The notes under the pieces were generated by a model. It saw only the letters and a list, made by a program, of their open reading frames with translations, was not told where the DNA came from and ran no database searches. From Erythrobacter sp. (GTDB lineage Bacteria; Pseudomonadota; Alphaproteobacteria; Sphingomonadales; Sphingomonadaceae): a stretch of 64,000 nucleotides of DNA. The translations under genes and the position numbers were made by a program. Location: assembly GCA_029937545.1 (NCBI GenBank), contig JAPYPR010000003.1:186001-250000 (forward strand). Reading direction: 5' to 3'. This document shows positions 1 through 64,000 of this stretch, one piece after another. Positions within the stretch are counted from its first letter, which is position 1; each line of letters starts with the position of its first letter.

Positions 1-599
1 CCGTGGAATCGCCGGATCGGCAGCGTGCTGACGAATTCCGCACCTTCGCCGGGGCGGATGACGCACAGGCCGTCGGGCTTGTTCTGGTCGCTGGCGATCT
101 TGGCGAGGAATTTGTTGTAGCTCACGCCCGCACTGGCGGTGAGGCGCGTCTTGGCACGGATCTCCTGCCGGATGAGTTCCGCGAGGCGCGTGGCGCTGCC
201 GATGCCGAGCTTGTCCTCGGTAACGTCGAGATAGGCCTCATCCAGGCTCAGCGGCTCGACTAGGTCGGTGTGATGGCGGAAGATCGCGCGGATCTGCTGG
301 CTGACTTCGCGATAGGCGTCGAAGCGACTCTTGACGAAGATTAGGTCAGGACATTTCCGCTTGGCCGTGACGGAAGGCATGGCGCTGCGCACTCCGAACT
401 TGCGCGCTTCGTAGCTGGCTGCTGCGACGACCCCGCGCCCGCTCGAGCCGCCCACGGCGACGGGCTTGCCGCGCAGTTCCGGATTGTCGCGCTGTTCGAC
501 GCTGGCGAAAAACGCATCCATGTCGACATGGATGATCTTGCGCAGTCCGTCGGCCTCGCCTGTCTCCTCGTCGTCCATGCGTTTTTCGCCATCGCTCAT
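1..599 (-). CDS. dinB: DNA polymerase IV (Y-family), 3' end outside window
   Basis: Error-prone translesion DNA polymerase. The minus-strand reading frame starts at ATG 599 and is still open at the window edge, so only about 199 N-terminal residues are present. The family's first catalytic motif, [12 protein letters not shown], lies near residue 26, and the second, [10 protein letters not shown], near residue 119; together they hold the metal-binding acidic residues. Palm and thumb sequence follows ([20 protein letters not shown]). An internal ATG eight codons in is an alternative start. The gene is divergent from the MFS gene, with about 65 bases between them. I see no LexA box by eye. Confidence 0.95.
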
Positions 600-664
600 G
601 CAGGAATAGATAGGGCAGCGGGTTGCAAAGCGGAACCTTGTGAGCCACCTGCCATTTTGTGCAG

Positions 665-1930
665 ATGCGAAACGATCAGCTAGCTTCGGGCGAGCGCCCT
701 TCGGCCGTGGCGGCGACGCGCCCGCGCATCGGCGAGCGCGAGCTGATCTGGATGATGGCGCTGCTGATGGCGCTCAACGCCTTCGGGATCGACGCGATCC
801 TGCCTGCGCTGGACGCGCTGGCGGGCGATCTCGGGGCACAGGGCAACAATCGGCAGTTCGTGGTCGGCGCCTATCTGCTCGCCGCCGGGATCGGCACGCT
901 GGTGCCGGGGGCGTTTGCCGACAGGTATGGGCGCAGGCCGGTGCTGTTCGTTGCGCTGTTCCTCTATATTGCATTGTCGGTCGCCTGCGCGCTGGCGACG
1001 ACATTCGACATGCTCGTCGGTTTGCGGGCGGCGCAAGGTTTCTTCGCCGCCGGCATCATCGCGCTTCCGCCCGCCATCATCCGCGACCGCGTCGGCGGCG
1101 ACAAGATGGCGCGCATGATGAGCCTGATTTTCGTGATCTTCCTGCTCGTGCCTGCCGTCGCACCCAGTATCGGACAAGCGGTGCTGCTGGCATTCGGCGA
1201 CTGGCGCTGGATCTTCGCCGCCATGGCCGTGGCAGGCTGCGTGATGAGCCTGTGGCTCTATGTCCGTCTGCCGGAAACGCTGCACGAGGATGACAAGCAG
1301 GAAATTCGCATTCCGGTGATCGCTCGCAACATGCGCAAGGCCGTCACCTTGCGCGAGACGATCGGCTATACGCTGGGCAGCGCGCTCGTGTTCGGCGGCT
1401 TGTTCGGCTTCATCAACTCCAGCCAGCAGCTGATCGGCGAGGCCTTCGGCGCGGGCGACCGCTTCCCGCTGATCTTCGCCATCTGCGCAGGCTGCATGGC
1501 GATTGCGAACTGGTCGAACAGCCGCATTGTGGAGCGGTACGGGGCGAGGCGCGTCAGCCACGTGGCCTTGTTCGCCTTCATCGCGGTGGCCGCGGCCCAG
1601 CTCTATTTCGCCAATCAGCCGGACGAGAGCCTGTGGACCTTCGTGCCGCTGATGGCTGCCAATATGAGCCTGCTCGGCTTCATCGGTGCCAATTTCGGAA
1701 GCATCGCCCTGCAACCCTTCAAGCATATCGCCGGCGCGGCCAGTTCGGCGCAGGGGTTTTTGCGGATGACCAGCGGTGCGTTGCTCGGCGCGTTCATCGG
1801 CTATGCTTATGACGGCACGGCCCGCCCGCTGGCGCTGGCATTGCTGTGCACTGCAGTGCTGAGCCTCGTATTCGTCCTGTTCAGCGAGCGCGGTGCTTTG
1901 TTCGGTCCGCCGGAACCGGAAACGGACTAA
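665..1930 (+). CDS. MFS drug-resistance transporter, Bcr/CflA type
   Basis: Inner-membrane proton-driven exporter of about 421 residues with the twelve hydrophobic segments expected of the major facilitator superfamily. The loop between helices 2 and 3 carries the MFS signature [12 protein letters not shown]. The opening helix ([20 protein letters not shown]) resembles the start of Bcr/CflA-family multidrug exporters. ATG 665 was chosen; a GTG two codons earlier is possible. The substrate cannot be inferred. The gene stands alone, divergent from dinB and convergent with the carboxylase gene. Confidence 0.85.
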
Positions 1931-2064
1931 GCCTCCGCCCAAAGTCTGCGCCCGAAGCCTGCGCCAGGCCAGATCCGCAAATACGCATAGCAAGGGCCGC
2001 GTGTCGCGCGGGTCGATGGCCGTTTATCGTGGCTTTGCCGAACAGGAAGGGTGCGGGGAGTTTG

Positions 2065-3936
2065 TCACTCATCGCCAGTGGGTTCCACCACGCACAGCAC
2101 CGCCTCGACCTGCACCTGCCCGCCTTCGCTGGCGGAGAGCTCCGTCACGGTCCCGTCGAACGGTGCAGTAAGCGCGTGCTCCATCTTCATCGCCTCGAGC
2201 ACCATCAGCCGCTGGCCCCCAGTGACCGCATCGCCCTCCGCCACATCGACCGCGATAACCTTGCCCGGCATGGGGGCGAGGATCGCGCCGTCGGCGGCCG
2301 AGGCGGCCCCGGTTCCACGTTCTTCGAAGGGCCGGAGCGCAAAGGTTTCCGCCATTACGTTGGCCCAAACGGTTTCGCCATCGTCGAACTGGAGCACACC
2401 ATCGAATGGCTCGGCTGCGTCGCCGATGACGACCTCCCCTCCGTGCATCATGGCAACCTTTGTTCGCGGCCCTGCATTGAGACGGAAGCCATTTCCGGCA
2501 ATTGCACCGCCCCTGCCACGACGCGCGAGGAATGAGACCGCGGCTTGATCCACCGCGGCTTGAGCCAATTCTACCGGAGCACTCCAATCGGGGTTGCGTT
2601 CAATCAGCCCGGTGTCCAGCTTTCCCGTCTCGAAGGCATCGGAGGTTAGCGCCTGCAACAGGAATGGTGCGTTTGTTTTGACCGGATGTACGAGCAACTC
2701 CTCAAGGCAATCTTCAAGACACCAGATTGCAGACTCCCGATCTTCCGAATGGACAACGAGTTTGGCGATCATTGGATCATAAAACGATGAAATCTCGTCA
2801 AGCTGCTCGACGCCAGTTTCGATGCGGCTGTAGCCATCGTCGATGGAGAACATCTCCAGTTCGCCAATGCTCGGCAAGAAACCCTTCGCCGGGTCTTCCG
2901 CATAGAGCCGCGCTTCGATGGCCCAGCCGTCGATGCTGAGTTCCTCCTGCTTCAGTGGAATCGCCTCACCCGCTGCGACGCGGAGCTGCCATTCGACCAG
3001 GTCCACCCCGGTAATCTCCTCGGTCACCGGGTGTTCGACCTGAAGCCGCGTATTCATTTCCATGAAGAAGATACGGTCGGCGCGCAGGCCTTCGCTGGCG
3101 TCGGCGATGAATTCGATAGTGCCTGCGCCTTCATAGTCCACCGCCTTGGCGGCGCGGACGGCGGCGGCGCAGATTTCCTCGCGCGTGGTTTCGTCCATGC
3201 CGGGGGCGGGGGCTTCTTCGATCACCTTCTGGTGACGGCGCTGGAGCGAACAGTCGCGCTCGAACAGGTGGACGACATTGCCGTGGCTGTCGCCGAACAC
3301 CTGCACTTCGATATGGCGGGGCGAGGTGATCCACTTTTCGAGGATCACGTCGTCATTGCCAAAGCTCGCCTTGGCCTCGCGCCGGCAGGATTCAAGCGAG
3401 GAGAGGAAGTCCTCCGCCGCATCGACCTTGCGCATGCCCTTGCCGCCACCGCCTGCGACGGCCTTGATCAGCACGGGATAGCCGATCGCGTCGGCTTCTT
3501 GCTTCAGGCGCTCCGCCGACTGGTTGTCGCCATCATAGCCGGGGGTGACGGGCACGCCCGCCTCGCGCATCAGCTTCTTGGCGGCGTCCTTCAGCCCCAT
3601 CGCGCGGATCGCCGAGGGCGGGGCGCCGACCCAGATCAGCCCGGCATCCATCACCGCCTGCGCGAAGTCCGCGTTCTCCGACAGGAAGCCGTAGCCGGGA
3701 TGGATCGCCTCGGCGCCGGTCTGTTTCGCCGCCGCGATGATTTTTTCGCCGACGAGATAGCTCTCGGCAGCGGGTGAGGGTCCGATATGCACCGCCTCGT
3801 CGGCCTGCCGGACATGCAGCGCCTTGGCATCGGCATCCGAATAGACCGCCACCGTGGCGATCCCCATTGCGCGTGCGGTGCGGATGATGCGACAGGCGAT
3901 CTCGCCGCGATTGGCGATGAGGAGCTTTGAAATCAT
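2065..3936 (-). CDS. Acyl-CoA carboxylase alpha subunit (biotin carboxylase + BCCP), methylcrotonyl/propionyl type
   Basis: ATP-dependent carboxylation of biotin, which then feeds a carboxyltransferase beta subunit acting on a short-chain acyl-CoA. The 623 residues contain the biotin-carboxylase N domain (starting KLLIANRGEIACRIIRTA), the ATP-grasp glycine loop (AVAGGGGKGMRKV), the active-site stretch MEMNTRLQVEHPVTEEITG and a C-terminal biotinyl domain with VLEAMKMEH, in which Lys584 would carry biotin. Length and sequence style fit 3-methylcrotonyl-CoA carboxylase alpha slightly better than propionyl-CoA carboxylase. No beta subunit or leucine-degradation gene is adjacent, so the substrate is uncertain and no symbol is given. 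Confidence 0.88.
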   Translation of the reverse strand: MISKLLIANRGEIACRIIRTARAMGIATVAVYSDADAKALHVRQADEAVHIGPSPAAESYLVGEKIIAAAKQTGAEAIHPGYGFLSENADFAQAVMDAGLIWVGAPPSAIRAMGLKDAAKKLMREAGVPVTPGYDGDNQSAERLKQEADAIGYPVLIKAVAGGGGKGMRKVDAAEDFLSSLESCRREAKASFGNDDVILEKWITSPRHIEVQVFGDSHGNVVHLFERDCSLQRRHQKVIEEAPAPGMDETTREEICAAAVRAAKAVDYEGAGTIEFIADASEGLRADRIFFMEMNTRLQVEHPVTEEITGVDLVEWQLRVAAGEAIPLKQEELSIDGWAIEARLYAEDPAKGFLPSIGELEMFSIDDGYSRIETGVEQLDEISSFYDPMIAKLVVHSEDRESAIWCLEDCLEELLVHPVKTNAPFLLQALTSDAFETGKLDTGLIERNPDWSAPVELAQAAVDQAAVSFLARRGRGGAIAGNGFRLNAGPRTKVAMMHGGEVVIGDAAEPFDGVLQFDDGETVWANVMAETFALRPFEERGTGAASAADGAILAPMPGKVIAVDVAEGDAVTGGQRLMVLEAMKMEHALTAPFDGTVTELSASEGGQVQVEAVLCVVEPTGDE

Positions 3937-3980
3937 GGATGCGGGTTAGTCCGCTCCGGCGAAAAAGAAAACCGCAACCC

Positions 3981-4073
3981 CTTCAGTTCGTGCTGAGCTT
4001 GTCGAAGCACCGCATTTTTTTCAGCGCCGGTCCAAAAGTTAAGGACTGCCCTTCGACAAGCTCGGGGCGAAGG
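3981..4073. repeat. REP/BIME-like palindromic repeat pair (CTTCGACAAGCTC type)
   Basis: Two inverted copies of a short hairpin motif occupy the crtB-carboxylase intergenic region. CTGAGCTTGTCGAAG lies at 3993-4007, and its near-perfect reverse complement CTTCGACAAGCTCGG lies at 4051-4065 (one mismatch). Each half is itself a weak hairpin: the first is bounded by GTGCT/AGCAC on the minus strand, the second by CCTTCG/CGAAGG. From memory, this motif is a widely dispersed extragenic repeat in sphingomonad genomes; that is recall, not something this window shows. It could act as a processing or attenuation point downstream of crtB. Confidence 0.7.
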
Positions 4074-4088
4074 AGGAGTGGAGCAAAG

Positions 4089-5108
4089 CTACCACCCCGC
4101 AACGGGGCGGAAATCGTGGCGGCTCCACAGGATTGGCTCGCGCGGCTGGGCGGGGCGGTTCCACAGCGCCTCGAAGAAGGCGCTCGTGATATGCCAGCTC
4201 TTCTCCAGCCCGCTCACGCGCGTGCGCTTGTCCCAGGCCAATTGCCCACGGTTCAACACCTTGCGCCCGATCGCGCCGTAGATATTTGCCGCAGCCAGCA
4301 CCGCCCAGCGCTGCCGGAAACGCAGCTTTTTCGCGCCCAGCTTGGATGCTTCCTCGTGCTTCTCCATCAGCGCGATCAGGCGCGGCATCAGGCTGGCGAG
4401 GCGGAAGCGGTTTTCCGGCAGGGCGTGCTCGCCGGCTTCCCAGCCCATCTCGTCGAGCCAGGTCTTCGGGAGATAGCAACGCCCGGCATCGGCATCCTCC
4501 ACGATGTCGCGCGCGATATTGGCGATCTGGAAAGCAAGGCCGAGGTCGCAAGCGCGGTCCAGCGTCTCGCCGTCGTTCTTGCTGACGCCCATGACGACCG
4601 CCATCATGATCCCGACCGATCCGGCAACGTGATAGCAATAGCGCATCATGTCGGCCTCGGTCGTCGGCTGCCAGCGCGTGGCATCGAGCGCGAAGCCGCC
4701 GATCATGTCGTTGGCCATGTCCCAGGTGAGGCCGGTTTCGTCGGCCACCATGCCGAAGGAGTCGAAAGCGAAGTCGGCAGTCGGCTGCTCGTCCAGCGCG
4801 CGTTTGGTCAACACGCGGATCGCCTGCACGCGGTCCTCTGCGCTTTTCAGATCGCCCTGATCGCCGAGCGGGCCGCCCTTGTCCTGATTGTCGGCAATAT
4901 CGTCGCAGCGGCGGCACCAGGTGTAGAGCAGCCAGCTGCGCTCGCGCGTGTCGCGGTCGAACAGCTTGGAGGCCGCAGCGAAGCTTTGCGAGCCTTCTTC
5001 GATCGCTTCCTTGGCGCGCGCGATGAGATTGCTCCGGTCGCGTCCGCCACCGGCACGCGTCGGCGTCGCGCGGATCTTGCTGGTCGTCAGGGGGCGGGGC
5101 GTGCTCAG
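4089..5108 (-). CDS. crtB: Phytoene synthase
   Basis: Joins two geranylgeranyl diphosphates to make phytoene, the first carotenoid-specific step. The frame holds the first aspartate-rich motif in TWCRRCDDIADNQ and the second in FQIANIARDIVEDADAGRCYLP, both typical of squalene/phytoene synthases. The first ATG/GTG/TTG in frame is GTG 4829, which would remove the first motif, so the real start must be upstream. The most plausible candidate is CTG 5108-5106, overlapping the stop of the LOG gene and preceded by AAGG at suitable distance; CTG 5090 is another. From 5108 the product is about 339 residues. Last gene of the crtY-crtI-LOG-crtB operon. Confidence 0.88.
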   Translation of the reverse strand: MSTPRPLTTSKIRATPTRAGGGRDRSNLIARAKEAIEEGSQSFAAASKLFDRDTRERSWLLYTWCRRCDDIADNQDKGGPLGDQGDLKSAEDRVQAIRVLTKRALDEQPTADFAFDSFGMVADETGLTWDMANDMIGGFALDATRWQPTTEADMMRYCYHVAGSVGIMMAVVMGVSKNDGETLDRACDLGLAFQIANIARDIVEDADAGRCYLPKTWLDEMGWEAGEHALPENRFRLASLMPRLIALMEKHEEASKLGAKKLRFRQRWAVLAAANIYGAIGRKVLNRGQLAWDKRTRVSGLEKSWHITSAFFEALWNRPAQPREPILWSRHDFRPVAGW

Positions 5109-5686
5109 AGGTCGTCTGCCTTCATCTGGAAGATCGGCGTATGCGCCTCGTAGCTTGCCATTTTCTTTAGAAGCCCGCCGAGATTGTCGTCGGCGATCAG
5201 GATGTTCTGGTGGGCCGGGCGTACGAAGCCGACTTCGGCCATTGTGCGATTGAACGCGATGAGGTCGTCATAGAAGCCGTAGGCGTTGAGCAGGCCGACC
5301 GGCTTCTGGTGATAGCCGAGCTGCGCCCAGCTCATCGCTTCCCACAATTCGTCCATCGTCCCGACCCCGCCGGGAATGGTCACGAAGCCGTCTGAGAGAT
5401 CGGTGAAGCGCTGCTTGCGCTCGTGCATGCCACCCACCGTGTAGAGTTCGGTGCAATCGTGGTTCGCGACTTCGGAATTCGCGAGCGCATCGGGGATCAC
5501 GCCGATAACCTCGCCCTTCGCCTCCAGCGCACCGCGTGCGACCGCGCCCATCAGGCCCAGCCGCCCGCCGCCATAGACAACGCCGATGCCCCGCTCTGCC
5601 AGCCCGGCGCCGACATCATAGGCGAGCTGGATATAGCGCGGGTCTTCGGGCGAGGCCGAACCGCAATAGACAGCGAGGCGGTTCAC
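5105..5686 (-). CDS. LOG family protein (TIGR00730, nucleoside-monophosphate phosphoribohydrolase-like)
   Basis: Predicted Rossmann-like hydrolase that removes the base from (cytokinin) nucleoside 5'-monophosphates. At 193 residues it is standard length for the family. The signature PGGVGTMDELWEAMSW and an N-terminal GGGRLGLMGAVARGAL phosphate-binding stretch are both present. The start is GTG 5686, whose GTGA overlaps the crtI stop; the stop overlaps the presumed crtB start, so all three are translationally coupled. Its position inside a carotenoid operon is unexpected, and no biochemical link to carotenoids is obvious. Natural substrate unknown. Confidence 0.9.
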   Translation of the reverse strand: MNRLAVYCGSASPEDPRYIQLAYDVGAGLAERGIGVVYGGGRLGLMGAVARGALEAKGEVIGVIPDALANSEVANHDCTELYTVGGMHERKQRFTDLSDGFVTIPGGVGTMDELWEAMSWAQLGYHQKPVGLLNAYGFYDDLIAFNRTMAEVGFVRPAHQNILIADDNLGGLLKKMASYEAHTPIFQMKADDL

Positions 5687-7233
5687 TCGACCAGATCCTC
5701 GACCATCAAGCCAGCCGTCGCCTTCGCGCTGCCGACCACGCCGGGGATCCCAGCGCCCGGATGCGTGCCCGCGCCGACGAGGTAGAAATTGTCGATCACG
5801 TCATCGCGATTGTGCCCGCGGAAGAACGCGCTTTGAGTGAGAACCGGCTCGAGGCTGAAGGCGCTGCCCATATGCGCGTTGAGATCGCTCGCGAAATCCT
5901 TCGGCGCGTAATGGAATTTGGTTTTTATGCGCGAATGGATGTCGGGGATCAGGCGGCGCTCGATCTCCTCGAGAATGCGTTTCTCGAGGATCGGGCCCAT
6001 CTCCTCCCAGTCGACTGCCAGCTTGCCCATATGGGCGACCGGGACCAGCGCGTAGAAGGTGCTCATCCCCTCGGGCGCCATCGACGGATCGCTGACGCTG
6101 GGGTGGTGCAGGTAGATCGAGAAATCCTCCGGCAGCACGCCATGGTCGTAAATGTCCTCCAGCAAACCTTTGTAGCGCGGGCCGAACAGGATCATGTGGT
6201 GCGGAATGCCGGGCCAGGTGCCCTCGATCCCGAAATGGACCACGAACAGGCTGGGGCTGAATTTCTTGCGCGCGAGCTTCCCGGCATAGGATTTGCCGCG
6301 CTTGGAATCTGACAGGAGATTGCGATAGCTGTGCACGATGTCCGCATTGCTGGCGACGGCATCGAAGCGCTCGCGCCAGCCGGACGCGGTCTCGACCTCG
6401 GTCGCCTTGGTGCCCAGCGTATGCACTTGCACCACCGGATCGCCGACGCGCATGGTGCCGCCGATGCGCTCGAAATGGCGGATCATGCCTGCAACCAGCC
6501 GGTTGGTACCGCCTTTGGCCCACCAGACGCCGCCGTCCTTTTCCAGCTTGTGAATCAGCGCGTAGATGCTGCTGGTCTTCATCGGATTGCCGCCGACCAG
6601 CAGCGTGTGGAAGCTCAGCGCCTCGCGCAGTTTCTCGTTTTCGACATAGCTCGACACCATCGAATAGACGCTGCGCCAGGCCTGTTGCTTGGCAAGTGCG
6701 GGGGCCGCCTTGAGCATCGACTTGAAGTCGAGGAAGGGCTTGTGTCCCAGCTTGACGTAGCCTTCCTGATAGACCGCTTCCGAATAGTCGAGGAAGCGCT
6801 GGTATCCGGCGACGTCAGACGGGTTGAGCTGCGCGATTTCGGCGAACAGCTGCTGCTCGTCGTTGGAATAGTCGAAATTCGTCCCATCGGGCCAGTTCAG
6901 CCGGTAGAACGGCATGACCGGCATGATCTCGACGTCTTGCGCCATATCGTGCCCGGTCAGCTCCCATAGTTCGCGCAGGCAGTCGGGATCGGTGATGACG
7001 GTCGGCCCGGCATCGAAGGTGAAGCCGTCCTTTTCCCAATAGTACGCACGGCCACCGGGTTTGTTGCGACCCTCGATCACGGTGGTCTGAATACCGGCGG
7101 ACTGTAGCCGGATGGCAAGGGCGAGCCCGCCGAAGCCGGAGCCGACGACGCAGGCCGTCTTTCCGGTCGCGGGCACGCCCGCAACGTTGGTTTCACCGGT
7201 GGCGGAGGGCGGTGTGTTCGTTTCGGCGTTCAT
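5683..7233 (-). CDS. crtI: Phytoene desaturase
   Basis: FAD-dependent desaturase converting phytoene to lycopene in several steps. The start is ATG 7233, which shares one base with the crtY stop (TGATG) and is preceded by AGGG; the product is 516 residues. The N-terminal dinucleotide-binding fold VVGSGFGGLALAIRLQSAG begins near residue 30. The C-terminal carotenoid-desaturase signature is present (FYLVGAGTHPGAGIPGVVGS). The stop overlaps the LOG start by four bases. Second gene of the coupled carotenoid operon. Confidence 0.96.
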   Translation of the reverse strand: MNAETNTPPSATGETNVAGVPATGKTACVVGSGFGGLALAIRLQSAGIQTTVIEGRNKPGGRAYYWEKDGFTFDAGPTVITDPDCLRELWELTGHDMAQDVEIMPVMPFYRLNWPDGTNFDYSNDEQQLFAEIAQLNPSDVAGYQRFLDYSEAVYQEGYVKLGHKPFLDFKSMLKAAPALAKQQAWRSVYSMVSSYVENEKLREALSFHTLLVGGNPMKTSSIYALIHKLEKDGGVWWAKGGTNRLVAGMIRHFERIGGTMRVGDPVVQVHTLGTKATEVETASGWRERFDAVASNADIVHSYRNLLSDSKRGKSYAGKLARKKFSPSLFVVHFGIEGTWPGIPHHMILFGPRYKGLLEDIYDHGVLPEDFSIYLHHPSVSDPSMAPEGMSTFYALVPVAHMGKLAVDWEEMGPILEKRILEEIERRLIPDIHSRIKTKFHYAPKDFASDLNAHMGSAFSLEPVLTQSAFFRGHNRDDVIDNFYLVGAGTHPGAGIPGVVGSAKATAGLMVEDLVE

Positions 7234-8417
7234 CAGGATCCCTCTTGGACCAGCGGAGCGCCCTTGCCAAGCAAGGCGCCGATTGCCGCCGGTATGGGTA
7301 TCGGCGGCTTGCCGATCAATACACGTGCCTTGTCCGCCAGAGTGGAGTGTCCCGCATAGAAACGCTCCACCAATGGCTCCGGCAATCGGTAGAAATGCGC
7401 GAATATGCGGAAGCGTTCCTCCGGCCGCGCACCCTGGAAAAGCATGCGGCCGAGCGCCCGATAGAAGCTGGTTGCGCGCCAGTGATCGCGGGCACGTTTG
7501 TCGATCAGCGCCGCGAGTTGTTCTCCCGGCAGGGTCGCTTCGCGCGCGATGGCAAGCGCATTGTCGACGGCGAACGGCAACGTGTAACTCGTCAATGGGT
7601 GGACGAAGCCGCCGCGCGCGCCTGCGCGGACCACGCCGGGAGGGCCGATGTCGCGCCGGTAAGCGGTGAAATCGCCCCCGGTGAGGACCGGCAGGACCCC
7701 GGTTTCGCCGCCGACGATCTCTCCCTCCCAGCCGTGCTCGCGGCAATAGTCGTCGATCCTGCCCGACAGGGCGCTGCGATCCAGCACCGGATCGTCGGCG
7801 TAATAGGTATCCTCGACGAACAGCTCCTTTGCGCCTAGCGGGAGGGTATAGACGAAGCGATAAGCCGCGTGCTGGCGAACCCGGGCGTCCATTACGATCG
7901 GGCGCGTCATGCCATGCGCGGCAGGCAGCTTGATATCGCGGCCCATAAAAACCTGCCATCCGCCGCGCAGGTGCGGCGAGGGAACGGCATTGCGGCAGTC
8001 TATCACGACGCGCGCCGGCACATGCTCTCCGCTCTCCAGCGTCACACCATCAGGCGCAATGTCAGCGACGGGGCTCAGCAACCGCAGCGTTTCCTGCGGC
8101 AGCTCGCGCCGCAGATCGGCATCGAAATCCCGGCTCGCGATGGAATGATAGGTCGAGGTGAGCGTGCGGTCGATGTCGGGAAAACGGACTTCGTATCCCT
8201 GATTCCATTCGACCTGGCGGCAGTTTGCCAGCAAGGCCTTGCCAGCGGCGTCGAGATCGCTGTCGAACCAGCTCCAGCGGTGATTGCCGCCGAACACGTC
8301 GCCGCTTTCGAACAGGGCGAGGCGCATTTCCGGATGAGCGCGGTGGACTGCCAGTGCGATCAGTCCCCCGGCGAGCCCTCCGCCCACGATTGCCATGTCG
8401 ATCATGCGCCCGTTCAT
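7233..8417 (-). CDS. crtY: Lycopene beta-cyclase
   Basis: Cyclises both ends of lycopene to give beta-carotene. The 394-residue product opens with a dinucleotide-binding motif (MAIVGGGLAGGLIALAV) and has the conserved CrtY core GGFVHPLTSYTLPFAV near residue 270 together with a VEDTYYAD segment. ATG 8417 is used; MIDMAIV at 8402 is an alternative start. It is the first gene of the minus-strand crtY-crtI-LOG-crtB operon, so the promoter should lie in the 115 bases separating it from the divergent mipA-like gene. No crtE, crtZ or crtW is present in the window. Confidence 0.93.
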   Translation of the reverse strand: MNGRMIDMAIVGGGLAGGLIALAVHRAHPEMRLALFESGDVFGGNHRWSWFDSDLDAAGKALLANCRQVEWNQGYEVRFPDIDRTLTSTYHSIASRDFDADLRRELPQETLRLLSPVADIAPDGVTLESGEHVPARVVIDCRNAVPSPHLRGGWQVFMGRDIKLPAAHGMTRPIVMDARVRQHAAYRFVYTLPLGAKELFVEDTYYADDPVLDRSALSGRIDDYCREHGWEGEIVGGETGVLPVLTGGDFTAYRRDIGPPGVVRAGARGGFVHPLTSYTLPFAVDNALAIAREATLPGEQLAALIDKRARDHWRATSFYRALGRMLFQGARPEERFRIFAHFYRLPEPLVERFYAGHSTLADKARVLIGKPPIPIPAAIGALLGKGAPLVQEGS

Positions 8418-8532
8418 CGGGTGCAGGGCTTAGGCAGTTCGCGGTTCGGCGGCAATGCAGCTATTTTACGCAGGACACTGGAACCCGATCTGCGCTAAGC
8501 CGTTTGAGGCGAAAGACAAAGTAAGGGTATTC

Positions 8533-9426
8533 ATGAACAAGCTAGCCATCGCGGCCGCACTCGGCGCAGCACTTTCCGCATCCGCTGTCAGCGCGCAGGA
8601 CCGGGGGGAGCCGGCCGTGACTGCGAGCGCTCCGGAAGAAAACGCAGTCGAGGCAGCGGTTTTCGATGGCGATTTTCTCAGCGTCGGTGTCGGTGTGGCC
8701 TACGGACCGAGCTATTCCGGCTCGGACGATTACACTGCTTTCGTCTTGCCGATCGTGCAGGGCTCGCTCGGCGGAGTGGACATCAATCCGCGGCCTGCGG
8801 GCATCGCGCTCGATTTCATTCCCGATCCGGATGAGGGCGTGTCGTTCTCGGCGGGTCCGATGATCAAGCTCAACCGTGACCGGGTCGATGTCGATGACAT
8901 CAAGGACGAGATCGTTGCCCGCTACGGCGAGCTGGACACGGCGATCGAAGTCGGTCCCAGCGTCGGCGTGTCGTTTCCCGGCGTGCTGCACCGATACGAC
9001 AGTCTGAGTGTGAACGTCGATGCGGTGTGGGACATCAACGGTGCCCATGGCGGCCGGACGGTTAGCCCGAGCATCACCTACTTCACTCCGCTCAGCCGCG
9101 GCATCGCCGCCTCCCTCTCGGTCAGCGCGAACCATATCGACGACGATTACGCTGAATATTACTATTCTGTCGCGCCGCTTAATACGCTGGTCCCCGATCC
9201 GGACGCCCTACCGCTGTTCGAGGCCGAGGGCGGGTTCGAGAGCATCGGGACCAACGTCCTGCTGGCCTTCGACCTTAATGGCGATGTGACCGACGGCGGC
9301 CTCGCCCTGATCGGTTTGGCGAGCTATTCGCGGCTGCTCGGCGATGCGAAGGACAGCCCCTTCACCAGCATTCGCGGAAGCGCAGACCAGTTCCTGGTCG
9401 CGGCAGGGATCGGCTACACTTTCTGA
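8533..9426 (+). CDS. MipA/OmpV family outer membrane protein
   Basis: Predicted outer membrane beta-barrel of 297 residues. ATG 8533 is chosen because it opens a clean signal peptide (MNKLAIAAALGAALSASAVS-AQ). The mature part has the MipA/OmpV pattern: an early GVGVAYGPSYSGSDDY segment, alternating hydrophobic strands and a C-terminal aromatic residue (AAGIGYTF) typical for barrel assembly. A reading frame open further upstream adds no signal-like sequence. Function within the family (scaffold, stress porin) is unresolved. It is followed at once by a strong terminator. Confidence 0.85.
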   Translation: MNKLAIAAALGAALSASAVSAQDRGEPAVTASAPEENAVEAAVFDGDFLSVGVGVAYGPSYSGSDDYTAFVLPIVQGSLGGVDINPRPAGIALDFIPDPDEGVSFSAGPMIKLNRDRVDVDDIKDEIVARYGELDTAIEVGPSVGVSFPGVLHRYDSLSVNVDAVWDINGAHGGRTVSPSITYFTPLSRGIAASLSVSANHIDDDYAEYYYSVAPLNTLVPDPDALPLFEAEGGFESIGTNVLLAFDLNGDVTDGGLALIGLASYSRLLGDAKDSPFTSIRGSADQFLVAAGIGYTF

Positions 9427-9447
9427 GGTTTCTCAGCCTAACAAATC

Positions 9448-9475
9448 AAAAGGGCGGCCCGAGAGCCGCCCTTTT
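9448..9475. terminator. Bidirectional rho-independent terminator
   Basis: AAAAGGGCGGC pairs with GCCGCCCTTTT around a short CCGAGA loop. A-tracts and T-tracts flank both sides, so it can serve the mipA-like gene on the plus strand and the S9 peptidase gene on the minus strand, which converge here. Confidence 0.92.
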
Positions 9476-9480
9476 ATGTG

Positions 9481-11523
9481 TCAGCCTTCGTCTTCGGCTA
9501 TTTCCAGCGTCGGTCGCGCACTCGGCATTTGCGCGTCGCGATCGCCGGTCTTAAGATAGGTGTCGAACCAGCGCATCATCCGCAGGTTGTAGTCATAGCG
9601 CGCGGCGGCCTTCTGGTTGCCGTGGCCTTCGCCCGGATAGAGCACGAGGCGCACCGGCACATCGGGCTTGCGCACTTTTATCGAACGGTAGAGCTCGTAG
9701 CTCTGGCTGGGCGAGACACGCGTGTCTTCCTCGCCGTGCAGGATCAGCAGCGGCGTGTTGGCCTTGTCCACATGGTAGATCGGGCTGACTTCCAGCATCC
9801 CCTGCCAGTCGTCCCACGGCCACTTCCCGGAATGCACATTGTACATCTCGTACGGGATGTCGGTCGTGCCGAACTTGCTGATCTGGTTGGAAATGCCGAC
9901 GAACATCACCCCGGCGGCAAATTCGTCCGACAAGGCAGTCGAGGACCATGCCGTGGCATAGCCGCCATAGGAGCCTCCGGTCACCCCGACGCGGTCGGTA
10001 TCGGCAATTCCGGCCTCGACCAGCGCGCGCTTGGCATCGACCAGATCGGTGAATTCGGGATCGGTATAATTACCGGTGTGCTGCTTGGAAAAGGCCGTGC
10101 CATAGCCGGTGGAGCCGCGATAATTCGGCAGGAATACTGCGTACCCCTGACCGGCGGCGACCTGGCCCGGACCGCTGTAGCTGGTGTTCCAGCCATCGGA
10201 CTCGTGGGCTTCCGGTCCGCCGTGCACGTCGAGGATCAGCGGGGCGCCGCCGCGCGGGACGCCGCCGACCGGTTCGATCAATACGCCTTCTACCTGCTGG
10301 CCGTCACGCGCCGTGAAGGTCATCGTGCGTTGGTTGCCGAAGTCGATTTCCGATAGCCAGGGATTGTGCGTCGTCCACCGCTGGAAAGCATCGTTGGACC
10401 AGACGAACAACTCGGTTGGGTGCCGCGCGCTGCTGGCTTCGACTGCGATCGTGCCGCCGCCGGTCTCGAGGCTGGAGAGTAGCAGGTCGCCGCCCTCATG
10501 TTCTTCGGCAACGCTGCCATCGGCATCGTAGATACGCAGCGCGCTTTCCGCACCCTTGTGGATCACTGCGGCCAGGCGACCGTCGGCGAGCCATGCCGCA
10601 TCGACAGCGGCCTCCGGCGCGCCTGCGTTGAGCGCCCGATACTGACCGCTGGCAACATCGACGAGGTGGAGGGTCGTATCCGCTGGGTCGTTCATATCGA
10701 CGCCGGCGATCATCGACAGCTGCCGGCCATCGGGCGAAACTTCGATATCTCCCAGCTTGCCCGGAGTTTCGATCACCCGCAGGACCCGGCCATTCGTCAG
10801 ATCGAGCACGTGGGCGCGCTTGGACGTATAGGCATCGTTGATCTGCGGCGTCGGCGCGCTGTCGATCACCGCCGTGCGGCCGTCGGGCGCAACCCGGAAG
10901 GCGCTGACAAAGCCCGGAATGGTAACAGCGTGCGGATCGGCGTCCACTTCCTCGCCGACATTTGCGGCGAACAGGCGGTTGAGGCGGGCTTCTTCCTCAT
11001 AGACGATGGCGTTGAAGCCGGCCTTGGCCTCTTTCTCGCGTTCGGTGTCCTCTTCGGCACCGGCCAGCAGCCACACGCGCGAACCCTCGGGGGCCCAGGC
11101 GTAGGCGCGGACATCCGCGCCATCGACCGCGGCGAGCTTGCGCTGCGCACCGCCATCGACCGGAATGCCCCAGACCGCGCGGTCCTCGTCCTCATCGGCC
11201 CAGATGAAGCTGACCATCCGGCCATCGGGCGAAAACGCGATGGAGGACGCGCTGATGTCCTCGGGCAGGAACTCGCGTGTATTATTCGGGCCGTATGCCA
11301 TGCTGAGCTGGAGGCTGGTCGAACCGTTATCCTCGCCATCGGTTACGTCGGGCAGGCTGGCGGTGGTATAGGCCACCCGGCTGCCATCGGGAGAGACGGT
11401 GATCGTTCCCACGCTTTCCAGCTTGGCGACGTCTTCCGGGGTCATCGGCCGCGCTTGCGCTTGTGCGGCAAGCGATGCGGTGGCTAGAAGGGTTGCAGCA
11501 GTAGTCGCGGCGCGAAGGATCAT
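9481..11523 (-). CDS. Secreted S9 family peptidase (acylaminoacyl/dipeptidyl peptidase type)
   Basis: Exported serine peptidase of 680 residues. A signal peptide ends near AQAQA (residue 24), followed by a seven-bladed propeller region with TolB-like SPDGR repeats. The C-terminal alpha/beta hydrolase has Ser518 in GGSYGGYA, Asp600 in HGEEDTRVSP and His634 in GEGHGN. Similar enzymes release dipeptides or acylated residues from oligopeptides. The gene is divergent from the DUF885 peptidase gene with 181 bases between them, which suggests a shared regulatory region for peptide scavenging. Confidence 0.9.
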   Translation of the reverse strand: MILRAATTAATLLATASLAAQAQARPMTPEDVAKLESVGTITVSPDGSRVAYTTASLPDVTDGEDNGSTSLQLSMAYGPNNTREFLPEDISASSIAFSPDGRMVSFIWADEDEDRAVWGIPVDGGAQRKLAAVDGADVRAYAWAPEGSRVWLLAGAEEDTEREKEAKAGFNAIVYEEEARLNRLFAANVGEEVDADPHAVTIPGFVSAFRVAPDGRTAVIDSAPTPQINDAYTSKRAHVLDLTNGRVLRVIETPGKLGDIEVSPDGRQLSMIAGVDMNDPADTTLHLVDVASGQYRALNAGAPEAAVDAAWLADGRLAAVIHKGAESALRIYDADGSVAEEHEGGDLLLSSLETGGGTIAVEASSARHPTELFVWSNDAFQRWTTHNPWLSEIDFGNQRTMTFTARDGQQVEGVLIEPVGGVPRGGAPLILDVHGGPEAHESDGWNTSYSGPGQVAAGQGYAVFLPNYRGSTGYGTAFSKQHTGNYTDPEFTDLVDAKRALVEAGIADTDRVGVTGGSYGGYATAWSSTALSDEFAAGVMFVGISNQISKFGTTDIPYEMYNVHSGKWPWDDWQGMLEVSPIYHVDKANTPLLILHGEEDTRVSPSQSYELYRSIKVRKPDVPVRLVLYPGEGHGNQKAAARYDYNLRMMRWFDTYLKTGDRDAQMPSARPTLEIAEDEG

Positions 11524-11704
11524 CGAAATTCCTCTCTCGGAAAGAACGGTTGGGCGCTACATAGCGACCATCGCGCGAAGGGCAAATCGTGCGCGAGTGC
11601 GCCATGCCGTTCGTCGAGTCTCGGGTGACGGTCGTCTGCATCTTCGCTTGAGTGGATCCATCTCGTGTCATAGGCGGGCAACACACAAACTCCATGGGAT
11701 CGAT

Positions 11705-13522
11705 ATGACCAGTTTCCGCAAGGCCCTTTTGGCCGCTACCGCCGTCTCCCTCGTTGCCGCCGTGCCTGGCGCAGCGCTGGCGCAGGACGCCACTGCCACG
11801 ACAGAACAGGAAACCGAGCGCGACCGGCTGTTCGAGCTGTTCGAGGAATCGGATGCGCGCAGCCTGGAGCTGGAGCCCCTCAGTCGGCTGTTCCGTGGCG
11901 ACGACACGAATGCCGACCGGCTCGGAGATTACCTGACCGACTCCAGCTTCTACGCCTCGCGGCTCGACACCCAGCTCAATCTCGCGCTGCTCGCACAGAT
12001 CGATCGCAGCAAGCTCCCTCCGACCGACCAGCTCGCCTATGATGTCTTCAAATATCAGCAAGAAACGGCTCTGCGCGGCCAGTCCGATGAAATCCGCGCG
12101 CTGACCGAAGTACGACCGATCAATCATTTCCGCGGCTTCCATACCTTCTATCCCAACTTCGCCAGCGGCAACGGCGCGGCGCAGTTCGAGACGATCGCGA
12201 ATTACGAGGACAATCTCAGCCGCCACGACGATTACATCGCCATCAGCGACCGCGCGATCGAGCGCTCTCGCGAAGGGATGGAGAACGGCGTGCTGGAAAC
12301 GAAGCTTACCATCGGCCGGGTGATCGAACAGCTCGATACGCTGCTGGCGGTGCCGCTGGCCGAATCCCAATTCATGGGGCCCGTCCAGAATTTTCCCGAC
12401 GACTTCTCCGAGGCCGACAGGGCGCGCCTGACGGCGGCCTACCAAGCGAAAACGCGCGAGATCAACGCCGCGCACGAGCGGGTGCGCGATTTCCTGCGCG
12501 ACGAATATCTCCCCATGGCTCGCGACAGCATCGGCCTCAGCCAGATGAAGGGTGGCGACAAGCTCTACGCCCAGCTGATCGAGCAGACCACGACCTTGCC
12601 GCTGGAAGCCGATTACATCCACAATCTCGGCCTGAGCGAGGTGGCGCGGATCAAGGGATCGCTCGAAGCGCTGCAGGCCGAAGTGGGATTCGAGGGCACG
12701 CTCAACGAGTTCTTCGACTACGTCCGCACGGACGAGCAGTTCAAGCCGGAAAGCCGCGAATGGCTGACGCAGGACTTCTATCGCATCGGCGAGATCGTCG
12801 ACGGAAAGATCGGCGACTACTTCTCGCTGCTGCCGAAGTCGGAATTGAAGATCGAGCCTTACGATGTCTCGATCGAGCGCTATTCTGCGGGCGGCTCCTA
12901 CCAGTCCGGCGCGCCCGACGGCTCGCGGCCCGGCACGTTCTATTTCAACGCCTATGACCTGCCTAGCCGCCTCACCACCGGCAACGTGACGCTCTATCTC
13001 CATGAGGGCGCACCGGGGCATCACTTCCAGATCAGCCTCGCGCAGGAGAATACCGACCTGCCGGCGTTCATGCGCTTCGGCGGCACCACCGCCTTCGTCG
13101 AGGGCTGGGCGCTGTATTCGGAGACGCTGGGCTACGACATGGGCCTCTTCGACGATCCCTGGGCGCGCTACGGCACGCTGCAGGACGAGCAGCTGCGTGC
13201 CATGCGCCTGGTGGTCGATACCGGCATCCATTCGAAGGGCTGGACCCGCGACCAGGCGATCGATTTCATGCTCGACAATTCGGGCATGACGCGCACCGAG
13301 GTCGAGAACGAGGTCGACCGCTACATCGCCATTCCGAGCCAGGCGCTGGCTTACAAGATTGGCGCGCTGAAAATTCAGGAACTGCGCGATCGCGCCAAGG
13401 AGCAGCTCGGCAGCCGGTTCGACATCAAGGATTTCCATGCGCAGGTCCTCAACACAGGCGGCCTGCCGCTGCCCGTGCTGGAATCCAAGATCGACCGTTG
13501 GATCGCCAACGGCGGCGGGTAA
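11705..13522 (+). CDS. Secreted DUF885 family putative metallopeptidase
   Basis: A 605-residue exported protein with a signal peptide (MTSFRKALLAATAVSLVAAV...ALAQ). The DUF885 hallmark LHEGAPGHHFQ is present, a zinc-site-like HE...GHH motif, followed by AFVEGWALYSETLGYD and a downstream DEQLRAMRLVVDTGIH helix. The family is believed to be metal-dependent peptidases, but few members have been tested. ATG 11705 is selected because the signal peptide begins there. Divergent from the S9 peptidase. Confidence 0.88.
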   Translation: MTSFRKALLAATAVSLVAAVPGAALAQDATATTEQETERDRLFELFEESDARSLELEPLSRLFRGDDTNADRLGDYLTDSSFYASRLDTQLNLALLAQIDRSKLPPTDQLAYDVFKYQQETALRGQSDEIRALTEVRPINHFRGFHTFYPNFASGNGAAQFETIANYEDNLSRHDDYIAISDRAIERSREGMENGVLETKLTIGRVIEQLDTLLAVPLAESQFMGPVQNFPDDFSEADRARLTAAYQAKTREINAAHERVRDFLRDEYLPMARDSIGLSQMKGGDKLYAQLIEQTTTLPLEADYIHNLGLSEVARIKGSLEALQAEVGFEGTLNEFFDYVRTDEQFKPESREWLTQDFYRIGEIVDGKIGDYFSLLPKSELKIEPYDVSIERYSAGGSYQSGAPDGSRPGTFYFNAYDLPSRLTTGNVTLYLHEGAPGHHFQISLAQENTDLPAFMRFGGTTAFVEGWALYSETLGYDMGLFDDPWARYGTLQDEQLRAMRLVVDTGIHSKGWTRDQAIDFMLDNSGMTRTEVENEVDRYIAIPSQALAYKIGALKIQELRDRAKEQLGSRFDIKDFHAQVLNTGGLPLPVLESKIDRWIANGGG

Positions 13523-13574
13523 AAGCGCGAGCACGCATCTGGCGCCATGAAACTGCGCCGATTAAGCCGGTTTC

Positions 13575-14747
13575 ATGGACGCCCGCTCCTTTCTCCGTGA
13601 TGCGCACTGGCTGACCCGCCAGCGCGTGCGCGGCTACGCGCTCCTCCTCGGGCTGGCCTCGCTGGCGCTACTCGCGAACAGTTTCGTCAAGGCGATGGGC
13701 GTGGATGGCACGGACTTCCTGGCGTTCTGGGGAGCCGGGCATGTGACTGTGCAGGGCGATCCCGCCTCGGCTTACGATTTGGAGGTCCAGCAGCGGGTGC
13801 AGACCGATACCGGGAGCGAGGGCTGGTTCGCCTTCGTCAATCCGCCGCCGTTCCTGTTTGCCGTCGCGCCGTTCGGAGCCGTGCCGTTTCCCGTCGCGTG
13901 GCTTGTTTGGGTCGCGACTACCTATGCGCTCTGGGCTTGGGCCGGCGTCCGCACCTTTCCGAGGCTGTGGCCGCTTGTGCTGGTCTATCCCGGTGCCCTC
14001 ATCGCGGCAGGTCATGCGCAGAACGGCCTGCTGACCGGCGCGCTCTTGGTGCTGGCAGCGCATGCGTTCGCGCATCGCCCTGCATGGTCGGGAGCGGCGA
14101 TTGGGTCGCTCGTCATCAAGCCGCATCTCGCGGTTCTCGCGCCGTTCTGGTTCGCTGCTAGCGGGGGATGGCGAGCCTTCATCCCTGCGGGCGCCATGGC
14201 TGTCGCCCTCATCCTGCTATCTTGGACTGTATTTGGCACCGAGACCCTGCTGGCCTACACGACTAGCTGGGAAGCGAGCGCTGCGCTGATGGAGGGCATC
14301 AATCGCGACTTCCTGCTGCGCATGACGACCTTCTACTCGCAGACGCGCCTGCTGGCGGGCGACACAGCAGCTGTCATCGCCGGCGGACTTTCTTTCGCTT
14401 TGGCACTGGCTGCAACCGTACTGGCAGCGCGGCGCTTTCGCGGAGATCCATCGGCGATAGCCGCGACAGCGCTGGCCGCAACCGCGCTCGCTTCGCCCTA
14501 TCTCTTCAATTACGACCTGCCTTTCCTGATCTATCCGACCCTATGGCTGGTCGACCGGGGACTTTGCGATGGTTTCCGCCCGTACGAAAAGCTTGCTCTC
14601 GTTGCGCTGTGGTTCGCACCCTATGCGACGCGCGCGGCGGCCCTGCCGCTCGGTATCAACCTCATGCCCCTCGCCGCGCTTGTCCTGCTGTGGCTGGTGT
14701 GGAGCAGGGCGGCTGCAGAACATGCGGGAACCCGATCCGCCCGATAG
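13575..14747 (+). CDS. GT87 family (DUF2029) membrane glycosyltransferase
   Basis: A 390-residue polytopic membrane protein with about nine to ten hydrophobic segments. The family signature near the N terminus (DGTDFLAFWGAGHVTVQGDP) holds the acidic residue expected in the periplasmic active loop of GT-C enzymes. NPPPFLFAVAPF and SLVIKPHLAVLAPFWF also match the DUF2029 pattern. Such enzymes use polyprenyl-phosphate sugar donors; the acceptor is unknown. No partner genes flank it. Confidence 0.82.
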   Translation: MDARSFLRDAHWLTRQRVRGYALLLGLASLALLANSFVKAMGVDGTDFLAFWGAGHVTVQGDPASAYDLEVQQRVQTDTGSEGWFAFVNPPPFLFAVAPFGAVPFPVAWLVWVATTYALWAWAGVRTFPRLWPLVLVYPGALIAAGHAQNGLLTGALLVLAAHAFAHRPAWSGAAIGSLVIKPHLAVLAPFWFAASGGWRAFIPAGAMAVALILLSWTVFGTETLLAYTTSWEASAALMEGINRDFLLRMTTFYSQTRLLAGDTAAVIAGGLSFALALAATVLAARRFRGDPSAIAATALAATALASPYLFNYDLPFLIYPTLWLVDRGLCDGFRPYEKLALVALWFAPYATRAAALPLGINLMPLAALVLLWLVWSRAAAEHAGTRSAR

Positions 14748-14796
14748 GTGTTCTTACCCAACAGGACGGAGGGAAAGCATTTCATGAGGTTAGCCC

Positions 14797-14952
14797 ATGT
14801 CGAGCATGTCCTTCCACAGTAGCCGCCCCGATCGGTGGGTGAAGCCCCGGCCCGTCAGCGACAGTTCCGCTCGTTTTCAGACCTATGGCAAGATCCTTCC
14901 GATGAAGAGCGAAGAGCCGGGCTTTCTTGCCCGTCTGTTCGGTCGGCGCTGA
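14797..14952 (+). CDS. Small conserved-looking hypothetical protein (51 aa)
   Basis: A 51-residue, arginine/proline-rich, cytoplasmic-type small protein: it opens MSSMSFHSSRPDRWVKPRPV, has YGKILPMKSEEPGFLARLFG and ends GRR. It starts at ATG 14797 or ATG 14806 and lies just before a strong terminator. The layout (RPDRWVKPRP, then YGKILPM, then a hydrophobic-basic tail) feels like a short conserved hypothetical family of sphingomonads, but that is recall. No known domain, no signal peptide, no membrane segment. Confidence 0.55.
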   Translation: MSSMSFHSSRPDRWVKPRPVSDSSARFQTYGKILPMKSEEPGFLARLFGRR

Positions 14953-14968
14953 GGGTTCAGTCAAAGGA

Positions 14969-15006
14969 TAAGGGGCCGGGAGTAATGTCCACTCCCGGCC
15001 CCTTTT
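14969..15006. terminator. Strong rho-independent terminator
   Basis: AAGGGGCCGGGAGT pairs perfectly with ACTCCCGGCCCCTT around a seven-base loop and is followed by a T-run. It closes the small gene at 14797-14952; with A residues on the other side it may also serve the convergent symporter gene. Confidence 0.9.
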
Positions 15007-15032
15007 CCCTGCCCGTTAGCTGACGAAGGCGG

Positions 15033-16556
15033 TCAGTATTCCTCGGGCTCCTCCGGTGTGGCGGCGTGGTGGTCCTTGCCCGCCGTACGGTCGCCCTTGG
15101 CAAGCTTGAACACGACGCCCGAGAGCAGCGCGAGCGCCAGCAGGTTGGGCAGAGCCATCGCAGCGTTCGAAATATCGCCGAGGCGCCAGACCAGCTCGCT
15201 CGGCTGAGCCGCGCCCAGCCAGATCACCACACACCACAGCACCCGCCACGCCATGTGCAGCTTGCGCTCGCCCGATCGCGTTGAACCCTTCATCCGGTCG
15301 TAGAGGAAGGTAATCGCCCGCTCGCCGTAATAGCTCCACGTCAGCAGCGTGGTGAAGACGAACAGGATCAGCGCGATCGACGCCACCAGCGTGCCAATGG
15401 GAATGCTGGCGATCTCCACCGGGAAGGCGGCCGCGAAGGCCCCGCTGGTCATCTCGAAACCGACCCGGTCCGACTGCCAGGCATGCAGCACCGGCTCGCC
15501 TGCCGCGGTGAAATCGCCGCGCACGGTGAGAATGACCAGCGCGGTCATGGTGCAGATAACAATCGTGTCGATGAAGGTGCCGAGCATCGCCATGCGGCCC
15601 TGCGTTTCCGGATCGTCCGTCTGAGCCACCGCATGGGCGATCGCGGTCGAGCCCTGGCCTGCCTCGTTGGAGAACAGCCCGCGCGCAACACCGGCACGGA
15701 TGGCGAGGATGATAGCCGCGCCGACGAAGCCGCCGCTGGCCGCCTGCGGGTTGAAGGCACCGTTGAAGATCAGGCTGAAGGTCTCGGGCAGATCGCCGAA
15801 GTTCAGGATCAGCGCGATGATCGCCATGACGATATAGGTCGCGGCCATGAATGGCACGACCTTCTCTGCGACGTTACCGATCGACTTGATGCCGCCGATA
15901 ATGACGATGAACACAAGGATCGCGACGATCAGTCCGCCGAGCCATTCCTCGATTCCGAAAAGCTCGTTGAGACCGTCTGCGACCGCATTTGCCTGGATCG
16001 AGTTGCCGGTAACGAGCGCCGAGAACAGCGTACCGAGGCAGAAGATCACCGCCAGCCAGGTAAACTTCGGGCCGAGGCCCATCATGATGTAGCTCATCGG
16101 GCCGCCGCGCTTCACGCCGTCGCTGGTCGTCTCGCGATAGCGGATGGCGAGCGAGCCTTCGGCAAAAGCCAGCGCCATGCCGAACAGGGCAGTGATCCAC
16201 ATCCAGAAGATCGCCCCCGGGCCGCCTAGCGCGATAGCGGTGGCCACACCCGCTAGGTTGCCGGTGCCGACCTGTCCCGACAGCGCAGTCGACAGCGCCG
16301 CGAAAGGTGAAATCTCGCCCGCGCCCTGGCTCTTGCGGCCGGCGAACAGCCCCTTGAAGGCGCTACCCAGCTTGACGATCGGGTAGAACTTGAGACCAAT
16401 CATGATCCACAGGCCGATGCCCAGCAGGATGATGGTCATGGGCGGGAAGGGCAGGACTTCCGCCCCGTTCCAGGTGCCGCCCCAGATGAAGTCGGATATG
16501 TTGGTGACCGGCTGAATCAGCCGCTCGCCCAGACTCGGTGCCTGGCTGGTTGCCAT
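15033..16556 (-). CDS. Alanine/glycine:cation symporter (AGCS family)
   Basis: Sodium- or proton-coupled uptake of small neutral amino acids across the inner membrane. The 507-residue product has about eleven hydrophobic helices and the family signature region SGQVGTGNLAGVATAIALGG. GLFSNEAGQGSTAIAHA, a highly conserved AGCS stretch, lies in the second half. ATG 16556 is preferred because GGGGA lies upstream; ATG 16574 is an alternative. It fits a peptide-scavenging lifestyle beside the secreted peptidases. Confidence 0.93.
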   Translation of the reverse strand: MATSQAPSLGERLIQPVTNISDFIWGGTWNGAEVLPFPPMTIILLGIGLWIMIGLKFYPIVKLGSAFKGLFAGRKSQGAGEISPFAALSTALSGQVGTGNLAGVATAIALGGPGAIFWMWITALFGMALAFAEGSLAIRYRETTSDGVKRGGPMSYIMMGLGPKFTWLAVIFCLGTLFSALVTGNSIQANAVADGLNELFGIEEWLGGLIVAILVFIVIIGGIKSIGNVAEKVVPFMAATYIVMAIIALILNFGDLPETFSLIFNGAFNPQAASGGFVGAAIILAIRAGVARGLFSNEAGQGSTAIAHAVAQTDDPETQGRMAMLGTFIDTIVICTMTALVILTVRGDFTAAGEPVLHAWQSDRVGFEMTSGAFAAAFPVEIASIPIGTLVASIALILFVFTTLLTWSYYGERAITFLYDRMKGSTRSGERKLHMAWRVLWCVVIWLGAAQPSELVWRLGDISNAAMALPNLLALALLSGVVFKLAKGDRTAGKDHHAATPEEPEEY

Positions 16557-16574
16557 TGCAAGAATTCCCCTCAT

Positions 16575-16807
16575 GCGACCCGGATGGGTAAAGCGCGGAG
16601 GCTAGGGCCGAAGGGCGCGCTTGAAAAGGGCGGAAATGCGGCCCTTCCACCGCTTGCCTTTTGGCCGCGCAAAGCCTAAACGCCCTTCCGTCTTCCGACA
16701 TTGGGATCACGAAAAGCCCCTCCCGGACTTGAACCGGGGCGGCGAGAGACCCTACCTGAAAGGGACGTGGCGGAAGGCGCGACGAGTTTTACGCGAGAGT
16801 GCGAGCG
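16575..16807. other. Intergenic region upstream of secE
   Basis: This 233-base region separates the divergent symporter and secE genes and should hold both promoters. A TTGCCT and a TAAACG hexamer separated by 17 bases near 16654-16682 is a possible but weak plus-strand promoter. I looked for the tRNA-Trp gene that often precedes secE and do not see one. Nothing else is recognised. Confidence 0.35.
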
Positions 16808-17011
16808 ATGGCAGACAAGCAGAAGACCAGCCCGGCGGAATTCCTCCGGCAGGTGCAGACCGAAGGCAAGAAGGTCGTATGGCCGACGCGCGAGGAAACC
16901 GTGCGCACGGCAATCTTCGTCGGCATTCTGACGCTGATCCTCTCGCTGTTCTTTCTCGGCGTCGATTCGCTGTTCGGCGCCGTGGTGCGCTGGCTGCTGA
17001 CGCTCGCCTGA
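16808..17011 (+). CDS. secE: Preprotein translocase subunit SecE
   Basis: Single-helix SecE, which clamps the SecY channel in the inner membrane. The 67-residue product has the conserved amphipathic region SPAEFLRQVQTEGKKVVWPT and one C-terminal membrane helix. ATG 16808 is used; a GTG three codons upstream is possible. nusG follows 32 bases downstream, the usual gene pair. Confidence 0.95.
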   Translation: MADKQKTSPAEFLRQVQTEGKKVVWPTREETVRTAIFVGILTLILSLFFLGVDSLFGAVVRWLLTLA

Positions 17012-17043
17012 TTAGCATTCCTCCGACAGGGTAAATTCGATAC

Positions 17044-17580
17044 ATGGCACGCTGGTACATCATCCACGCCTATTCCGGCTTCGAGAACAAGGTCCGCGAT
17101 TCGATCATCGCCGAGGCCGAGCGCCTGGGCCTGTCCGAAGGCGTGGAAGAGGTCGAGGTTCCGACCGAGACGATCACCGAGATCAAGCGCGGCAAGAAGG
17201 TGCAGGTCGAACGCAAGTTCATGCCGGGCTACGTGCTGGCCAAGCTGAACATGACCGACGATGTCTACCACCTCGTCAAGAACACCCCCAAGGTGACCGG
17301 CTTCCTCGGCAACAACAACAAGCCGCAAGCGATTTCCGACAAGGAAGCCGCGCGCTATTTCGGCGGTGTGGAAGAAGCCAAGTCCGCGCCGAAGAAGCAG
17401 GTTTCGGTCGATTACGAGATCGGCGACAACGTCAAGGTGCTCGACGGGCCCTTCGCCAGCTTCAACGGGCTGGTCGAGGAACTCGATTTCGACAAGCAGA
17501 AGGTCAAGGTCTCGGTCTCGATCTTCGGCCGCGCCACCCCGGTGGAACTGGAATTCGAGCAGGTCGAACTGGTCAAGTAA
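17044..17580 (+). CDS. nusG: Transcription termination/antitermination factor NusG
   Basis: Binds RNA polymerase and Rho or ribosomal S10 to control elongation. The 178-residue product begins with WYIIHAYSGFENKVRDSI (NGN domain), contains PGYVLAKLNMTDD, and ends with a KOW domain (GDNVKVLDGPFASFNG). Normal length for the family. Unlike in most bacteria, rplK does not follow directly: an inverted gene lies between. Confidence 0.97.
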   Translation: MARWYIIHAYSGFENKVRDSIIAEAERLGLSEGVEEVEVPTETITEIKRGKKVQVERKFMPGYVLAKLNMTDDVYHLVKNTPKVTGFLGNNNKPQAISDKEAARYFGGVEEAKSAPKKQVSVDYEIGDNVKVLDGPFASFNGLVEELDFDKQKVKVSVSIFGRATPVELEFEQVELVK

Positions 17581-17603
17581 GTCGAGCCGGGCTTCGCTCG
17601 CGC

Positions 17604-18656
17604 TCACCCCGCGCAGGCGCTGTCCTGCGTGGTGCGTATGCGTGAGGCGATCGGGCTTGTCCGCATGCGGAGCGCCGCGTACTGGCACTTGCGCAGCTGG
17701 AAGCGCACCTTACGGTCCCGGAAATCGAGCGAGACACGACGGAACGTTTCCATCAGATCGGTGCCGAGCAGGAGCGATGGCTCGTCCTCCAGCCCGAACA
17801 CGCCGAATGGCGGGATGTCGGCAAAGGCGATCGGCACGTTCTGCAGCGTGATCGGGCCGAGTTTAAGATTGCGGATGACGGCGAACTCGATTGCGATGGT
17901 CTTGCCGGTGACGCCGGTAACCTTGATCGTCTGGAAGCCGCCGCGTCTTTTGCTGAGCAGTTCGTCGCGCAGCGCCAGATTGCCGATGGTCACTTCCGAA
18001 CCAGTATCGACCACCGCGTCGACCGAAGTGCGGTTCGCCGAAACCTCGGTCAGAATCAGCTGGCCGCGCTGCAACCGGCCAGTCACAACGATGACCCCGT
18101 CCCTGATGGAGGCATCTTCGAGGCCGCTCTCGAGGTCGTCGTCGACACGGACCAAGCGCTCTTCGAAATCCATCATCAGGCGCTGATTCACTAGGGCATC
18201 GAGGCCGATCATGCCATCGCCGCCCATGTCGCGCTCGTCGAGCACTGGCACTTCGAGGTCGGTCGTGACTGTCGGGCCGAGCCGGAGTTCGTCGACCCAG
18301 ACCCGGTCCACCATCTTGCTCTCGGTGATGCCATGCAGCACCGCCGGATCGCCGTCGGGCAGGGCTAGCTTGCCCACCAGCGCTTGGCCCACCGCCGATG
18401 TGTCCGCCCCGCTATCGACGACGAATTTGTAAGGGCCTTTGCCGTTGACCTCCACCTCCACCGTCATGCGGCTGCGCAGCTTGCGCGCCTCGATCTCCTC
18501 GCCGCCGATGGCGAGATCTTCGTCGAATTGCGCAGGCGGCAGATCGGGCATGCTATGAGCCCCCCGGATGGCCTCGCGATCAGTTTGTGCCGCCGCGGCC
18601 ATCGGCGTGCACAGCGATCCGGCGACGGCCAAGGCAAAGGCGATAATCTTTTTCAT
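17604..18656 (-). CDS. Secreted tandem retropepsin-like aspartic protease
   Basis: A 350-residue exported protein with a signal peptide (MKKIIAFALAVAGSLCTPMAAAAQ). It contains two aspartic-protease-like lobes in one chain: FVVDSGADTSAVG with Asp81, and VDAVVDTGSEVTIGN with Asp217. Each is followed by a hydrophobic-glycine segment (GDGMIGLDAL, then SLLLGTDLM) like the second half of a retropepsin lobe. A single chain could thus form a pepsin-like two-aspartate site. It is inserted in opposite orientation between nusG and rplK, and its own promoter must lie in the rplK leader region. Substrate unknown; called by motif. Confidence 0.8.
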   Translation of the reverse strand: MKKIIAFALAVAGSLCTPMAAAAQTDREAIRGAHSMPDLPPAQFDEDLAIGGEEIEARKLRSRMTVEVEVNGKGPYKFVVDSGADTSAVGQALVGKLALPDGDPAVLHGITESKMVDRVWVDELRLGPTVTTDLEVPVLDERDMGGDGMIGLDALVNQRLMMDFEERLVRVDDDLESGLEDASIRDGVIVVTGRLQRGQLILTEVSANRTSVDAVVDTGSEVTIGNLALRDELLSKRRGGFQTIKVTGVTGKTIAIEFAVIRNLKLGPITLQNVPIAFADIPPFGVFGLEDEPSLLLGTDLMETFRRVSLDFRDRKVRFQLRKCQYAALRMRTSPIASRIRTTQDSACAG

Positions 18657-18830
18657 ATCGCGATATTATGCGCATCGATTGAGGCGAGCAAATGGCCTCC
18701 GACCAAATGCAAATCGCGTCCGCCACTACGCAAGGCGACGGATCGTCTACTGCGGAGAATCGCTTGCAATTACGCGCCAGATCGCTATGTGCGCGCCTTC
18801 CCAAGTCAGCTTCGGGAACCCCGCGCGGGA

Positions 18831-18848
18831 GGTTCGGCATGCCGGACC
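18831..18848 (+). promoter_or_regulatory. Palindrome in the rplK leader, possible control element
   Basis: GGTTCGGCATGCCGGACC is an almost perfect 18-base palindrome 66 bases before rplK. L11-L1 operons are often autoregulated by L1 binding to their mRNA leader, and a leader structure here would suit that, but no specific L1 motif is recognised. Confidence 0.3.
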
Positions 18849-18900
18849 GCTTGACCGCTTACCATGAGCCTCGGCTGGAAACAGGCGAAGCGAAAGTGAG

Positions 18901-18908
18901 AAAGGAGG
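18901..18908 (+). promoter_or_regulatory. Very strong Shine-Dalgarno of rplK
   Basis: AAAGGAGG lies six bases before ATG 18915. It is a near-complete match to the anti-SD sequence, stronger than other sites in the window, and fixes the rplK start. Confidence 0.85.
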
Positions 18909-18914
18909 CCATTC

Positions 18915-19346
18915 ATGGCCAAGAAAATCGACGGCTATATCAAGCTGCAGGTGCCCGCCGGCACCGCCAACCCCTCGCCCCCCATCGGCCCGGCACTGGG
19001 CCAGCGCGGCGTGAACATCATGGAATTCTGCAAGGCCTTCAATGCTGCGACCGACAGCATGGAAAAGGGCATGCCGATCCCGACCACGATCACGGTCTAT
19101 GCCGACCGTTCGTTCAGCTTCGTCACCAAGAGCCCGCCGGCCAGCTTCCTGATCAAGAAGGCAGCCAAGCTCAAGTCGGGCTCGAAGGAGCCGGGCAAGG
19201 TTTCGGTCGGGACCATCAAGCGTTCGGCTCTGGCGGAAATCGCCGAGCAGAAAATGAAGGACCTGAACGCGAACGACATCGAACAGGCCACCAAGATCAT
19301 CGAAGGCTCCGCGCGTTCGATGGGCCTCGACGTGGTGGAGGGCTAA
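18915..19346 (+). CDS. rplK: 50S ribosomal protein L11
   Basis: Ribosomal stalk-base protein. The 143-residue product has the canonical start [20 protein letters not shown], the proline-rich [22 protein letters not shown] segment and the C-terminal AGSARSMG-like tail. rplA follows after four bases. The gene is separated from nusG by the inverted aspartic protease gene and therefore needs its own promoter within 18657-18914. Confidence 0.97.
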
Positions 19347-19350
19347 GACC

Positions 19351-20043
19351 ATGGCAAAGCAGACCAAGAAGCAGCAGACCGTCGCCAAGCTGGACAGCGA
19401 AAAGCTCTACACCGTCGACGAAGCCATCGCCACGCTGCGCGAACACAAGGCGAAGTTCGACGAGACCGTCGAAGTCGCGATGAACCTCGGCGTCGACCCG
19501 CGCCACGCCGACCAGATGGTCCGCGGCATGGTTTCGCTCCCGAGCGGTACCGGCAAGGACGTGAAGGTCGCCGTGTTCGCCAAGGGCGACAATGCCGAGA
19601 AGGCCGCCGCCGCCGGAGCGGACAAGGTCGGTGCCGAAGACCTGATGGAAGACATGCAGAACGGCAATCTCGATTACGATCGCGTGATCGCGACGCCGGA
19701 CATGATGGGCGTTGTCGGTCGTCTCGGTAAGGTGCTGGGTCCCAAGGGCCTGATGCCGAACCCGAAGCTCGGCACCGTGACTCCGAACGTGGAGCAGGCT
19801 GTTAAGGACGCCAAGGGCGGCCAGGTCGAATTCCGCGTGGAGAAGCAGGGCATCATCCATTCCGGCATCGGCAAGCTGTCGTTCAAGGACGAAGACCTGA
19901 AGAAGAACTTCGAGGCGCTGACTCAGGCGATCGTCAAGGCGAAGCCATCGGGCGCCAAAGGCAAGTTCGTGCGCAAGGTCACGCTGACCAGCTCAATGGG
20001 CCCGGGCCTCAAGGTCGATCTCGGCGAGGTCGAAGGCGCGTAA
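19351..20043 (+). CDS. rplA: 50S ribosomal protein L1
   Basis: Forms the L1 stalk and is the likely autoregulator of this operon. The 230-residue product has the family signature [18 protein letters not shown] and the [18 protein letters not shown] stretch. It is followed by a strong terminator rather than by rplJ-rplL-rpoB, so the beta operon lies elsewhere or is separately transcribed. Confidence 0.97.
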
Positions 20044-20050
20044 GCCTCTT

Positions 20051-23026
20051 CTACTTCAAAACAACCTCAGAAGGGCCGGGAGGAAACTCCCGGCCTTTTT
20101 GCTTTGGGTCGTCCTCCGCAGGCGTGCTGAGCAAATGGCGGGAATAGACCCAGCCGATGCCGATCAGGCTGAAGCCCAGCGCCATGAAGCTGGCAATCCG
20201 AAGTAGTCCTTCCAGACCCGCTGTGTCGACGATGAACACTTTGGCTACTGCGAGCAAGATCAGGACCAGCGATCCGATCCGCCAGCTACGCTGATCCAGG
20301 CGGTTGCCGAGGAAGAGGTAGAACAGTGCAAGCAGGATGCCGGCGAGGCTGCGCATGAGGTCCTCGGTTTGCGAAAGCGGAATGCCTGCCGGGACTGAGC
20401 CTTCGAATGCCTGCCTGAGCAAGGTCAGGGCCAGCACCGACAAAAGTGCAATCACCATACCGTCGAACGCGGGACGCAGCCTCTCTCCCAGCCAGCCCCT
20501 GAGCGATAGCGCGGCGATGATCGCGATGCCGTAGGCTGCGGTCGCGAGGTTCGCGATAGGCACGGGCCCAAGCGCCTGACGATCCCAGAGGGGGTTGTGA
20601 AGCACGCCAGAATAGATCGTGAAATGCAGCAGCGCCGCGGCGGCGAGACCAATGCCCAGCCAGCGCCGGGGCGCGACACCGGGAACACCGGTGGCGGCAA
20701 GCCATGCCAGACCGAGGAGCAGGGCTTCCCACAAAGTCCGCTCGGCAAGCCCGAGCGCGACAAAACGGGTCTCGGTCTCGATCGCCAGCACCTGCTTGAA
20801 CAGCACATGTGCCGAGATCAGCAGCACCGGGGCAGCAAGCCACGCGGGCCGCAGCGTCTCGACAGCACGGATGGCTCGCAGCGAAGGGAGGAATGTCAGC
20901 GCTACCGCCAGCGGAAGGATGCGGAGCAACACCGACTTGGGTGGGAGCAGGTCGATCACATAGACCGGATTGCCGGCCAACGACGCTGCGCCTGCCTCCA
21001 GCCAGGTCAGCAGCGGGACCAGCGCCCACAGCAGTGCCACAAAGGCGAATGTGCCTTGCGCAGCCTCTCGCTCCTTTGCGAAACGCCAGACGGCGGAAGC
21101 GCAGAGGACTGCGGTCCATGCCAGCACGTCGGCAGGGAGCACCTGCGCCAGCGCCCCGTATACGAGAAATGCACCGACCACCTCGGCGCTGTGGCGCATC
21201 GCAGGTTCTCGGGTAAGCGCCGCCAGCGCTGCGAAAGGAGCAGCTGCGGCGACCCAGCGCAGGATGGCCTGCCAAGTCGTCGTCGATCCGGTGTCGCCGC
21301 CGAGCAACGCGGCTTCTTCGAAAAATGCCCCGGTCGCGATCAGCGCTCCGAGCGCCACGACGCAGCCGATCGAGCACAGCCGCGCGATTGCCGTGTCGGT
21401 GCTCCGGTAGAGCAGGATAAGCGCAGGCAGCAGCGCGATCGACGCCATGACGGGCGCAGTCCAGCCCGGCGTTACCATCAGCAGGGCCACGAAAGCGAGC
21501 GCGGTGGTCGGTCCGAGCAGGCCGGAAAACCAGCGGCGGTCCTCTCGCAAGCGAAGCATCCAGGCACCCGCCGCCGGTATGAGCGCGAGGAGAGCGGTTC
21601 CAAGGAACAGCGCCCACTCGGCCTGGTCCGCATCGAAATCGCCGAGGGTGCCGTAGGCGATTGCGGCAAGCGCTGCTGGGACCAGCGCAACCTGCAAGCG
21701 GTCGACGATCCGGTCGGAACCGTCGCGCAGATAGGCGAGCGGCACGATCGCGAATACGAGCGCCAATGCAGCGCCGACGAATGCGAAATCGCTTGGGAAT
21801 GGCACCGGCCATTGGGCGTAGAGCAGCAGGCCGACAAGAGCTGCGATCCCGTTGGCCTCACGCATGGCGGGGCGCTTCCGGCCGAAGAACGCTAGTGTCG
21901 CGCCGAGCAGCAGGTACAGGCCCCAGGCGAGCGGCGCGTAGCCGCCCTGATCGACCAGCAGCGCCAGTTGCACGCTAGCGACGAGCGCCGCGGCAAGCCG
22001 CAATGGCTGCTCAAGCCGCCCGGCCCCGCCGAGCGCGGGCATGACCGCGCCGAGGACCACGAAATAGAGACCCAGCGCAAGAATTTCCGCGATGCCCGGA
22101 TCGCCGGCGAGCAGCAACAAAGCTCCCCAGCCGAGCCCGCCGACGATGGCGGCGATGCCGAGCCACTGGCGCTGTTGCTGGCGGCCCGCATACACCAGCC
22201 CGCCGGTGACGAGGCCGAGGTAGAGCGCCAGCAACGGCAGGTTCGCCTCCTCGCCACCAACGAGCGCAGGGGCCGCGAAGCCGCCGACCAAGCCGAGGAC
22301 GGCACTCGGCAAGCCGAAGCGGAAGGACAGGCCGATCGCGCTCGCGGTGACAACGGCGAGGCCGAGAAACGCGAGCGTCTGCCCGATCAGCCCGAATTGC
22401 GAGCCGGCAAGGTAGAAACCTGCATAAAGCGTGGCGAGACCTGCGCCCGCCAGCGCCTGCGCCACGCGCGGGTCGGCCACCTTGTCGCGGAAGCGGTACG
22501 CCGCCTCGGCCCCCGCGATCAGCCCGCCGCCGAACAGGAAGGCCATGACGACCCGAAGCGTGGGCGTGATCAGCCCGCGCTCGATCGAATAGCGGACCAG
22601 GAAGACCCCGGCGACGGCAAGCGTAACGCCGCCCGCCCAGATCGGCAGTCGGCGCCCGAACACGTCCTCGAGGTCGAAGCTGAAGCGGGCAAAGAATGGC
22701 TCTTTCGAGCTTGGATCGTCGGCGGGTTGCCAATCAGGTTCCGGATCCTGCGGCGGTGGAGCTGCAACGCTGGCTTCGTCTGCAACACTGGGGCGATCCC
22801 GCTGCAAGACCACCTTCGGGACGCTCGCAGGGCGCTCCGGCAGGGTCTCGACAGCAATTTCATCAGGGACAGGCTCGTCACGCTTACCGTCATTGGCCGA
22901 TCGCATGTAATCGAACATGCGATCCTGCAGATCGCTCAGCTCTTCGATGCGGCGTTCGGCCTTACCGAGACGCTCGGTCAGGTAATAGGCGACCCCGCCC
23001 AATATCAGGATGAAGAGCCATTCCAC
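20051..23026 (-). CDS. DUF2339 family giant integral membrane protein
   Basis: A 991-residue inner-membrane protein of unknown function. It begins with one membrane helix (EWLFILILGGVAYYL), then a short coiled region (RLGKAERRIEELSDLQDRMFD), a proline- and aspartate-rich linker to about residue 105, and then more than twenty hydrophobic helices to the end. This head-linker-polytopic layout matches DUF2339. The last residues (KQKGREFPPGPSEVVLK) are encoded by the terminator of the facing ribosomal operon. Downstream member of a possible FMO-cinA-DUF2339 run, with a 60-base gap to cinA. Confidence 0.82.
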   Translation of the reverse strand: MEWLFILILGGVAYYLTERLGKAERRIEELSDLQDRMFDYMRSANDGKRDEPVPDEIAVETLPERPASVPKVVLQRDRPSVADEASVAAPPPQDPEPDWQPADDPSSKEPFFARFSFDLEDVFGRRLPIWAGGVTLAVAGVFLVRYSIERGLITPTLRVVMAFLFGGGLIAGAEAAYRFRDKVADPRVAQALAGAGLATLYAGFYLAGSQFGLIGQTLAFLGLAVVTASAIGLSFRFGLPSAVLGLVGGFAAPALVGGEEANLPLLALYLGLVTGGLVYAGRQQQRQWLGIAAIVGGLGWGALLLLAGDPGIAEILALGLYFVVLGAVMPALGGAGRLEQPLRLAAALVASVQLALLVDQGGYAPLAWGLYLLLGATLAFFGRKRPAMREANGIAALVGLLLYAQWPVPFPSDFAFVGAALALVFAIVPLAYLRDGSDRIVDRLQVALVPAALAAIAYGTLGDFDADQAEWALFLGTALLALIPAAGAWMLRLREDRRWFSGLLGPTTALAFVALLMVTPGWTAPVMASIALLPALILLYRSTDTAIARLCSIGCVVALGALIATGAFFEEAALLGGDTGSTTTWQAILRWVAAAAPFAALAALTREPAMRHSAEVVGAFLVYGALAQVLPADVLAWTAVLCASAVWRFAKEREAAQGTFAFVALLWALVPLLTWLEAGAASLAGNPVYVIDLLPPKSVLLRILPLAVALTFLPSLRAIRAVETLRPAWLAAPVLLISAHVLFKQVLAIETETRFVALGLAERTLWEALLLGLAWLAATGVPGVAPRRWLGIGLAAAALLHFTIYSGVLHNPLWDRQALGPVPIANLATAAYGIAIIAALSLRGWLGERLRPAFDGMVIALLSVLALTLLRQAFEGSVPAGIPLSQTEDLMRSLAGILLALFYLFLGNRLDQRSWRIGSLVLILLAVAKVFIVDTAGLEGLLRIASFMALGFSLIGIGWVYSRHLLSTPAEDDPKQKGREFPPGPSEVVLK
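20073..20100 (+). terminator. Terminator of rplK-rplA, inside the DUF2339 coding end
   Basis: GGCCGGGAG pairs with CTCCCGGCC around a GAAA tetraloop and is followed by TTTTT. The hairpin lies within the last codons of the convergent DUF2339 gene (stop at 20051), so the same bases encode that protein's tail. Confidence 0.93.
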
Positions 23027-23086
23027 GCGTCGGCGAACCTCCCGCAGAGCAGGGTACCGCGCGTGGCAGCCTTGACAAAGGTTTTG

Positions 23087-23842
23087 TCAGATTCCGCCGG
23101 GGGTAAAGTCGAAACCGGCGCTCGACAGCCCGTCGCACAGGCTCTCGACGCAGCTTTTCAACTCGCCGCGGTCGGTGGAGCGCACGACGAAATTCGCGCC
23201 GACACGGCCTTCGCGGAAAAAGGGGTAACTGCCGATCTGGCACGCGGCATGGGTCTGCTCTACCTGACGGAGAATGTCGGCGACCTCGCTTTCGGGCGTC
23301 CAGCAGCCGACCGTTTCCGAGATGAGCGGCTTGCCCCCCTGCAGCGTGCCGGTCAGCGCATCGAGCATGCCTGCGGTAATGTGCGGCACGCCGGCCATCA
23401 GGTGCACGTTACCGATCTTGATCCCCGGCGCACCCGACATGCGATTGGCGATCAGCTCCGCGCCCTCGGGTACCCGGGCCATGCGCAGCCGCGCATCCGT
23501 GATTCCGCCCTTGTCGGCATAGTATTTTTCGAGAATTTCCCGCGCGGTCGTGTGCACGACGACATCGACGCCCAGAGCCTCGGCGACCGCATCGACCGTG
23601 ATGTCGTCATGCGTGGGTCCAATGCCGCCAGTCGTGAAGAGATAGTCGTTCGCCTCGCGCAGCGCATTCACCGCTTCGACAATCCGCTCGATCACATCCG
23701 GCACGACGCGGACTTCGGCGAGGCGGATGCCCTGCACCTGAAGCCAGCTGGCGACCTGCGCGATATTCTTGTCATGCGTGCGACCGGAAAGGATCTCGTC
23801 GCCAATGACGACGAGGCCGGCGGTGTAGATGCGTTCGCTCAT
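23087..23842 (-). CDS. CinA-like competence/damage-inducible family protein (MoaB/Mog domain only)
   Basis: A 251-residue protein with a molybdopterin-binding-like fold. GLVVIGDEILSGRTHDKNI and FTTGGIGPTHDDITVDAVA are the typical CinA N-terminal domain motifs. The C-terminal deamidase domain of full-length CinA is absent, which is common for this short form. Its biochemical role (NMN deamidation or ADP-ribose pyrophosphatase in full-length relatives) cannot be assumed. Follows the monooxygenase gene by 33 bases on the same strand. Confidence 0.88.
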   Translation of the reverse strand: MSERIYTAGLVVIGDEILSGRTHDKNIAQVASWLQVQGIRLAEVRVVPDVIERIVEAVNALREANDYLFTTGGIGPTHDDITVDAVAEALGVDVVVHTTAREILEKYYADKGGITDARLRMARVPEGAELIANRMSGAPGIKIGNVHLMAGVPHITAGMLDALTGTLQGGKPLISETVGCWTPESEVADILRQVEQTHAACQIGSYPFFREGRVGANFVVRSTDRGELKSCVESLCDGLSSAGFDFTPGGI

Positions 23843-23875
23843 GCGCTCCGACCTAATGCGGTGCGGCGCGGAAAG

Positions 23876-25378
23876 CTACTCCGCAGCTTCCATGCTCCCT
23901 TCCGCCGCCGAAACCTCTTCGGTCGCGCGGAAGAAAGTGAGTACGCCGTCGTCGACCGGCTCGCTCGCCATGCGCTTGCGATCCAGCACATATTCCTGGT
24001 TGAGCCGCCACGGATATTCGACTGCATTCTTCGGCATGATGTGCTTCGAACGCTGGATGTAGCCGGACGAGAAGTCGAAGATATCGTCCTCCTCCAGATC
24101 GTGATCTTCGCGCAAGCGCGGCACTGCGATGTCGACGTCCATGACCTTCATCAGTTCGAGCACGCGGCAGACGTAATCCGAATTGATGTCAGCGCGCAGC
24201 GTCCAGCTGGCGTTGAGATAGCCGAACACTACCGCCAGGTTCGGCACGTTCGAAAACATGCAGCCTTTGTAGTAGAAATGCTCCGCCAGGTCGATCGGCT
24301 CACCTTCCTTCGACAGCGCGATCTTGCCGGCCACCGCCATTTTGAGACCGGTAGCTGTCACGACGATATCGGCAGGCAGGAAGGTGTCGTCCGTCAGCCG
24401 GACGCCGCCTTTTTCGAACGCCTTGATGTGGCCGGTCACGACTTCCGCCTTGCCGCTCTTCATGGCTTCGAACAGATCGTCGTCCGGCACCAGGCACAGG
24501 CGCTGGTCCCACGGATTGTAGGGCGGGGTGAAGTTGGCGAGGTCGTAATCCTCGCCCATCGATTTACGAATGCGCTTGTGCAAGCCTTCGGCCATCTTGT
24601 CGGGCTTGGTGCGCGCCCGTTTGAACCCTAAATCCTGCAACTTGATGTTCTTCCACCGGGTGATCTTGTAGGCAGTTTCCTCCGGCAGGATCTTGCGCAG
24701 GAAATTCGCGATCCAATCCTTGGCCGGGCGGCTGAACATCCAGGTCGGCGTGCGCTGGAGCATGGTGACCTTGGCCGCCTTGTCGGCCATCGAGGGCACG
24801 ATGGTGACGGCGGTCGCGCCGGAACCGATAACGACGACGTTCTTGCCAGTATACTCGAGGTCCTCTGGCCAGAATTGCGGATGCAGGACCTGGCCTTCGA
24901 ACTCTCCGAAATCGAATCCCGGGTCGTAAGGCTCGTCGTAATCGTAATAGCCCGCGCCGAGGTAGAGCCAGTTTGCGGTAAGGTGCTTGTGCTCGCCTTC
25001 CTTCGTTTCGAGCGTGACGTGCCAGCGGGCTTCGCTGTTGCGCCAGTCGGCGGAAAGGACCTTGTGACCGAAGCGGATATGCTGCCGGATGTCCCGCTCG
25101 TCGGCGATGCGCTCGAGATAGTCGAGGATGGCAGGGGCATCGGCGATGGACTTCTCGTGCTTCCAAGGTTCGAATTCGAACCCCAGCGTATGCATATCGC
25201 TATCCGAACGGATGCCGGGATAGCGGAACAGGTCCCATGTGCCGCCGATATTGTCGCGCCGCTCGACGATGGCGAAGCTGTGGGAAGGCGCCTTTTCCTT
25301 CATATGCGCCGCCATTCCGATACCGGATATGCCTGCGCCGACGATCAGCACATCGAAATCGCTCGCCAAGTCAGCCAT
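23876..25378 (-). CDS. Flavin-containing monooxygenase, Baeyer-Villiger type
   Basis: FAD- and NADPH-dependent oxygenase of 500 residues. The FAD fold is VGAGISGIGMAAHM near residue 12; the NADPH fold is VVIGSGATAVTIVP near 170. Between them EGQVLHPQFWPED fits the Baeyer-Villiger fingerprint F-x-G-x3-H-x3-W. Likely substrates are ketones or other hydrophobic compounds; the real substrate is not predictable. First gene of the minus-strand run towards cinA. Confidence 0.88.
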   Translation of the reverse strand: MADLASDFDVLIVGAGISGIGMAAHMKEKAPSHSFAIVERRDNIGGTWDLFRYPGIRSDSDMHTLGFEFEPWKHEKSIADAPAILDYLERIADERDIRQHIRFGHKVLSADWRNSEARWHVTLETKEGEHKHLTANWLYLGAGYYDYDEPYDPGFDFGEFEGQVLHPQFWPEDLEYTGKNVVVIGSGATAVTIVPSMADKAAKVTMLQRTPTWMFSRPAKDWIANFLRKILPEETAYKITRWKNIKLQDLGFKRARTKPDKMAEGLHKRIRKSMGEDYDLANFTPPYNPWDQRLCLVPDDDLFEAMKSGKAEVVTGHIKAFEKGGVRLTDDTFLPADIVVTATGLKMAVAGKIALSKEGEPIDLAEHFYYKGCMFSNVPNLAVVFGYLNASWTLRADINSDYVCRVLELMKVMDVDIAVPRLREDHDLEEDDIFDFSSGYIQRSKHIMPKNAVEYPWRLNQEYVLDRKRMASEPVDDGVLTFFRATEEVSAAEGSMEAAE

Positions 25379-25532
25379 TCTTCTCTCCTCTTGGCCATAG
25401 AATAGCCCATGCGAGGGGCGAGCGCCAGTCAGTCTTTAAATGAAACTGCTTTCGCTCCGATTGACGTCGCATGGGCAGCGGCAATGAACATCAAATTCTA
25501 CGGACTGCTGATCCCGCCGCTCCCAGGAGAAG

Positions 25533-25706
25533 GTGCAGTCAATCTGCGCGGCGGAACCGATTATAGACAGCCTGCGATTGCTGGGCTTCGGCACAGAGGA
25601 AGCGCGCTGGTGGGGCGGCGAATCCATCATGGGCGATGGCGATCATTTCGAGGCCCTTTCCCGACAGCTGTTAGAAGTGGCCGCTCTATACCGCGCGGAT
25701 TGCTGA
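25533..25706 (+). CDS. Short open frame, possible remnant
   Basis: GTG 25533 opens a 57-codon frame preceded closely by AGGAG. The product contains LRLLGFGTEEARWWGGESI and GDGDHFEALSRQLLEV and reads like genuine protein rather than shadow sequence. It stops two bases before the next plus-strand ORF. No family recognised. It may be a piece of a decayed glycan gene, given the broken locus next to it, or a small intact gene coupled to its neighbour. Confidence 0.35.
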   Translation: MQSICAAEPIIDSLRLLGFGTEEARWWGGESIMGDGDHFEALSRQLLEVAALYRADC

Positions 25707-25707
25707 C

Positions 25708-26052
25708 ATGGCCCATGTTGGAGACGAAATGGTGCCAACCTCCGATCTCGAAGGCCTGCGTCTCCAGGGGATGCAGGTTGCGGACGGTGGCACGATGGGC
25801 GTGGTCGCAAGGTACTGGTCGGCTCGTACGCGAGCGCCTTTTCCGCCCTTCCGGGATGTTGGCGCCGCAAGTGTCCTGCATTTGCCTGCCGACAAGCCCT
25901 TTCTGGCTCGCTGGGCTAGCCGGCATCTCGATCCGGCCGCATTCCGCGAAGAATACCCTGCCATGCTCCGAGGCAAGGCGCGGCTTCGCCGGTGGCTGGT
26001 TCTCGCCGACAGGTTGCGCGGCAGACCGCGCCTCTTCGCCCCGCAAATCTAG
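25708..26052 (+). CDS. Hypothetical protein, possibly the tail of a degraded glycosyltransferase
   Basis: 114 residues with no signal peptide or membrane helix. The second half (VLHLPADKPFLARWASRHLD, then a basic RGKARLRRWLVLADRLRG) resembles the C-terminal tail of some polysaccharide glycosyltransferases; this is a weak impression. The gene begins immediately after the 25533-25706 frame, and its end overlaps that of the decayed membrane gene on the other strand. Confidence 0.4.
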   Translation: MAHVGDEMVPTSDLEGLRLQGMQVADGGTMGVVARYWSARTRAPFPPFRDVGAASVLHLPADKPFLARWASRHLDPAAFREEYPAMLRGKARLRRWLVLADRLRGRPRLFAPQI

Positions 26053-26480
26053 TTCTGCCGCATTCGCCCTTCGGCCAGCGCGCGCCGCCGGTCGGCGGGC
26101 GTCTCGGCGCCTGCCGAAGCGAGAACGGCCAGCACCGCCACGCGCAGGTCGAACCAGCGTCGCCCTCGTTCGAGCAGGTACGCCGTCGAGATGGCGGTCG
26201 CGGCGAAGATGAAGCTTCCCCGTCCGCCGGACCCGAGCATGAGCACACTGGGAATCGCAAAAATCAGCCACCCGATCGGCCGGTAGCGTACCAGCCAGAC
26301 GGGGAAGACCGCGAGAGACGCGAGAATCAGGGCCGAATCCGTGAACCAGCCATTGGCTTCGACTTTGACCTTGATGCCGGCGCCCGCGAGTTAGCTCGAC
26401 GACGTCGGCAATGCGATCGCGGCTCGCCAGTGCCCTGAGGAAACCAGGTAATTCCCACTCCAGCCTGGCAAGTGCGGTGC
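26049..26480 (-). pseudogene. Remnant of polysaccharide polymerase-like membrane protein
   Basis: The minus-strand frame ending at 26049 reads KVKVEANGWFTDSALILASL, then VRYRPIGWLIFAIPSVLMLG and GRGSFIFAATAISTAYLLER, a hydrophobic protein resembling the C-terminal part of an O-antigen/exopolysaccharide polymerase. Upstream, around 26392, a stop (TAA) appears, and the protein-like sequence (ALARLEWELPGFLRALASRD) continues in another frame, so at least one frameshift is present. No intact start exists. Confidence 0.5.
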
Positions 26481-26489
26481 GGAATGCGA

Positions 26490-27215
26490 GCAGTGCTGAT
26501 GATGAAGGCCAGGGACGGGTGAAGGAGTTGGTGCAGAGTGGGCCTGAGGGGCACCGGGGGGGGCGGCAAAAACCTCCGGCGCATAGCGATAGACGATCGC
26601 GGCAATCGCCACGGCGGTAAGGCACCGCAAGCCCGTAAGAGCAGCCGCCAGAAATACATAGGACTGGCTCTGCGTGACGCACAGCGCGAGCACCGCGATT
26701 TCTGTCAGGGCAGCGATATTTAGCGCCATGGCCGAGAGGGGATATTGTCCGCTCACCCGTAACGGAACCAGCATAAGTGCCGCCTGAACCAAGGCAAAGA
26801 TATACACGCTCAGCCAAACGGTGCTGAGACAAAGTTCACGCTGTCCGACAAAGCCGAACTCGCGGGCGAGGTCGGCAGGAAGTATCATCGCGCCGACAAT
26901 CAAGGCCGCGATGGCCAGCGCACTTAAGCCGGTTCCCCAGATCCAGCTCGCTCGGAAAGCCGCACGCGCGTGGGTCCAGCGATCCTCTCTCGCGGCGGCA
27001 AGGGCTGCATTCCCGCCCGCCCCGGAAAAGGCCTGCCCAGCCATCACGAGATAGGCCGGCACGGCGAAAATCATCATCCACGTGCCGACCCGCTACGCCG
27101 GCCAGTACGCAAACTAGATCGGCAGCGTCGCCAATTGGACGGCGACGCGCGTCGCGATGTCCCCGAGATAGGATATTGCCGCGCCCAGCAGCCGACGCCG
27201 AGCGCTCGTCCGCAT
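26490..27215 (-). pseudogene. Broken oligosaccharide flippase (Wzx/PST type)
   Basis: The reading frame starts at ATG 27215 (MRTSARRRLLGAAISYLGDI) and shows flippase-like membrane helices: MIFAVPAYLVMAGQ, LAIAALIVGAMILPADLA and IAALTEIAVLALCVTQSQ. It is interrupted by two in-frame TAG codons nine codons apart (LPI-stop-FAYWPA-stop-RVGTW). A run of eight G at about 26557-26564 marks a later frame change, and the second half of the gene is missing. It abuts the decayed polymerase-like remnant and the PilZ gene. Confidence 0.65.
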
Positions 27216-27216
27216 G

Positions 27217-27525
27217 CTATTCGCCTTCGCGGCGGTCCATCTCGCGGACGATGTGCGCAAGGACGCTGGGATGGAGCGGACGATCGAATTGCGCGCCGAC
27301 GGTGCTGCCCTCGCGCCATTTGACTTCTGCGGGGATCGGACCAATATTGCCCAGCTTCACAAGGATTTCCCCATCCACTTCGAGAATGGAAAACTTGTCG
27401 AAGAACCGGCAACCGTATTCGGAAACGTCCTTGATCCAGACATCGCGCGAGTTTCCGTGCTTGCCGCGATAGCGACCTGCGACCTGAACAGTGAACCGGT
27501 CTTCCCGTCGATGGTCTTGCGCCAT
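27217..27525 (-). CDS. PilZ domain protein
   Basis: A 102-residue single-domain protein of the cyclic-di-GMP-binding PilZ family. It has an RREDRFTV segment near the start and the DVSEYGCRFF segment corresponding to the (D/N)xSxxG motif. Both binding signatures are recognisable, although the first is shortened. ATG 27525 is preferred over GTG 27546 because a GAGGGG lies just upstream. It sits at the edge of the decayed glycan locus, where PilZ proteins often control polysaccharide output. Confidence 0.8.
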   Translation of the reverse strand: MAQDHRREDRFTVQVAGRYRGKHGNSRDVWIKDVSEYGCRFFDKFSILEVDGEILVKLGNIGPIPAEVKWREGSTVGAQFDRPLHPSVLAHIVREMDRREGE

Positions 27526-27654
27526 GCGATACCCCTCAGTTCCCACTCTCTTATGCGGTGCCGGTTCGTCTGTGCAAGAGCGGGCTGAATTGCGCTACTC
27601 GCAATCTCGTGAATTTCGGGTTAGGGAAACGGCAAAACTGCCATGGGACGTGGG

Positions 27655-28683
27655 ATGTCGAACAGTCTGAACGGTGCGCCGCGGCGCGTAACCTCGATCG
27701 ATGTTGCCGAGCGTGCAGGGGTCAGCCAGTCGACCGTCAGCCGGGCGCTCTCGGGGACCGAGACCATTACCGAAGCGACCCGGCGCCGGGTGGAACAGGC
27801 GGCGGAAGAGCTCGGCTACCATGTCAATGCCCGCGCGGCGGGTCTGCGTCGCGGCGACACCGGGACGATCGCGATCGTGGTGATCGGCCGGGCAGGGCAG
27901 GGCGCTGCCGCGATCAATCCGTTTTACTATTCTATGCTGGGCAGCACCTGTGCGGCGGCGGCGGAGCGGGGGTACGAAGCGCTCGTCTCTTTCCAGGCCG
28001 AACCCGAAGAACTGTTCGGCCATTACGTCGCGCGCCGGCAGGCCGATGGCGTGGTGGTCATCGGAACGGCGACCAACCAGCCGGCATGGGACTATTTCCG
28101 CGATTGCGCCGCGCAGAGCGAATCCATCGCGTTCTGGGGTTCGCCGTTCGACGATGCCACATGGGTTCGCTCCGACAACCGGGACGGGGGGCGGATTGCG
28201 GTCGAGCGGCTGCTGAAAGGCGGCGCGACTTCGATCCACTTCGTCGGCGATACCCATTCCTCGCAGCGGCAGTTTTCGGAACGCTACGAGGGCTATCGCG
28301 CCGCGATGAAGGCGGGCGGTTTGGAAGTTCACGAACCCCTGGTGGGGGAAGGCGAGGACCGCGTGTCGCAGGGGCGCAACGCCATCGCTACGCTGGTGGG
28401 GAGGGGTGCGGATTTCGACGGGCTTTTCTTCGCCTGCGATGCTATGGCGCTCGGCGCGCTGGAAGAGCTTGCCTCGCGCCAGATCCTGGTGCCCGGCAAG
28501 GTCTCGGTGATCGGGTTCGATGGCCTCGGCTCGGGCGAGTTCAGCGCGCCGCCGCTGACGACGGTTGAGCCGGACTTTGCGATGGCGGGCAAGCTGCTCA
28601 TCGACACCGCACTGGCCAAGGAGGGCGAGAAGCCGGAGCGGCGGGTGCCCGTGCGTCTGGTGGAGCGCTCCAGCGTGGGCTGA
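27655..28683 (+). CDS. LacI family transcriptional regulator
   Basis: DNA-binding repressor/activator of about 342 residues with an N-terminal helix-turn-helix (TSIDVAERAGVSQSTVSRAL, then GYHVNARAAGLR hinge) and a periplasmic-binding-like effector domain ending with VPVRLVERSSVG. An ATG 12 bases earlier is an equally possible start. The gene is followed after 76 bases by the propeller-amidohydrolase gene, which it may control. The effector is normally a sugar or nucleoside, but no such catabolic genes are near. Confidence 0.9.
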   Translation: MSNSLNGAPRRVTSIDVAERAGVSQSTVSRALSGTETITEATRRRVEQAAEELGYHVNARAAGLRRGDTGTIAIVVIGRAGQGAAAINPFYYSMLGSTCAAAAERGYEALVSFQAEPEELFGHYVARRQADGVVVIGTATNQPAWDYFRDCAAQSESIAFWGSPFDDATWVRSDNRDGGRIAVERLLKGGATSIHFVGDTHSSQRQFSERYEGYRAAMKAGGLEVHEPLVGEGEDRVSQGRNAIATLVGRGADFDGLFFACDAMALGALEELASRQILVPGKVSVIGFDGLGSGEFSAPPLTTVEPDFAMAGKLLIDTALAKEGEKPERRVPVRLVERSSVG

Positions 28684-28759
28684 GGCGCGCGGGCGCAATC
28701 GCCATTGCCCTCGCGCCCCAGCCGCCTATGAAGCGGGTGAGGTATTCGAGAGAAACAGC

Positions 28760-32086
<3,327 letters not shown>

Positions 32087-32143
32087 TGTGTTTGCTGCGG
32101 GCGATGCGCCGTCTGCGCGTCGCTCGCGGCAAGCGTCTCAAGT

Positions 32144-33487
32144 TTAGCCGGCGCGGACCTCGGCGGTGAAAGCCTGCATCTTTGCGCGCAGAACTTCGGC
32201 CTGCAGTTCGAGTTCTTCCGCCGATGTCAGCACCTGGCTGGCCGCGGCTCCTGCCGACAAAGATGTCTCGCGAACCTGCGTGATGCTGCCTGAGACCTCT
32301 TCGGTCGAGCGGGCGGCGAGGTCGATGCTGCGGGCCAGGTCCTGTCCGGAAACCGATTGCTGGTCGACCGCGCTGGCGATGGACACCGCCGTGGTTTCGA
32401 GTTCGCGGATCTGGTCGACGATCGAGCGCAGCGCGCCAACGCTGGCGCCGGTTGAATTCTGCATGTCCCGGATCTGGTCGGCGATCTCCTCCGTCGCACG
32501 GCTGGTCTGCGAAGCGAGTTCCTTCACCTCGCTGGCGACGACTGCGAAACCGCGTCCGGCTTCTCCGCCACGCGCCGCTTCGATCGAGGCGTTGAGCGCG
32601 AGCAGGTTCGTGCGCTTGGCGATCGACTGGATCAGTTCCACGATTGCGCCGACCTGATCGGCCGAACTGGCAAGGGCCGAAATGGTGTCGTCCGCGCCGG
32701 TAGCGGTCTCGGTCGCCTTGCGCGCCAGATCGGCCGAATGCGCCGCCTGTCGGCTGATTTCGCCGATCGACATGGCGAATTCGTCGGACGCCGCGGCAGC
32801 CGCGGTCGCGCCGTTGGACGCCCGCTCCATCGAATGGATTACCTGTTCAGCCTGACCGGTCGCCTGGTTGGCGGTAGATGCCATGCCTTGCGCCGTCGTT
32901 TTGAGCTGGCTCGATGCCGCTGCGACACCGCCGGCAATCTCGCCGACGCTGGAGTCGAGGTTGGCGGCCAGCTGGAGCAGTTCGGCCTTGCGCGCCTTCT
33001 CCGAGTTCTGCCGCTTTGCGAAGAGCTCGTCGAGCTTGTGGCCGGACTTTGTGAAAACTTGCAACGCACGCGCCAGGTTTCCGATTTCATCGACCCGATC
33101 GGTACCGATCAGCTCGATGTCCCGGGCTCCCGCAGCGAGGCGAGTCATTTCCCGGCTGATGTGCGAATAGGGCGCAATCACCCGCTTGCGAACGAACTGC
33201 AGGGCGATCAGGCTGACAGGGACGCTGAAGCCGACGATGCCGAGGATTACGATCAGGGCTAGCCGACTGCTCGCGGGAGAAATCAGTCCCCATATGGCAA
33301 GGGTTCCGATAGCCGCGAGGCCGCCCACCGACATGAACGAGGCAAAGACCGACTTTTCGTCAAGCGATTTGCCCATGAACCACGCGCCGATACCCGTAAC
33401 CTCGTCGTCTCGCTCGCTGGCCACGACTTCGACATCGGCGATCTCCCGAATTAGATCGTGTTCCAGGAAATTCGTCGGCGCGTTCAT
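32144..33487 (-). CDS. Methyl-accepting chemotaxis protein without a periplasmic sensor domain
   Basis: A 447-residue chemoreceptor. Two membrane helices (about residues 51-70 and 77-99) are separated by only a few residues (ISPASSR), so there is no extracytoplasmic ligand domain. A HAMP-like segment and the signalling domain follow, with the hairpin tip [20 protein letters not shown]. The sensor input is presumably cytoplasmic (first ~45 residues), membrane-borne or redox related. Last gene of the chemosensory cluster, with a 186-base gap upstream that may hold its own promoter. Confidence 0.93.
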
Positions 33488-33673
33488 GCGTCACTCCCCA
33501 TTAAGCTAATGCTAACTGTAAGACGGGAGCGCTTGCGAAATCGTTAAGCGGTGCGAATTTGCTCTTTACTGCGTGACGCCTTGGTCAAGGCGATTGGTGC
33601 GCGGCACCAGCAAGTTGTGTTCGAGGACTGCGACGGTCACGCCAGCAGCAAAGCAGATCGCGGCTTTTTCCGG

Positions 33674-35467
33674 TCATCCCTGACGGACTTGCCCGAGGAA
33701 TGTGGCGACCTGCTGGCGAAGCTCGTCCGCCTGCTGTTCCAGATCGTTCGCCGAACTCAGCACCTGGCTCGCTGCGGCCCCGGTCTCCAGCGAGGTTTCG
33801 CGAACCTGCGAAACATGGCGGGACACGTCGTCGCTGGCGCGTGCGGCCACATCGATGCTGCGCGCGAGATCGCGGCCGGCGACCGACTGCTGGTCCACTG
33901 CGCTGGCGATCGAAGTCGCCGTCGTTTCGATTTCGCTGATCTGTCGCGCCACGGCGCGTAACGCGCTGACGCTGGCGCCGGTGGAGTCCTGCATGGCGCG
34001 GATCTGGGCGGCTACATCTTCTGTTGCGCGGCTGGTCTGCGCCGCAAGTTCCTTCACCTCGCTGGCGACGACCGCGAAGCCGCGACCCGCTTCCCCGCCA
34101 CGCGCCGCCTCGATCGAGGCGTTGAGAGCGAGCAGATTGGTGCGCTTGGCGATCGACTGGATCAGTTCGACGATCGCGCCAACCTCGTTGGCCGAAGTCG
34201 ACAGCGCGGAGATGGTCTCGTCCGCGCCCTTGGCGGTGTCGTTGGCCTGACGCGCGAGTTCGGCAGAATGCGACGCCTGCCTGCTGATCTCGCCGATGGA
34301 CATGGCGAATTCGTCGGATGCCGCAGCTGCCGCCGTTGCCCCAGTCGAAGCCTCGGCGATGTGGCGCGCGGCCTCGCCTGCTTCCTGCGAGGTGCGGTCG
34401 GCGGCTTCGCTCATCGATCCGGCCGTGCGCTGGAGCTGGCTCGAGGCACTCGCCACGCCGCCCACGACCTTGCCGACAGTCGTTTCGAAACGATCCGCGA
34501 CGCGCTGCATTTCCTTGCCGCGCTCGGCGCGCAATTTGGCGCGCTCATCGGAGATCTTTTCGAACTCTTCGGCAGATTGTGCGAAGACTTCGAAAGAGCG
34601 CGCGAGGTCGCCGATCTCGTCGGGGCGTGCCGTGCCCGGTATGTGCATGCCCTTTTCACCCGCCGCGAGGCGCGTTGCGACGTCGCTGATCCTGCCGAGC
34701 GTGCGCGAAAGATCGCCGCCGATATAGCGGTTGCTGAGCAGCACCAGCACCGCAACGCCCACACACATAACGAGAAACATGGCGAATAGCATGAGGATGT
34801 CGGTTTGGGCGTTCTCGTCTTCGGCTTCGCCCACTGCGACCAACTCGTCGCGAAGATCGCGAGCCGTTGCGATAATGTCGTCGCCCTCGACATAGACGCT
34901 GTCGGCGAATGCCTGCCACTGCTCCCTGGTACCGCGTGAATCACTAGCGGCGGAAACGCGTGAGGCGAGGGCGGCGAGCGAAGCGTTGAGCTCGTCGATC
35001 GCAGGGACCGTCGTGGGCGCGATCTCCGTCGCATGGGATTCGAGCTTTCGCAGCGTCCGATCCGCTTGTCGGAGAGAATCCTGAGCGGCTGCAAGATCCT
35101 CGCGATTTCCGGTAACTGCATAATGCTGCACGAAAAGACGAGCATCGCCGATGTCGGCCACCATCTGCGCAGAGTCGTAGGCCGCCTCGGAAATCTCGAC
35201 GCGCTGCTGGCGCATTTCCAATGCGTACCATCCGCCAAAAAGGATGGAGAGCAGAATGATCGCTACGGCAACGATATTGATGAAGGCGATAGCGTCCAGC
35301 TTCTCGCCGACGGTTTTCGCATACATCCAGCCCCTCACGCCCCCGGCGGGCTCATCGAGATCGGCGGATTCGTAAATTGCGGCCTCATGACGGTCGCCGA
35401 AAACTTCGTCGGGCATGACCTCGTATTCGGCGACGAAGCCGCCGTTCGTTTCGGAAAGAGCGCTCAT
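33674..35467 (-). CDS. Methyl-accepting chemotaxis protein with periplasmic helical bundle
   Basis: A 597-residue chemoreceptor. A cytoplasmic N-terminal stretch of about 59 residues precedes membrane helix 1 (about 60-81). A helical periplasmic domain follows to about residue 220, then membrane helix 2 ([18 protein letters not shown]), HAMP and a signalling domain with the same [20 protein letters not shown] tip as the neighbour receptor. The start codon overlaps the stop of the GGDEF/EAL gene (ATGA), so the two are coupled. Ligand unknown. Confidence 0.94.
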
Positions 35468-37050
35468 GCTACGTTCCTATGCTGGGGAATATCTGGGATT
35501 ACGGATTGGACCGGCTGGCCAAGATGCTGCCCGATCTCACCGGCCGGCATGGCCTTGAAGTAAAGCCAGCCCTGGATCTGGTCGCAGCCGGCGGCGCGGA
35601 CCATGTCGGCCTGCTCCTGGGTTTCGACACCTTCTGCCGTGACGCCCATTTTCATTGCCCGTGCGACCGTGATGCTGGACAGCATCATCGCCCGGCTGCC
35701 ATCGTCCTCGCCGGCCTGCACGACGAGGCTGCGATCGAGTTTCAGCTTCTCGAAGCGGAACTGGCGCAGGAATCCGATCGAAGCATAGCCAGTCCCGAAA
35801 TCGTCGAGGGCGATGCGCACGCCGAACCCTCGGATGAGGGCAAGACTGCGTTCGGCAACGACCGGATCGAGCACCAGGCAAGTTTCGGTAATCTCGAGCT
35901 CGAGACGTTCGGCATCGAAGCCGGTTTCTTCGAGGATGTGGCCGAGCTGGACCGGGAATTCCGGATTGCGAAGCTGTGCCGCGCTGATGTTCACCGACAG
36001 AGTGATATCGTCCCAGGCGAGCGCATCGATACAGGCCTGCCGCAAGACCCATAGGCCGATCGCGTTGATCAGCCCGCTTTCCTCGGCCACCGGGATGAAG
36101 ACATTGGGGCCGATGGGTTTGCCGTCGGGACGCTCCCAGCGCAGCAGGCATTCGACGGCAACGACCATGCGCGTGGTGCTGTCCACGAGCGGCTGGTAAT
36201 TCAGGCGGAATTCGTCCCGCGCCAGCGCCAGGCGCAATTCGTCGTCGAGTTCCTTGATCTGCTCGCGGCTCTTGTCGAAAGCGGGATTGAACCAGGTGCA
36301 GCGCATCTTGCCGCCACGCTTGGAGGCATACATGGCGACATCGGCACGGCGCAGCAGTTCGGAGGAACTGACTGAATCCCCGGCATTGCAGCGTGCCAGG
36401 CCAATGCTGGCACCAAGGGTCAGGCGGCGATCGTCCACATTGACGGGCTTGGCCAAACGTTCGACGATGCGGCGACAAAGCCCTTCGAGCAGAGTGCCTG
36501 AAACGGGACCTGACGCCATGACGGCATATTCGTCCCCGCCGAGGCGATAGACCGTCGCCTCGCCTTCGGTCATCTCCACGAAGATGCGCGAGCATTCGCG
36601 GATCGCCGCATCGCCGACGAAATGGCCGTAGTGATCGTTGACGAGCTTGAACCCGTCGAGATCGACGAGCGCGAGGGCGACCTCATCGCTGTGCAAGGCC
36701 CGGCGCTGCATGTCGCGGTGAAGCGCGCGGCGATTGGGCAGGCCGGTTAGGCTGTCGCTCATGCTCAGGATTTCCGCCCGGCGCAGGTGGCGGATGCCGG
36801 AATAAGCCAGCAAGCCGACCGCAGCAGCGAATATCGCGGTGCCTATGGCCAAGATGGCCATAGGCTCGCCGATGCCGAGCCGGCTGCTGGCCATTGTGAG
36901 TGCGAAAGTTGTCAGGAAGATGCCGGCCAGGATCACAAGCGGCCCGAAGACCACGGCCCTGTTGTCGCTGACAGTCTGATCCTGCCGAGTTTCCACCAAT
37001 CCCCCCGATTGCAACCGTTCGATGTTCTGTGACATGGCGTTAGCGATCAT
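35464..37050 (-). CDS. GGDEF/EAL bifunctional cyclic-di-GMP protein
   Basis: A 528-residue inner-membrane protein with two N-terminal helices (about 32-54 and 63-84). The GGDEF domain (95-255) shows GGDEY at 171-175, a slight variant of GGDEF. The EAL domain (270-520) has ECL at 300-302 instead of EAL/EVL, while DDFGTGYAS (416-424) is intact. No RxxD inhibitory site is visible before GGDEY. Either activity could survive; the phosphodiesterase core looks more complete. It lies inside the che operon, coupled by ATGA to the downstream receptor gene, linking chemotaxis and second-messenger control. Confidence 0.92.
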
Positions 37051-37087
37051 TCGCTAAGGATTGGTGAAGCTTCGTTTACCTTGTCCA

Positions 37088-37951
37088 TCACGCGGAGGCC
37101 CGGTGCTGTAACGAGCGGCTGGCGCGGGAATGGACCGAAGTCGGCCGGTAGAGCGAAGAACCCCATGGCGAAGGCTCGAACCGATCGGTCTGGCCTACCA
37201 CCGATTCTCCAGCACCGAGCATCAGCAGGCCGTCGTTCGCCGTCGCGCTTGCCAGACGGTCGAACACCGTACGGCGAATTTCCGTGTCGAAATAGAGCAG
37301 CACGTTGCGGCACAGCACGAGGTCGAATTGCCCCGGATGTGGCGGGTGATCGAGGATGCTGTGCTGCTGGAAGCGGATCATCGAACAGATCTTGTCGTTG
37401 GCCTGCCAGCCGCGCGGTGTCTCGGTGAAGAAGTTGAGCATCTGCGCGACGCTGATGCCACGCTGGATTTCGAACTGTGTGTAGCATCCGGTCTTCGCCG
37501 AAGCGATTGCCTTGCCGGAAATATCGGTTCCGAGGATCTCGATATCCCAGTCCTGCCAGCGTCCCGGCTGTTCGCAAAACAGCATTGCAAGGCTGAGCGG
37601 TTCCTGGCCCGTGGAGCAGCCGGCCGACCAGATACGCAAGCGTTTCGATCCGGCGCGCCTGCTCGCGATGTCGCTCAACACCTGATTGGCCAGCGCCGCG
37701 AAATAGACGTGATCGCGGAAGAAATAGGTTTCGTTGTTGAGCAAGGCCTCGACGACCTTGGTCGCCAGATGGTGTTCGCCGGGACGTTCCAGCATGCAGG
37801 CCAGCTGGTCGACATTGTCGAGGCCGAGTTCGCGGAACAGCCCGGCAAGCGCGGTGGAGACGCGCCAGCGCCGGTTTTCGGTCAATTGCTGTCCGGTACG
37901 CTGTTCGAGGAGATCGGCGATGATTTTATGGGACGCGTCGTCTACGCCCAT
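37088..37951 (-). CDS. cheR: Chemoreceptor glutamate methyltransferase CheR
   Basis: Methylates chemoreceptor glutamates with SAM during adaptation. The 287-residue product has the N-terminal helical domain and the SAM fold IWSAGCSTGQEPLSLAML, plus LCRNVLLYF. Its first ten bases overlap the 3' end of cheB. The last ~20 residues (SVHSRASRSLQHRASA) are low-complexity and likely not part of the fold. Confidence 0.95.
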   Translation of the reverse strand: MGVDDASHKIIADLLEQRTGQQLTENRRWRVSTALAGLFRELGLDNVDQLACMLERPGEHHLATKVVEALLNNETYFFRDHVYFAALANQVLSDIASRRAGSKRLRIWSAGCSTGQEPLSLAMLFCEQPGRWQDWDIEILGTDISGKAIASAKTGCYTQFEIQRGISVAQMLNFFTETPRGWQANDKICSMIRFQQHSILDHPPHPGQFDLVLCRNVLLYFDTEIRRTVFDRLASATANDGLLMLGAGESVVGQTDRFEPSPWGSSLYRPTSVHSRASRSLQHRASA

Positions 37952-39027
37952 GCCTCGGCCCCTACGCTGGCGAGTACTTTCTCAGCGAGCTCTTCGGGCG
38001 GGCTGGCCGCGGCGACAAGGCCCATCTCGGTCACCGCGCGCGGCATGCCCCACACGGCGCAGGTCTCGGCATTTTGGGCGTAGAGCGTGCCGCCTGCCTT
38101 GGCGATCAGTTGCGCTCCTTCGGTGCCGTCGCGGCCCATGCCGGAGAGCAAGACTGCGGCGACCCGGCCGTCGAACGCTTCGGCGAGGGATTCGAACATC
38201 GGGTCGACCGAGGGCATGCAACCGCTCTTCACCGGATGATAGGCCAGCCCGGTGACGTAGCGCCCGCCCGATTTGCGCACGACCATGTGGCCGTGGCCCG
38301 GCGCGATGACGATATGGCCGCGTTTCAATTCGATGCCTTCGTCGGCGAGTGCGGCGGGACGGTCTGCGGCCATCTCCATCTGCTTGGCGAACACCGGGAT
38401 GAAGCTGTCCGGCAGGTGCTGCGTAATCAGGATCGGCAGGTCGAAGTGCTTCGGGATTTTGCGCAGGAACAGGTTCAGCGCGTGGATGCCGCCGGTCGAT
38501 GCGCCGATCGCGACCACTTCGGGGCGCTTGCCCGATTTGGCGGGCGACGGGGCGAGGCGCGCTGGCTTGGGCGCTTCCGCATCGACGCCGGCGAGTGCGC
38601 GGATCTTGCCAAGCAGAGCTTCACGGTAGCTGTCGTTGAAGCCGCCCGGCCGCGGCTTGAGCATGGTATCGGCCGCGCCGAGCGACAGGGCCTGCACGGT
38701 GTGCTCGGCGCCGTCTGCGGTCAGAGAGGAGATGACAAGGACCTGCGCACCGGGCGCGGCCTGCTGGATTTTCGGAAGCGCTTCGATCCCGCCCATGCCG
38801 GGCATTTCGAGATCGAGCATGATAACATCGGTTTCATGCGTGCGCAGTTCGTCGAGCCCGCGTTCGGCCGTATTGGCCGTGGCGACGATGCAGATGTCCT
38901 TTTCCTTCTGGAGCATGCGCGTGAACACGGTTCGCACGGTAAGCGAATCGTCCACGATCATCACCCGGACCTTGCGGCCCACCGATGCAGCCGGATCGGC
39001 CCTCTCGCTGCGAAGCACTGCGCCCAT
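37942..39027 (-). CDS. cheB: Chemoreceptor methylesterase/response regulator CheB
   Basis: Removes methyl groups from receptors when phosphorylated by CheA. The 361-residue product has a receiver domain starting RVMIVDDSLTVRTVF with the phospho-site in VIMLDLEMPGMGG, and a C-terminal esterase domain with GASTGGIHAL (catalytic serine) and LLSGMGRDGTEG. Overlaps cheR; twelve bases separate it from cheY. Confidence 0.96.
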   Translation of the reverse strand: MGAVLRSERADPAASVGRKVRVMIVDDSLTVRTVFTRMLQKEKDICIVATANTAERGLDELRTHETDVIMLDLEMPGMGGIEALPKIQQAAPGAQVLVISSLTADGAEHTVQALSLGAADTMLKPRPGGFNDSYREALLGKIRALAGVDAEAPKPARLAPSPAKSGKRPEVVAIGASTGGIHALNLFLRKIPKHFDLPILITQHLPDSFIPVFAKQMEMAADRPAALADEGIELKRGHIVIAPGHGHMVVRKSGGRYVTGLAYHPVKSGCMPSVDPMFESLAEAFDGRVAAVLLSGMGRDGTEGAQLIAKAGGTLYAQNAETCAVWGMPRAVTEMGLVAAASPPEELAEKVLASVGAEAWA

Positions 39028-39038
39028 CGCCAGCCTCC

Positions 39039-39404
39039 TCAGGCCATGCCGACAAGCTGGAGCTTGATCTGCAGGGTCTCGTGGTCGAACGGCTTCATCA
39101 CATATTCGTCGGCGCCTGCGCTGATTGCTTCACGAATGTGCGCCACGTCGTTTTCGGTGGTGCAGAAGACGACTTTCGGCTTGTCGCCGCCGTCGCGCTG
39201 GCGCAGCTGGGTGATGAATTCGATGCCGGTCATCACCGGCATGTTCCAGTCGAGCAGGACCACGTCCGGCATCGATTCCATGCAGCGATCGAGACCTTCC
39301 TTGCCATTCTCGGCTTCCTCGACCTCGAAGTCGAGGGTTTCGAGAATGTGGCGCGATACCTTGCGGATGACGCGCGAATCATCGACGATTAGGCAGGTTT
39401 TCAT
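39039..39404 (-). CDS. cheY: Single-domain response regulator CheY
   Basis: Chemotaxis signal carrier of 121 residues. The acidic pocket is VDDS, the phosphoacceptor Asp52 is in LLDWNMPVMTG, the switch threonine is in FCTTEND and the conserved lysine is in VMKPF. ATG 39404 chosen; a longer open frame upstream adds nothing conserved. Lies between cheW and cheB. Confidence 0.94.
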   Translation of the reverse strand: MKTCLIVDDSRVIRKVSRHILETLDFEVEEAENGKEGLDRCMESMPDVVLLDWNMPVMTGIEFITQLRQRDGGDKPKVVFCTTENDVAHIREAISAGADEYVMKPFDHETLQIKLQLVGMA

Positions 39405-39461
39405 GACGTTGGACCTCGTGTGTTTCGGGCTATGCATACCGCCCGAGGGGTAACTATTCGC

Positions 39462-39896
39462 TTAAGCCGCCTCTACCATCGGGCCTGCAATGAGCGAGGA
39501 GGTATCGATCAGCAGCGTCGGACCGCTCTCGGTTTCGACCATGCCGCGGGCGGCGCGCTGCCACCCGGCGCCGAAACCACCGGGAACGGCCACAGGCTGG
39601 CTCAGAGCTTCGCCGACATCGTAGGCGGCATCGACGAGCAGGGCGTAGAGGTGCCCCTCGATTTCGACCACCGCCGCGCGCTGGTCGTCCTCGGCGACCG
39701 TCTTGTCGAGCCCCAGAGCCAGCGAGCAGTCGATCACCGTCAACGCCTGGCTGCGCAGGGCCGTGAGGCCGAGGATGAATTCCGGCGTTCCCGGGATCGG
39801 CGTGATCTCCTCGATCTCGATCACGGACTGGACATCGCTCGCCGGTATGGCCGCGTGGCGGCCGGCGACGAGGCACTGGAGCAGCAGGTCGGTCAT
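39462..39896 (-). CDS. cheW: Chemotaxis coupling protein CheW
   Basis: Adaptor that links receptors to CheA. The 144-residue product has a CheW fold pattern: AIPASDVQSVIEIEEITPIP, then FILGLTALRSQALTVIDCSL, then VEIEGHLYALLVDAAYDVGE. The start overlaps the cheA stop (ATGA), so it is co-translated with cheA. Confidence 0.92.
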   Translation of the reverse strand: MTDLLLQCLVAGRHAAIPASDVQSVIEIEEITPIPGTPEFILGLTALRSQALTVIDCSLALGLDKTVAEDDQRAAVVEIEGHLYALLVDAAYDVGEALSQPVAVPGGFGAGWQRAARGMVETESGPTLLIDTSSLIAGPMVEAA

Positions 39897-42310
39897 GCGG
39901 TCCTCCCGAGGCGGGCCTGTTTGAGCGCGGCCAGCAGGCCGCCGCGGTCGTAGCGGTAGATGGCATCGCCATCGGCTCCGGCATTGTCCGGATCCTGGGT
40001 CAGTCGGATGACGCTGCGGGCGCTGGCGGGGTGTTCGGGCTGGGCGGTTTCGGCCAGCTGGATCTCGACATCGGCATCTTCGCCGTCATCGGCTGCGATG
40101 CGGTATCCGGCTGCCTCGACCAGAGGTTCGAGGATCGTGCGCGCCCAGTCGCTATCGCCCGGAATGCGGCACGACAGAACCTCCTGAGTGCGGCGCTGGA
40201 CACGCTGTTGCGCAAACAGCGCATGCCCGTCGAGTACCGGCACGAGCGAGCTGCCGATGAGGGTAACGCCCTCGATAAGGGGATCGTCTTGCGAAGGAAT
40301 GATCTCGCCATCCATGTCGGCCGCATCGAGCACTTCGTTGACGGCATAGACGACTTCGCTCTCGCCATCGGTCAGGCGTAGCAGGCGGCAGCGGTCTTGC
40401 GGCAGTTTGCCGAATTCGAGGCCGAGGAGCGCGAACACTGACCCATCGATGACGGCCTGCGCTCGCTTGCCCTCGATATCGATCGCCTCGCGCGACACGG
40501 TGTCGATCCGGCGAACCATGTCGAGCCGCACGGCGCGCTTGCGATCGTCGAGCCCGGCAAAAAGCATGATCGGCACGGCCTTGCGGCCCGTTTCGACGAC
40601 CTCTTCTTCCACCACGTCGGTCGTGCGCCCTTCGCCCATGTGCAAGCGATTGGTCGCGATGCTCGGCAAGTCGAGCAGCATCATCGGGCGGCCATCGTCG
40701 AGCAGGGTGGTCCCGCCATAAAGGCGGGTCTCCATCACAGCCGGTGCGATCGGTTTGACGACCACGTCCTCGTGATCGAACACACGGTCCACGGCGAGGG
40801 CGAAAACGTCGTCGCTCGCAAGGCGGATGAGGACCAGCGTTTTGCTGTCCCATTCCGCATCGTCGATCTCATCGATACCGAGAATGTCGCCCAGCGCGAG
40901 GCACGGGACGCGCTTGTCGCGGAAGGTTACAAGGCGGCGGTCGCCGGCAGTGGCGAATTCGACATTGCTGCTGCTGCCGAAGACGATTTCTTCGACATAG
41001 CTGCGCGGAATCGCATACCGCTGGCCGCCGGCGCCGACGGTAAGGGCGGCGATGATGCTGAGCGTGAGCGGCAGCTTGAGATGGAAGCTGGCGCCTTCGC
41101 CGGGCTTGCTGACGACGTCGATGGACCCGCCGACGCGTTCGATATTGGCGCGCACGACGTCCATGCCGACACCGCGCCCGGAGACCGAGCTGACTTCATT
41201 GGCAGTCGACAGGCCCGGTTCGAAGATAAGCAGATGCTTGCGCCGATCTGACATGCGATCGACTTCGCTCTGCGAATAGAGCCCGGCGGCGACGGCCTTG
41301 TCTGCAAGTCGGGCGGTGTCGATGCCCCGGCCATCGTCGGAGACGACCAGGCTGATCTGGTTGCCGGCCTGACGCGCGGCGAAGCGGAGCAGGCCGATTT
41401 CGCGCTTGCAATTCTTCAGTCGCTCGCCGGGTCCTTCGATGCCGTGATCAATGGCATTGCGGATGATGTGGGTCAGCGGATCGCGGACCATTTCGATCAT
41501 TTCGCGATCGAGTTCGACCTCTCCGCCCTCGAAATCGACCATCACCTGCTTGCCGAGCTCGTTCGACAAGTCGCGGACGAGGCGGGGGAGCGAGCTGAAC
41601 AGATGCTCCAGCCGCTGCATGCGCATGCGGGTGATGGCCGCGCGGACATCGGCGAGGATCGTCGAGAGGCGATCGAAGGGTCCGTCGATCGTCGGTTGTT
41701 CCCCGGCCTCGCGCAGGCGGCGCGACAGGTCGTTGCGCGCCAGCACCATGTCGGACACGCCCTTCATAACCTCATCGAGCAGGTCGACGGGCAGGCGGAT
41801 GGAGCGCTGTACGGCCTGAGCGCGTGCGGGTTTGGGCGCGGAGATTTCGTTATCGGAGCCTTCGTCACTGTCGGTCTCGCCAGCGGCCTGGTCGTTCGCC
41901 GGTTCGGCTTCCGGCATCACGGCGCTGGCGACAACGATGTCGTCACTGCCCTGTAGCGCCGCGATCAATTCATCGTCGCCGCCCTCGGGAAACTCCTCGC
42001 CGGCTTCGATGGCATCGGTCATCTCGCTGATGCGGTCGATAATGGCGAGCACGGCGGAGACGAGCGCACTGTCGGCTTCGCGGCGTCCGGCACGGCATTC
42101 GGACAGCGCGTCTTCGGCTGCGTGGCTCAGCTTCTCGAGCCGTGGGAAATCGAAGAATCCGCAATTGCCCTTTACGGTGTGGACGAAGCGGAAAATCGTA
42201 TCGAGTCGCGCGCGGTCGGACGGGTCCGCTTCCCACGCGACGATCTCCCCGCCGCTGGCTTCCAGCATTTCCCGTGTTTCGGCGACGAAGTCCGCCAGAA
42301 GGTCATCCAT
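39893..42310 (-). CDS. cheA: Chemotaxis histidine kinase CheA with extended C terminus
   Basis: Receptor-coupled histidine kinase of 805 residues. The Hpt domain has His44 in RFVHTVKGNCGFFDF. No clear P2 domain is seen; an acidic linker follows. The dimerisation helices begin RSIRLPVDLLDEVMKGVSD. The ATPase has HIIRNAIDHGIEGPG and DDGRGIDTA. The CheW-like P5 domain begins LTVGAGGQRYAIPRSYV. A second CheW-like stretch (PIMLFAGLDDRKRAVRLDMV) and a last ~100 residues that look like a receiver without its aspartate follow. First gene of the che operon, 46 bases downstream of a MATE gene on the same strand. Confidence 0.94.
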   Translation of the reverse strand: MDDLLADFVAETREMLEASGGEIVAWEADPSDRARLDTIFRFVHTVKGNCGFFDFPRLEKLSHAAEDALSECRAGRREADSALVSAVLAIIDRISEMTDAIEAGEEFPEGGDDELIAALQGSDDIVVASAVMPEAEPANDQAAGETDSDEGSDNEISAPKPARAQAVQRSIRLPVDLLDEVMKGVSDMVLARNDLSRRLREAGEQPTIDGPFDRLSTILADVRAAITRMRMQRLEHLFSSLPRLVRDLSNELGKQVMVDFEGGEVELDREMIEMVRDPLTHIIRNAIDHGIEGPGERLKNCKREIGLLRFAARQAGNQISLVVSDDGRGIDTARLADKAVAAGLYSQSEVDRMSDRRKHLLIFEPGLSTANEVSSVSGRGVGMDVVRANIERVGGSIDVVSKPGEGASFHLKLPLTLSIIAALTVGAGGQRYAIPRSYVEEIVFGSSSNVEFATAGDRRLVTFRDKRVPCLALGDILGIDEIDDAEWDSKTLVLIRLASDDVFALAVDRVFDHEDVVVKPIAPAVMETRLYGGTTLLDDGRPMMLLDLPSIATNRLHMGEGRTTDVVEEEVVETGRKAVPIMLFAGLDDRKRAVRLDMVRRIDTVSREAIDIEGKRAQAVIDGSVFALLGLEFGKLPQDRCRLLRLTDGESEVVYAVNEVLDAADMDGEIIPSQDDPLIEGVTLIGSSLVPVLDGHALFAQQRVQRRTQEVLSCRIPGDSDWARTILEPLVEAAGYRIAADDGEDADVEIQLAETAQPEHPASARSVIRLTQDPDNAGADGDAIYRYDRGGLLAALKQARLGRTA

Positions 42311-42356
42311 TAAACTGCCCCTGATCCGATCGGGGACCAGCTATGCAGCATGATGG

Positions 42357-43724
42357 TTAACGATTGGTTTGGGGAACTGCGCTCGATTCCGACCGGTCGC
42401 GCAGCACCTGCCAGACGAGGTATGTGGCCAGCGCGCCCCCGGTAATATTAGCGGCCAGCTCGGCGGCATAGATCGCCTCCGATCCCCAGCTTTCGCGTAG
42501 CAGCCAGCCGAAGGGGAGCATCACCAGGAAGACACGCGCCGCGCTCTGCGCCAGTGCCACACCCGCCCGGTCGACGGCGTTGAGCGCGCCATTTGCGACG
42601 ATGAGCAGGCCGAAGCCGGCATAGCCCCAGACCGCAATTGCAAGGTAGCGGGAGAATTCCTCCACGACCGCCGGATCGTCGGTGAAGAAGCGCGCGAACC
42701 AGTCGCCGGTGAAGAACAGCAGCACTGCGGTGGCGAGGCCGTAGGCGATGCAGAACAGCGCCGACCACCACATCGCGCGGCGCGAGCGATGGGGGCGGTT
42801 CGCACCCCAGTTCTGGCCGACGATCGCACCGATGGAACCGGACAGTGCCAGCAGCGGGACCGTGGCGAAGCTCTGCAAGCGCCCTGCGGCGCCGAAGCCC
42901 GCGACCGCCGCTTCGCCCTGGCTGGCGAGCAGTGCCGTCAAGACGGACAGACCGATGGGGTTGATCGCGTTCGAAAACGCCGCGGGACCCGCCACCGCAA
43001 GGATCGCCTTGCTCGATTCGCCGACATTGCAGCGGCGGATGGTGGCCGGGTTGATCGGCAGTTGCGCGCCCTTGATGAGGTAAAGTGCGATGAGGATGGC
43101 GATGAAGAACCCGGCAATCGTGGCATAGGCTGCACCCGCGATCCCGAAGCCGCCGAAACCGAAGGCTCCGGTGATCAGGATCGGGTCGAGCACCCAGTTC
43201 GCCACCGAATAGGTCACCGAGACATAGCTGGTCTTGCGCGCTTCCCCCTGGCCGCGCAGCACGCCGTTCAGGCCCATCTGCAACAGCAGCACCGGCAGGC
43301 CCAGCGCATAGGGCTGCATATATTCGCGGATCAGCGGCAGGAGGCTGTCCGAGGCCTGCATCAGCTGGAACAGCGGATCGAGCAGGGCGAACAGCAGGAG
43401 GCCCATGACCACGCCGATCGCCAGCGCGAAGATCGCGCCGAAGTTCGCGCGCCGTTCGGCCCGGTCGCGATCCCCTTCACCCAAGGCGCGGGCGATGACC
43501 GAATTGATCCCGACCATGACCCCGACGCCGAGGCTCGAAAGCGCGATGGTGATCGGGAAAATGAAGCTGACGGCCGCCAGCTCCTGCGCGCCCAATTGCC
43601 CGATGAAATAGGCATCGATCAAGCCGACCGACATGATCGCGGCGACCCCGATGATCATTGGGGCGGTCTGGCTGACGAGATGGCCGCGGATGCTCCCGGT
43701 GGTGAGTTTGGCCGTCTCGCTCAT
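42357..43724 (-). CDS. MATE family efflux transporter
   Basis: A 455-residue cation-coupled multidrug exporter with about twelve membrane helices in two similar halves. Typical MATE segments include IIGVAAIMSVGLIDAYFIGQ near the start and VNGVLRGQGEA-like sequence (LNGVLRGQGEARKTSYVS) in the middle. ATG 43724 is used because the MATE fold begins there; the open frame continues upstream without similarity. The same strand as cheA, 46 bases upstream of it, so transcription may run on into the che operon. Confidence 0.92.
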   Translation of the reverse strand: MSETAKLTTGSIRGHLVSQTAPMIIGVAAIMSVGLIDAYFIGQLGAQELAAVSFIFPITIALSSLGVGVMVGINSVIARALGEGDRDRAERRANFGAIFALAIGVVMGLLLFALLDPLFQLMQASDSLLPLIREYMQPYALGLPVLLLQMGLNGVLRGQGEARKTSYVSVTYSVANWVLDPILITGAFGFGGFGIAGAAYATIAGFFIAILIALYLIKGAQLPINPATIRRCNVGESSKAILAVAGPAAFSNAINPIGLSVLTALLASQGEAAVAGFGAAGRLQSFATVPLLALSGSIGAIVGQNWGANRPHRSRRAMWWSALFCIAYGLATAVLLFFTGDWFARFFTDDPAVVEEFSRYLAIAVWGYAGFGLLIVANGALNAVDRAGVALAQSAARVFLVMLPFGWLLRESWGSEAIYAAELAANITGGALATYLVWQVLRDRSESSAVPQTNR

Positions 43725-43852
43725 CGCCGGTGCGCCTAGCGGGCGGGGCTCGCATTGCCTAGCGGAGAAATGCGCTGCGCCGCTTGCCCGCCTGCGACCG
43801 ACCATGCGATAGCGCGGCCGTCCATTCCATCCGCGAGGCGAAGCGCGCATCC

Positions 43853-44395
43853 ATGACCAGCATGACCGTCAACGGCAGGCCAGTGCGGTTCCGCTTGGAG
43901 CCCGATACGCCGCTCCTCTGGGCACTGCGCGATGCGGCCAACCTTACCGGCACCAAATACGGCTGCGGCGAGGGCGATTGCGGGGCCTGCATGGTGCATG
44001 TCGATGGCGAGGCGCTGCGATCCTGCCTGATCACTATCGGCGAGGCGGAGGGGCGCTTCATCACCACGATCGAGGGGCTGAGCCGCGACCGCACCCATCC
44101 GGTGCAGCAGGCGCTGGTGGCCGAGCAGGCGATCCAGTGCGGCTTCTGTACGCCCGGCATCGTCATGGCGGCGAGCGCATTGCTGGAGAAGAGCGGCTCG
44201 CCATCCCAGGCGGAGATCATGGCGGCGATCCCGAACCTGTGCCGCTGCGGCGTCTACCCGCGCCTAGTCCGCGCCATCGAGCGGGCCGGAAGGGTCGCAC
44301 GGCGGCAGGAGCGGATCAGCGCCGCGCCGGTACCGGGCATCAGCGCCGAAGATGCGGCCCGCGATGTGCCCGCCCTCAGCGCGCCGGAGGACTGA
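43853..44395 (+). CDS. [2Fe-2S]-binding subunit, xanthine dehydrogenase/isoquinoline oxidoreductase small-subunit type
   Basis: A 180-residue iron-sulfur protein. A plant-ferredoxin-type cluster site is in YGCGEGDCGACMVHVDG with a later Cys (LRSCL); the second cluster site is CGFCTPG and NLCRCG. Normally it pairs with a large molybdopterin subunit encoded next to it, but none follows here: a TonB receptor gene lies on the opposite strand. It may serve a distant partner or be a relic. ATG 43853 or 43862 may start the protein. The last 30 residues are acidic and not conserved-looking. Confidence 0.85.
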   Translation: MTSMTVNGRPVRFRLEPDTPLLWALRDAANLTGTKYGCGEGDCGACMVHVDGEALRSCLITIGEAEGRFITTIEGLSRDRTHPVQQALVAEQAIQCGFCTPGIVMAASALLEKSGSPSQAEIMAAIPNLCRCGVYPRLVRAIERAGRVARRQERISAAPVPGISAEDAARDVPALSAPED

Positions 44396-44400
44396 TACCG

Positions 44401-44437
44401 GGCGACAGACGGGCGACAAAGGCGACACCATGTCGCC
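44401..44437. repeat. Short GGCGACA direct and inverted repeats
   Basis: GGCGACA occurs at 44401, 44412 and 44421, and its reverse complement TGTCGCC at 44431-44437; the last two make a hairpin with a CCA loop. No function known. Confidence 0.5.
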
Positions 44438-44500
44438 TGGCGAAGATCACGACAAGACACTGAGTTACCCAGATTTATCTTGCCAAGGCGCGGTTGAGAC

Positions 44501-44531
44501 ACGATGCCCCACCCCCCTCGGGGGGCATCGT
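44501..44531. repeat. GC-rich hairpin
   Basis: ACGATGCCCC pairs with GGGGCATCGT around a C/G-rich middle that allows a competing register (CCCCCC with GGGGGG). No T-run on the plus side, so it is not a classical terminator. Confidence 0.6.
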
Positions 44532-44558
44532 CACCTTGCGTCTACCGACCATGACAAA

Positions 44559-44589
44559 GAGCGGCAGCGAGCCTAGCTCGCCGCCGCTC
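44559..44589 (-). terminator. Terminator of the TonB receptor gene
   Basis: On the minus strand GAGCGGCGGCGAGC pairs with GCTCGCTGCCGCTC (one mismatch) around a TAG loop, followed by TTTGTC. It lies 29 bases beyond the receptor stop codon. Confidence 0.75.
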
Positions 44590-44618
44590 GTGTAGGAAAG
44601 ACGGTATCGGCGCTGCCG

Positions 44619-46715
44619 TCAGAGCTCGAAGCGCACGCCCAGCTTAGCGGTCAGCGGCTTGCCCGGTGCGATGTTGTTGTCGCCATGCGCGCTCGGATAG
44701 TACTCCTCGTCCAGCAGATTCTCGACATTGAGCTGCAGGCTCACCCGGTCGTTCAGCGTATAGAACACAGCCGCATCGACGCGGGTATAGGCCGGCAGGA
44801 CGACGTCGTTGCTGAAGCTTGCGAACTGGCTCGACTGGTGGACCAGGCCGAGGCCGACACCGAGATTGTCGGTGAAGTCGTAACGGCCCCAAGCGCCGAT
44901 CTGGTGCTCGGGCAGCTGCTGCAATTCGGTCCCGATGCCACCGGAATTGGTCGCCGAGCGGATTTCGCCGTCGAGATAGGTGTAGCCGACATTCACATGC
45001 AGCTGGTCGGTCAGCGATCCGGCAAGGCTGGCTTCGAAACCCTGCACCCGCGTTTCGCCCGTTTGCAGCACCACGTTCTGCACCGGATCGGTGAAGGCCG
45101 TGTCCTTGCGGTCGAGGCGGAAGACGGCTGCGGTCACCAGCAAATCGGCGCGCGGGGCGTATTTTACGCCTGCTTCCCAGGTCTCGAAACTCTCGGGCTC
45201 GAGATTGATGGTGGTGTCGCTCAGCACGGTAAACTGGTCGCCCGATGCGGGGAGGAAGCTTTCCGAATAGCTGGCATAGATCGACAGGCTGTCCTGCGGC
45301 TTCACGATCACGCCGAGGCGCGGGCTGATCTTGTCGTCCTTGCGCGAGCCGAAGAAGTCGTTGCCGACGTCGTAGCTCTCGAGATCGAACTCGTCATAGC
45401 GCGCGCCGACGATGACCTGCAGCCAGTCGGCGAGGTCGATCTGGTCCTGGATGTAGAAGGACAGGGTCGACAGCTCGGAGTTCGAGGCGCGCTGAAACTC
45501 GAGCGTGAAGGGCGGCACGAAGATCGTGTCGGCCAGCGGAACGTCGGTGGGCGCGCCGAAGATCGCACGGTCGCGATCGGCATCGGTATCCTGGCGCGAG
45601 AATTCAACTCCGACCAGAAGCGTGTGGCCGATGCTGCCGGTGTTGCCTTCCCAGACGAGATTGGCCTGACCGATCAGGTTTTCGCGCACGGTGCCGCTCT
45701 CGTATCCGCCCAGGCTGACGGTATCCGCGATGCCATCGCCATCGGTGTCCGATGCGCCAGAGGGGACGATGTTCGAATAGAACTTGTCGTAATGCGCATA
45801 TTGCACGGTGGCGTTGGCGCTGAGGCCGCCGTCGAAATCATGATCGATCCGCGCGCGGGCGATATGCGCTTCGACGTCGCTGTAATTGTAATCGGGGTCG
45901 CCGAAGAAGGTCTCGTCATTGCCGGTCAGCGGGCGGCCCTGGAAGGCCGGCACGCCGCGATCGACCACGCGCTGGTCATCGTCATAGGTGTAGCTGAGGA
46001 CCAGTTCGGTCGATGGGCCGAGGCCCACGGTCGCCGTCGGGCTCACACCGATGAAGCGGCCTTCGTAGACATCGCGGTGGTTGTCGAATTCCTCGTAGGT
46101 CGCATTGAGGCGCAGGGCGAGCGCGTCGCCCGCGGGCAGGCCGATGTCGGAGGCGAGGCTGAAGGCGCCATGCGTATCGACGCTTGCGCCCCCGGCCAGC
46201 CGCAGGTCGCCGATTTCGGCCTTTTTGCTGACGCGGTTGATCGCGCCGCCGCCGGCACCGCGGCCGAAGATCAGGGCGTTCGCCCCCTTGAGCACTTCGA
46301 CGCGCTCCACATTGTAGAGCGGGCGATAATATTGCGCGTCGTCGCGCAACCCGTCGATGAAGAAGTCGGCAGTGGTTTCCTGGCCGCGGATGAACACTTC
46401 GTCGCGGTGGCCTTCGCCGGTTTCCAGGCTGACGCCGGGCACGAAGCGCAGCGCTTCGTTGAGCGAAGTGGCGTTCTGATCGTCCAGTTGGTCGCGGGTG
46501 ATCGCGGTGACGGCCTGCGGCACGTCGATCAACGGGGTCGGAGTTTTGGTGGCGGTCAGGCCGTCGTCGGTGCCGTAGCCGTCGGCATCGCCGGTGACGA
46601 CGATGTCGCTGGGCAGATAGTCGCGCTCGGGCTGCTCGTCGGCGAAGGCGGGAGTAGCGGCGAATGCGGTCGCGCTGCCCAAAAGCAGGGCGGCGCGGGT
46701 GGAAACGATCCTCAT
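44619..46715 (-). CDS. TonB-dependent siderophore receptor
   Basis: Outer membrane receptor for ferric siderophores, 698 residues. Signal peptide to about ADEQ (residue 28). The plug domain (DVPQAVTAITRDQLDDQNAT, then GQETTADFFIDGLRDDAQYY and GRGAGGGAINRVSKKAE) matches the catecholate/monohydroxamate FhuA-Fiu class; the barrel ends with a phenylalanine-type terminus (TAKLGVRFEL). A probable Fur site lies upstream. No siderophore synthesis genes are nearby, so it probably uses exogenous siderophores. Confidence 0.94.
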   Translation of the reverse strand: MRIVSTRAALLLGSATAFAATPAFADEQPERDYLPSDIVVTGDADGYGTDDGLTATKTPTPLIDVPQAVTAITRDQLDDQNATSLNEALRFVPGVSLETGEGHRDEVFIRGQETTADFFIDGLRDDAQYYRPLYNVERVEVLKGANALIFGRGAGGGAINRVSKKAEIGDLRLAGGASVDTHGAFSLASDIGLPAGDALALRLNATYEEFDNHRDVYEGRFIGVSPTATVGLGPSTELVLSYTYDDDQRVVDRGVPAFQGRPLTGNDETFFGDPDYNYSDVEAHIARARIDHDFDGGLSANATVQYAHYDKFYSNIVPSGASDTDGDGIADTVSLGGYESGTVRENLIGQANLVWEGNTGSIGHTLLVGVEFSRQDTDADRDRAIFGAPTDVPLADTIFVPPFTLEFQRASNSELSTLSFYIQDQIDLADWLQVIVGARYDEFDLESYDVGNDFFGSRKDDKISPRLGVIVKPQDSLSIYASYSESFLPASGDQFTVLSDTTINLEPESFETWEAGVKYAPRADLLVTAAVFRLDRKDTAFTDPVQNVVLQTGETRVQGFEASLAGSLTDQLHVNVGYTYLDGEIRSATNSGGIGTELQQLPEHQIGAWGRYDFTDNLGVGLGLVHQSSQFASFSNDVVLPAYTRVDAAVFYTLNDRVSLQLNVENLLDEEYYPSAHGDNNIAPGKPLTAKLGVRFEL

Positions 46716-46733
46716 AAAGTAGGCTTTCTATTC

Positions 46734-46792
46734 TTGCGAACGATTCTCAGTCTGACGGAGGCCCTGCTATTGAGAACAATTCGCATTCGCAA
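46734..46792. promoter_or_regulatory. Probable Fur-type operator between the receptor and arsC genes
   Basis: Two related AT-rich imperfect palindromes occur 20 bases apart: TTGCGAACGATTCTCA at 46734-46749 and, inverted, TTGAGAACAATTCGCATT at 46770-46787 (extending to 46792). The GAGAA/TTCTC and GCGAA/TTCGC arms resemble Fur boxes. They lie 18-77 bases upstream of the receptor start, as expected for iron repression. Confidence 0.5.
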
Positions 46793-46900
46793 CCACAAAA
46801 GTGGTCTTGGCCGACGAAAAAATCGCAACCGCCGCTTTCACTGATCGCAACAGTCGCTTAGGCGGTTCGCGCAAACAGGCTCGAGCAGGAGAGACGAGAG

Positions 46901-47245
46901 ATGAAGGCGACGATCTGGCACAACCCGAAATGCGGCACCTCGCGCAAGACGCTCGCGATCCTGGAAAATCTCTCGAAGGTCGATGTGACCGTGGTCGAAT
47001 ATCTCAAGGACCCGCCATCGAAGGACAAGCTTGCCCAGCTCTATCGCGATGCGGGAATCTCTCCGGCGCAGGGCTTGCGGATGCGAGGAACCGACGCGGC
47101 GGAGCGCGGCCTGCCCGATGCCGACGACGACACGATACTGGAGGCAATGGTTGCCGATCCGATCCTGATCGAGCGCCCGCTAGTCGAGACCGATAAGGGC
47201 GCACGCCTGTGCAGGCCGCAGGATTCGGTCTTGGAAATCTTATAG
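46901..47245 (+). CDS. arsC: Arsenate reductase (glutaredoxin-dependent ArsC type)
   Basis: A 114-residue thioredoxin-fold protein. The catalytic Cys11 is in NPKCGTSRKTL; the MRGTDAAERG and ERPLVETDKGARLCRP segments fit ArsC, including the RPLV strand. It would reduce arsenate with glutathione/glutaredoxin. No arsR, arsB or acr3 gene is adjacent, so it may be a housekeeping ArsC-like protein. Divergent from the receptor gene. Confidence 0.85.
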   Translation: MKATIWHNPKCGTSRKTLAILENLSKVDVTVVEYLKDPPSKDKLAQLYRDAGISPAQGLRMRGTDAAERGLPDADDDTILEAMVADPILIERPLVETDKGARLCRPQDSVLEIL

Positions 47246-47263
47246 AGGGTTTTGTTTGGTGCG

Positions 47264-47395
47264 GTCAGGACATCCGTCCTGACCTTGCTATGCCGTCCCG
47301 CTCCCCCTCCCGACCACCCACGGCACGGTATTCTTTGGGTGGTCGGGAGGGGGAGCGGGACGGCATAGCCCGAGCCTTCGACGGATGTCGAAGGC
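47264..47395. repeat. Three-part nested palindrome with a perfect 34-bp inverted repeat
   Basis: A perfect 34-base inverted repeat has arms 47287-47320 (starts GCTATGCCGTCCCGC) and 47336-47369 (ends GACGGCATAGC) and a 15-base spacer. It is flanked by two smaller hairpins: GTCAGGAC/GTCCTGAC with an ATCC loop at 47264-47283, and GCCTTCGAC/GTCGAAGGC with a GGAT loop at 47374-47395. The cores of the two outer hairpins (GACATCCGTC and GACGGATGTC) are reverse complements, so the whole 132 bases are one large imperfect palindrome. It sits between the convergent arsC and MFS genes. Could be a non-autonomous mobile palindrome or a REP-like unit. Confidence 0.9.
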
Positions 47396-47442
47396 GCACC
47401 CAACAAGGAAAACGCGGATTCGCTTTCCCTACTCGACCAAAC

Positions 47443-48807
47443 CTAGCTTCTATCTTTGGCCAGCGCACTATCCCGCCGGAGGCTGACCCAGCCGTAAGCG
47501 AAGACGATCCCGCACAGGGCGACAATCAGCCCGAAGCCGAGCCAGTCCGAATGGCCGTAAAGCCAGACGCCTAGGGCAGGAGCATAAATGAAGCTTGCGC
47601 CGGCGACCGAGGCGGTCACGCCGGAGGCCTGTCCCTGCTCGGCGCGCGTTACGGCGAGCGACGTGCCGGCGGTTGTCCCTGGGCGAAACAGGCCGAAACC
47701 CAGCGACGCGATGGCATAGGCCAGCGCGATCGAATGGAGATCGTCCGCCACGCCGAGGAAGGCGACTCCGCAAGCGGCCACTGCAATGCCGGAGAGCGTC
47801 GCCGCCCTTGGGCCGAGATCGAAGCGCGGGATCAGCCCCCATTGCGCGAGGAGTGTGGCGAGGGCTCCGGCCAAGAGGACCAGCCCGACAGGACCGGCAC
47901 CCTCTGCAGGAGTGTCGCGCAGGCCGAGGCGGTCGAGCACGAGGAAGCCCGAGATACCGAGCACCATGGCCTGCGCATGCCCGCCGAGCAGTCCCGCTAC
48001 GACCCAGGGCCGTAGCCGCGTTTCGAACCAGCGCAGCTTATGCGGTTCGACGGCCTCTTCGTCCTCGTCCTCGTCCTCGTCGTCGCTGCCGGAAACTTCC
48101 GATGTCGGGCTGCCCGAATAGGGCGCGTCATAAGCCTTTCCGCGCGCCGGGAACTGCGGCGTGTCGTTCGGCAATCGCAGGCGCAAGGCGACCAGTGCGA
48201 GAATGCCGATGACCGAAAAGATCAGGAACGGCCCGGTCAGCCCGACGAAGGGCAGCACCATCAGTGGAGCAAGCGCGGGACCGATCACCGTGCCGAGGCC
48301 GAAGCTGGAGGCGATCAGCGAGAGTGCCTGCGTGCGCTCCGATCGCGGAGTGCGCGCAGCGACATAGGCCTGCACGGCAGGCGGGGCTGCACTGCCGAAG
48401 CCGCCGTAGAGGCTCCGCGCGACGGCGAACAGCAGCAGCGCCCAGAAGGCGGTGAGATAGCCCGACAGGCCGAGCCACAGCATCGCGCCGCACAGCGAAA
48501 AGCTGGCGATGAAGCCGGTCAGCCCCAGCGCCATCATCGCCTTGCGCCCGCGCCGGTCGGAGCGTTCGGCCCAGAACGGCGCGCAGATTACCCACAGCAG
48601 CGCCGACCAGCTGTAGGCGAGGCTGATCCACACGTCGTCGATCTCCAGCGCCGTGCCGATCGAGGGCATGACGGATTGCATCGCCGTATTGCCCGCCGCT
48701 GTCACCAGCATCACGGTGAACAGCAGCGCCATCCGCTCGCGCGAGATGGCCCGCGGCATGGCGGGCTTGGCGGGCGCTACGGATTTGGCGGGATCGACAT
48801 CGGCCAT
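47443..48807 (-). CDS. MFS exporter (TetA-like) with acidic central loop
   Basis: A 454-residue, twelve-helix major facilitator. The first half has GNTAMQSVMPSIGTALEI and the loop motif APFWAERSDRRGRKAM typical of drug:proton antiporters. The central cytoplasmic loop carries an unusual acidic run (SDDEDEDEDEEAVE) encoded by CGTCCT-type repeats near 48055-48090. Substrate unknown. Convergent with arsC across the palindromic element. Confidence 0.85.
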   Translation of the reverse strand: MADVDPAKSVAPAKPAMPRAISRERMALLFTVMLVTAAGNTAMQSVMPSIGTALEIDDVWISLAYSWSALLWVICAPFWAERSDRRGRKAMMALGLTGFIASFSLCGAMLWLGLSGYLTAFWALLLFAVARSLYGGFGSAAPPAVQAYVAARTPRSERTQALSLIASSFGLGTVIGPALAPLMVLPFVGLTGPFLIFSVIGILALVALRLRLPNDTPQFPARGKAYDAPYSGSPTSEVSGSDDEDEDEDEEAVEPHKLRWFETRLRPWVVAGLLGGHAQAMVLGISGFLVLDRLGLRDTPAEGAGPVGLVLLAGALATLLAQWGLIPRFDLGPRAATLSGIAVAACGVAFLGVADDLHSIALAYAIASLGFGLFRPGTTAGTSLAVTRAEQGQASGVTASVAGASFIYAPALGVWLYGHSDWLGFGLIVALCGIVFAYGWVSLRRDSALAKDRS

Positions 48808-48921
48808 GAGTGTGCTGCGCTAGGCGCAGTCTCGCAAGCTTGCAACGGGACATGCGCTTGCAATGCCACTGCCGCGCTGCCAGAGCCGGGGATGTGTTTT
48901 CGAGGTCGCTAAGGAAGTCAA

Positions 48922-49557
48922 TTGTCGTCCGATAACAGTGTAGGCGCAATCCACCGCCCGTCGTTCCGCCGCAAGGCCGCGCGCTTCTTTGGGCAGTTCG
49001 GCGTGTTCTTCCGCGGATTCCTCGAAGAACCGAAGATGGTCGGCTCGATCATCCCCTCCTCGCGCTTTACCATCGCGAAAATGCTTGCCCCGGTGAAATG
49101 GGACGAATGCAAGGTCTTCGTCGAATACGGGCCCGGCGTCGGCACTTTCTGCCAGCCGGTTCTGGACCGCCTCCCGCGCGACGGGATGTTGATCGTGATC
49201 GACACCAACCCGCTCTATATCGAATATCTCAAGAAGCATTTCCGCGACAGCCGCTTCCACACGGTCCACGGCTCGGCTGCCGATGTCGAGGATATCGTCA
49301 AGGCGCATGGCGCGGACCAAGCCGACTATGTGCTGTCCGGCCTGCCGTTCTCGACCCTTCCGGACGGCGTCGGGCCTGCCATTGCCGAGGCGACCTATCG
49401 CATCATCCGGCCCGGCGGCGCTTTCCTGGTCTACCAGTTTTCCGCCAGGGCCCGCGACTACATGGCCAAGCACTTCGAACGGATCGAGAGCGGGTTCGAG
49501 CCGCTGAACGTGCTGCCCTGCCAGTTGTTCTGGGGCTGGAAAGAGCCGAAGGGCTGA
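48922..49557 (+). CDS. SAM-dependent methyltransferase, phospholipid N-methyltransferase (PmtA)-like
   Basis: A 211-residue methyltransferase. The SAM-binding motif is VFVEYGPGVGTFCQPVLDRL, followed by VIDTNPLYIEYL and LSGLPFSTLP, a pattern shared by bacterial phosphatidylethanolamine N-methyltransferases of the Rhodobacter PmtA type and by rRNA adenine dimethylases. The N-terminal basic amphipathic stretch (RKAARFFGQFGVFFRGFLEE) suits membrane association. The start is TTG 48922 with AAGGA upstream. The product would move PE towards phosphatidylcholine; this is inference. Confidence 0.8.
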   Translation: MSSDNSVGAIHRPSFRRKAARFFGQFGVFFRGFLEEPKMVGSIIPSSRFTIAKMLAPVKWDECKVFVEYGPGVGTFCQPVLDRLPRDGMLIVIDTNPLYIEYLKKHFRDSRFHTVHGSAADVEDIVKAHGADQADYVLSGLPFSTLPDGVGPAIAEATYRIIRPGGAFLVYQFSARARDYMAKHFERIESGFEPLNVLPCQLFWGWKEPKG

Positions 49558-49564
49558 CCGGCGC

Positions 49565-50392
49565 TCAGGCGGTCGGCGGCACGCTCGGTCCGGAGCGCTC
49601 CAGCCGCCGGAACTGGCGATGCACTGCGGCGAGCACGCTGGTGGCGAGCACGACCACCGCCGTAACTGCTGCCCCCGTGGCGATGGAATTGCCGATCTCC
49701 GCCACCGTCGGACCGCCGATGGACAGCACGAGCCCGACCACCAGCAGCGCCACGAGCAGCGCGACGAATGCGCCGACGGCGAGCAGCAGGTAGAAGGCCA
49801 GCAGGCGCCCACCCTGTCCCTTGGTCATCGCCCACGATCCGGTCAGCGCGCGGATGGGGTTTTTCTCGCCGTCGACCGCGACGAGCGGCAGGACAAGAGA
49901 GAGCCGGGTGAACAGGTAGAGTGCAAGACCGAAAGCGAAGAGGGTCGCGACGAAGGCCAATGCGCCTAGGCCGGTCAGGCTCGCGAGCGAAACGATCAGG
50001 AGAACAATGAAATTGATCGCGAGCGATTGCAGGATGAGCGCCAGCCACGCCGGGAGGATTGCCTTGCCGCCGATCCGGATCGCCTCTCCGACTGTCGGGC
50101 TAGCACGGCGACCGATCAGGGCCAGCATCGCCAGCTGGCCAATGGTGGCCACTACCGTAATTATCGCGAAGATCCACCAGGTCTTGGCGTAGAACGCATT
50201 CATGGCCTGCATCGCCATCTCGAAGCTCGCCCCGTCGGGCAGGTCCGGCTGCTCCGCCACGGCAGGCAGCAACAGCATCGCCACCGCATAGGGCAGGAAA
50301 ACGAAGATGCCCGAGATCGCAAAGAGCAGCCCCGAGTTTTCGCGGGCGAGGCGCACGGCATCGCGCCATGCGGTGTCGAGGTCGAATTTCAT
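49565..50392 (-). CDS. Integral membrane protein, YciC/GdpP-membrane-domain-like
   Basis: A 275-residue protein with six or so membrane helices. After a cytoplasmic start ([20 protein letters not shown]) come long hydrophobic segments, and the loop [20 protein letters not shown] resembles the polytopic 'membrane domain of glycerophosphoryl diester phosphodiesterase'/YciC-like group (the typical ...A...SW.LTKG motif: [16 protein letters not shown]). No enzymatic motif. Divergent from lipB with 57 bases between; an ATG 15 bases upstream is a second start option. Confidence 0.7.
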
Positions 50393-50449
50393 GCGATCCC
50401 TTGTCATCGCCTCTTGATAAGCGCGTCGGCAGTCGCCACGCAATCGCCG

Positions 50450-51121
50450 ATGTGCCAGCAGCCCCCCGAAACCGTCGAATGGCGTGCCGAAAGCGGCCGG
50501 ATCGCCTATCGCGACGCGCTCGCGGCGATGGACAAGCGCAATCGCGCCATCGGCGAGGGCGAAGCGAGCGAGCTGGTCTGGCTGCTCGAACACCCCCCGG
50601 TCTATACGGCGGGGACCAGCGCCGACGGGGCAGAACTGCTCGATCCGCGCTTCGAAGTGATCGAGGCGGGGCGCGGCGGGCGCTATACCTATCACGGGCC
50701 GGGCCAGCGCATCGGCTATGTCCTGCTCGATCTGAAAGAGCGCGGGCGCGACGTGCGCTGCTTCGTCCATTCGCTGGAAGGCTGGGTGATTGCGACGCTG
50801 GCCGACATCGGTGTCGAATGCTGGCGCGCCGAAGGCCGCATCGGCATCTGGACGCGGGATATAGACGGGGGCGAGGCGAAGATCGGCGCGATCGGCGTGC
50901 GCGTGCGGCGCTGGGTGACGATGCACGGTTTCTCGGTCAATCTCGCGCCGGACCTCACGCATTTCACCGGCATCGTGCCCTGCGGGATAGACGAATTCGG
51001 CGTCACCAGCCTCGAGCGGCTCGGGATCGAGCTTGCACCGGAGGCCTTCGATGCGGCATTGCAGGCGCGGCTGGGCGACTTTTTCGCCGCGCTTGATGGA
51101 AAGGATTGCGCGCTCCCATGA
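50450..51121 (+). CDS. lipB: Octanoyltransferase LipB
   Basis: Transfers octanoate from acyl carrier protein to lipoyl-domain proteins, the first step of lipoate synthesis. The 223-residue product has the family motif [20 protein letters not shown], the catalytic lysine in [10 protein letters not shown] and the catalytic cysteine in [17 protein letters not shown] 50450 gives normal length. The stop overlaps the start of the next gene (ATGA). Confidence 0.95.
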
Positions 51122-51438
51122 CCCGAGGTTTTCCGCTTGCCCTGGCGTGCGCGCTCGGACTGACCGCATGCGGCGACGATGCCGCCGATGCTCCGGCTGA
51201 AGGCGATGAGCGCGGTGCGCGCGGCGAGGTGCTGGGCGGCACGATCAGCGACGACATGATCCCGCTCGACCAGCTGCAATCGCAATCCGCGCCGCAGAAC
51301 CCGGGTCCGGATAGTGCCGATGGTTCGGACTCCGATACTTCGCAGGAGCCGGCAGCCGACGCGCCAAGCGAAAGCGCGGCGGAAGCCGAAGCCCCCGCCG
51401 CGCCGGAAGAGTCCGAGGAGGGACCCGCCGAAGAGTAG
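51118..51438 (+). CDS. Small acidic lipoprotein
   Basis: A 106-residue predicted lipoprotein: signal sequence [18 protein letters not shown] with lipobox LTAC and the lipidated cysteine at residue 18. The remainder is acidic and disordered, rich in Ala, Glu, Asp, Ser and Pro (ending [10 protein letters not shown]). A short [18 protein letters not shown] segment is the only ordered-looking part. Coupled to lipB by ATGA. Function unknown. Confidence 0.75.
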
Positions 51439-51441
51439 GCG

Positions 51442-52548
51442 CTATTCCGCCGCTTCGGCCCCGGCCAGCGTCGGATAATCGACGTAGCCTTCCGGTCCCT
51501 GGCCGTACCAGCTGCGCGGCACATCGACATTCGGTGCGATCTCGGCCCCGATGCTGAAGCGTTCGGGCAGGTCGGGATTGGAAATGAAATCGCGGCCCCA
51601 GCTGACCGCATCGGCGCGTCCGGCATCGATATCGGCCACCGCCTCTTCGGGCGAATAGTCGCTGTTGAGCACCAGCGGGCCGGTATAAAGCTGGCGGATG
51701 AGCGGACTCTGCTTCGGCACGTCGGTCGATCCGAAGGTCCCATCCGGTCCCGGCTCGCGCAGCTCGACGAAGGCAAGGCCCAGCGCTTCGCAGACCTTGG
51801 CCGCTTCGCCGAAGGTCGTCGCCGGATCGCTATCGTCGCAGCCTTGCGTTTCGCCGTTGGGCGACAAACGCACGCCCACGCGGTCCGCGCCCCATACATC
51901 GACCAGCGCGGTCAGCACTTCCTTGAGGAACCGCGCGCGGTTTTCGGCACTGCCGCCATATTCGTCCTCGCGCAGATTGGTGCTGTCGCGCAGGAACTGG
52001 TCGACCAGATAGCCATTCGCGCCGTGCAGCTGAACGCCGTCGAAGCCAGCCTTCTTTGCGTTTGCGGCGGCGTGGCGATAGTCCTCGACGATGCGCTTGA
52101 TGTCGTCTGTCGTAGCTTCGCGCGCCTGTTCGTAATCCTTGCGGCCTTCGAACGTGTGCGCATGGCCCGGTGCGGTGGTCGCGCTGGCGGAGACCGGCGG
52201 ATTGCCGCCCAGGAACAGCGGGTGGACGAGGCGGCCCATGTGCCACATCTGCAGCACGATCAGCCCGCCTTCGGCATGGACTGCATCGGTCACGAGCTTC
52301 CAGCCTTCGACCTGCTCCTCGCTCCAGATACCGGGCGCTGCCGGCCAGCCGAGGCCTTCTACGCTAATGCCGGTCGCTTCGGAGATGATCAGCCCTGCGC
52401 CTGCCCGCTGGCGGTAATAGGTCGCCATCATTTCGTTGGGGACCGAACCTGGCTGGGTCGAGCGTCCGCGGGTGAGCGGCGCCATGAAGATGCGGTTCTT
52501 CGCCTTCAGGCTGCCCATGGTCAGCGGCTGGAAGAGTGTTTCGTGCAT
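51442..52548 (-). CDS. Old yellow enzyme family NADH:flavin oxidoreductase (NemA-like)
   Basis: FMN-dependent ene-reductase of 368 residues. It starts LFQPLTMGSLKAKNRIFMAP, and has the substrate/flavin site LHGANGYLVDQFLRDSTNLR with EYGGSAENRARF and the C-terminal phosphate-binding region DAVSWGRDFISNPDLPERF. Family members reduce activated alkenes, maleimides or nitrate esters. ATG 52548 is chosen from the conserved start; an earlier in-frame start adds a proline/arginine stretch without similarity. Confidence 0.93.
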   Translation of the reverse strand: MHETLFQPLTMGSLKAKNRIFMAPLTRGRSTQPGSVPNEMMATYYRQRAGAGLIISEATGISVEGLGWPAAPGIWSEEQVEGWKLVTDAVHAEGGLIVLQMWHMGRLVHPLFLGGNPPVSASATTAPGHAHTFEGRKDYEQAREATTDDIKRIVEDYRHAAANAKKAGFDGVQLHGANGYLVDQFLRDSTNLREDEYGGSAENRARFLKEVLTALVDVWGADRVGVRLSPNGETQGCDDSDPATTFGEAAKVCEALGLAFVELREPGPDGTFGSTDVPKQSPLIRQLYTGPLVLNSDYSPEEAVADIDAGRADAVSWGRDFISNPDLPERFSIGAEIAPNVDVPRSWYGQGPEGYVDYPTLAGAEAAE

Positions 52549-52601
52549 GCGGCCAATTCCTTTTTGCTGGCGCGTGATGGGCATTGAGCTAGGTCGCGGG
52601 C

Positions 52602-53510
52602 ATGGAGCGCGCAACCGTCACGGATGACAAGAATGACTATCAGCCCGGCGCATGGCACTTTGCCGCGCTGATCGCGGGCAATGCCGCGCTGGCACTGGGG
52701 CCGTGGCTTGTGCGGCTCGCCGATACCGGGCCGGTCTCCGCTGCATTTTGGCGGCTGCTCCTGCCGCTACCGGTACTGGCGTGGCTCGCATGGCGCGCGC
52801 GAGGGCCGGCTCCGCTGGAGTGGCGCCTTGCCGCGCTGTGCCTGGTGGCGGGCGCGTTCTTCGCCTTCGATCTCGCCAGCTGGCATATCGGGATAGAGCA
52901 GACGCGGCTCGCGAATGCGACGCTGTTCGGCAATTCCGGAAGCGTGATCCTGATGGTGTGGGGCTTGGCGGCTGCGCGCCGCGCGCCGTCCGGACGGGAG
53001 GGAGCGGGCGTGCTGGCCGCGCTGTTCGGTGCCGCGATCCTGCTTGGGCGAAGTCTCGAGATTTCGACAGCGACCTTTGTCGGCGACCTGTTCTGTCTCG
53101 CCGCCGGGATTTTCTACGCCTTTTACCTTCTGCCCGCACAGAAAGCGCGTGCAACGGTCAATCCATGGCTGGTGCTCGTGTTCGTCGGCCTTGCTGCATC
53201 CCCGCTGCTTCTGGGCATGGCCGTGTTGGCAGGCGAGCCGATCCTGCCGGGACCGGCGGGCTGGACGCCGGTATTGCTGCTGGCCTTTTCCAGCCAGATC
53301 GTCGGGCAGGGGCTGCTGGTCTTTTCGCTCCGCCATTTTCCGCCGCTCATCATCGGCATGGCGCTGTTGACCCAGCCGGCGCTGGCGGGGCTGGTCGGCT
53401 GGCTCGCGTTTAGCGAACTGCTCGTGCCGCTGGACATCCTCGGCATGGCGCTGGTCGGCGTCGCGCTGGTGCTCGCGAAGACGCCCGCAAAGGTCGGTCA
53501 GGTGCGTTAG
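52602..53510 (+). CDS. EamA/DMT family transporter
   Basis: A 302-residue inner-membrane protein with ten hydrophobic helices and the EamA repeat pattern (APWLVRLADTGPVSAAFWRLL-like start; AFFAFDLASWHIGIEQTRLA in the middle; second-half ALLTQPALAGLVGWLAFSEL). Members export metabolites or amino acids. ATG 52602. Divergent from the OYE gene (53 bases), convergent with DUF2254. Confidence 0.88.
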   Translation: MERATVTDDKNDYQPGAWHFAALIAGNAALALGPWLVRLADTGPVSAAFWRLLLPLPVLAWLAWRARGPAPLEWRLAALCLVAGAFFAFDLASWHIGIEQTRLANATLFGNSGSVILMVWGLAAARRAPSGREGAGVLAALFGAAILLGRSLEISTATFVGDLFCLAAGIFYAFYLLPAQKARATVNPWLVLVFVGLAASPLLLGMAVLAGEPILPGPAGWTPVLLLAFSSQIVGQGLLVFSLRHFPPLIIGMALLTQPALAGLVGWLAFSELLVPLDILGMALVGVALVLAKTPAKVGQVR

Positions 53511-53514
53511 CTGG

Positions 53515-54831
53515 TTACCAGAAGGTCTTGTTGAATTTGGTCACGTGAATCTCGAAGCGTTCGAGGTCGGGACCAACGAGCGCCAGTCGCGCCTGTTCGG
53601 CCAGTCGCTCCGCCTCCTGCTTGAGCAGAGCTTGCCGTCCTTCGTGGCCGATCGGCACGGCGGCATTGGCCAGCGTGTCCAGCATGACTTCCGCAGCTAG
53701 CGGGGATGTCGCCACGCCGCTGCGGATCGCGCCGAAACCCCGCTTTACGTAATGCGCGAAATCGTCGGGCAGGGGGATGACGGGGCATCCGTCTTCATCG
53801 TCTCCACAGATATGCTTGCGCAAATCGCGGCGACCGATTTCGGCAGTTGCCGCGCCGAGCCAATGGAGCGCGTTGATGGCGGTGAAAGGATCGTTGATGC
53901 CGGGCGACAATGCGCGCAGTCCGATCTCGACCAACTCGTCGATCAGGAACTGCGGATCCTGCTCCGGCGTGCGCGTTGCGCCCAGTGTGAAGCTTTCGCG
54001 GACACGATCCTCGACTTCCCCCGGATCGCAGCCGTCGACTTCGACCAGCACCATCTTGGGATGTACGAAGTCGCCAGTACGGACCTTCAGCGAGAAAGTG
54101 CAGCCTGCATCTTTCCCGATGGCTTTGAGGTCGGAGAAATCGATCATCTGTATGTAGCCGGTTTTCCACACCTCCAGCGGCTCGCCGCCCTTGGGTTCAA
54201 CAGGATCGGAGAAATCGTCTTCGACCGGATAGGTGTCCTTGATGGTTTCCAGCAGGCGCTCCCCGATCCCCTTCAGCACCTTGTTGATGCGGATGCTGGA
54301 GGGGATGTGGTTGAGGAAGAAAACAAGCACCGCCACGCAGAGCGCCAACAGGACGTATGCGACCAGTAGCGACAGTTGCGGGGTGAAGCCGGGCAGGGCG
54401 GTGGCACCGGCCGTTTCGATAGAAGCCGGCGTCTCGTCCTCGCCCCGCACCGCGCGCAGCACGATCAGCGCATAGACGAAGCTGCCGATGAAGGTCCCGA
54501 GGCTAAGCTGGTTGCCGCGATCTTCCATGAAATTGGTCAGCAGGCGCGGGCCGTAATTGCCGCTGGCATAAGCGACGGCGGCAATCGTGATGGAGAAGAC
54601 GGTCGAGGCGACGCCGATCATGCTGCCCGCCATGACGCTCAGCATGGTTGAAGCACCATCGGGTCGCGCCGGGATGATCCACCCGACGTCGTTGAGGAAT
54701 TCGGCGAAGCCCATCCGGTCGATCGTGACCATCGCGAAGGCGAGAATCGCGGCTAGGATGGAAAACAGCGCCGGATAGAACCAGTAATTGGCGTTCAGTC
54801 GCGACCAGAAAAAGCGGATTTCTGCGGTCAT
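53515..54831 (-). CDS. DUF2254 family membrane protein (intact copy)
   Basis: A 438-residue protein with four membrane helices in the first ~165 residues (NANYWFYPALFSILAAILAF, LSVMAGSMIGVASTVFSITI, LGTFIGSFVYALIVL, LLVAYVLLALCVAVLVF) and a large soluble C-terminal part with LSPGINDPFTAINALHWLGA, the hallmark of DUF2254. No experimental function is known. A second, broken copy lies directly upstream. Confidence 0.85.
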   Translation of the reverse strand: MTAEIRFFWSRLNANYWFYPALFSILAAILAFAMVTIDRMGFAEFLNDVGWIIPARPDGASTMLSVMAGSMIGVASTVFSITIAAVAYASGNYGPRLLTNFMEDRGNQLSLGTFIGSFVYALIVLRAVRGEDETPASIETAGATALPGFTPQLSLLVAYVLLALCVAVLVFFLNHIPSSIRINKVLKGIGERLLETIKDTYPVEDDFSDPVEPKGGEPLEVWKTGYIQMIDFSDLKAIGKDAGCTFSLKVRTGDFVHPKMVLVEVDGCDPGEVEDRVRESFTLGATRTPEQDPQFLIDELVEIGLRALSPGINDPFTAINALHWLGAATAEIGRRDLRKHICGDDEDGCPVIPLPDDFAHYVKRGFGAIRSGVATSPLAAEVMLDTLANAAVPIGHEGRQALLKQEAERLAEQARLALVGPDLERFEIHVTKFNKTFW

Positions 54832-54833
54832 TC

Positions 54834-55854
54834 TCAGCCTTCTGTTCCCGTCTGCTTCTCGAAGCCTTTCGCGAAAGCCTCGCGAATGTCGTGGCGGTCT
54901 TTGTCGAACTGCGCAACGGCGACGGCATGGTCGCTGAGGTCCTTTGCCAATTTGCGCAGCATGGCGACGAGGCCTTCGCTTCCGCCGTCAGCCTCTTTCC
55001 GCTCGGCATTCCTGGCGTAATTGTCGATCATGCGAATACTGACCGATGGATACTGGCATGCAGCCTGCCGGAAAGCGCTGAGGGGGTCGGCAAACAGGCC
55101 GCGGAAATCCTGACCGACGAGGATCAGCCACTCCTCGCCCTCCGGTGCGGGCACATGGGTCATCGGCGATATAGGTGCTGGTCTGGCTCTCGATGATTGC
55201 GGCCAGCTTGTCGGCGCAGGTCAGTGCCGTGTAGAAATCGTTGATGGCCGGCGACAGCGCGCGCGCCGCAATCTCGACGATCAACCGGATGCGGAAGACG
55301 ACGCCCTGATTGTCCGATCGATAAGCTCCGAGCGGGATGAGCCGCTTGATGTCGTGGCCGTCAAGCTCTGCCTCCGAACTGATAAGCCGCTTGCCCTTCA
55401 TGACGTGCTGTCCCGGCGCAACGTGGACGACGACCAGTTTCTGCTGACGTGAAAACGCTTTGCAGAAGCTCTGGATATCGACGTCTTCGACATAGCCTTC
55501 GCGCGGTGCGTAGCAGCTGTGTGGTAGATTGTGCTCGGGGCCGCTCGACCCAGCGGTCGATCAGCCGCACACCCAGATTGCCGGCCGCCATGCTCAGCAC
55601 GATCAGCGTGATGGAGAAGTACAGCGTGATGAACGCGGCGTTGATCCCGGCTGCAGCGCCGACGAAATCCTTGGCCGTATCGGATGTTTCGACCGTCGCC
55701 AGGTCGCGCGCCAGCAGCCATGCGGTACCGCCCTCGCGGTCGAGCCACATAGTATGCCGAGGGCCACCGGCATGGCGCCGATAACCGCGCAGACTGCCAG
55801 CAACCAATAATTCGCGAGCAGGCGGTGGGCGATCCACCCCGGCAAGCCGGTCAT
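54834..55854 (-). pseudogene. Frameshifted second DUF2254 gene
   Basis: Pieces of a DUF2254-like protein occur in order but in different frames: MTGLPGWIAHRLLANYWLLA (from 55854), then DFVGAAAGINAAFITLYFSI, then YAPREGYVEDVDIQSFCKAF with RALSPAINDFYTALTCADKL, then MTHVPAPEGEEWLILVGQDF to the stop at 54834. The frame changes lie near 55750, 55530 and 55160. The family motif LSPAINDFYTA mirrors LSPGINDPFTA in the intact neighbour, so this is a degraded tandem paralogue. Confidence 0.85.
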
Positions 55855-55969
55855 GCGAGTTGGTCGAACCAAGTTTTTTTCACCTTGAGTCACCGTCGAG
55901 AACTGACGGCAGATCGGGAACCTAACGTGCGGCTTCACATTTCGTTGCCACGTCCGTTCGCCACATCGA

Positions 55970-56181
55970 ATGGCGGCTTAGCAGGCACCGCCGAAGGTCA
56001 GCTACGGCGCGCATTTCGCTTTTATTCTCTACTTCCTGATGACTTCGATGCAGCTCGCGCCGCGCTATCGCGTGGTGCCGATCATTTCGGCGGTGGTCAT
56101 GGCCAGCGCGGGGCTAAGCCTGCTGTGCGAATTGCCCACATAGCAGGAAACCTACCAGTTCGTCGGCGGCATGTACCAGCC
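55970..56181 (+). pseudogene. Probable microbial rhodopsin remnant (helices A-B)
   Basis: The frame from ATG 55970 has a TAG at its fourth codon and another at 56141-56143. Between them it reads SYGAHFAFILYFLMTSMQLA, then PRYRVVPIISAVVMASAGLS, and after the second stop QETYQFVGGMYQPV. Helix B with the PRYR..P.ISA..M..AG pattern and the following loop-Q-x-Y-G-Y region are, from memory, like bacterial retinal-binding proteins. The retinal lysine helix is missing. Identification is inference; a non-rhodopsin membrane protein cannot be excluded. Confidence 0.5.
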
Positions 56182-56310
56182 GGTGGCACGCTGGCCGCAG
56201 CGGCAATCGCGCTGGCGGTATGGAGCGGCTGGCTCGCACTCGAACTTGCCGTGGCGGTCGCGTTCGGGATGGCGACGCCGCATATGCCGACCGAGCGGCT
56301 GGAGCGCTAG
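56182..56310 (+). pseudogene. C-terminal tail of a membrane protein, possibly blh-type carotene oxygenase
   Basis: Directly joined, in another frame, to the rhodopsin-like remnant is a 42-codon tail: a membrane segment LAAAAIALAVWSGWLALELA, then GMATPHMPTERLER and a TAG stop. The ending TPHM..ERL resembles the C termini of Brp/Blh beta-carotene 15,15'-dioxygenases, which usually lie next to rhodopsin genes. A deletion would have fused the two genes. This call is weak by itself and leans on the neighbour. Confidence 0.35.
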
Positions 56311-56311
56311 C

Positions 56312-58429
56312 CTACTCCGCTTCGTCGCCGATCTCGCGGTTGAGGAAAGCGAGCAGCATGGCTGCGCGCTTGGCATCCTCCTCGCGATCCGCGCCGACCG
56401 AATGCCCGCCCTCGATCGCTTCGCGATAATAGAACGGCTGGCCGAAGGCTTCGAGCTTCGCGGCGGCCTTGCGGGCATGGCCGGGGTGGACCCGGTCGTC
56501 GAGCGTCGAGAGATAATAGAACACCGCCGGATAGTCGGGATCGGGCTGCATGTTCTGGTAGGGCGACCATTCGCGCATGAAGGCCCAGTCCTCCGGCACG
56601 TCGGGATTGCCGTATTCCGCCATCCACGAAGCGCCCGCGAGCAGCCTGTTGTAGCGCCGCATGTCGATCAGCGGGCTGCCCGAGATGATCGCACCGTAGA
56701 GGTCGGGGCGCTGGTTAGCGACCGCGCCCACCAGCACGCCACCGTTCGAGCGACCCGAGGCGGCAATCTTGCCCGGCGTGGCAAGGCGCTGTGCCACCAG
56801 ATCGTCGGCGACCGCGTGGAAATCGTCGAAGCTGTTCTGGCGCTTGTCGCGCAGCGCATCCTCGTGCCAGCGCGGACCGTATTCCCCGCCGCCGCGAATA
56901 TTGGCGAGGACATAGGCATTGCCGCTTTCCAGCCAGAACAGCGACAGTGGCCCGCTGCGATAGGGCTCGGCAGTCAAATACTTCGGCGTCTGCGCCGCGC
57001 GGAAACCGCCATAGGCATGGATCAGCGTCGGCAGCGGACCTTCCGCGCCCTTGGGCCGCGCGAGGTAATAGGGAACTCGCGTGCCATCCTCCGAGGTGGC
57101 GAAGCGCTGCTCCACGGTAAAACGATCCGCGTCGAACTGCGCCGGCACGGAAGCGATCCGCTTCGCCGCGCCGTCGCCCGGCACCGCCCACAGTGTCGGC
57201 GGGGTGAGCATGCTTTCGATGGTCACGAACACGGTGTCGCCCTTGCCCGTGGTATTGGCGATCTGGATCGTGCTGTTGTCGGGCAAGTCCATGTCGCGGC
57301 TGAACCAGCCGGGATAGCCGGGGCGGACCTCGATCAGCTTGCCCGACACGTCATCGAGCACCTTGACCCACAGGGTATTCTCCGAGGTCGCAACCTCTTC
57401 GACCGCCTGCGTCTCGCTGGGCGAGAACACCACGAAAGGCTCGGCCTGTTTACCGTCGAGCACGTCCTGCAACGGCCAGGCGACAAGCCAACCGGCCTCT
57501 GCCTCCCGACTGGGGGTTGCGAGCGGCGAATTGAGCTTGGCGATGACATGGCCGTCGAGCACTGCTTCGAATTCGGCATCCTCGGGGAGCGGCAGCGGCA
57601 CGGTGCTGCCGTCCTCCCGCACGAGCGAGTATTTCGCCGTCCAGAAACTCGTTCCGCGCTGGATGAACCGCCAGCGCGTGTCGCCATCGAGCACGGAGAA
57701 GCCGGAGATACCGACATCGGTCTGCTCGCCTTCTGCAATCTGGCGGGCAGAGGCGAACTCGGTCCCGCGCTCCCACAGCTTCACGAGGCGCGGATAGCCG
57801 GAGTCGGTCAGCGAGCCTTCGCCCTCGTCGGTGCCCACGAACAGTGTGTCCTCGTCGAACCACGCGACGTTGGATTTCGCCTCGGGCAGGGTGAAGCCGC
57901 CATCGACGAAACTGACGGTGGTCACATCGAATTCGCGCACTACATCGGCATCGGTGCCGCCGGGACTGAGCGAGATGAGGCAGCGCTCGTATTCCGGGGC
58001 AAGGCAGTTCGCACCATGCCAGACCCAGCTCTCACCTTCGTCACGGCCGAGCTGGTCGACATCGATCAGCGTGCGCCATTCGGGCACCCCCGCCGTGTAG
58101 CTGTCGAGGCTGGCGATGCGCCACAGCCCGCGCGGATTGTCCGCATCGCGCCACAGATTGGTGACCATGTCGCCCTGGATCGCGTCGGGCATGGCGATCT
58201 GGCGATCGTCGTCGAGGATCTGCTTCGCCCATGCGCGCGCGACCGGATATTCGGGCGTCGCGGTCAGCACAGCCTCGGTATCCGCATTCCACTCGCGCAC
58301 TTGCTCAAGCGCCTTCTCGCCCTGGATTTCCTCCAGCCAGATGTAGGGATCCTCGGCATCGGTTTCCTGCGCCACCCCCGGAGACGATGCGAAAACGAGC
58401 GTTGTAGCGAGCGCCAGACGTGCGATCAT
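56312..58429 (-). CDS. Secreted prolyl oligopeptidase (S9A)
   Basis: A 705-residue exported serine peptidase cleaving after proline in short peptides. Signal peptide MIARLALATTLVFASSPGVA; N-terminal DPYIWLEEIQGEKALEQVR is the classic POP start. After a propeller the hydrolase has ANIRGGGEYGPRWHEDALR, Ser561 in SGRSNGGVLVG, Asp645 in TLDDRVHPGH and His676 in EGGHSVG. ATG 58429 is used because the signal peptide starts there. nadA lies 20 bases upstream on the same strand. Confidence 0.93.
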   Translation of the reverse strand: MIARLALATTLVFASSPGVAQETDAEDPYIWLEEIQGEKALEQVREWNADTEAVLTATPEYPVARAWAKQILDDDRQIAMPDAIQGDMVTNLWRDADNPRGLWRIASLDSYTAGVPEWRTLIDVDQLGRDEGESWVWHGANCLAPEYERCLISLSPGGTDADVVREFDVTTVSFVDGGFTLPEAKSNVAWFDEDTLFVGTDEGEGSLTDSGYPRLVKLWERGTEFASARQIAEGEQTDVGISGFSVLDGDTRWRFIQRGTSFWTAKYSLVREDGSTVPLPLPEDAEFEAVLDGHVIAKLNSPLATPSREAEAGWLVAWPLQDVLDGKQAEPFVVFSPSETQAVEEVATSENTLWVKVLDDVSGKLIEVRPGYPGWFSRDMDLPDNSTIQIANTTGKGDTVFVTIESMLTPPTLWAVPGDGAAKRIASVPAQFDADRFTVEQRFATSEDGTRVPYYLARPKGAEGPLPTLIHAYGGFRAAQTPKYLTAEPYRSGPLSLFWLESGNAYVLANIRGGGEYGPRWHEDALRDKRQNSFDDFHAVADDLVAQRLATPGKIAASGRSNGGVLVGAVANQRPDLYGAIISGSPLIDMRRYNRLLAGASWMAEYGNPDVPEDWAFMREWSPYQNMQPDPDYPAVFYYLSTLDDRVHPGHARKAAAKLEAFGQPFYYREAIEGGHSVGADREEDAKRAAMLLAFLNREIGDEAE

Positions 58430-58449
58430 GTAGGTATTCTCCGTAAAGC

Positions 58450-59436
58450 TCAGACCCTGCCCAGATCGCCCTTGCCGATCGTGCCGCTGGCCATTTCGAG
58501 CATCTTGTCGAGGCTCTGCTTGGCTTTGAGGCGCAGGCCCTCCTCGATCTCGATGCGCGGTTCGAGGTCGCGCAGGCAGGCGTACATCTTCTCCATGGTA
58601 TTCAACGCCATGTAGGGGCAGATATTGCAACTGCAGTTCCCGTCTGCGCCGGGGGCGCCGATGAAGGTCTTTTCCGGCAGCGCCTTTTCCATCTGGTGGA
58701 TGATGTGCGGTTCGGTCGCGACGATCAGCGTGTCGCCTTCGAACGTCTTGGCATATTGCAGGATGCCGCTGGTCGACCCGACATAATCCGCGTGGTCGAT
58801 GATCGTCGGCGGGCATTCGGGATGGGCGACGACCGGCGCCTCGGGGTGCTGGCCTTTCAGCTTGAGCAGCTCGGTCTCGCTGAAGGCCTCGTGCACGATG
58901 CACACACCCGGCCACAGCAGCATTTCGCGGCCGAACTTGCGGCTCATATAGCTGCCGAGGTGCCGGTCGGGGCCGAAGATGATCTTCTGGTCTTCCGGGA
59001 TCTGGCTGATGATCGTTTCCGCGCTGGAACTGGTGACGATCACGTCGCTCAACGCCTTCACCTCGGTCGAGCAGTTGATGTAGGTCAGCGCGATATGGTC
59101 GGGATGTTTCTCGCGGAAGGCCTTGAACTTTTCCGGCGGGCAGCTGTCTTCGAGGCTGCACCCGGCATCCATGTCGGGTAGGACCACGATCTTTTCGGGG
59201 CTCAGGATCTTGGCGGTATCGGCCATGAACTTCACGCCGCAGAACACGATCACGTCGGCGTCGGTTTCGGCGGCCTTGCGGCTCAGCTCCAGGCTGTCGC
59301 CGACGAAGTCCGCAATGTCCTGGATATCGGCAGTCTGGTAGTAATGGGCGAGGATGATCGCGTTTTTCTCCTTGCGGAGGCGATCGATGGCGGCGAGCAG
59401 GTCTTCGCCGGTCGGAAGGTCGGTCTGGGCGGTCAT
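58450..59436 (-). CDS. nadA: Quinolinate synthase A
   Basis: Condenses iminoaspartate with dihydroxyacetone phosphate to quinolinate in NAD synthesis, using a [4Fe-4S] cluster. The 328-residue product has IILAHYYQTADIQDIADFVG, VIVFCGVKFMADTAKILSPE, AHPECPPTI and the C-terminal CSCNICPYMALNT segment, which supply the cluster cysteines. No nadB or nadC adjacent. The prolyl oligopeptidase gene follows. Confidence 0.96.
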   Translation of the reverse strand: MTAQTDLPTGEDLLAAIDRLRKEKNAIILAHYYQTADIQDIADFVGDSLELSRKAAETDADVIVFCGVKFMADTAKILSPEKIVVLPDMDAGCSLEDSCPPEKFKAFREKHPDHIALTYINCSTEVKALSDVIVTSSSAETIISQIPEDQKIIFGPDRHLGSYMSRKFGREMLLWPGVCIVHEAFSETELLKLKGQHPEAPVVAHPECPPTIIDHADYVGSTSGILQYAKTFEGDTLIVATEPHIIHQMEKALPEKTFIGAPGADGNCSCNICPYMALNTMEKMYACLRDLEPRIEIEEGLRLKAKQSLDKMLEMASGTIGKGDLGRV

Positions 59437-59503
59437 GTAGGGTCCCGTCTGCTGCGTTTGAGGGCGCTTATAAAGCGAACGGACGGGAAGGCGAGGGCGT
59501 TCC

Positions 59504-60299
59504 TACATTGTGAAGCCGGGCGGCAGGAAAGCCTCCATCGGGCGTTCGGCGCCGGGGGTGCCGGCGATCAGCTGCTCGGTCATGCCAATGCCGAACGGGC
59601 TGTAGGCCAGCGCCAGCGACAGCAGGAAGACGCCCGCATAAACGCCAAAGCCCCACCAATAGGCGGGATGCACCCGGCCCTGTGTACGCTTGTCGGGCGA
59701 CCATGCCGATGACCGGGAAGATCATCGTCACCATGACGGCAATCGTCCAGGCATTGGGGATCATCAGCGGCAGCGGGAGCAGGCGGCCCAGGCCCGGCCC
59801 GGTGAGGATCGCCATGGCGCACAGCATCGGGCGGCGATGCCAGCCGGTATAGCGCCGCCGCATCAGCGCCCACCACGCGAGGCCGCCACAGCGTCATGAT
59901 GTTGCCCCACAGGAACTCGCTGACATGGAAGAAGAACGGTCCGCCGGTCCGCCGTGCGACGACCACCATGACCATAGTCCCGAACACCACCATCAGGGGC
60001 ACCCAGAGATAGGCGAGTTAGCCGAGTTTCGCATGGAGCGGCCAGTTGCCCGCCGAGGCGGTCACATGCTGGGCGAGGAAGATGCCGATCCACGCCATGA
60101 AGACGACCGCGTGGACGTGATAAGCCAGCGGCACGGCGAAGCTCGACTGGCCCACGGCGATATTGAGGCTGAAGCCGGCCACGATTATGAACGACATGAC
60201 GAACGCCATGATCGTGAAAAAGCGGGGATTGCTGCGCCTGAGCGCCGGTCTCGATCGCGGCTGGCGCCATGGTGCTCGATCTCCCCCCGGATGTGCCAA
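59504..60299 (-). pseudogene. Broken polytopic membrane protein gene (family not named)
   Basis: In one frame: FTIMAFVMSFIIVAGFSLNI, then LAYHVHAVVFMAWIGIFLAQ, then a TAA at 60018-60020 and LWVPLMVVFGTMVMVVVARR. In a second frame: MLCAMAILTGPGLGRLLPLP and TIAVMVTMIFPVIGMV. In a third: VHPAYWWGFGVYAGVFLLSL ending PMEAFLPPGFTM at 59504. One nonsense codon and two frameshifts (near 59880 and 59695). About 250 residues originally. Resembles an unnamed conserved membrane family seen in sphingomonads (recall). Confidence 0.75.
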
Positions 60300-60351
60300 G
60301 CGACCTGTTCTGTTTGGGGAGAATTATGCCGGGCCGTGCGGAAAAATCAAC

Positions 60352-61050
60352 TCAGGGCGCCTCTTCGCCTTCGAAGCGGACGTTGACCGTCACATCGCCA
60401 TAGCCTGCGACCTGCAGCGGAATGGCGAGGTTCTGGCGCACCGCATCCTTGGCCGCCTGCCGGGCGAGGGCGAGAACCTCAGGATTCTTCGCGAAAGCGA
60501 CAGCTTTGCGCTCCGCCTGCTGCGAATTGTTGCGCGCAAGATCGACGCTGGCGTCGCGGCTGACGTAGGTGCCCTCGGTAAAGGTCTTGGCCTGGGCTTC
60601 GTCGAGATTGGGACGGGAGATACGCAGGGTGGGGATGGTAACGTCGAGCGTTTCGGCTTCCGCGTCCCAGACGAACTGGTCGCGGTCCATGCCCGACAGG
60701 TCGAGGCGATATTCAACGCTCGCCGGAATGATTGCCGCCTGCCTGCTTTCCAATAGATCGACGCCAAGAATACCACGCCGATCCTCGCTTTCGGCGACGA
60801 CTTCGAAGCGCGAGGAGAAGACGGTCAGCGAGTTCTGCTTCTCGAAGGCGAGCATCGCGCTGCCGACCGGATCGCCCTCTTCTTCGTAGAAGAAAGCTCG
60901 CCAGCCGAGCCATGCAACGGCCGCCAGCAAGAGGACCACGATGAGCCAAGGCGCAGCCTGTGTGCGAGCAAGCGATTGGTCGCGGCGGACCTCGGGAGAG
61001 ATCGAGCTGCGCTCGTCGGTTCTCAAATCGGTTTTCAGATCGTTCGCCAT
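60352..61050 (-). CDS. DUF4230 domain protein, membrane-anchored
   Basis: A 232-residue protein: about 33 cytoplasmic residues, one membrane helix (APWLIVVLLLAAVAWLGWRA), then the DUF4230 domain with FSSRFEVVAESEDRRGILGV and PASVEYRLDLSGMDRDQFVW. Function unknown. ATG 61050 lies inside the 3' end of the MBL gene (16-base overlap), so the two are translationally linked. Confidence 0.83.
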   Translation of the reverse strand: MANDLKTDLRTDERSSISPEVRRDQSLARTQAAPWLIVVLLLAAVAWLGWRAFFYEEEGDPVGSAMLAFEKQNSLTVFSSRFEVVAESEDRRGILGVDLLESRQAAIIPASVEYRLDLSGMDRDQFVWDAEAETLDVTIPTLRISRPNLDEAQAKTFTEGTYVSRDASVDLARNNSQQAERKAVAFAKNPEVLALARQAAKDAVRQNLAIPLQVAGYGDVTVNVRFEGEEAP

Positions 61051-61907
61051 TGCTCGCCAGAACGTGCGACCTGCCCGCGGCGTTCCAGATCGAGCAGGTG
61101 AGCGGTCACCGACATTTCCGCGGCCTTGTGCAGCTTCGGGTCGAGGCCCTTGTACATCTTCGGTACGAACTCGCTTGCGCCGAGCGGCCCTTCGCCGAGC
61201 AGGCGCAGAATCTGGTTCTCGCGCTGGCGACGGTGCCCGATCATGCCGCGCACTAGCTGGCGCGGCTTCTCCACCGCTTCGCCATGCGCGGGATAGAACA
61301 CCGCATCCTCGCGCTCGTAGAGCTTCTCGAGGCTGAGCATGTAATCGCCCATGTCGCCGTCGGGCGGGATCACGACGCTGGTCGACCAGCCCATGATATG
61401 ATCGCCGGTGAACAGCGCGCCGCTCTCTTCCAGCGCGAAGCAGAGGTGGTTGGAGACATGGCCGGGCGTCGCAACCGCGGTCAGGGTCCAGCCGGGGCCG
61501 GTCATCTGCTCGCCATCCTCCATCACCCGATCGGGCTCGTAAGTGCGGTCGAAAGCGGCATCGGCGCGCGGGCCGCTGTCGTCCAGCACCAGTGGCGCGC
61601 AGCCGACGATGGGCGCTCCGGTCCGCCTGGCGAGCGGCGCGGCAGCAGGCGAATGGTCGCGGTGCGTATGTGTGCACATGATCGCGCAGACGTGCTCTTC
61701 CCCGATAGCGGCGTCGAGTGCGAGCAGGTGCTCTTCCTCGTCCGGGCCGGGGTCGATCACGGCGCACCCGTCGCCGAGGCCGACGATGTAAGTCTGGGTA
61801 CCGGTATAGGTATAGGGAGAGGGATTGGGCGCGAGCACGCGGCGGACCAGCGGTTCGAGCTGCATCGCTTCGCCGGTGGGCCAGGGTTTGGGGGGAGGGC
61901 CTGCCAT
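61035..61907 (-). CDS. MBL-fold metallohydrolase, LACTB2/glyoxalase II-like
   Basis: Zinc-dependent hydrolase of about 290 residues. The metal-binding motif THTHRDHS, the GHVSNHLCF histidine, TGDHIMGW aspartate and YPAHGEAVEKP histidine form the standard site. The C-terminal winged-helix-like tail (PKLHKAAEMSVTAHLLDLER) is typical of the LACTB2-type subgroup. Start MAGPPPKPWPTGEAMQLEPL (61907) chosen; 61865 or 61943 are alternatives. Overlaps DUF4230. Confidence 0.87.
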   Translation of the reverse strand: MAGPPPKPWPTGEAMQLEPLVRRVLAPNPSPYTYTGTQTYIVGLGDGCAVIDPGPDEEEHLLALDAAIGEEHVCAIMCTHTHRDHSPAAAPLARRTGAPIVGCAPLVLDDSGPRADAAFDRTYEPDRVMEDGEQMTGPGWTLTAVATPGHVSNHLCFALEESGALFTGDHIMGWSTSVVIPPDGDMGDYMLSLEKLYEREDAVFYPAHGEAVEKPRQLVRGMIGHRRQRENQILRLLGEGPLGASEFVPKMYKGLDPKLHKAAEMSVTAHLLDLERRGQVARSGEQWRTI

Positions 61908-61969
61908 GGCCTTGCATATGGGGCTTCCGATGCGCCATGTCACCTCCCGTCGCTTGCAAGGGAGAGAGC

Positions 61970-63433
61970 ATGGCCGACCGCATCCTCGTACTCGACGCCG
62001 GAACCACCTCGACGCGGGCGATGATTTTCGCTCCCGACGGGACGATGGAGGCGGTCGAGCAGGCGGAGATCACGCAATACTACCCCCAGCCCGGCTGGGT
62101 CGAGCACGATGCCGCGGAAATCTGGGACAAGACGCTCGCCTGCGCGCGGCAGGTCGTGGGCGAGGAGCCGGGACGGATCGCGGCCATCGGGATCACCAAC
62201 CAGCGCGAGACGGTGGTTGCATGGGACACACCCTCGGGTGCACCGCTGGCCCGGGCGATCGTGTGGCAGGACCGGCGCACCGCTGCGTTCTGCGCCGACA
62301 TGAAGAGCTACGGCCACAAAGAATACGTCCAGCAGCGCACCGGCCTGCTGCTCGATCCCTATTTCTCCGGCACCAAGATGCGCTGGCTGCTCGACCATGA
62401 CGAGGCAGTGCGAGCGGCTTCGCAGCGCGGCGATCTGGCCTTCGGCACGGTGGAAAGCTGGCTGGTCTACAAGCTGTCGGGCGGCGCGCATGTGAGCGAT
62501 GCGAGCAATGCCAGCCGCACGCTGCTGCTCGCACTCGACGGCGCACAGTTCGACGAAGAGCTGTCCGAACTGCTCGGCGTCCCGCGCGCCGCGCTGCCGG
62601 ACGTGGTGGACACGCACGGGGCCATTGCGACCGCGCAGGCGCAATGTCTCGGCGCGGAAATCCCGATCTGCGGGCTGGCGGGCGACCAGCAGTCGGCGAC
62701 CATAGGGCAGGGCTGCCTTACATTCGGCGAGACCAAAGCGACCTACGGCACCGGGGCATTCGTGCTGACCAACCAGGGTCGGGACATTCCGCGATCCGAT
62801 AACCGGCTGCTCGGGACCGTGCTGTACCAGGAAAACGGTCAGCGGACCTATGCGATCGAAGGCGCGTGCTTTGTTGCGGGCAGCCTCGTCCAGTATTTGC
62901 GCGACCAGCTGGGCCTGATCGGATCGGCTGCCGAGACGGAGGAGCTTGCTCGCAGCATCGAGAGCAGCGGCGAGGTGGTGATCGTCCCGGCCCTGGCAGG
63001 GCTGGGGGCACCGCACTGGAAGCCCGATGCGCTCGGGGTCATCTCGGGCCTCAGCTTCGCCAGCGGTCGCGCGCAGATCGCCCGGGCCGCGCTGGAGGCG
63101 ATGGCGCACCAGACCCACGATCTCGCCAGCGCCTTCGCTGCCGACGGTGCGCCGTGGTCGACGCTGCGCATCGACGGCGGGATGAGTGCGAACGACTGGA
63201 TGGCGCAGGACCTGGCCGACATTCTCGACATTGCAGTCGAGCGGCCCGATTTCGTCGAGACGACCGCGCTGGGCGCGGCCATTCTCGCGGCCGTAGGAGC
63301 AGGCCTGCACCCGACCCTCGCCGCGGCGGCGGACGCCATGCGTGGCCAAGGACGCTGCTTCACGCCCGAAATGTCGGAGGATGTGCGAGAAGCGCGGTTG
63401 GCGCGCTACGCACGCGCGCTCGGCGCCGTGTGA
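61970..63433 (+). CDS. glpK: Glycerol kinase
   Basis: Phosphorylates glycerol to sn-glycerol 3-phosphate. The 487-residue product is standard length and carries the FGGY kinase motifs: LVLDAGTTSTRAMIFAPDG, ITNQRETVVAWD, GLAGDQQSATIGQGC and the second signature ALEAMAHQTHDLASAF. GAGAGAG with GGGAG upstream of ATG 61970 marks the start. No glpD/glpF/glpR adjacent. Confidence 0.96.
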   Translation: MADRILVLDAGTTSTRAMIFAPDGTMEAVEQAEITQYYPQPGWVEHDAAEIWDKTLACARQVVGEEPGRIAAIGITNQRETVVAWDTPSGAPLARAIVWQDRRTAAFCADMKSYGHKEYVQQRTGLLLDPYFSGTKMRWLLDHDEAVRAASQRGDLAFGTVESWLVYKLSGGAHVSDASNASRTLLLALDGAQFDEELSELLGVPRAALPDVVDTHGAIATAQAQCLGAEIPICGLAGDQQSATIGQGCLTFGETKATYGTGAFVLTNQGRDIPRSDNRLLGTVLYQENGQRTYAIEGACFVAGSLVQYLRDQLGLIGSAAETEELARSIESSGEVVIVPALAGLGAPHWKPDALGVISGLSFASGRAQIARAALEAMAHQTHDLASAFAADGAPWSTLRIDGGMSANDWMAQDLADILDIAVERPDFVETTALGAAILAAVGAGLHPTLAAAADAMRGQGRCFTPEMSEDVREARLARYARALGAV

Positions 63434-63895
63434 TCAGCCGCTGGCGCCGAAGGCTTGCGCAAGGCGGTCCTGCATGGCCTGTACCGGCGCATCCGCATGG
63501 TCTTCCGCCCGCCGCATCTCGCGGTCCAGCCGGGCTACGCGGGCATGCAGGTCCTCGCTTTCGCGAATGAGGGCGCGGGTTTCCGGCTCAAGCGCTTCCA
63601 GATTGGCGGGATCGGCATTGCGCTCTTCCGGTAGTTCGTTGTGGTGCGCGAGCTGTGCGGCGGAGAGTTCGCCCGCCAGAAAGGCCCGCTGGTTGAGCAG
63701 CCAGGCAAGCACGTGCATGACCCGTGTTGTGGTCCGTAGGCCTTCGATCGACAGAGCAATCTTCAGACTGTCGCTGGCGTTGTCGCCCTTCTCGCCGATC
63801 CGCAGGCCGAACACCGCGCGTGCATCGTCGGCCAGGAGCAGGGCTTCCGAATACAGATCCTCGATGATCTCGTGATTGATGTTTCGAGCCGACAT
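63434..63895 (-). CDS. DUF1465 family protein (RcdA-like)
   Basis: A 153-residue helical protein of the DUF1465 group, related to RcdA, the ClpXP adaptor that helps degrade CtrA in Caulobacter. TTRVMHVLAWLLNQRAFLAG is the conserved core and the N-terminal LYSEALLLADDARAVFG region also fits; the tail (RLDREMRRAEDHADAPVQAM) is helical. ATG 63895 chosen from the compact start MSARNINHEII. Convergent with glpK, whose stop is adjacent. A cell-cycle role here is inference. Confidence 0.8.
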   Translation of the reverse strand: MSARNINHEIIEDLYSEALLLADDARAVFGLRIGEKGDNASDSLKIALSIEGLRTTTRVMHVLAWLLNQRAFLAGELSAAQLAHHNELPEERNADPANLEALEPETRALIRESEDLHARVARLDREMRRAEDHADAPVQAMQDRLAQAFGASG

Positions 63896-64000
63896 TGGCT
63901 CTGGATTACGCCCCGGTCGCAAAGGTGACCAGCGCGTTTACCATGATGTCTCTCGGCGGCACGACAAACCGCCGCACGTGGGCGGTCAGGCGATGATATC

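Follow-up and report, generated by a model that had tools for sequence, protein, structure and literature searches.

Chloride-pumping microbial rhodopsins are the closest described systems to the locus reported here. Excerpts of the literature give NTQ as the motif of inward chloride pumps (PMC4999514) and as the mark of eubacterial chloride pumps (PMC4999514, PMC9728251). ClR of Nonlabens marinus (PDB 7cri and 6ab9) is the best PDB match of our rhodopsin fragment and, narrowly, of its intact sister. FR of Fulvimarina pelagi is another such pump, and the copy in that species matches 45 residues of the fragment at 84% identity. Relatives of the fragment share the NTQ motif and the retinal lysine of ClR-type pumps, whereas the copy described here is a pseudogene that lacks the start codon, codons 96–288, the NTQ motif and the lysine. 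A second point of comparison is the two-gene cassette of a rhodopsin and blh, the gene for a beta-carotene 15,15'-dioxygenase. The order, strand and adjacency of such cassettes recur in 14 carriers of the genus, in contrast to the present locus, where only 64 and 40 codons are left, brought together by a single deletion. The patchy distribution of bacterial rhodopsins is often read as horizontal gain, and a haloarchaeal study reportedly argues that rhodopsin patchiness reflects horizontal gain. Where a fossil occupies a conserved site and falls among carriers in the tree, it documents loss directly.

The window, a 64,000-nucleotide stretch of a genome deposited as Erythrobacter sp., holds such a fossil. 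The gene order at the site is lipB-OYE-EamA-DUF2254a-DUF2254b-rhodopsin-blh-(POP)-nadA, where lipB, OYE, EamA, POP and nadA, like MBL, are names that we presume from our own judgement without a family search. The site is almost certainly a decayed former rhodopsin-blh cassette, lost after the split from the four closest sampled relatives (G319, G344, G342 and G339). Its features are as follows:

53515–54831, minus strand: DUF2254a, the intact first DUF2254 gene and a flank of the site (PF10011, E = 3.2e-109; synteny)
54831–55921, minus strand: DUF2254b, the second DUF2254 gene, broken into three tblastn pieces in three different frames
55532–55537: junction J1, 263 bp lost inside DUF2254b
55992–55998: junction J2, 135 bp lost, comprising the upstream region and rhodopsin codons 1–31
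55994–56185, plus strand: rhodopsin remnant, codons 32–95 of 288, with 59 of 64 residues identical to G319
56141–56143, plus strand: nonsense mutation that turned the Trp codon TGG into TAG, assigned to the window branch by polarisation with G338
56186–56187: junction J3, 1281 bp lost between rhodopsin codon 96 and blh codon 234, both included
56188–56310, plus strand: Blh remnant, codons 235–274 of 274 and the original stop
56312–58429, minus strand: prolyl-oligopeptidase-like gene (POP), a flank (putative name; synteny with relatives)
58450–59436, minus strand: nadA-like gene, a flank (putative name; synteny)

The rhodopsin remnant (55994–56185, plus strand) translates as KVSYGAHFAFILYFLMTSMQLAPRYRVVPIISAVVMASAGLSLLCELPT*QETYQFVGGMYQPV, the asterisk being the in-frame stop, and, as read off the alignment, appears to comprise helices A and B and the B–C loop. 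Searched against PDB chains with X at the stop, the helix A–B fragment matched the chloride-pumping rhodopsin 7cri best (E = 4.6e-10), followed by the 'bacteriorhodopsin-like protein' chains 9tbd and 8qle at about 5e-5, xanthorhodopsin (1.3e-4 and 2.4e-4) and sodium pumps (about 0.006). A search with the complete rhodopsin of an intact relative, which belongs to PF01036 (E = 3e-31), retrieved the remnant at E = 2.2e-33. A chance resemblance to rhodopsin is ruled out by the PDB, genus-genome and intact-query E values. Pfam found nothing significant on the short rhodopsin and Blh fragments alone, the weak non-rhodopsin matches being LiaF-TM (E = 0.09) and DUF2079 (E = 0.13), so that profile-based annotation is likely to miss the remnant. 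Similarity to microbial rhodopsins holds over the helices that are left, and the full set of seven helices with a retinal-binding lysine is gone. Because the lysine lay within the deleted codons 96–288, the window copy is a remnant and no functional member of the family.

After a change of frame, the text continues as TLAAAAIALAVWSGWLALELAVAVAFGMATPHMPTERLER* (56188–56310), and 38 of its 40 residues are identical to the C-terminus of the G319 Blh, itself a member of PF15461 (E = 9.3e-14). The piece lies behind the rhodopsin, at the same site as in relatives, and the complete protein is missing, since codons 1–234 are deleted. The first-pass annotation, made from the letters alone, had proposed a fossil rhodopsin-blh locus in which rhodopsin helices A–B run, through a frame jump, into a tail like that of a beta-carotene cleavage enzyme. 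The frame-2 text and the jump into a tail ending in TPHMPTERLER and a stop are present exactly, and the remnants, the whole copies at the same site in relatives and the failure to find an intact copy bear the proposal out. The remnant had been placed from 55970, a start that needs correcting, as the coding remnant spans 55994–56310.

Neither the PF01036 and PF15461 profiles nor a search with the intact rhodopsin brought up a whole rhodopsin or Blh elsewhere in the window's own genome, a 99.99%-complete draft of 105 contigs. As PF15461 has no match, the genome yielded no Blh-type retinal synthase. Of the two kinds of search suggested at the outset, the profiles miss even the remnant, and the sequence searches match both rhodopsin and Blh.

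The relatives sampled, 60 genomes of what is apparently GTDB Qipengyuania, hold the intact counterparts. The fragment search hit the own genome and 14 of the 59 others at 73–94% identity (E down to 1.5e-23), and the carrier rhodopsins are open frames of 292–547 residues. PF15461 lies directly behind the rhodopsin in all 14 carriers, and in G319 the rhodopsin stop overlaps the blh start (TGATG); two further Blh matches lie elsewhere, one in G304 and one a second copy in G328. In the synteny comparison suggested earlier, all 13 carriers with long enough contigs hold the pair at this same site, beside the DUF2254 pair and nadA; the fourteenth, G345, sits on a 3.2-kb contig where only rhodopsin, blh and POP are visible. 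In six of the 13 (L050, L052, L055–L058) no POP separates blh from nadA, and the nadA-like gene occurs in 59 of the 60 genomes. Window DNA is collinear with the 20-kb carrier loci on both sides; identity to the four nearest relatives is about 91%, with long matches at about 90–93%. A stretch of about 200 bp (47240–47442) has no counterpart at the matching place in G319.

In other genera of the family, 16 of 19 close rhodopsin loci, the G026 fossil included, occupy the same DUF2254/nadA site; the exceptions are L131, L132 and L136, and L140 has nadA and no DUF2254a. Named genomes, scanned separately, yielded 17 loci. These include Qipengyuania sp. XHP0211 and XHP0207, Q. aestuarii GH1 and several 'Erythrobacter' records and, outside this group, Parapontixanthobacter, Aurantiacibacter, Fulvimarina pelagi, Sphingomonas baiyangensis and Novosphingopyxis. 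At L133–L135 and L137–L140, NTQ rhodopsins stand beside nadA with no blh or DUF2254b adjoining. In genus genomes without rhodopsin the neighbours often close up to 38–63 bp, with gaps reaching 1.7 kb. Diverse rhodopsin and Blh proteins, run by tblastn on these gaps at 46 loci, gave no match at E 0.01; two loci, L103 and L104, end at nadA, and the 44 informative ones cover 44 of the 45 rhodopsin-less genomes. The window is therefore the only rhodopsin fossil seen in the genus sample.

Three deletions and one nonsense mutation have broken the site. The length of J1 is 263 bp against G319, G344, G339 and G338, leaving out G342, which has a large deletion of its own there. J2, where GGT is shared at the junction, measures 135 bp against G319, G344 and G342 and 134 bp against G339, the comparison with G338 being unreliable. 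J3 measures 1281 bp in all five comparisons. The Trp replaced by the stop at 56141–56143 is kept in all 14 genus carriers. A further TAG at 55979–55981 also stands ahead of the start codon in the intact G319 locus and is thus not a lesion. The first-pass annotation had counted two TAG stops and ascribed the loss to an internal deletion and a nonsense mutation. The nonsense codon and a deletion are both there, the upstream TAG is ordinary sequence ahead of the gene, and the damage extends wider: the rhodopsin-blh pair has two deletions, the rhodopsin start falling within one of them, and the adjacent DUF2254 gene has another. Disabling lesions, relaxed constraint and whole orthologues at the same site together mark the copy as a pseudogene.

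A tree of six flanking proteins places the window as (G338,(window,(G342,G344,G339,G319))), with support of 1.0 at both nodes. L100, L103 and L104, with insufficient markers, were dropped from the tree, and none of the markers occurs in L053, L131, L132 and L136; as the genus does not form a single group in the block tree, only the well-supported window clade was used. Since the window is nested among carriers, its ancestor had both genes, and the loss falls on the branch leading to the window alone. In DNA the rhodopsin piece keeps 91–94% identity to the four sisters, which makes the loss recent on the scale of these species. Polarised with G338, the window branch carries four synonymous and seven nonsynonymous changes in the two remnants, the TAG included; one of the latter, a Met-to-Lys change in the codon at the J2 junction, was dropped before testing. 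The resulting nonsynonymous-to-synonymous ratio of 6:4, which rests on 10 changes, differs from 18:80 in five flanking genes (nadA, DUF2254a, OYE, EamA and lipB, with 44 unpolarised changes left out; Fisher p = 0.0076). Adding the DUF2254b pieces gives 14:8 (p = 5e-5, five unpolarised changes left out). This excess of amino-acid changes points to real decay.

We infer the ion once pumped from the close relatives. The motif was compared across 34 loci, namely the window, 14 loci from the genus and 19 from other genera, the last picked at 64% identity or more (fragments of it in G026) from a 298-genome search; more distant rhodopsins of the family (26–38% identity) are outside the count. Of these, 32 cover the helix C triad and the Schiff-base lysine, and every one has N, T and Q in the triad and K at the Schiff-base position, including L132, which has a stop elsewhere; the other two are the G026 fossil and the window, where the NTQ positions are deleted. 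Searched against the PDB, the intact sister matched the chloride pump 6ab9 (E = 8.9e-55) barely ahead of 8qle (E = 2.9e-53), which we take to be an Erythrobacter sodium pump. With a lead this narrow, the motif carries the claim on pump type. The function lost was likely light-driven inward pumping of chloride, with Blh providing the retinal. Light-driven proton pumping, originally named as the lost function, does not stand against NTQ and the retinal lysine in every one of the 32 close copies, and a proton pump was rejected on that motif, with chloride pumps leading for the fragment as well. That the window holds the remnant of a proton-pumping (or sodium-pumping) rhodopsin is accordingly very improbable, even though rhodopsin-blh neighbours are typical of proton pumps too (in an excerpt of PMC13043013), the remnant itself has no NTQ motif, and 8qle, which is not labelled a chloride pump, scores near the chloride pumps with the intact sister. 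Against these points, the fragment places chloride pumps clearly first (4.6e-10, the next kind at 4.9e-5), and every close copy with the motif has NTQ.

The genome was seen as a draft of 105 contigs without read data, which keeps assembly error as a formal alternative. An intact cassette collapsed in the draft is nevertheless exceedingly improbable, because three deletions and a nonsense change fall within 1 kb, the excess of amino-acid changes is spread over the pieces, and collapse does not produce scattered substitutions; the locus also lies inside a 276-kb contig with collinear flanks. Just as hard to credit is a new small gene or regulatory element. A 161-residue open frame (55825–56310) does exist in the Blh frame, but the rhodopsin part is out of frame in it, the junction it spans lies at a deletion that the five aligned relatives do not have, and the pieces evolve under relaxed constraint, on which grounds a new small gene was rejected. 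The origin of the cassette is a more evenly balanced question. It may, at slightly less than even chances, have been exchanged into the window clade at this site, and so not be ancestral to the genus, before being lost again. The clade is nested among rhodopsin-less species and its DUF2254b groups with other genera (G130 and G026; support 0.93–0.99), whereas the cassette occupies the same site in 13 of 13 informative genus carriers and in 16 of the 19 loci from outside the genus, and the deeper branching is not resolved in the rhodopsin tree (support 0.70). Distances in the rhodopsin and block trees are correlated (r = 0.66, 28 loci, 0 of 2000 permutations), which indicates broad agreement only.

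Under the preferred reading, a decayed rhodopsin-blh cassette, the site would once have held an NTQ-type rhodopsin, probably an inward chloride pump, and blh, whose enzyme would cut beta-carotene into retinal for the rhodopsin. After the split from the four closest relatives, all of which keep the rhodopsin and three of which keep a whole blh, selection on the cassette would have relaxed; the reason for this, like the order of events, we infer. Deletions took the rhodopsin start and the stretch from its codon 96 to blh codon 234, the nonsense mutation struck the Trp ahead of that stretch, and the divergently transcribed neighbour DUF2254b decayed too. What is left yields no rhodopsin and no retinal synthase. 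The genes crtB, crtI and crtY, which act in the established beta-carotene pathway, lie in the same window (4092–8429, minus strand), as had been noted earlier:

4092–5267, minus strand: crtB, an open frame (Pfam SQS_PSY; no internal stop)
5689–7236, minus strand: crtI (Pfam Amino_oxidase; no internal stop)
7239–8429, minus strand: crtY (Pfam Lycopene_cycl; no internal stop)

With all three present, beta-carotene can probably still be made, and they would presumably have been kept for other uses. The window DNA preserves a record of the loss of one means of light use in a bacterium, and the locus offers a testable case in which light use was abandoned and the carotenoid synthesis genes were kept. 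The photosynthetic reaction-centre family Photo_RC has no match in the window's own genome and occurs in eight of the 60 genus genomes. Two of these, G319 and G338, hold reaction-centre genes together with the rhodopsin cassette, a possible dual light use unlike the window strain.

Titles and abstract openings of the papers that the literature searches brought up hold no report of this locus, of a Qipengyuania rhodopsin pseudogene or of DUF2254 with rhodopsin, and an excerpt of PMC9239080 has nothing on lost rhodopsins. The same cassette appears, from its sequence, to decay in three other genomes, one of them (G026) clearly independently. In G026 (L141, 8473–9684), a one-contig genome of another genus in the family, the fossil lies at the same nadA site as that of the window, rhodopsin codons about 74–226 are deleted and blh is split in two frames; its breakpoints differ from those of the window, hence its independence, and its DUF2254b has no internal stop, unlike that of the window. 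The sister G342 (L048) is a case of early decay of the same locus, with an intact rhodopsin and a CAG to TAG change at blh codon 214; its blh lies at 10678–11499 and its DUF2254b, with a large internal deletion, at 8894–9697. In G100, one rhodopsin copy with NTQ has a TAG at codon 28 (L132, G100:C7, 8107–8970). That copy has blh and DUF2254b at a site without nadA, and the genome also has an NTQ rhodopsin (L133) beside nadA with no blh. As G342 and the G100 copy are apparently environmental assemblies, their single stops are weaker evidence. Further decay in the family, clear in G026 and indicated by single stops in G342 and G100, suggests that the cassette is easily lost.

DUF2254b, about 25% identical to its neighbour DUF2254a and, in its intact G319 form, a member of PF10011, is a possible third component. 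In the genus it accompanies all 13 informative rhodopsin carriers (as pieces in L048 and L059) and 10 of 43 rhodopsin-less genomes, a count that leaves out L053, L100, L103 and L104 (Fisher p = 6e-7, a value made too small by the relatedness of the genomes). At the 19 loci from other genera, 11 of the 12 that hold both rhodopsin and blh have it, counting the G026 fossil, and none of the seven that hold rhodopsin alone do. It also occurs with rhodopsin-blh where no nadA was seen, at L131 and L132 (within about 8 kb) and at L113 and L117 (within 3 kb), and it is broken both in the window and in the sister with the truncated blh, G342. A strict bond is made less likely by its absence from the flanks read in Fulvimarina, Novosphingopyxis and L136 and by its retention in ten rhodopsin-less genomes. 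That DUF2254b, an uncharacterised membrane protein, partners the pump in a three-gene module with the chloride-pump rhodopsin and blh is a tentative idea, which we consider rather unlikely, and the linkage is offered as a lead towards a partner of such rhodopsins. In L059 (G343), DUF2254b (8438–9683, oriented) consists of two overlapping pieces, possibly through a frameshift.
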